Virus record (IMG/VR): IMGVR_UViG_3300032561_000131
Location: 1 to 23,742 of that record
Direction: 5' to 3' (one strand)
DNA: 23,742 nucleotides
Source: a virus
Shown here: positions 1 to 23,742 of the stretch, in pieces
How the letters are laid out: each line of letters starts with the position of its first letter
Numbering within the stretch: position 1 is the stretch's first letter
Program-made: the position numbers and the translations under genes
The notes under the pieces: generated by a model
Seen by the model: the letters and a program-made list of their open reading frames with translations, nothing else
Databases searched by the model: none
Told to the model about the DNA's origin: nothing

Positions 1-650
1 CCGTGCTTAGTTGTACATCCAGGCCGTTGGCTCCCATGCTCGTGCTCCGAACATCGTCCAGTGTCAGTGTAGGAAACTTCTCTATTATTAGGTCTCGTAC
101 CTTCTGTTGTAGTATCCGTCCTTTCTGTTTTGCACTGCTCGTCTTCATTTATCCACCCTATAGGTTCATGTTCAATCTGAGTATCTGGGTTTCTTGCGTC
201 TTTAAAAACATTCCACAACTTCTCTCTCTTGGCAAACTCTGTGAATAACCCTGTCTCCCTGCCATAAGCATCTATCTCCCACGGTTGCTTATAATAGTCT
301 ACCGCATCACTATCATAGTCCCGTCCCATCCACTTAGTCATTTCTTCGTCTAATTCTTCATATACATATTGTTTTACATGTACAAACTCATGCGCTAAGG
401 TCTTCAGTATTGTTGTCCCTGAAGCGTAAGGATGTATCTCAATCATTAATTCCCGTGGTTTTCCCTTACTATTCCGTCCTTCTATTTCCGTGGTTGCATA
501 GACATCCAAGTGCTTATTAAACTTTATAGTTACAACAACATGGCGCAGTAACTGCTTACTAATTAACTGTTCGCCATAATAGTGACAAGCACGTACAATA
601 TAATCATTAAACCTGTCATCTGGGTGTTGGCTGTGTAATAGAATAATCAT
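1..650 (-). CDS. Zincin-like metallopeptidase domain protein, C-terminus cut by window edge
   Basis: This leftward reading frame is open from an ATG at 650 to the left edge, giving at least 216 residues without a stop. It starts directly after the stop of the exonuclease gene (TAA then ATG). Residues 87-91 read HEFVH, the HExxH zinc-binding motif, followed by a helix-like stretch. A downstream PWEIDAYGRE segment at about 123-131 carries a glutamate or aspartate that could be the third zinc ligand, as in SprT/WSS1-like and related zincins. The catalytic part is confined to the first 150 residues. The rest is polar and rich in Thr, Glu and Arg and resembles no domain I know. Such proteins are common hypothetical genes in phages and their substrates are unknown. 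Expression is probably coupled to the replication genes upstream. The peptidase fold is a motif-based inference. Confidence 0.72.
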   Translation of the reverse strand, partial: MIILLHSQHPDDRFNDYIVRACHYYGEQLISKQLLRHVVVTIKFNKHLDVYATTEIEGRNSKGKPRELMIEIHPYASGTTILKTLAHEFVHVKQYVYEELDEEMTKWMGRDYDSDAVDYYKQPWEIDAYGRETGLFTEFAKREKLWNVFKDARNPDTQIEHEPIGWINEDEQCKTERTDTTTEGTRPNNREVSYTDTGRCSEHEHGSQRPGCTTKH

Positions 651-1328
651 TTATTCACCGGGCGGTTTCCAGACTTCACCAGCAGTTCTTCGTAGGTAAC
701 ACAGTGTGGCTGTCTCTCTAAGTCTGTCTTTGTTACCGTAAGCTTTACAGCAAGCAGCGTACATATCGGCTTCACTTTTACATCCGCTAAGGAGTTTTCC
801 GGCTTTAACTGGCCCAACCCCCCTAATACCTTGGATATTATCAACTCTATCTCCCGTTAATATTTGAATATAAAAGTTAAGCAAAGCTTCTTCCGGTGTT
901 ACTTCCTTCATAGACTTCTTTACAAAATTCCAATGCTTTCCCGGTAATTGAAAGAAGTCTTTATCTATGCTGGCAATAATGGTTTCATTGTTCTGTGCTG
1001 TGTGCTCAATAGCAATGTCATCATCAGCCTCTTGGTTGTCTGATACGGTAAAGCCCCACGCACTGATTAGGTATTCCCGTATAATCCCTAAGTGCTTTGG
1101 CTTAGGGGCAGTTCTATTGCCCTTGTATGGGGCAGTTATAGCTACCTCATTTCTGAAGTTACTATGCCCTGTAAGATATCCTTGATATGTTTCAGCTTCA
1201 ATATCTTCCCAGAGCATAGTCTCCAAAAACTTAGCTGTCCTAGCGATAGCAATCTTCTCAGATTCCTTCTCCGCACCAAACCCTAAGCGATATGAAATAA
1301 TATCGCCATCAACTAAGACATGAGGCAC
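651..1328 (-). CDS. 5'-3' exonuclease (FEN/T7 gp6-like)
   Basis: The 225-residue protein shows the ordered motifs of the 5'-3' exonuclease/flap endonuclease family. These are VDGDII at the N-terminus (D7, D9), the acidic cluster EADDD at 100-104, SIDKD at 120-124, GDRVDN at 159-164 and the helix-hairpin-helix RGVGP at 169-173. Such enzymes use two metal ions to remove RNA primers or resect 5' ends, as T7 gp6 and the N-terminal domain of DNA polymerase I do. It probably works with the phage polymerase and ssDNA-binding protein just upstream. The start is a GTG whose G is the last base of the SSB stop codon (TAGTG), so translation should be coupled. No ATG is available before the first catalytic motif. 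The family assignment is firm; the exact in vivo role is inferred. Confidence 0.92.
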   Translation of the reverse strand: MPHVLVDGDIISYRLGFGAEKESEKIAIARTAKFLETMLWEDIEAETYQGYLTGHSNFRNEVAITAPYKGNRTAPKPKHLGIIREYLISAWGFTVSDNQEADDDIAIEHTAQNNETIIASIDKDFFQLPGKHWNFVKKSMKEVTPEEALLNFYIQILTGDRVDNIQGIRGVGPVKAGKLLSGCKSEADMYAACCKAYGNKDRLRETATLCYLRRTAGEVWKPPGE

Positions 1329-1744
1329 TATAGAGCCTCTTCTTCTTCACTTTCTGGGTTATATTCAACCAAGTCAGTGATAGTCAGCTTCTTCAACGAA
1401 GGGCTAACGCCACTCTTTCCCTTAAACGTCCAGTCATAGGTAGACACAATCGCCTTAGCCTTGCTGCCGTTGGCTATGCGAAAGTCTTTAGCAATCTCCT
1501 CGCCTTCTTTGTTAAAGGCAGTAATTGCATAATTACTCTTGCAAGTGATGTAATTACCCTCATCTGGTCGATTCTCAGCATTACTCAGTACGTTAATACC
1601 TAGCTCTTTCAAAGCATCTACAGCCTTTGATGACAAGTTAGAGAGGTTTACTGTATATTGCTCTTTATCTGAAACCGGGTTAGGTACTTGCAAGCAAGCC
1701 CAATACACATCTGCTAATACTGAAACACTTTTACCTGCGCTCAT
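1328..1744 (-). CDS. Single-stranded DNA-binding protein (T7 gp2.5-like)
   Basis: A 138-residue protein with the layout of phage gp2.5-type SSBs. There is an OB-fold-like beta-rich body, a conserved C-terminal region with YDWTFKGKSGVSPSLKK at about 103-119, and a very acidic tail ending in PESEEEEAL. In this family the acidic tail contacts the polymerase and primase-helicase and coordinates leading- and lagging-strand synthesis. It lies between the polymerase and the exonuclease, as expected for a replication operon. The ATG at 1744 has a good ribosome-binding site (AAGGAG, 7 bases upstream). The protein is shorter than T7 gp2.5 (232 aa). Identity comes from overall pattern and tail rather than a diagnostic motif, but operon position strongly supports it. 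Confidence 0.85.
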   Translation of the reverse strand: MSAGKSVSVLADVYWACLQVPNPVSDKEQYTVNLSNLSSKAVDALKELGINVLSNAENRPDEGNYITCKSNYAITAFNKEGEEIAKDFRIANGSKAKAIVSTYDWTFKGKSGVSPSLKKLTITDLVEYNPESEEEEAL

Positions 1745-1773
1745 AATAACTCCTTAGTTAATTTAGTTACAAT

Positions 1774-3429
1774 TTAGTGTACTTCTGCCCAGGTTTGCCC
1801 TACTTTATACTCAGCCCCCACTGGGCACCTGAAGTTGAGTATTTTTCCTGCCTCTGCTGCTGAATGTACAACGATTTTACCTACCTGTTCACCGAAGTTA
1901 GCAGAAGTTTCTATCTGCACCTCATCATGTACCCACGCTACTATCTTACATGGTATCTTAGCCGCTGTCAAGTTCTTTTTAATCTGTATAAGCCAGACTT
2001 TACTGATAATAGCCCCTGCGGACTGTAATAGCGTATTCAGGGACGAATGAGCAGACCTAATTTGTAATCTGTAGCCACCTAGTCCCTGTATACTACCTTT
2101 ACCTGCCGCTGCCTCAACTTTAGATCGTAACGAAGCGAATGACGGCACAGCCTTAAAGAAATTACTAAGAATCTGTTGTCCTTCCTTCGCAGAACCACCT
2201 ACAATTGACCCAATCTTAGATGGAGATGCCCCATAGAGAGTGGCATAAAGCACCGTCTTTGCAATATCTCTGGAAGCAACCCCAAAAGCTTCTTGATTTC
2301 GGGTATGAACGTCCCCATTAACAACCTCATTTATGTAATCCACGTCGTTAAGATAATGAGCAAAACAGCGTAGTTCAATACCGCTAAGATCCACCCCAAC
2401 CAGAACATTTCCGGAACCCACCGTCCAACAATTACGAAACTCACGCCCATATGGCGCTCTGGTAGCCGGAACCTGAGCCATATTAGGACTATGGTGAGTT
2501 GCCCTGCCAGTAACAGCCCCAAAAGTAATAACACGACCATGTACCCTCCCATCTGATTGACAATATTCGAGCCAAGAATCCAACTGTGCTGCCCTCTTTT
2601 GAAGCATTAAATACCGTGCAATAGTCTTGGCCTCCGGTATATCCATATTTTCTAGCGTTGTTTCGTCTACAATTGTATGCCCTTTCTCGGTATGCTTCTC
2701 CGGCTTCCACCCACGCTCCATAAGGCGTTTAGCTATCTGTTGACGGCTACCTACATTGAACACCTCTACATCGTCTTTAAGAGGCCTTCCCGTCCTTTCT
2801 GAGACCCTTTTAGTAACTATGGGTGGAAAGGTGTCTTGTAAGGATGCTTCAATGTTCGCCATCTCTGTCCGAATATCTGCTAATAATGTCATGGAATAGG
2901 GAATATCCAGTTTAAACCCAGTACGCTCCTGTTCTGATATAATAGCCTGCACCCGGTGTTCAATTTCTACTGCCTGTTCATGTATCGTGAACGCCTCCAA
3001 TTCCTGAACAAGGGAATCATACACTTTAGCGGTTACTTTTACGTCCTGTATACAGTAATCAATCATCTCCTGGCAAAGACCCCCGTCATAGTCCTTAAAA
3101 TCTCCCTTTGGAAAGTTAAGGATTTTACCCCAGTTTGCTAGACTATGTCCTCCTTCACGGCCCGCCCTGCACAACCTGGATAACACTAAGGTATCCTTAC
3201 ATTGTCGCAAGACGATATTGGTTCCCCATAGCTTGTTTAAGAGATGACAATCAAAACCAATAATGTTATGGCCAATAATAATGTCGCAAGAATTAAGGTA
3301 GTCATTTAACTCCTCCTTGTCCTTCTCTAACCATGTAAGAACCTCTCCTGTATCCTTGTTCATAGTAACGCAGCACCAGATAGTGTCCCACTTGGTGTTA
3401 GTCTCTATATCTAATATAATAGTTGTCAT
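1774..3429 (-). CDS. Family A DNA polymerase with 3'-5' exonuclease domain
   Basis: This is a replicative polymerase of the Pol I/T7 type, 551 residues. The N-terminal proofreading domain has DIET (D7, E9), GHNIIGFD ending at D60, and the Y125xxxD129 motif. The polymerase domain has motif A VDLSGIELR (D347, E352), motif B RDIAKTVLYATLYG (K391, Y395) and motif C HDE at 501-503. Y395 falls at the position where T7 polymerase has Y526 and E. coli Pol I has F762. At 551 aa it is clearly shorter than T7 gp5 (704 aa); the motif spacing suggests that a thioredoxin-binding insertion is absent or reduced. The same cluster carries a DnaN-like clamp that could supply processivity, which is an inference. 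No clear Shine-Dalgarno precedes the ATG at 3429. Confidence 0.97.
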   Translation of the reverse strand: MTTIILDIETNTKWDTIWCCVTMNKDTGEVLTWLEKDKEELNDYLNSCDIIIGHNIIGFDCHLLNKLWGTNIVLRQCKDTLVLSRLCRAGREGGHSLANWGKILNFPKGDFKDYDGGLCQEMIDYCIQDVKVTAKVYDSLVQELEAFTIHEQAVEIEHRVQAIISEQERTGFKLDIPYSMTLLADIRTEMANIEASLQDTFPPIVTKRVSERTGRPLKDDVEVFNVGSRQQIAKRLMERGWKPEKHTEKGHTIVDETTLENMDIPEAKTIARYLMLQKRAAQLDSWLEYCQSDGRVHGRVITFGAVTGRATHHSPNMAQVPATRAPYGREFRNCWTVGSGNVLVGVDLSGIELRCFAHYLNDVDYINEVVNGDVHTRNQEAFGVASRDIAKTVLYATLYGASPSKIGSIVGGSAKEGQQILSNFFKAVPSFASLRSKVEAAAGKGSIQGLGGYRLQIRSAHSSLNTLLQSAGAIISKVWLIQIKKNLTAAKIPCKIVAWVHDEVQIETSANFGEQVGKIVVHSAAEAGKILNFRCPVGAEYKVGQTWAEVH

Positions 3430-3452
3430 TTAATAATAAAATGCAAGTGTTT

Positions 3453-3680
3453 TTAACCGATTTCTGTGGATATTGTAGGGTTTTTGTAAGCAGTTGTTAC
3501 CTCCGTCCATCCAGCGAAATACATATTTTCTGTGCCGTTGCTACATTTACCATACATACCATCCATGTGGTGGAATTTATATACACGATCTAGGCTACCT
3601 TCTAAAGCATCTGGTGGAATCTGTGGGTTTTCTAGTAGTTTAAAGTAAGAACCATTTGGTAGTTCATAAAGTTTAGTCAT
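3453..3680 (-). CDS. Small conserved-type phage protein, function unknown
   Basis: A 75-residue ORF between primase-helicase and polymerase. Its ATG at 3680 has a strong ribosome-binding site (AAAGGAG, 7-8 bases upstream), and codon use resembles its neighbours. It has no Cys pairs, membrane segment or catalytic motif. It is rich in aromatic residues (YELPNGSYFKLLENP near the start, a YFAGW stretch near residue 54), suggesting a small beta-rich fold. Small beta proteins of this kind with no known role are frequent between phage replication genes. I do not recognise the family. Confidence 0.75.
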   Translation of the reverse strand: MTKLYELPNGSYFKLLENPQIPPDALEGSLDRVYKFHHMDGMYGKCSNGTENMYFAGWTEVTTAYKNPTISTEIG

Positions 3681-3697
3681 ACTTATCTCCTTTAAAT

Positions 3698-5296
3698 TTA
3701 CAGCGAAGAATCCGTAATCTCATTCATTCGTCCTGTGTCCTTATTATACAGCAAAGCAGAACAATTAGGGCTAGTAAGTCCAGAAAATCTGTTCTTTAAT
3801 ATGGAAACACGGGTAGTGTTGCGTTCTATGGCCTCCTCATGCTGCCCATTACGCACTAATCCTATCACAATATCACTCAATTGTCCAATACTACCTGACC
3901 CACGAAGCTGAGACAATGTTGTAGCAGCACCCTCCTCATGCCCTTTACTCTCCGGGCGCTTAAGATGGGATACAGCAATAAGACAAATTCCAGTTTCTTG
4001 GACCAGCATCCGTAGCTTTGTCATAAGTTCGTCTATTGATTTTCTCTCATCACCGTTAGATTGTGCCGAAATTACCATACTAATATGATCTAGAAAGACA
4101 TATTTACAGTCTGCCGCTTTAGCAAAGTACCGTATTCTGTTGATAACATTATCAATATCAGTAGACCCAAAATTGTCCCAGAAAAATAGCCTGTCAGTGC
4201 CCATAGTAGATTCAAAGGCACGTCGTAGTTCCTCCTCTGAGGCATACGTATCCGGTAAGTGTAGTGGGCGATTAAGGGATAAAGACATTATAGACTTAGC
4301 AGTACGGGGCACTGATTCTTCCATAAACATTAGGCCGATGTTCTCCTGTGTGGTTTGGATTAAATGCCACAGAATCTCCCGGAGGAATTGAGACTTGCCT
4401 AAACCGCTGCCAGCACACACAGTAACCAACTCTCCACCGCGCAGCCCATAGGTCAGGTCGTTAACACCCTGCCACGGGTAGAGTGCCATAGCCTTTTCAA
4501 CTGGTTTATTGACAGCCTCCCACAAAGTAGACCCTGCTATGATTCCATCAGGAACCCACTGCTCTGCCGCCCACCACTGCTTAACATATTCTCCACCTTT
4601 CCCTGCTTTCAGGTAATCACAGGCATCCTTGAAACCCTGTACGTGCTTCAGTATCTTGCACTTGCTGCCTAGCACCTCTGCCACCTGATTTGCAGCAATA
4701 ATACCTGGTTCGTCGTTATCAAAGCTAATAACAATAGACTCAAAAGACTGTAACCATTCGTAAGACTGTTTAATATCCTTTAAGGCAGACTGAGCACCGT
4801 TACGGATAGACACGTTGGGATACTTGCTGCCTGCCATCTGATAGCCCGCAAGGGCATCTAGTTCGCCCTCGTGTATGGTTACAGTGCGTCCTCCTTTTGC
4901 AAAGTAAGACTGGCCAAACAATACCGCCTGCTTCCAGTCCCCTGATACAGCAAACTGCTTCGTAGACACTGTACGGGTCTTAGAGGCCACGATTTCGCCT
5001 GATTCGTTGGTGTACGGATAGTGTTGTTTATCACCGTCCGCGGTCACCCCGTAAGACATACAGGTATCCTTGGTTATCCCTCGCTCTGAAATAGCTTTAT
5101 AATCTCCTTTTGTCTCTATCTTCTTAGCTTCTTGCCATGGTATATCATTAGGCATATCGTCTAAACTACCTCGTATGTGATTATGGCATATATGACAGTA
5201 TTCGTGACCATCGTCATATAGACTATTGCCATCACTGCTACCGCATTTCTTACATGGAATATGTTTTATAAATTTACTTTCATTCAATATAGTCAT
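3698..5296 (-). CDS. Bifunctional DNA primase-helicase (T7 gp4-like)
   Basis: The 532-residue protein joins a primase to a replicative helicase. An N-terminal zinc-binding domain has CKKC (C15, C18) and CHIC (C34, C37). A TOPRIM domain follows with HEGE around residue 143 and FDNDEPG around 193-197. A DnaB-type RecA motor then shows Walker A AGSGLGKS (about 295-302), Walker B YVFLDH (D403), an SHLKRPE segment and a C-terminal LKNRFSG arginine-finger region. It would unwind the fork and lay down RNA primers for the phage polymerase. A TTG six bases upstream (5302) lies almost on top of the Shine-Dalgarno. The ATG at 5296 has AGGAG at 7-base spacing and is preferred. It is slightly shorter than T7 gp4A (566 aa) but has all major motifs. 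Confidence 0.96.
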   Translation of the reverse strand: MTILNESKFIKHIPCKKCGSSDGNSLYDDGHEYCHICHNHIRGSLDDMPNDIPWQEAKKIETKGDYKAISERGITKDTCMSYGVTADGDKQHYPYTNESGEIVASKTRTVSTKQFAVSGDWKQAVLFGQSYFAKGGRTVTIHEGELDALAGYQMAGSKYPNVSIRNGAQSALKDIKQSYEWLQSFESIVISFDNDEPGIIAANQVAEVLGSKCKILKHVQGFKDACDYLKAGKGGEYVKQWWAAEQWVPDGIIAGSTLWEAVNKPVEKAMALYPWQGVNDLTYGLRGGELVTVCAGSGLGKSQFLREILWHLIQTTQENIGLMFMEESVPRTAKSIMSLSLNRPLHLPDTYASEEELRRAFESTMGTDRLFFWDNFGSTDIDNVINRIRYFAKAADCKYVFLDHISMVISAQSNGDERKSIDELMTKLRMLVQETGICLIAVSHLKRPESKGHEEGAATTLSQLRGSGSIGQLSDIVIGLVRNGQHEEAIERNTTRVSILKNRFSGLTSPNCSALLYNKDTGRMNEITDSSL

Positions 5297-5302
5297 TGAC
5301 AA

Positions 5303-5418
5303 ACTCCTAAAAATATGATACCCTAAGAACTACTTAGTTAACTACATTGCTTCTATATTGTTAAATACATTAATAGATATTTATATTTATATATCTATAT
5401 TGTTACTATGTAGTCTAT
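5303..5418. other. AT-rich spacer with direct and inverted repeats
   Basis: This 116-bp gap between the primase-helicase and the small zinc-finger gene is far more AT-rich than its surroundings. An 11-bp sequence, TCTATATTGTT, occurs at 5352-5362 and again at 5394-5404. An inverted repeat with 8-bp arms (ATAGATAT/ATATCTAT, 5373-5380 and 5391-5398) brackets an AT-only loop. It is the longest non-coding gap in the small-gene and replication cluster, so an internal leftward promoter or regulator site is plausible. The best leftward match is weak (TTAACT, 15 bp, TATCAT), so I do not call a promoter. Confidence 0.4.
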
Positions 5419-5634
5419 TTAGACCTCGTTTTGTTCATTTTCAATATGAATATCTATGTCTTCGGTTTCCTGGATATCTGTTGTACTCATTAAGTCCATA
5501 CGTTCTCTGTAGACTAAGTCTTCCCGAACAGTCTTAAAACAACGGTTGCATAGGTCATAAAACTCCATTGTCACGATGGAACGTCTAGTAGCCTCAAAAT
5601 CAGTTAGGGCGCAATTACACGATAAACAACGCAT
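5419..5634 (-). CDS. Small zinc-finger protein (two CxxC pairs)
   Basis: A 71-residue protein with a CLSC motif at residues 3-6 and CNRC at about 29-32, plus another Cys at 8. This gives a compact treble-clef or ribbon-like zinc site in the first half. The second half is acidic and low-complexity (Asp, Glu, Ile, Asn). The N-terminal pattern, with CALTDFEATRRS between the Cys pairs, is seen in many phage early genes whose role is unknown. DNA, RNA or protein binding is possible. The ATG at 5634 has a strong GGAGG site 8 bases upstream. It precedes the primase-helicase across an AT-rich spacer. Confidence 0.85.
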   Translation of the reverse strand: MRCLSCNCALTDFEATRRSIVTMEFYDLCNRCFKTVREDLVYRERMDLMSTTDIQETEDIDIHIENEQNEV

Positions 5635-5705
5635 CTTAGCTACCTCCCACGCTTGACCATGTAGATAGTGCCTTGTGGGGCACTGTGGTGGGTTTAAATG
5701 GCATT

Positions 5706-5807
5706 TTAATCATCTTCTTCTCCTGTATCTACTAGATATTCTGGAAACTGCAAGGAATCGTCCCAAGGAATATCATCGTCTGTGTCATAGGGTATACGTT
5801 CTTCCAT
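5706..5807 (-). CDS. 33-residue acidic peptide, translationally coupled
   Basis: A short ORF whose ATG overlaps the stop codon of the upstream 83-aa gene (TAATG). The product begins MEERIPYDTDDDIPW and ends in GEEDD, and is strongly acidic, with 15 Asp/Glu in 33 residues. The start-stop overlap is the main evidence that it is translated. No family is recognised. Short acidic phage peptides often act as DNA mimics or inhibitors of host proteins, but nothing here shows that. Confidence 0.55.
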   Translation of the reverse strand: MEERIPYDTDDDIPWDDSLQFPEYLVDTGEEDD

Positions 5808-6058
5808 TATTTAGACTCAAACTCAGGTTTATATGGCTTTCGTGCTTCTCTAATTAGTTTTCGCAGAATGGGGAGGTTTAACTTGATATGTTCATCGCCT
5901 AATACATTTTCCCAACCCGCTCGTTTACAAATATCAATGATTTCGTCATCGTAGATTCCGGACTTCGCCATTTCTTCATATGCAAAGTCATATCCATGGT
6001 CAAAACTAACATTATATTGTTCTTCTTCAGATTCTTTAGAAAAGTCATTTTCATTCAT
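5807..6058 (-). CDS. Small acidic protein, function unknown
   Basis: An 83-residue ORF in a chain of tiny leftward genes. The ATG at 6058 has GGAGG 8 bases upstream and lies directly after the upstream stop (TAAATG). The first half is acidic (FSKESEEEQYN), the second basic and helical (ILRKLIREARKPYKPEFESK). No Cys pair or membrane segment is present. Tight packing with its neighbours and good ribosome-binding site support it as a true gene. Function unknown. Confidence 0.75.
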   Translation of the reverse strand: MNENDFSKESEEEQYNVSFDHGYDFAYEEMAKSGIYDDEIIDICKRAGWENVLGDEHIKLNLPILRKLIREARKPYKPEFESK

Positions 6059-6244
6059 TTAATTTTCCTCCGTTCTGGCAATATATCCCTTCTTAAACCA
6101 ATAAAAACGGTCATATTCTGTATCTGATAGCGGGGTTATACTATCTAGTACGTCAATGCCGGTTAAAGATTTAAAGGCATCCTCAACCTCGAAAGACACT
6201 GGCAATATCCCAGATAATTTATTTTTCATTTGATGGTGTTTCAT
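6059..6244 (-). CDS. Small protein, function unknown
   Basis: A 61-residue ORF whose ATG overlaps the stop of the upstream gene (ATGA at 6244-6241), with an AAGGA site about 9 bases before it. A second ATG five codons in is an alternative start. It has a YDRFYWFKKGYIA stretch near the C-terminus, a pattern seen in small helical phage proteins. No motif gives a function. The start-stop overlap and matching codon use make it likely to be real. Confidence 0.7.
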   Translation of the reverse strand: MKHHQMKNKLSGILPVSFEVEDAFKSLTGIDVLDSITPLSDTEYDRFYWFKKGYIARTEEN

Positions 6245-6417
6245 ATGGTGTTTTCCTTTATTCTATCATTTATAATCTTTAAATCTAATTGTACCTTATC
6301 AATCCCATACAAATCAACATAATACTGGTATGTTCTAAGACAGAAATGATAATCAGCCTCAGCGAAAGCTAAACTAATATCTTCTTCGCTGATTGGGGCA
6401 AACAGTTCAGTAATCAT
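6241..6417 (-). CDS. Small aromatic-rich protein, function unknown
   Basis: A 58-residue ORF beginning MITELFAPISEEDIS. An in-frame GTG at 6426 would add three residues, but AGGTGA lies at good spacing before the ATG at 6417, so that start is preferred. It overlaps the upstream gene's end by 11 bases and the next gene's ATG by 4. The middle carries many tyrosines (FCLRTYQYYVDLYG), suggesting a small helical fold. Not a recognised family. Confidence 0.68.
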   Translation of the reverse strand: MITELFAPISEEDISLAFAEADYHFCLRTYQYYVDLYGIDKVQLDLKIINDRIKENTI

Positions 6418-6718
6418 ATACTTCACCTGCGTCTAGTTCTGCCTCATTAGTCCAGTATTTAATTAGTAAGTCTTGAAGATGTGTGCCCAAGGCCCCCCCG
6501 TTCTTCATTAATGCTAACTGTTCCAATTGTTTATAGTCTATTTCTGCATTGATAAAGAATAGCTCTATATTTTTAGCACTAAAAGGAAAGCACTTTTCAC
6601 CGGGCAGCAGCAAAGATAACGCCATCGACTTTATTGCGCTTTGTCTTTTTTCGGCCCTAATCTCGCTGTTTTCGTATTTGCGTAGTTCGTATGATTCAAA
6701 ATCAAAGTAGTGCATCAT
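6407..6718 (-). CDS. Small phage protein, function unknown
   Basis: A 103-residue ORF starting with two ATGs (6718 and 6715), preceded by AGGAG 9 bases upstream. No domain is recognised. The sequence is helical and charged in its first third, with a hydrophobic stretch SMALSLLLPGEKCFPF around residues 31-46 that is too short and interrupted for a confident membrane helix. Its leader is identical over 19 bases to that of the ORF at 9330-9470 (see the repeat entry). It starts the run of overlapping tiny genes downstream of the methyltransferase cassette. Confidence 0.75.
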   Translation of the reverse strand: MMHYFDFESYELRKYENSEIRAEKRQSAIKSMALSLLLPGEKCFPFSAKNIELFFINAEIDYKQLEQLALMKNGGALGTHLQDLLIKYWTNEAELDAGEVYDY

Positions 6719-6731
6719 TTTAATTACTCCT
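6713..6731. repeat. 19-bp direct repeat, copy 1 (other copy 9465-9483)
   Basis: The sequence catcattttaattactcct on the plus strand is present exactly at 6713-6731 and at 9465-9483. On the coding strand it is a ribosome-binding leader ending in ATGATG: copy 1 serves the 103-aa gene, copy 2 the N-terminal remnant. The two copies are 2752 bp apart and bracket the split Ala-rich gene plus the helicase-methyltransferase cassette. Similar but inexact leaders occur elsewhere in the cluster (for example before the 88-aa gene at 10236), so the identity may be shared leader ancestry. Confidence 0.7.
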
Positions 6732-6739
6732 ATAATGGT

Positions 6740-6913
6740 TTATTTAACTTGCCACGGCGCTTTGCCTTCACACATCGCAATAAACATTTCTTTCTGAGCA
6801 GCCCTTGCAGCAGCCAACGAAGCAGCCCATGCAGCATCCCACCGCGCAGCGGCCCACTTGATCGTAGAGCCAGCTTTTCTTTTCGGCCCACTGGATAAAA
6901 TCAGATATTTCAT
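6740..6913 (-). pseudogene. C-terminal remnant of an Ala-rich phage protein
   Basis: This 57-codon frame starts at an ATG overlapping the stop of the zinc-ribbon ORF (ATGA). It reads through an alanine-rich repeat (KWAAARWDAAWAASLAAARA) to QKEMFIAMCEGKAPWQVK. From memory, this is how a widespread phage/proteobacterial protein family ends. Those proteins begin with a TLNxIRxxxPCxxGWxKLL motif and finish in Ala-rich AAWAAARDAA repeats. The matching N-terminal motif lies on the same strand at 9330-9470. I therefore read this as the tail of one gene split by the helicase-methyltransferase cassette. It may still be translated by coupling. The first 17 codons are probably not original sequence. The frame is open further upstream, to 7087, but that part overlaps the zinc-ribbon ORF and is most likely its shadow. 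Confidence 0.6.
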
Positions 6914-7101
6914 GACGCGATGGATCGGCTCGGTGCGTTCGGGTAAAACGTCAAAGCCATAAAGATTGACTCCTGCGCTTGGCGGTTCGGCCTTGCTGAC
7001 CGGATGTGGTCTACGCAGCAATCCAGACAAAAAGCGTTGAACCTTGCTGACAAGTGATTGGCTTTGCGTGCTTGGCATGATGGGCATCCTTTAGGCAACA
7101 T
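6910..7101 (-). CDS. Small Cys-rich zinc-ribbon protein, probably frameshifted at C-terminus
   Basis: A 63-residue ORF starting at an ATG (7101) inside the end of the helicase-methyltransferase gene, with an 11-base overlap. The product has CPSC at residues 7-10 and CLDCC at about 29-33, a likely zinc site, then SARPNRQAQESIF and FYPNAPSR. An in-frame ATG at 7116 adds five residues but is less natural. The frame ends soon after NAPSR in SIAS and a stop. In the next frame the DNA continues as PSRHEISDFIQWAEKKSWLY, which reads like the helical C-terminus expected after NAPSR. This suggests a small indel, a frameshift or a sequencing error near 6910-6930. Function unknown; it is part of the same cassette as the methyltransferase. 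Confidence 0.55.
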   Translation of the reverse strand: MLPKGCPSCQARKANHLSARFNAFCLDCCVDHIRSARPNRQAQESIFMALTFYPNAPSRSIAS

Positions 7102-9340
7102 CGGCAAACAAATCACCGTTTATCCGTTTAGCATCCGCACAATTCTTAACCGCTAGATCAAAATAAGAGCGTTTTAACTCGCTCCCAATTCCTTTTCGCC
7201 CCATCTTCACAGCACAATAAACTTCTGTGCCTATTCCGAGGAAAGGAGTGAATACTGTATCGCCTGGAGCAGTCCAAAGATGCAAAGCACGTTCTACAAT
7301 TTCAAGCTGTAATGGAGCGATATGCTTCACATCATCATCATCACGGCCTTCCCGATAATTCAAGGTATTAGACTGGTCAATATCCATCCACACGGGACTG
7401 GCATATTGTTGCCAAAGTTGAACAGGGAAAATGTTTACTACATCGCCATCGTTTTCTTCTCGCTCGGCTTCATCGCGATAATGAACAACGGGCTTATCGT
7501 TCTCACCGGGTTTACGCATGGTCACCAAATAGTCAGCGATTCCTTGGCGGCTCATAGCAGAATCTTTGCGGATGGTTTTGTGCAACAAGCCAAGGGCTTT
7601 TGTACGCTGCATCGCTACCACTGGATTTTTCCAGATGCAGACTTCGCTGTGATAAATCCATCCTGATTCTTCAAATAATTTGATTAAATGACCGCGAAAG
7701 TCCCTGATTCCAATATAGCCGTCATTAGTTTTAGAGGTAGGCAGGTTCATACAGTGAAATGATAGAAGCCTGCCGGGACGAGTGATTCTCAACATCTCAT
7801 CAACCAAGAATTTGAAGTGTTGATAAAACTGTTCGCGAGTTGAATTTCCCATGTCGCGCAAATGATTTGAAAATACGTACATGCTCTCAAAAGGTGGCGA
7901 GAATATCGTGTAGTCAATGGTTCCGGTTTCAATCTCTTTCGCCAAATCAACACAATCCGCAAGATGAATTTCATAATCATCTGTTTTAACCACAGCGCGT
8001 ACATATTCTGATTTTTCCTGAATCATGCCAAATATCTCCTTTTGCATAGCGGATCTCATATGTTTCACCATCTCGGCGCCCATTGTATTGTTTTGATCTT
8101 CTTTACGTTTGATGTTTGAAACTACAGCACCCTCTGATTCGGCACTGACTACATGTACATTCACAATCTTAGTTTGCCCGAATCGGTAAAATCTTCGGAT
8201 GGCTTGATAGTATTGTCTCCAACTATCAGATAAGCCAACGAAAGCCGTATTATGGCAACATTGAAGATTAAGACCGGCTCCTAGAATCTTTGGTTTACTA
8301 ACCACCACGCGAATAGAGCCATCTAAGAATCCGTTAATGGTTTGCTCTTTATGTTCGATTGAATCTGACCCAGACACATCAATTGCACCAGGAATTGATT
8401 GACAAAGCAATTCTGCCTCGGTATTGAGATGGCACCAGATTACCCATTGCTCGTCACTGGCGTTTACAACCTCTGCACATTTTGCAACACGATCATCCAC
8501 CGAATCCCTGCGGGCTTGGTTACGGCCTAACAGACCCGCAGCAATATCAGGAAACAGGCTATCGGTAGCTTTTGATTCCACCACATGCCCAATCATGTTT
8601 AACGGAGGGAGAATATACTCATCACCATCGAATCCAATATCTGCAGGACTACGGATACAGACTGACCATGTAGCCATCCATTCCCAGAATTTAACTTTGC
8701 CATGACCTTTTAAAACCCATTTTTGAGTATCCGAACCATCGTTTACAAAATACATGGCCAGCATTTCAGACATGCTCATGATTCCCAAAAACTCTGCCTG
8801 ATTACCGATCTCCATAAAATCATTCGGTGATGGTGTGGCAGTACAACAAAGCCTATATGGAACCACTGAACAAGCATCAATCATGTAATTCCGTGTTTTA
8901 CCATCACGGTTTGAGATAATGTCCGATTCATCCAACACAACACCGACGAACAATGATAGATCAAATCTATCCATCATTTCATAATTGGTGATGTTAACGC
9001 CCGGTTTAACTTGATCTTGACTGCGGCAATAATTTAAAGATATTCCGAACCGTTCTCCTTCCCTTACGGTTTGAAGGGCTACGCAAAGTGGTGCGAAGAT
9101 AATCACATTTTGGTTAGTATGATTTGAAACTTCGTCCGCCCAGACTAATTGTTGAATCGTTTTACCTAATCCAGTATCTTCAAACAGAGCGGCTCGTCCA
9201 CGTTTCAATGCCCACTTAACTACTGCGCGCTGAAAAGGTTTGAGTGATTCATTCAATGAATCAGGATCAATGTCAAACCCACAAATCAATGGCTTGATTT
9301 TTTTGGCTTCAATAAACTCTTGATAGGCGTTAGTTTGCAT
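7091..9340 (-). CDS. SNF2/DEAD-like helicase fused to DNA methyltransferase
   Basis: A 749-residue two-part protein. The N-terminal half is a superfamily 2 ATPase with Walker A GLGKT (57-61), a VLDESD box (D/E at 137-140), TATPSP motif III (167-172) and a motif VI-like QAIRRFYRFGQT (379-390) with arginine fingers. The C-terminal half is an amino-methyltransferase in beta-class order. The catalytic motif IV SPPF (481-484) comes first, and the AdoMet-binding FLGIGTE (700-706) is near the end. It would modify adenine or cytosine amino groups in phage DNA and might protect it from host restriction. SPPF differs from the commoner DPPY/SPPY, so activity needs testing. A TTG at 9364 could extend it, but the ATG at 9340 has AAAGGA upstream and is preferred. 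The gene interrupts an Ala-rich protein gene whose pieces flank it. Confidence 0.9.
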   Translation of the reverse strand: MQTNAYQEFIEAKKIKPLICGFDIDPDSLNESLKPFQRAVVKWALKRGRAALFEDTGLGKTIQQLVWADEVSNHTNQNVIIFAPLCVALQTVREGERFGISLNYCRSQDQVKPGVNITNYEMMDRFDLSLFVGVVLDESDIISNRDGKTRNYMIDACSVVPYRLCCTATPSPNDFMEIGNQAEFLGIMSMSEMLAMYFVNDGSDTQKWVLKGHGKVKFWEWMATWSVCIRSPADIGFDGDEYILPPLNMIGHVVESKATDSLFPDIAAGLLGRNQARRDSVDDRVAKCAEVVNASDEQWVIWCHLNTEAELLCQSIPGAIDVSGSDSIEHKEQTINGFLDGSIRVVVSKPKILGAGLNLQCCHNTAFVGLSDSWRQYYQAIRRFYRFGQTKIVNVHVVSAESEGAVVSNIKRKEDQNNTMGAEMVKHMRSAMQKEIFGMIQEKSEYVRAVVKTDDYEIHLADCVDLAKEIETGTIDYTIFSPPFESMYVFSNHLRDMGNSTREQFYQHFKFLVDEMLRITRPGRLLSFHCMNLPTSKTNDGYIGIRDFRGHLIKLFEESGWIYHSEVCIWKNPVVAMQRTKALGLLHKTIRKDSAMSRQGIADYLVTMRKPGENDKPVVHYRDEAEREENDGDVVNIFPVQLWQQYASPVWMDIDQSNTLNYREGRDDDDVKHIAPLQLEIVERALHLWTAPGDTVFTPFLGIGTEVYCAVKMGRKGIGSELKRSYFDLAVKNCADAKRINGDLFADVA

Positions 9341-9470
9341 ATTGATTTTCCTTTCGAGTTCCAAAGTCCACGCTATCTGCTTTTATCTTTCCTGGGTGTT
9401 TTAATAGCTTCACCCATCCTGGTTCGCAAGGACCATGTATCCTTATTTCGTTTAGTGTTGTATACATCAT
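9330..9470 (-). pseudogene. N-terminal remnant of the split Ala-rich phage protein
   Basis: A 46-codon ORF beginning MMYTTLNEIRIHGPCEPGW and continuing VKLLKHPGKIKAD. I recognise this as the N-terminus of a common phage/bacterial family (TLNxIRxxxPCxxGWxKLLxxLGKTxADDEPL) normally well over 100 residues long. Here the family pattern stops at about residue 32 (position 9375). The reading then runs into sequence containing the Shine-Dalgarno of the methyltransferase gene and stops 11 bases inside it. A good AGGAG site precedes the tandem ATGs, so the fragment is probably still translated and feeds ribosomes to the methyltransferase start. Its lost C-terminal end appears to survive at 6740-6855. 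Confidence 0.65.
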
Positions 9471-9475
9471 TTTAA

Positions 9476-9802
9476 TTACTCCTCATCAAGGTGTGCGATC
9501 ATGTTATCAATCCATAACAATCTGCTTTTTTTGCTGTCGAAATTAAGCAATTCTTCTTCACATGCGTCGTATAGGCCGGGTATTGAGGGACAAAGGCCCT
9601 TACTTGATAAATACCAATCTTCTAGTGTAGCCCAGCTACCCAGCATACTTTTAATCCAGTCTTTTAAGTCGTGAACAAGGCAGTTACTCTCTGCCCCTTT
9701 GGCCTTATCAATGGAGTGACATATAAAATATTCCTGACCACTGGCAATGTATTCTCTAGTCTTTCTTAAAAGTATTACACATTCTTTAGCATGGGTTCGC
9801 AT
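9476..9802 (-). CDS. Conserved-type phage protein of 108 residues, function unknown
   Basis: The product begins MRTHAKECVILLRKTREYI. It is helical with several conserved-looking Trp and Cys (CHSIDKAKG, a DWIKSMLGSW stretch and a LLWIDNMIAHLDEE C-terminus). The spacing is like phage proteins annotated only as hypothetical. A GTG three bases earlier (9805) lies too close to AGGAG; the ATG at 9802 has 6-base spacing and is preferred. It overlaps the end of the upstream 65-aa gene by 17 bases. Function unknown. Confidence 0.8.
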   Translation of the reverse strand: MRTHAKECVILLRKTREYIASGQEYFICHSIDKAKGAESNCLVHDLKDWIKSMLGSWATLEDWYLSSKGLCPSIPGLYDACEEELLNFDSKKSRLLWIDNMIAHLDEE

Positions 9803-9983
9803 CACGATCTCCTAAAATTGTGGTGTTCAATAGTGAATTTGCCTGATCTTGTTCTTTTTTAGGTAACCACCCGTATTTTCGCCATAAATTATCAACCGGG
9901 ACAAACCCATTGTAAGGTACACCACCTAGTAAAGTCAAGTGCCTGGGTGGGTTAGCCGGGTCAATGTTGTTAATCTTTTTCAT
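9786..9983 (-). CDS. 65-residue protein, function unknown
   Basis: A longer frame is open up to 10082, but that part overlaps most of the 88-aa gene. The sensible start is the ATG at 9983, which overlaps the upstream gene's stop by 14 bases. The protein begins MKKINNIDPANPPRHLTLLG and has a VPVDNLWRKYGWLPKKE segment. It has no Cys pair or membrane helix. Arrangement in an overlapping chain supports translation, with ribosome supply from the upstream gene, since its own Shine-Dalgarno is weak. Family not recognised. Confidence 0.65.
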   Translation of the reverse strand: MKKINNIDPANPPRHLTLLGGVPYNGFVPVDNLWRKYGWLPKKEQDQANSLLNTTILGDRDANPC

Positions 9984-10236
9984 GTTGTATACACCGTAAT
10001 TGTTTGAAAAGAAGGTCATTATATTCTTCCAGTTCACTGGGTACGCTATAATACTCCAATACTTTAGAGATTGCGGCAGCATAGCATACTGTGTCGTAAA
10101 AGTTTAAACGGCCACCAGTATCCACAACATCTACCAACATATGAGTTAATGTTTCCTGAAGATATTTTACGACTATTTCACAAACTTGATCGTCCTCTCC
10201 CTCAATATCCACATTAATTACTTGATTAATAATCAT
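9970..10236 (-). CDS. 88-residue protein, function unknown
   Basis: An acidic helical protein beginning MIINQVINVDIEGEDDQVCE, with a long amphipathic C-terminal half (KVLEYYSVPSELEEYNDLL). The ATG at 10236 has AGGAG 9 bases upstream. No catalytic motif is visible. It follows the small membrane peptide gene by 14 bases and overlaps the next gene. Probably one of the usual small early phage genes. Confidence 0.75.
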   Translation of the reverse strand: MIINQVINVDIEGEDDQVCEIVVKYLQETLTHMLVDVVDTGGRLNFYDTVCYAAAISKVLEYYSVPSELEEYNDLLFKQLRCIQHEKD

Positions 10237-10250
10237 TTTATTTGCTCCTA

Positions 10251-10349
10251 TTAAAAAGGTGTGTTCGGGATTGACAGGGCTAACTCAATACCTAAGGCAA
10301 CCGCTAAAAGTATTGCTATTAGATAGTCTCTTACAGTGTTATTGCTCAT
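10251..10349 (-). CDS. 32-residue single-pass membrane peptide
   Basis: A short ORF directly downstream of the clamp gene with a strong AAGGAG site before ATG 10349. The peptide begins MSNNTVRDY, has one hydrophobic stretch LIAILLAVALGIELAL long enough to cross a membrane once, and ends SIPNTPF. The size and single helix fit small phage membrane peptides. Whether it is inserted in the host inner membrane, and what it does there, cannot be told from sequence. Confidence 0.6.
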   Translation of the reverse strand: MSNNTVRDYLIAILLAVALGIELALSIPNTPF

Positions 10350-10371
10350 TTCCTTACTCCTTAATGGTTTA

Positions 10372-11310
10372 TTAAACTCGAACAGGCATAACAACACATT
10401 TATACCCATTGCCTTGTACTAGCAGAGATTGATTATTATTACCAAAAAAGAATTGTGAATCGGTTCCGGTACATTCCAGGATGTTGCGTAGATAGTCTAC
10501 GTTAAATGCGATATTAACAGGGGCGCTAGACCCGAGCGGGAATGAAAACTGGTTTGTTGCTGGCCCAACCACAAGATTTTCGCCCTCAAATAGTGCAGTA
10601 ACAAACTTAGACCCTCTTTTCAATTCCTTTAATACTACCTTTATGCCAGCAATGGAATCTAGAATTTTTGGGAATACCGTGGGTTCTTTGTAATCAGGCA
10701 ACACGCTACGGTACTTTGGGAAAGTACCATCTACTGCTTGCATGAGCGCAGTAAGGCCATTGGATGTGACTACCTTTATCCATTGTGGATAAAAGTATAT
10801 AGAAGCTCCCCTACTACTTGTAATTATGCCGATTAAATCACTGGGCATTATAACGCTTTCTGCCTTATCTATTGGGCTAAGGCATTGCTTAACGTGCAGC
10901 CGATGTCCATCAGTGGCAACCAGCGTGCCTGTGGATAACTCAAAAAACACACCGTTGAGAAAGTATCGGACATCTTTAACACCGCTTGCAAGAGAGACAT
11001 TCTTTAAAGATTGTACGCCCTCCTCATCTACTGTAATGCTGTGTGGTGTAGTAAAACCACCATCATATAGACATAATGGATAATCATCTATATTTTCATT
11101 AGTAATTGGGACAGGCATTACTATTTCCGACGTATTAAGGGACTGCGTAGTATATAGCCCTTCCGGAAGATCGCATGGCGTGGACAACCACAGATCCATG
11201 TCAGAAGATAACATTACACCATCGCGAACGTATACATTGTTAAGAATTGGCAACTCTTTACGTGTGCTTGCAAGTTTAATTACTGCTTTCTGCGCTTTAG
11301 TCATTTTCAT
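10372..11310 (-). CDS. DNA polymerase sliding clamp (DnaN, beta subunit-like)
   Basis: A 312-residue homologue of the bacterial beta clamp. Matches to the E. coli family pattern are plain. They are LPILNN near residue 20, DVRYFLNGVFFEL around 113-125 (E. coli has DVRYYLNG), VATDGHRLHV around 131-140, VDGTFPKYRSVLP near the middle, and a C-terminal VVMPVRV like the bacterial MPMRL end. The protein is about 50 residues shorter than E. coli DnaN (366), with much of the loss in the first domain. It would form a ring around DNA and hold the polymerase. Finding it with a T7-like polymerase, helicase and SSB is unusual. The ATG at 11310 has AAGGA 9-10 bases upstream; a second ATG lies two codons in. 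Confidence 0.93.
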   Translation of the reverse strand: MKMTKAQKAVIKLASTRKELPILNNVYVRDGVMLSSDMDLWLSTPCDLPEGLYTTQSLNTSEIVMPVPITNENIDDYPLCLYDGGFTTPHSITVDEEGVQSLKNVSLASGVKDVRYFLNGVFFELSTGTLVATDGHRLHVKQCLSPIDKAESVIMPSDLIGIITSSRGASIYFYPQWIKVVTSNGLTALMQAVDGTFPKYRSVLPDYKEPTVFPKILDSIAGIKVVLKELKRGSKFVTALFEGENLVVGPATNQFSFPLGSSAPVNIAFNVDYLRNILECTGTDSQFFFGNNNQSLLVQGNGYKCVVMPVRV

Positions 11311-11357
11311 GTCATGTTTTCCTTTGATTTAGAATTAATGGTTTAGTAATTTTAATC

Positions 11358-12149
11358 TTACACGCTTATCAGCTTTCCTGCTTTAAGTATTTTATCAGCA
11401 GCCCCAAATATCCTTTGGGCGGACTTTTCAGGAATGGTGGCACCTTGAAGCCAGCTTTGAATATAATCGCGGCTTTCTGCTTGCCCGGGTAATCCCAATA
11501 AGGTACATAGTAAATAAGCTACCCCTTCCGCTTCAGCTTCTTTTATACTCTTTGGGGTTTTGTCATTGTCTGACATTAGGTTCTCTACCGTATGGCCTAA
11601 AACAACGTGGGCCAATTCGTGAAAGCGTGTTTTGTGTGGCAATACTGCTAAAGGATTAATCGCGATCATCTTGCTATCCGCATACCCTTGGCAATTGCCA
11701 TCGATCAGATTAAATCTTCCTTCTGTTATTTCTAGAGCAAGAAGAGCTGCATTTTTATCCCACACCGGGTTCGTTACTTCATTTTGATAATCTTCGCCTT
11801 CTGTTTGATCTAAAGAGAACCAGTTATTGCGCCAAACAAAGCGGTTAAACGTAAATTCTTCGTCGCCTTTTGTGGTGTGTTTGGTGCCTTTCATGCTAAC
11901 AGGCATACAGAGTGCAAGGGCCTTTTCACCCTTTTTTACATTACGACCTTTTTCTTTCCAAGCCCTGAATGATGCAATGGGGGCGATTGGCAGTCCTTTT
12001 GATCCAAGCTGAAACGCCGCTGCAAGCTGATTACCTAAGCTGTACGAATGAAAGGCCGAATAGCCAGCGGATAATTTTCCGGGTTCAGTAATGGCTGATT
12101 GCAAGATCGTTACCCATGCTGTTTTGTCCGTATTAATATCGTATGTCAT
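11358..12149 (-). CDS. ArdC-like antirestriction protein
   Basis: A 263-residue protein with the two parts of ArdC-type proteins. The N-terminal ssDNA-binding domain carries IASFRAWKEKGRNVKKGEKA at about 58-77 and a FSLDQTEG segment near 111-118. The C-terminal zincin domain has HELAH at 177-181, H186 and the acidic helix EAEAEGVAYLL around 204-214, which supplies the third ligand. ArdC proteins protect incoming DNA from host restriction in plasmids and phages; their peptidase targets are uncertain. It is the first gene of the leftward cluster, next to the promoter at 12188-12215, so it should be made very early. The ATG at 12149 has AAGGA upstream. Confidence 0.92.
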   Translation of the reverse strand: MTYDINTDKTAWVTILQSAITEPGKLSAGYSAFHSYSLGNQLAAAFQLGSKGLPIAPIASFRAWKEKGRNVKKGEKALALCMPVSMKGTKHTTKGDEEFTFNRFVWRNNWFSLDQTEGEDYQNEVTNPVWDKNAALLALEITEGRFNLIDGNCQGYADSKMIAINPLAVLPHKTRFHELAHVVLGHTVENLMSDNDKTPKSIKEAEAEGVAYLLCTLLGLPGQAESRDYIQSWLQGATIPEKSAQRIFGAADKILKAGKLISV

Positions 12150-12187
12150 GATATTTTCCTTTTCGTTGGTTGTTGAGTTGATGACTA

Positions 12188-12215
12188 ATCATACCATTAT
12201 TGGAAATGCTGTAAA
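12188..12215 (-). promoter_or_regulatory. Leftward sigma-70-type promoter
   Basis: On the minus strand, TTTACA (12215-12210) is followed by 16 bp and TATGAT (12193-12188). Each hexamer has five of six consensus bases. It lies about 40 bp upstream of the ArdC-like gene and points into the early/replication cluster. No other good promoter was found in front of that cluster. Confidence 0.65.
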
Positions 12216-12253
12216 TAGGTAAAACCGATTATTTTAGACTATCAAACAATGTG

Positions 12254-12269
12254 CTTGATATATGTCAAG
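12254..12269. promoter_or_regulatory. 16-bp near-palindrome upstream of the leftward promoter
   Basis: CTTGATATATGTCAAG differs from its own reverse complement at only two positions. It lies about 40 bp upstream of the -35 of the leftward promoter, where a repressor or activator dimer could bind. A minus-strand TTGACA is contained within it, but no good -10 follows. Confidence 0.45.
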
Positions 12270-12308
12270 AAAGGGAACAAGTAGTTATCCTCCTATGCAA
12301 TGTTGGCA

Positions 12309-12394
12309 CGGTTCATGCTATTCCTTATATATAGGTAAGATCGGTTCAGGGCCATGCGGGGAGGGTGGGCGGTTCAGTATTGGGGAGTAGCGGG
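12309..12394 (+). repeat. CGGTTCA direct repeats with G-rich tract
   Basis: CGGTTCA occurs three times in the same orientation (12309-12315, 12342-12348, 12370-12376), about 30 bp apart. Between and after the copies the plus strand has G runs: GGGG at 12358-12361, GGG at 12363-12365, GGG at 12367-12369 and GGGG at 12382-12385. This could fold as a G-quadruplex with loops of 1, 1 and 12 bases. The local GC content is well above the surrounding region. Confidence 0.5.
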
Positions 12395-12529
12395 TTGATG
12401 CAGAGTGACGTAAGTCCTTGATTAAATGCTATGGGCAATAACCTAGAGTTATCAATGACTTATACGTGATAGCTTTTAGTTATCAGGGCCTATGCTAACA
12501 CAAGTGGACTACGCATAACCTATTGAATA

Positions 12530-13060
12530 CTATACAGAACCTATACAGCACACACCCACTAGGTATACAATCAAGATACACCCTGTTGGGAAGTGTGTAG
12601 ACAATGTATAGACAAACAACCGAGATAATCAGGACTGTATAGACAGCCAGTGCTGTATAGATGACCAGTACTGTGTTTATACCCAGGGCAGGGGCAAAAA
12701 ACTGCCGAAGAATTGTTTTTAGACGCTACATTTAACGCTGCTGTAACTTTTGAGAATAGGGGTCTATGACTTTAACGCTGCTGTAACTTTTAAGAACAGG
12801 GGCCTATGATTTTAACGCTGCTGTAACTTTTGAGAATAGGGGTCTATACAGACTAATGAGTACTGAGGTGTACTCGTAGCCCTGAGCAGGCTACTGATCT
12901 GTTCTCTTTAGCCCTTTGGGGACTATATAGTACTACTTAGATTCGTCTTTAATCCTTCAAAGCTTCTAAATAGATAAAAACTTAAATAATAGTTATATTT
13001 AGTTTTTAATTACTGAAGATTACTGATGTTGTTACTTTGAATCTGCATCAAACTATACAG
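12530..13060. repeat. Dispersed octamer CTATACAG in both orientations
   Basis: CTATACAG occurs at 12530-12537, 12541-12548, 12844-12851 and 13053-13060. Its reverse complement CTGTATAG occurs at 12635-12642 and 12653-12660, and one mismatch copy ATGTATAG at 12604-12611. Six exact copies in about 530 bp is far above chance for an octamer, even allowing for AT content. One more exact copy seen inside a coding gene (21209-21216) shows it is not unique to this region. Confidence 0.55.
12731..12850 (+). repeat. Three tandem 40-bp repeats
   Basis: Three head-to-tail units of exactly 40 bp begin at 12731, 12771 and 12811, each starting TTTAACGCTGCTGTAACTTT. Unit 2 differs from unit 1 at a few positions; unit 3 matches unit 1 until its last few bases. 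The sequence following unit 3 runs into a CTATACAG octamer. Regular spacing close to four helical turns would put a bound protein on one face of the DNA, as with iterons. The unit carries stops in reading frames and is unlikely to code. Confidence 0.8.
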
Positions 13061-13194
13061 TACATATTGTAGCATACTTTTGTCTAAAAGTCAATAGTTA
13101 TTTATGTCTACCCCTAAATATTGTTCTACCTGTTGTAAATTAACAACACTATTCATCTGTTTGTGTATTATTTGTCTATTACAGTAAATAAAGC

Positions 13195-13223
13195 TTGACT
13201 TTTAAATAAAAGTATGATACAAT
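13195..13223 (+). promoter_or_regulatory. Rightward sigma-70-type promoter for the head genes
   Basis: TTGACT (13195-13200), a 17-bp spacer and TACAAT (13218-13223) make a strong consensus match in AT-rich DNA. It lies about 30 bp upstream of the small terminase ATG at 13254. Transcription should start near 13230, leaving a leader of about 25 bases that contains the ribosome-binding site (AGGGA). Confidence 0.75.
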
Positions 13224-13253
13224 GTATTATAGTTAAATATATTAGGGAAGACT

Positions 13254-13778
13254 ATGCCACGGCGTAGAAAGAAAAGAAGTTTAGAAACAGCAGGTAAGTG
13301 GTGGAGTGAATCCCAGAAGATAGAGGCTGTGACCACCTGGTTGGCCTTGGGTAATCTCGCACAATCCGCTGCAGTACTGGATATACCTATTGCTACCATT
13401 AAACGCTGGCGTTATAGCGATTGGTGGAAAAAGATCGAAGAAGATTTAAGGCAGGAAGAGAGCTTAGGATTAAATGCTCGCCTGAAGAAGGTTATCTCTA
13501 AAGCCTTAGATGTTACTGAAGATCGTTTAAGTAATGGTAATTATCAATTTAATCAAAAGACTGGTGAATTGGTACGGGTGCCTGTAAACATTAAGGATGC
13601 CTCCAGGGTTGCCAATGATATGATGAATCGTTCAGATATTATTGAAGAAAAGCCCATACAGCAACAGATTGAAAAGACAGTAGATGATCGCTTGGCTAAG
13701 TTGGCCGAAGACTTTAAGCGGTTTGCTACTGCCAAAGAAGTTAAGTCAGAACACTTAACTATTGATATGGTAAAGTAA
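13254..13778 (+). CDS. Terminase small subunit
   Basis: A 174-residue protein with a basic start (MPRRRKKRS) and an N-terminal helix-turn-helix: GNLAQSAAVLDIPIATIKRW at about 33-52, followed by RYSDWWKKIEEDL. This pattern is typical of small terminase DNA-binding domains that recognise the packaging start site. The C-terminal half is helical and charged, suited to ring formation and contact with the large subunit. It is immediately followed, in the same reading frame, by the large terminase gene. It is the first gene behind the rightward promoter. Family identity is inferred from the HTH and the position. Confidence 0.85.
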   Translation: MPRRRKKRSLETAGKWWSESQKIEAVTTWLALGNLAQSAAVLDIPIATIKRWRYSDWWKKIEEDLRQEESLGLNARLKKVISKALDVTEDRLSNGNYQFNQKTGELVRVPVNIKDASRVANDMMNRSDIIEEKPIQQQIEKTVDDRLAKLAEDFKRFATAKEVKSEHLTIDMVK

Positions 13779-15296
13779 TTGGACTTATCTTCTGAAGTAG
13801 TTGAGGGCTTTGTTAATGCCTGCTTAATTAAGAACTTTGACCATGCCACAGCAACACCTGCTTTCCATAGGGAACTTTGGAAGTTATGTTGTGGTGAAGA
13901 GAAGTTTGTAGCTATAGCTGCTCCTCGTGGGCATGGTAAGTCTACAGCAGTAACATATGCTTATCTACTGACAGAATTGTTATTCAGGCAGTCTAAGTAT
14001 GCCTTGATTGTCTCAGATAGTTTCTCTCAAGCGGGTTTATTCCTTGGAGATATTATAAAGGAACTTCGGGACAATGAAGATATACACGGTCTATTTGGTG
14101 ATATAGAATTCGTTAAATCTACAGAAGATGATATTATCTGTAGGTTTACAGACGGACATCAATTCAGGGTTCAAGCTCGTGGGGCAGAACAAAAGCTACG
14201 TGGATTGAAGTGGCTCAATCGTAGACCTGACTTAATCATCTGTGATGATATGGAGTCTGATGAGCAGGTATTAAATAAGGATCGTAGGGAGAAGTTTAGA
14301 CGTTGGTTCTATTCTGCTCTTATTCCTTGCTTATCTGTAACTGGTAAAATTAGAGCCGTAGGAACTATCCTACATTTAGATTCTTTGTTAGAAAGATTAA
14401 TGCCAGAATCTCAGTTAGCTGCCTTAGGCAGTGTACGACTAAGAGAACTAGTCACTGAGGAATTACGGCAATACACCAAGTATAGAACACCTTGGCACTC
14501 TATTAAGTATAAGGCCCATAATGAGGATTTCTCTCAGATACTATGGCCTGATAGGTGGACTAAGGAAGCCTTGGTGGAACGGAAAGCACAGTATGCCCAA
14601 CAGGGTTTGTCTGATGCCTATAGCCAGGAAATGTTGAATACTCCCCTTGATGAAGGTAATGCTTTCTTCAAGAAGTCTGATTTTGTCCACCTCAAGGATA
14701 CAGATCGGAAGAAGAGCTTAAACTATTATATTGCTTGTGACTTAGCTATTTCACAAAAGCAGAGAAGTGATTACAGTGTTTTTGCTGTGGCAGGAATGGA
14801 TGACGAAGGCCGCTTGCAGTGTGTAAACATCATTCGCGATAGAATGGATGCAATGCAGCTAGTAGAAACCATTCTTGCACTACAGCGCCTTTATAAGCCG
14901 ATACTCTTTGGAATTGAGGCTGGTATCATCCAGAAGTCAATAGGGCCGTACCTTAACGAAGCTATGTTGAAGTCTGACACTTTTGTCAACACAGTATTAC
15001 TCAAGCCTGCTGGTGACAAGTTAACTCGTGCCAGATCTATGCAAGCACGTATGAGAGCGGGTGCTGTTAAGTTTGATTCTTCTGCGGATTGGTATCAAGC
15101 ATTTGAGGATGAGTTACTGCGGTTTCCTCGTGACCGACATGATGACCAAGTAGATGCTTGGGCGTATATTGGTTTAATGTTGGATCAGATGCAAACTGCG
15201 AACACACCTCAGGAAGAAGAGGACGAAGAGTATCGCCTTTCTTTAAAAGAACATGGTTATGACACTATTGGTCGTAACGAAACCACAGGGTATTAA
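13779..15296 (+). CDS. Terminase large subunit
   Basis: The 505-residue packaging motor. The ATPase domain has Walker A APRGHGKST (48-56) and Walker B LIICDD (D156, D157). The RNase H-like nuclease domain has ACDLAIS (D321), FGIEAG (E380) and HDDQVDAW (D455/D456, D459). It cuts concatemers and drives DNA into the prohead through the portal. The only usable start is TTG at 13779, directly after the TAA of the small subunit, in the same frame. No good Shine-Dalgarno precedes it, so re-initiation by terminating ribosomes is likely. Confidence 0.95.
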   Translation: MDLSSEVVEGFVNACLIKNFDHATATPAFHRELWKLCCGEEKFVAIAAPRGHGKSTAVTYAYLLTELLFRQSKYALIVSDSFSQAGLFLGDIIKELRDNEDIHGLFGDIEFVKSTEDDIICRFTDGHQFRVQARGAEQKLRGLKWLNRRPDLIICDDMESDEQVLNKDRREKFRRWFYSALIPCLSVTGKIRAVGTILHLDSLLERLMPESQLAALGSVRLRELVTEELRQYTKYRTPWHSIKYKAHNEDFSQILWPDRWTKEALVERKAQYAQQGLSDAYSQEMLNTPLDEGNAFFKKSDFVHLKDTDRKKSLNYYIACDLAISQKQRSDYSVFAVAGMDDEGRLQCVNIIRDRMDAMQLVETILALQRLYKPILFGIEAGIIQKSIGPYLNEAMLKSDTFVNTVLLKPAGDKLTRARSMQARMRAGAVKFDSSADWYQAFEDELLRFPRDRHDDQVDAWAYIGLMLDQMQTANTPQEEEDEEYRLSLKEHGYDTIGRNETTGY

Positions 15297-15298
15297 AC

Positions 15299-17335
15299 TT
15301 GGAACTTAAAACAGAACTAAAGCTTGATGATATTGTAACCCTGCCTAACATTGCTGAAGAGTTAGATGAGCAGGACTTGCATACCATTAGCTATGACATC
15401 TTCAAGGGGTTTGAGACGGATATTCAATCTCGTTCCCAGTGGGAGAAACGTACTGAAGAGTCCATGAAGTTAGCCCTCCAAGTATCAGAAGCTAAGTCTT
15501 TTCCTTGGCCCGGTGCCTCTAATGTTAAGTTCCCGCTTATTACTATAGCTGCCCTTCAGTACCATGCCCGTAGCTATCCTGTGTTGGTAAACGGGCAAAC
15601 ACCTGTTCATTGCCGAGTTATTGGCATGGATATGGATGGTAAGAAAGCAGAGCGTGCTCAACGTATTGAAGATCATATGTCTTACCAGCTTCTTGAAGAA
15701 GACGAGAACTGGGAATCAGAAATGGATCGTGTGTTAATTACACAGCCTATTGTAGGTTGTGCTTTTAAGAAATCTTTCTTTGATCCAATACTTCAGCACA
15801 ATGTTTCTGAATATATTCTTGCTAAAGACTTAGTAGTTAACTATTGGACTAAACACCTGGATACAGCTCCTCGTGTCTCCCACGTACAGTATTTCAGTAA
15901 GAATGATGTTTATGAGCGTGTCGCTCGTGGTTTATTCTTAGGGATGAAGGAACAGAATCCTTCCGCAGTACCACAATCTAACTTATCTCTGGCACAGTCC
16001 AAAGCACAGGGCATGACAGCTCCTGACTCCATTGATGATAGCACTCCTTATGAAATTATCGAGATGCACACTTGGATTGACTTTGATGGTGATGGTTATT
16101 CAGAACCCTACATTGTATGGATGCGTAGGGACAATAAGCAAATCCTTCGTATCGTAGCCCGATACTTTAAGAACTCTATTGAGAGAGACAAAGATGGTAA
16201 AGTGCTCAGTATTAAACCTGAAACCTACTTCACAAAGTTTCCGTTCATCCCAAGCCCTGATGGTGGATTCTATGATCTTGGTTTCGGATCTCTGTTGGGG
16301 CCTCTCAACCAAAGCATTGACACCATTCTTAACCAGTTGGTGGATGCTGGTACAATGTCTAACACAGCCGGTGGGTTCTTATCGCGAGGGGTTAAAATCC
16401 GTGGCGGTAACGCCAACTTTGCTCCGCTAGAATGGAAGCATGTAGATACTACTGGTGATGATCTTCGTAAGGGAGTAGTACCCTTACCCGTGCGGGAGCC
16501 TTCTGCTGTCCTGTTCCAATTACTAAGCCTACTTATAAACTATGGCGAACGTATTGGTGGTTCTGTAGATATATTAACCGGGCAAAACCCCGGCCAGAAC
16601 ACTCCGGCACAGACCACACAAACCATGGCAGAACAGGGAATGAAGATATTCTCTGGTATCTTCAAGCGTACTTACCGGAGTCTAAAGGACGAGTTCCGCA
16701 AACTGTATCGGTTGAACCAATTATATTTGCAAGGCGTACAAGAGTACAGCGGTGATAATAGCTCCAGTTTTATTGATGCTGAAGACTATGCGGGATCGTC
16801 TTCTGATGTTCGTCCTAGTGCTGATCCTAACATTGTATCAGATGTACAACGTATTCAACAAGCACAAGCACTGCTACAATTAGCAGGAACTACTCCGGGC
16901 ATGAATATGTATGAGGTTCAGAAGATGTACCTCAAAGCAATGAAGGTTAATAACATTGAAACTGTGTTACCAGATCCTAAAGGGCCTAACGCTATTAAGC
17001 CGGGGCCATCGGAAAAGATACAGATTGAACAAATGAAACAACAAGCCAAACAAGCCCACATGCAGTTACAAATGAAGATGGGTCTAATGAAGATTATGAA
17101 GGACGCAGAACTTAACCAAGCTAAGATTCATAAACTAGAGGCCGATGCTATTCTAGCTATTGAAGAAGCGGGTGGTGTATCTAAAGGACACGATATTGCA
17201 ATGCTGAATACTCAAATATCAGTGGCTAGGGCAAAACAAGAAGGTATTATGAGTTCAATGAAAACTGTCATGGACTTAGAAAAACATATGCAGGAAATGA
17301 GTCAGCCTGAAGAAGGAAAAGAAGCACCTGAATAA
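15299..17335 (+). CDS. Portal protein
   Basis: A 678-residue protein directly after terminase. The N-terminal part has the KSFPWPGASNVKFPLI signature with an upstream QWEKRTEESMKLAL helix, seen in portal proteins of podovirus-like phages. The middle carries charged beta-rich segments. The last 150 residues are rich in Gln, Met and Lys, and helical (EKIQIEQMKQQAKQAHMQLQ), as in portal crown regions. Twelve copies would form the DNA gate at a capsid vertex. The start is a TTG (15299) two bases after the terminase stop, with AGGG about 8 bases upstream. The next in-frame Met is too far inside the conserved region. Confidence 0.92.
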   Translation: MELKTELKLDDIVTLPNIAEELDEQDLHTISYDIFKGFETDIQSRSQWEKRTEESMKLALQVSEAKSFPWPGASNVKFPLITIAALQYHARSYPVLVNGQTPVHCRVIGMDMDGKKAERAQRIEDHMSYQLLEEDENWESEMDRVLITQPIVGCAFKKSFFDPILQHNVSEYILAKDLVVNYWTKHLDTAPRVSHVQYFSKNDVYERVARGLFLGMKEQNPSAVPQSNLSLAQSKAQGMTAPDSIDDSTPYEIIEMHTWIDFDGDGYSEPYIVWMRRDNKQILRIVARYFKNSIERDKDGKVLSIKPETYFTKFPFIPSPDGGFYDLGFGSLLGPLNQSIDTILNQLVDAGTMSNTAGGFLSRGVKIRGGNANFAPLEWKHVDTTGDDLRKGVVPLPVREPSAVLFQLLSLLINYGERIGGSVDILTGQNPGQNTPAQTTQTMAEQGMKIFSGIFKRTYRSLKDEFRKLYRLNQLYLQGVQEYSGDNSSSFIDAEDYAGSSSDVRPSADPNIVSDVQRIQQAQALLQLAGTTPGMNMYEVQKMYLKAMKVNNIETVLPDPKGPNAIKPGPSEKIQIEQMKQQAKQAHMQLQMKMGLMKIMKDAELNQAKIHKLEADAILAIEEAGGVSKGHDIAMLNTQISVARAKQEGIMSSMKTVMDLEKHMQEMSQPEEGKEAPE

Positions 17336-17362
17336 CCAGAAATGTAATACAAGGAGATAGAA

Positions 17363-17590
17363 ATGGCAATAGTTGTAACCCCAGAAGAGTTTAAGGATTG
17401 GAAGCAGCACCAAGTAACAGAAGCCTTTATGAAAGCATTAAGTAATGATCGAGAGTGGTTAAAGGAAATACTGTTAGCAGGAACAGAGGATGATGACAAT
17501 GTCCGAGGCCGTGCAGCAGCTATAACTAGTATATTATCATTATCATATGAAGAACTAATGGATGCTGTTAAGGAGAATCGTAATGCTTAA
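17363..17590 (+). CDS. Small conserved-type protein between portal and co-chaperonin
   Basis: A 75-residue helical acidic protein beginning MAIVVTPEEFKDWKQHQ, with a strong AAGGAG before its ATG. It contains SNDREWLKEILLAGTEDDDN in the middle and ends KENRNA. Its size and place after portal suggest a small head-assembly or capsid-associated protein, but no motif confirms this. Its last bases overlap the co-chaperonin start by 8, so translation is coupled. Confidence 0.75.
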   Translation: MAIVVTPEEFKDWKQHQVTEAFMKALSNDREWLKEILLAGTEDDDNVRGRAAAITSILSLSYEELMDAVKENRNA

Positions 17591-17921
17591 TCCTTCCGGT
17601 ATTCACCCAATCTTTGATCGTGTACTTGTCCTACCGTTAGAAGTAGAAGAAAAGACAGCAAGCGGTATTATTGTATCCACCAAAGAAAACAATGAACGGG
17701 AACAGTTAGCCAATACAACAGGAGTTATTATTGCGTTAGGTGATGAGGTTCCGCTAGATATTGTTAAGGTTGGTATGAAAGTAGCATATGCTAAATATGC
17801 TGGTCTGATGTACAAAGGGAAGGATAAACGAGATTATCGTATGGTTAACTATGATGATTTAGTAGCTAGATTAGATGATGATATGGTCTTAATTGACCCA
17901 CATCTTTCATTAGGAGTTTAA
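17583..17921 (+). CDS. GroES-like co-chaperonin
   Basis: A 112-residue Cpn10 family protein. After MLNPSGIHPIFDRVLVLPLE comes the mobile-loop region with SGIIVSTKE at about 27-35, the GroEL-binding tripeptide being in IIV. There follows NTTGVIIALGDE (the GV-x-A-x-G strand), VGMKVAYAKYAG and a C-terminal YRMVNYDDLVARLDDD, all in Cpn10 order. It would cap the host GroEL chamber and help fold phage capsid protein, as T4 gp31 does. An ATG at 17562 would add seven residues, but AAGGAG just before 17583 favours the shorter form. No GroEL is seen in the window. It sits between portal and scaffold. Confidence 0.92.
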   Translation: MLNPSGIHPIFDRVLVLPLEVEEKTASGIIVSTKENNEREQLANTTGVIIALGDEVPLDIVKVGMKVAYAKYAGLMYKGKDKRDYRMVNYDDLVARLDDDMVLIDPHLSLGV

Positions 17922-17922
17922 G

Positions 17923-18759
17923 ATGAGTGAAGAACAAGTAGAAACACAGGTAGAAGTAACAGAGGAACCTAGTTATGAAGCAGAGGCAGAGGCACAGGGT
18001 TGGGTGCCAAAAGAATCCTTTCGTGGTTCAGAAAATGATTGGGTAGATGCAGAAACATTTGTCCGTAGGGGCAGAGAGATATTACCCATTGTCCGCAAGC
18101 ACAACGAAAGGCTTGTTAAAGAACTTGCAGAGGCTAAACGAGGTGCCGAAGAAGTTCGTGAAGCAGCTAAAGAATTTCGAGAGTTCCAGAAGACGCAGTT
18201 CGCTAAGAAAACCGAGGAACTTGAGCAGCAACTGGAACAACTAAAGCAAGCCAAGCGTGAAGCGATTACGCAGGGTGATGGAGATCGTGCTATTGCTATT
18301 GATGATGCAATGGACGACTTAAAGGAACAACGTGTTGAGGCCAAGGAAGAACTTAAACGTGCTGAAGAAAAAGCAAAAGAACCTCCTCCAGTAACAGAAG
18401 ACCCTCTCTTGAATGAGTGGATTAGTAAAAATGATTGGTTTGGGTCTGATGAGGATATGACAGATATTGCCAATGCTTTGGGTACTTCTCTAAGACGTAA
18501 AACACCTTCCTTACAAGGTAAAGACTTCCTTGATAAGTTGGATGAAAAACTAGTAGAGAAGTTTCCAGATCGTTTTGGTAAAAAGAAATCTACACCAAAC
18601 CCAATGGAAGGTTCCCAGAGAGAATCTGCACGGCCTGTTAGTGGCGGTAAGAAAAGCTATAACAGTTTGCCGGAAGATGCAAAGAAGGCGTGTGATCGTT
18701 TCGTAAAGCAAGGATTGATGACACGCGAAGAATATGTTAATGATTATGATTGGAACTAG
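17923..18759 (+). CDS. Capsid scaffolding protein
   Basis: A 278-residue hydrophilic protein located just before the head proteins. The start is acidic (MSEEQVETQVEVTEEPSYE). Residues about 60-155 form a long charged heptad-like coiled coil (KKTEELEQQLEQLKQAKREA). A short C-terminal basic and helical end (KKACDRFVKQGLMTREEY) could bind capsid subunits, as in other scaffolds. A scaffold would guide coat protein into a procapsid and then leave it. Assignment rests on composition and gene position, not on a catalytic motif. The ATG has AGGAG 7 bases upstream and lies one base past the co-chaperonin stop. Confidence 0.82.
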   Translation: MSEEQVETQVEVTEEPSYEAEAEAQGWVPKESFRGSENDWVDAETFVRRGREILPIVRKHNERLVKELAEAKRGAEEVREAAKEFREFQKTQFAKKTEELEQQLEQLKQAKREAITQGDGDRAIAIDDAMDDLKEQRVEAKEELKRAEEKAKEPPPVTEDPLLNEWISKNDWFGSDEDMTDIANALGTSLRRKTPSLQGKDFLDKLDEKLVEKFPDRFGKKKSTPNPMEGSQRESARPVSGGKKSYNSLPEDAKKACDRFVKQGLMTREEYVNDYDWN

Positions 18760-18769
18760 GAGAGAGGAA

Positions 18770-19225
18770 ATGACTGATACTAAACAAGGAACAAAAGCTA
18801 CCACAGAGCCTACCAAGACAGAGCGCAAGCAACGAAGCGCATTTAACGGGACTCGCGGTAAGCTGCAAGTAGGGCATCTTATTCCAGGATATCACTTGCA
18901 CATCTTCAATGACTCGCCAGGACGTATTCAGGCAGCTATTGATTCCGGGTATGAGTTTGTCTCTCCCGACGAGGTAGGAGGTACTATGGAGAATGTAACT
19001 TCTCGTAATACCGATTTAGGAGATAAGGTTCGTTTCTTAGTGGGTACAGATGGTAATGACCCAGTATATGCTTACGTTCTTAAGATCAAAGAAGAATGGT
19101 GGAAAGACGATCAAGCAGATCTACAGAAACGTAACGATGCAACTGATGCAGCAATTAGAAGTGGCAAGTTGACAAAAGATGGTATGTCATCTGATGGCTT
19201 CTACAATGCTGGTATAAAATATTAA
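18770..19225 (+). CDS. Virion-type structural protein, function unknown
   Basis: A 151-residue protein beginning MTDTKQGTKATTEP. An in-frame ATG at 18734 would add 12 residues that overlap the scaffold gene. The ATG at 18770 has a strong AGGAGAGAGG leader and is preferred. The body KLQVGHLIPGYHLHIFNDSP followed by GYEFVSPDEV looks like a conserved phage protein often found next to capsid genes, with a charged C-terminus (KIKEEWWKDDQADLQ). It may be a minor head component. No biochemical motif is seen. Confidence 0.78.
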   Translation: MTDTKQGTKATTEPTKTERKQRSAFNGTRGKLQVGHLIPGYHLHIFNDSPGRIQAAIDSGYEFVSPDEVGGTMENVTSRNTDLGDKVRFLVGTDGNDPVYAYVLKIKEEWWKDDQADLQKRNDATDAAIRSGKLTKDGMSSDGFYNAGIKY

Positions 19226-19249
19226 TAATTTAATTTAAAGGATAACAAA

Positions 19250-19906
19250 ATGGCACTTTCTGCTGCTCCTCGTGGGCTAAGCCCCGTAGGTACACTGACT
19301 GGCGCATCGTATAACGAACAAGGTCGTTTATACTACATTCCTTCTGACTCAGCTAACACCTATGCTATTGGTGATATTGTTGTGGTTGGGGCGGGTGGTG
19401 ATGCTAATGGTGTTCCTGCTGTAACTAAATATGTACAGGGTACTACGACTCTCCCTCCTTTGGGCGTGGTTGTGGGTGTTCGTGTAGTTGATCCCAGTGT
19501 ATCTTTGCAAGGTACTAACTTAGATTTAACTAAGCTATATCTGAATAAGAGTGCTGGAAATCGTTATGTATATGTTGTGGACGATCCTAATGTGGTCTTC
19601 TCGGCACAATTTGACAGCACTGGTGCTGCTCAAAATGCTGTACATAAACTATGCACCACTAATCAAGCCGCTGACCAAACAAGCACACTGTCACAAAGTG
19701 CTCCTTTGTCCAGTACTGCTTTGACAGGTGTTGCTACTACCCATACTGGCAATACAACAATCCTTCAGATTATTGGTGCTACTCAAGACCCAGTTAATCA
19801 AGGCGCTTTGTCTGCTGCTGCCTCTACATCCACCGCCGTCCCGTATGTAACAATGCTGGTCAAGTGGAACCAACATCAGTACTTCGGTGCTGCTGCTGGC
19901 GTATAA
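19250..19906 (+). CDS. Putative head decoration or accessory capsid protein
   Basis: A 218-residue protein rich in Gly, Ala, Val, Thr and Ser with a beta-strand pattern (GDIVVVGAGGDANG, PLGVVVGVRVVDP, YVTMLVKWNQHQYF). It lies just before the major capsid gene with a nearly identical leader (AAAGGATAACAAA/AAAGGATAACTAAA then ATGGC), suggesting matched high expression. Decoration proteins are often beta-rich and precede the capsid gene, so that role is proposed. A different head-accessory role is possible. Confidence 0.7.
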   Translation: MALSAAPRGLSPVGTLTGASYNEQGRLYYIPSDSANTYAIGDIVVVGAGGDANGVPAVTKYVQGTTTLPPLGVVVGVRVVDPSVSLQGTNLDLTKLYLNKSAGNRYVYVVDDPNVVFSAQFDSTGAAQNAVHKLCTTNQAADQTSTLSQSAPLSSTALTGVATTHTGNTTILQIIGATQDPVNQGALSAAASTSTAVPYVTMLVKWNQHQYFGAAAGV

Positions 19907-19929
19907 TAATTAATTAAAGGATAACTAAA

Positions 19930-20844
19930 ATGGCCGGTATTATTACCACTGGTTCGCATCCTAAAGCACTATGGCCCGGAATTAAGGCATGGTGGGGTCA
20001 GGTATATGACGAACATCCTGAAGAGTTTGTAAAACTCTTTGACAAAGACTCTTCTTCACAAAACTATGAAGAAGATGTTCAACTAACTGGTTTCGGTTTA
20101 GCCCCCGTTAAGGCTGAAGGCGCTGGTGTTACATATGATTCTGAAGTTCAGGGCTTTGTTACACGTTATACCCATGTTGCATATGCTTTGGGCTATATCG
20201 TTACTAAAGAAGAATTGGACGACAATTTGTATGAACAAGTATCTAAACGCCGTGCTGCTGCATTAGCAATGTCTTTCCGTCAAACGAAAGAAAACATTGG
20301 TGCTAACATCTATAACCGTGGCTTCAATGGCACTTATACAGGCGGCGATGGTGTTGCAATGTGCGCTACTAACCATCCTAACACTTCTGGTGGTACTTTC
20401 TCTAACAAACCTACAGTCGATGTAGATCTGTCTGAGGCCTCACTAGAAGATGCAACAATCGCAATTATGGGTTTCCAAAATGATCGCGGTCTGTTGATCA
20501 ATGTGATGCCCCGTAGTTTGATTATTGCTCGTCAAGAATGGTATAATGCCAATCGTATTATGAAGTCTGTGTATCAAACTGGTACTGGTAATAACGATAT
20601 TAACGTTCTGAAAGCAACTAATGCTTTCCCAGAAGGTATTGTTATGAATCATTACCTGACTTCTCCTCACGCTTGGTTTATTCGTACTAACATTCGTGAA
20701 GGTATGAAGTACTATGAACGTGTGGGTATTAGTTTTGACCAAGACAATGACTTTGACACCATGAATGCCAAAGCCAAAGGCTACGAGCGTTACAGCTTCG
20801 GCTGGACAGATCCCCGTGCCGTGTATGGTTCAAACGGCCCCTAA
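19930..20844 (+). CDS. Major capsid protein
   Basis: A 304-residue HK97-fold type coat protein. The start is AGIITTGSHPKALWPGIKAW; conserved-looking blocks are GFGLAPVKAEGAGVTYDS, TKEELDDNLYEQ, MCATNHPNTSGG and PRSLIIARQEWY. The pattern matches the Mu gpT-like/major head subunit group of coat proteins. It forms the icosahedral shell with scaffold and portal, and would be the chief client of the co-chaperonin encoded upstream. The gene is followed at once by a promoter within an inverted repeat. Confidence 0.9.
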   Translation: MAGIITTGSHPKALWPGIKAWWGQVYDEHPEEFVKLFDKDSSSQNYEEDVQLTGFGLAPVKAEGAGVTYDSEVQGFVTRYTHVAYALGYIVTKEELDDNLYEQVSKRRAAALAMSFRQTKENIGANIYNRGFNGTYTGGDGVAMCATNHPNTSGGTFSNKPTVDVDLSEASLEDATIAIMGFQNDRGLLINVMPRSLIIARQEWYNANRIMKSVYQTGTGNNDINVLKATNAFPEGIVMNHYLTSPHAWFIRTNIREGMKYYERVGISFDQDNDFDTMNAKAKGYERYSFGWTDPRAVYGSNGP

Positions 20845-20857
20845 TAGTAAATAGGGC

Positions 20858-20886
20858 TTGACAAATCCCGGCTTATATGGTATACT
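20858..20886 (+). promoter_or_regulatory. Strong sigma-70-type promoter after the capsid gene
   Basis: TTGACA (20858-20863), a 17-bp spacer and TATACT (20881-20886) fit the consensus closely: the -35 is perfect and the -10 has five of six bases. It points into the small virion genes and tail-fibre gene. Transcription would begin near 20893, about 28 bases before the next ATG. The -10 lies in the loop of a long inverted repeat. Confidence 0.8.
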
Positions 20887-20904
20887 ATCATATAGGTCGG
20901 GATT
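20864..20904 (+). promoter_or_regulatory. 41-bp inverted repeat overlapping the promoter
   Basis: Arms 20864-20879 and 20889-20904 pair over 16 positions (14 Watson-Crick and two G-U) around a 9-base loop containing GTATAC. The left arm follows the -35 directly and the -10 is in the loop. In DNA this resembles a large operator for a dimeric regulator; in readthrough RNA it would form a stable hairpin. There is no U-run on either side, so it is not a standard terminator. Confidence 0.75.
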
Positions 20905-20920
20905 CCTTAAGGAGATAGAT

Positions 20921-20986
20921 ATGGGCGCTGCTCATAAAGAAGAAAAGGGTCAACGACCCCCAGTACCATCAATTCCAAAACAGTAA
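20921..20986 (+). CDS. 21-residue basic peptide
   Basis: A tiny ORF beginning MGAAHKEEKGQRPPVP and ending SIPKQ. It follows a perfect AAGGAG leader about 6 bases before its ATG and is the first coding sequence downstream of the promoter in the inverted repeat. Placement and ribosome-binding site argue for translation; the function, if any beyond a leader role, is unknown. It is proline- and lysine-rich and too short for a fold. Confidence 0.5.
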   Translation: MGAAHKEEKGQRPPVPSIPKQ

Positions 20987-21044
20987 TACAATACCGACCC
21001 TGAACGTTCATTAGAACGTGACCCATCACTTTTAGGAGATTTAA

Positions 21045-21758
21045 ATGGGAACACCTACCCGCTTTAACTATGGTCTAGCTACCGTAACCAAAACCGAACC
21101 ACTCGGTAATTACCCTCTTCCAGATCCTTTTCATACTAGTTCTAGCCCAACCAGTGGGCTAGGCGTTGTTCAGTATGCAAACGATTTTGACACACTAATC
21201 GGCACAGACTATACAGTCACAGGCACTAGTTCTACTTTTTCTTTATCTACCACTGTTGTGGGCGGCGCTGCTGTATTAACACCCGGCGGTGTTTCAACCG
21301 CTTCCTCTGCTTATAAAGCAGGTCAATTCTTACAATTCCAGGCAGGTAACAAACTCTGGTTTTTATCTCGCTTCCAAGTATCCTCTGTAACGGCCCCTAC
21401 GGCTTATGTAGGCCTTCAAGCAGGTTCAGCAACCACGGATGGCTTATGGTTCTCTATGGCTGCTGGCGGCGTTATAAGCCTTGTATCCACGGTAGGCGGT
21501 ACAGCCACTACTCTGGTATCTACAGTAACCACAGCCACTAGTGCTGCATGGGTAGATGTGGGTTTCTACTTTAATGGTACTGACTTAGATGTATTCGTGA
21601 ACGATGTTATGTCTTTCCGTGTAGCAGTGCCTACTATTGGTTCTTCTGCCACTACATTGACTAATGCCATTTTGACACCAGTATTTGAAATCACACCTAC
21701 TGCTACTCAAACCTTAACTGTGGATTACGTCTTGGCAGCTCAAGAAGTCACCCGCTAA
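21045..21758 (+). CDS. Beta-rich virion-type protein, function unknown
   Basis: A 237-residue protein rich in Thr, Ser, Ala, Gly and Val with alternating hydrophobic residues. A FLQFQAGNKLWFLSRFQVSS region near residues 95-114 and a WVDVGFYFNGTDLDVFVND region near 169-187 resemble the concanavalin-like sandwich used by several phage virion proteins. It begins MGTPTRFNYGLATV with AGGAG about 8 bases upstream. It is likely a head or neck surface protein. No catalytic residue is seen. Confidence 0.75.
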   Translation: MGTPTRFNYGLATVTKTEPLGNYPLPDPFHTSSSPTSGLGVVQYANDFDTLIGTDYTVTGTSSTFSLSTTVVGGAAVLTPGGVSTASSAYKAGQFLQFQAGNKLWFLSRFQVSSVTAPTAYVGLQAGSATTDGLWFSMAAGGVISLVSTVGGTATTLVSTVTTATSAAWVDVGFYFNGTDLDVFVNDVMSFRVAVPTIGSSATTLTNAILTPVFEITPTATQTLTVDYVLAAQEVTR

Positions 21759-21770
21759 TAGGAGGCTTCC

Positions 21771-22169
21771 ATGGCTAATGTAGTCAACACACAAGTACTG
21801 ATGGATGGGGCAAGAAACACTACAGTAAAAATTACAGGAGTATTAGACACCTCAGATGTGGCTACTACTATTGTGATTGATCCTGCTGCGTTCTCCCCTA
21901 TCCCTTCTAAGTTCCGCATAGATCATATAGACTATTCTATATCCACCCCACTTGAGGTACGTCTACTGTGGGATGGTACTCCACAACTAGATATATTACC
22001 TCTATCAGGACGTGGGCGTATGTCCTTCTGGAACTTTGGTGGTCTTCAAAACAATGCTACTTCTCCTACAGGTAAAATAGCCCTAGAGACTACAGGTTAT
22101 AACACTACTATAGGTGGTACTCCTTTAGTATTTTCTGTAGTATTAGAACTAGTTAAACAGGGTGTATAA
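21771..22169 (+). CDS. Virion-type protein of 132 residues
   Basis: A beta-rich protein beginning MANVVNTQVLMDGARNTTVK and ending LELVKQGV. I recognise the pattern, with FRIDHIDYSI then LEVRLLWDGT, as a hypothetical protein common next to capsid genes in proteobacterial phages. It starts with AGGAG 8 bases upstream and shares one base of its stop with the next ATG (TAATG). Its role in the virion is unknown. Confidence 0.8.
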   Translation: MANVVNTQVLMDGARNTTVKITGVLDTSDVATTIVIDPAAFSPIPSKFRIDHIDYSISTPLEVRLLWDGTPQLDILPLSGRGRMSFWNFGGLQNNATSPTGKIALETTGYNTTIGGTPLVFSVVLELVKQGV

Positions 22170-22327
22170 TGGAAATAGCTAACAGCAATGCTAAAGAGAT
22201 TCAACTGATTGCCACTATCATTCGTGCTGATGGCACAGTGGAACCTCTTGGTATTGTAGACTATTACCATAGAAACTTACTGAAGATGTTTATTTGGAAA
22301 GTAAAACAATTTATTAAAGGATTATAA
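22169..22327 (+). CDS. 52-residue small protein between virion genes
   Basis: A short ORF whose ATG overlaps the preceding stop (TAATG). The product begins MEIANSNAKEIQLIATI and continues RADGTVEPLGIVDYY, ending in a basic amphipathic stretch (MFIWKVKQFIKGL). The RADGTVExLG pattern occurs in other small phage proteins between virion genes. It ends two bases before the next ATG and carries that gene's Shine-Dalgarno (AAAGGA). Function unknown, but the tight coupling makes it a real gene. Confidence 0.78.
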   Translation: MEIANSNAKEIQLIATIIRADGTVEPLGIVDYYHRNLLKMFIWKVKQFIKGL

Positions 22328-22329
22328 TT

Positions 22330-22695
22330 ATGGCTACACTGCTCGTAAATACAGGCAAAGCTATTGTTACTAACCGTCTCAACAGTGGTGGAACAATACC
22401 ACAATATGTTGCTTGGGGAACTGGTGCAGGAACAACAGCAGCGACTGATACAACATTATTTACTGAGGTAACACCTAGAGTATCAGGCACAGTTACACAG
22501 CAAACAACATCAACTACTAACGACACTTTTCAAGTTGTAGCAACACAAACTGCAGGCACTACTGAGACAATCACAAATGCTGGTTTGTTTGATGCTTCTA
22601 CATCTGGTAATTTATTTATCAAAGGAGACTTCACTGGTGTAGCATTAAATAGTGGTGACTCTATCGCCTTTACTGTTAAAGTACAATTTAGTTAA
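22330..22695 (+). CDS. Virion-type protein, Thr-rich, 121 residues
   Basis: A small beta-rich protein beginning MATLLVNTGKAIVTNRLNSG, with a YVAWGTGAGTTAATDTTLFT segment (about 36-55) and an AGLFDASTSGNLFIKGDFTG segment (about 83-102). This arrangement recurs in phage virion proteins near tail or head-fibre genes. Thr makes up a large share of the residues. No enzyme motif is present. It has AAAGGA before the ATG and is followed by the fibre-like gene with a nearly matching leader. Confidence 0.8.
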   Translation: MATLLVNTGKAIVTNRLNSGGTIPQYVAWGTGAGTTAATDTTLFTEVTPRVSGTVTQQTTSTTNDTFQVVATQTAGTTETITNAGLFDASTSGNLFIKGDFTGVALNSGDSIAFTVKVQFS

Positions 22696-22704
22696 GGATA
22701 ACAA

Positions 22705-23742
22705 ATGGCGCTAGTACTTGCAGATAGAGTAAAGGAAAGCTGTACATCCCCTGGTGTAGGCACAGCAACTCTATTAGGTGCTGCTGCTGGTTATAAAACT
22801 TTCTCTGCTGGGGTTGGTGCCAGTAATACTACTTATTATGTTATTGCAGATCAAATAGGAAGTAACTGGGAAGTAGGTTTAGGGACTATAGGGGCTGGAG
22901 GAACTACTCTAGTCCGTACCACACCTTTATCAGGTAGTGCAACTACTCCAGTTAACTTCTCTACCGGTACACAAGATGTATTCTGTGACTATACCGCTTC
23001 TACAGCAGTGCTGGCATCTAATAATCCCGGTACATCAGGTCAAGTACTAACATCTGGTGGTATAGGGGTTGCTCCCTCTTGGGCAGCGGCAGGCACAGTC
23101 ACTAGCGTCAATGCTTCTGGTGGCACCACAGGTCTTACTTTCTCCGGTGGCCCTATTACCGCAGCAGGAACGCTGACTCTGGCGGGAACGCTGGCGAGTG
23201 CAAATGGTGGCACGGGTTTATCAGGTTCAACGCCATTCACAGCAAATGGTGTTTTGTATGCCAGTGGCGCAAGCGCACTAGCTACGTCATCTAATTTTCA
23301 ATTCAATGGAACGAATATTGGATTAAATACGGCGCCATCTGCAAGCGTTAATTTCTCAAACGCTTCTAATATCACTGGTGCTGCAACATCAGTCGCATTT
23401 AATACAACGGGTGTTATTCAATCAGATGTAACCACGGCTACATATTATGCGGCAGGCCCGACAACGGCTGCTGCATCATTTACCTTAGCAACATTAAATC
23501 ATTTTTCTGCTGGTACATTGACTGTTGGATCAGGTTCAACCGTAACCCAGCAAAGAGGATTTGCTGTTACTAGTGGCATGACAGGTGCTACCAACAATTA
23601 TGGTTTTTTTGGAAACTTAGCTTCTGCTACTGGTTCTTGGAACTTGTACATGAGCGGTACGGCTGCTAACTATATAGCAGGTCAATTAGTTGTTGGTTCA
23701 ACTACTTTGACAAACGCATATATTGTCTTAGGCCCTACTCAA
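22705..23742 (+). CDS. Tail- or head-fibre-like protein, C-terminus cut by window edge
   Basis: An open frame of 346 codons without stop to the right edge. The N-terminus (MALVLADRVKESCTSPGVGT) leads a small attachment-type domain with NWEVGLGTIGAGGTTLVRTT, a pattern common in fibre N-terminal domains of proteobacterial phages. After about residue 112 come the phrases APSWAAAGTVTSVNASGG and GTLASANGGTGLSG, typical fibre stalk repeats, then a Gly/Ala/Ser/Thr-rich beta shaft. Codon choice shifts from about 23110, with more ACG, GCG and CTG, suggesting an exchanged module. The receptor-binding end is outside the window. A start by ATG with AAGGATAACAA upstream is clear. Confidence 0.85.
   Translation, partial: MALVLADRVKESCTSPGVGTATLLGAAAGYKTFSAGVGASNTTYYVIADQIGSNWEVGLGTIGAGGTTLVRTTPLSGSATTPVNFSTGTQDVFCDYTASTAVLASNNPGTSGQVLTSGGIGVAPSWAAAGTVTSVNASGGTTGLTFSGGPITAAGTLTLAGTLASANGGTGLSGSTPFTANGVLYASGASALATSSNFQFNGTNIGLNTAPSASVNFSNASNITGAATSVAFNTTGVIQSDVTTATYYAAGPTTAAASFTLATLNHFSAGTLTVGSGSTVTQQRGFAVTSGMTGATNNYGFFGNLASATGSWNLYMSGTAANYIAGQLVVGSTTLTNAYIVLGPTQ

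Follow-up and report, generated by a model that had tools for sequence, protein, structure and literature searches.

Apparent exchange of a two-gene helicase-methyltransferase module into the middle of an alanine-rich accessory gene within an environmental phage population

Both homologous and illegitimate recombination routes have been documented in phages (PMC8136500), and homology-driven, divergence-tolerant exchange has been described as the main source of mosaicism in E. coli phages (PMC3945230). The locus described here lies in a window of 23,742 nucleotides, i.e., the whole stretch of viral DNA that was analysed. It resembles such mosaics (PMC3945230, PMC8136500) in its sharp switch from near-identical flanks to foreign DNA, in the homology at an edge and in the passage of small sets of genes from one phage to another. 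It departs from the usual picture in that the joints lie inside a gene of which both truncated ends are left, and in that near-identical genomes occur with the site empty and with it occupied. As with phage morons and accessory DNA methyltransferases, the window has a modification gene that sister genomes lack and that brings its own ribosome-binding site (RBS), but the module has taken the place of part of a gene and not a position between genes, and it consists of two overlapping genes.

The larger of these genes encodes a helicase-methyltransferase (helicase-MTase) that has described counterparts. DarB-type antirestriction proteins, known from phage P1 and among the polyvalent proteins, are very large and carry a methylase followed by an SNF2 module (PMC5512222). 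Both they and the window protein join an SNF2-type ATPase to a DNA methylase, but the window protein has the reversed domain order and a methylase of the PF01555 type, is 749–757 aa long and shows no sign of packaging in the virion. Because the domain order is opposite, DarB serves as an analogy for how the protein might work and not as a family to which it belongs. The same domain order as in the window is found in PHROG 16, with examples from Synechococcus phage S-CBS3, EBPR podovirus 1 and Flavobacterium columnare phages to which the window protein aligns over the full length at 44–55% identity; many PHROG 16 relatives encode helicase and methylase as two overlapping genes, whereas the window has a single ORF.

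Window coordinates are used throughout, and the remnants, cassette genes and repeats are all on the minus strand. The locus is laid out as follows:

9805–9476 (−), upstream gene, followed by AGGAGTAATTAAAATGATG and then by a 46-codon ORF (9470–9331)
9465–9483 (−), AGGAGTAATTAAAATGATG, left copy of a 19-bp direct repeat, with the RBS and start of the N-terminal remnant; probably the left recombination edge
9376–9470 (−), N-terminal remnant (codons 1–32) of a phrog_18326 Ala-rich gene, divergent allele
9341–9375 (−), left junction stretch, matching nothing and holding the AAGGA site of the helicase gene
7091–9340 (−), helicase-methyltransferase, SNF2 ATPase followed by N6_N4 methylase; ATG at 9340, alternative TTG at 9364
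6910–7116 (−), zinc-ribbon-like protein of 68 aa (CPSC...FCLDC), overlapping the end of the helicase-MTase gene
6856–6913 (−), right junction stretch, opening a possible 57-aa chimeric ORF
6740–6855 (−), C-terminal remnant of the Ala-rich gene, the end of the Ala repeat up to KEMFIAMCEGKAPWQVK and the stop, resident allele
6713–6731 (−), AGGAGTAATTAAAATGATG, right copy of the direct repeat, with the RBS and start of the next gene

An earlier note on this DNA had proposed that both ends of one Ala-rich gene remain here, with a helicase-methyltransferase and a zinc-ribbon ORF (about 2.5 kb) between them, and the ORFs, domains and family matches bear this out. The ORF at 9470–9331 translates as MMYTTLNEIRIHGPCEPGWVKLLKHPGKIKADSVDFGTRKENQYAN followed by a stop, and its residues 1–32 match positions 2–33 of 203 in phrog_18326 (profile search, E 2.5e-7). 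It carries the N-terminal domain pattern of the family, TLNEIR...PC..GW.KLL.HL.K...DD, and keeps 11 of the 12 invariant positions; Leu26 has become Pro, a change to be expected in a defunct fragment. The Ala-rich end of the frame at 7087–6740 matches positions 158–197 of the same family (E 0.022, weak alone), and its terminus, KEMFIAMCEGKAPWQVK, is identical to the gene end in an intact relative (L002), which is decisive. Similarity to phrog_18326 stops at 9376 on the left and resumes at about 6855 on the right, so that the two ends, instead of sharing a single ORF, are separated by 2.5 kb of other genes; the window copy of the Ala-rich gene is disrupted. The C-terminal remnant could still be read: the zinc-ribbon stop shares the sequence ATGA with an ATG at 6913, from which the frame runs on into the remnant.

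The intact form of the gene is widespread, its N-terminal domain being encoded by 370 stretches in viral contigs, and the complete ORFs with this domain that were inspected continue into an Ala-rich tail; the gene was not found in the sequenced stretches examined of more distant relatives of the window phage (mostly 70–77% primase identity). A good structure model of the N-terminal domain (pLDDT 91) gave no Foldseek match below E 2.6 and none above Z 4.6 with VIA-align. An association of the family with methylases was not borne out, as 80 loci had a Dcm-like gene nearby in 6 cases and a helicase-MTase in 1. In another phage (L172), an intact Ala-rich gene (4001–4309) has a helicase-methyltransferase (3–1343) about 2.7 kb upstream of it.

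Near-identical genomes with and without the cassette were recovered from IMG/VR, where a scan with the nearby primase-helicase gave five contigs with the primase fully covered and 100% identical, and the gene upstream of the cassette, used as query, gave four loci. The cassette is absent and the Ala-rich gene unbroken in three contigs (L002, L003 and L004) whose flanks are 98–99.9% identical to the window, so the split arrangement is not shared by all relatives and, as the earlier note had sought, an uninterrupted gene stands at the same locus. Identity is 98–98.8% on the left and 99.8–99.9% on the right for L002 (12.8 kb) and L003 (6.9 kb). The gene of L002 (6482–7141) encodes 219 aa, starting with MMYTTLNEIRLHSPC...KTKSDD and ending with AAQKEMFIAMCEGKAPWQVK before the stop, and matches phrog_18326 with an E-value of 1e-53; that of L004, a contig cut at its left end, is likewise uninterrupted and has a shorter Ala tract. 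Between L002 (6482–7141) and L004 (3–479) this tract differs by several large in-frame indels while the following genes are almost identical; the Ala-encoding tract is an unstable repeat. Two further contigs, L005 and L082, have the arrangement of the window including both junctions, with 3 differing bases in 13,880 and none in 8,751, respectively. Empty and occupied sites thus occur inside one environmental phage population. Several of the contigs' sample numbers may point to north-temperate bog lakes as habitat, although none of them is listed in the main text of a paper on such lakes. L005 also extends the window, with a B12-dependent ribonucleotide reductase (L005:15855–17702) adjoining the early genes, and the window itself encodes a GroES-like co-chaperonin (Cpn10, E 1.4e-13) among the structural genes at 17562–17921 (+).

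Comparison of the window with L002 shows that codons ~33 to ~181 of the Ala-rich gene (~450 bp) are gone and that ~2.5 kb stand in their place, the exact end of the missing part being blurred by repeats. A neighbouring 65-aa ORF (L002 6279–6476) is lost as well, so of the two possibilities raised earlier, that the cassette was inserted or swapped in, replacement stands and clean insertion does not. The 65-aa ORF difference spans exactly from one copy of the 16-bp core AGGAGTAATTAAAATG to another (L002 6266 and 6469). L002 has a third copy at 7150, giving three copies in L002, three in L003 and two in the window; exact copies number zero in ~760 kb of other primase-bearing loci from more distant relatives. 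On the left, the N-terminal remnant equals L002 over 40 bases (the RBS and the first 27 coding bases) and is divergent thereafter. On the right, 93 bp covering the end of the Ala-rich gene and beyond are identical between the window and L002. No donor was found: the ~35 bp to the left and ~55 bp to the right of the cassette match nothing in anything compared, so that one inner edge, or both, may have arisen by end joining. A donor gene in the right stretch (DFIQWAEKKSWLYDQV frame) was considered and set aside, as it is seen only in occupied-site contigs.

The window helicase-MTase has PF00176 (SNF2-rel_dom), PF00271 (Helicase_C) and PF01555 (N6_N4_Mtase) domains above cut-off and matches phrog_16 across residues 14–747 (E 2e-70), so that both the domain succession, SNF2/Helicase_C and then N6_N4 methylase, and the full-length alignment place it in PHROG 16. 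All seven aligned proteins conserve the motifs TG.GK(T/S), an LDES/D-type Walker B, SPPF and PF.G.G(T/S)E, and the methylase motifs stand in the order of the beta class (catalytic before SAM-binding). The protein matches 344 phage records, with at least 80% of its length covered in 304 of them, and is in itself of a widespread known type; a pattern scan of bacterial and archaeal genome contigs found no relative. A structure model was poor (pLDDT 64) and was not used. In loci L103–L134, helicase and methylase are often separate genes joined at ATGA, GTGA or TAATG overlaps, and the separate helicases have a similar end (W...NVE). Programmed frameshifting between the two frames was rejected because overlapping genes of the ATGA/GTGA type explain the relatives; the fused form in the window is one state of the gene pair. 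Of its starts, ATG 9340 is the best, with a Shine-Dalgarno-like AAGGA eight bases before it. The frame of the N-terminal remnant ends just past this ATG, so translational coupling between the two is possible and not required; the suggestion that the remnant now feeds the start of the methyltransferase holds at most as optional coupling.

The helicase-MTase and zinc-ribbon genes occur together once more, in a contig (L084) that has no resemblance to the window outside the gene pair, which meets the earlier expectation that the same cassette might exist at another locus. The pair is 83% identical at the DNA level, with protein identities of ~95% for the helicase-MTase and ~75% for the zinc-ribbon protein, a partner found only in these two places. 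Its neighbours, a small regulator upstream and a NinB-like ORF downstream, are presumably of lambdoid type. The pair in L084 is without Ala-gene flanks, so no intermediate is seen. A frameshift had been suspected in the window zinc-ribbon gene, but the L084 version is equally long and the gene looks full length. Over 669 codons of the helicase-MTase gene compared between the window and L084, pS is 0.66 and pN 0.031, giving a dN/dS of ~0.02 that is rough because synonymous sites are near saturation; the gene has been maintained under strong purifying selection. A DNA methyltransferase activity is predicted.

The two remnants differ in origin. The N-terminal remnant is 82.6% identical to L002 overall, while the flanks differ by only 1–2%, and is closer to the Ala-rich gene of a different phage, L147 (93% over 72 bp), which has a Dcm-like methylase near that gene and one-mismatch AGGAGTAATTAAAATG before it. 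L147 also shares with L002 a separate 366-bp segment at 97.3% identity, which indicates that the two lineages exchange DNA; besides this segment and the Ala-rich gene, L147 shares nothing else in 4.4 kb. The segment holds a 76-aa ORF (L002:2835–3191) with no counterpart at 12557/12558 of the window, so these near-identical phages differ in gene content at a second site. The N-terminal remnant is a foreign allele, nearest to that of L147, and the C-terminal remnant the resident one. Since the N-terminal allele differs from that of the empty-site relatives, the module probably arrived with the start of another phage's Ala-rich gene.

The reading that we favour, at a probability of roughly 0.82, is that phage-phage recombination swapped a two-gene DNA-modification module into the Ala-rich accessory gene of a tailed phage, replacing the middle of that gene, with homology at the ends probably helping. 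A fragment bearing a foreign Ala-gene start and the module, brought in when two phages co-infected a cell or when a lysogen was infected, would have been joined to the tail of the resident gene, helped on the left by identity at the gene start and the repeated RBS/start sequence and on the right by the Ala-encoding repeat tract. We infer both the order of these events and the recombination enzyme; the proteins scanned from the incomplete contig included none recognisable as a Rad52-like or RecT-like recombinase. Flanks of 98.8% and 99.8% identity, 40 identical bases at the left edge and an Ala repeat at the right edge are what mosaic exchange would leave.

An unlikelier account has homology playing no part: illegitimate recombination or end joining would have placed the two-gene fragment inside the resident gene, at the cost of the middle of that gene. 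The inner edges of the cassette indeed share no repeat and are bordered by the unmatched stretches, and illegitimate recombination is documented in phages (PMC8136500); against this, the foreign allele meets resident upstream DNA precisely within the 40-bp identical stretch and the 65-aa ORF was lost exactly between repeats, which points to a role of homology at the outer left edge at least. Very improbable is an assembly chimera of two different phages: all records are metagenome assemblies and the Ala repeat is prone to assembler error, but the same junctions recur in the window, L005 and L082, three contigs whose labels give distinct sample numbers or assemblies, and both flanks come from one phage lineage. 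Less credible still is insertion by a dedicated mobile element (a transposon, or a homing or free-standing nuclease system), even though a discrete two-gene unit sits in two unrelated contexts, the window and L084. The cassette has no transposase, HNH or GIY-YIG gene, much as the earlier note had seen no transposase or HNH nuclease; the target repeats it had thought worth seeking are missing, with neither target duplication nor terminal inverted repeat at the junctions, and target sequence was deleted and not duplicated. That both small ORFs are complete genes in their own right, and the relatives' gene a secondary fusion, is next to inconceivable, for although both remnants are open and translatable (46 and 57 codons), the intact Ala-tailed form is widespread and the N-terminal remnant has lost an invariant Leu.

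Phage-phage exchange of this kind is ordinary mosaicism, already known, and nothing marks a new mobile element; a literature search found no report of this particular gene swap. More tentatively, and with the odds against it, the locus might be a recurrent exchange slot in which genes headed by the 16–19-bp RBS/start repeat (the 65-aa ORF, the Ala-rich gene and the next gene) would be lost, exchanged or replaced through recombination between repeats and the unstable Ala tract. If so, no dedicated recombinase would be needed for the turnover of accessory counter-defence genes.

The module would travel along DNA and methylate that of the phage itself, which may protect this DNA from restriction-type systems in a counter-defence role. 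The window also encodes, at 12149–11358 (−), a protein with an ArdC N-terminal domain and a zincin-like metallopeptidase that matches the anti-restriction phrog_7245; it is likely a second anti-restriction gene of this phage, which fits a phage under restriction pressure. The locus amounts to a natural experiment in which one phage occurs both with the module and without it, its Ala-rich gene destroyed or intact and both edges readable. The pair of empty and occupied sites makes testable both the protection that the module may give against restriction-type defences and the dispensability of a widespread Ala-rich family.
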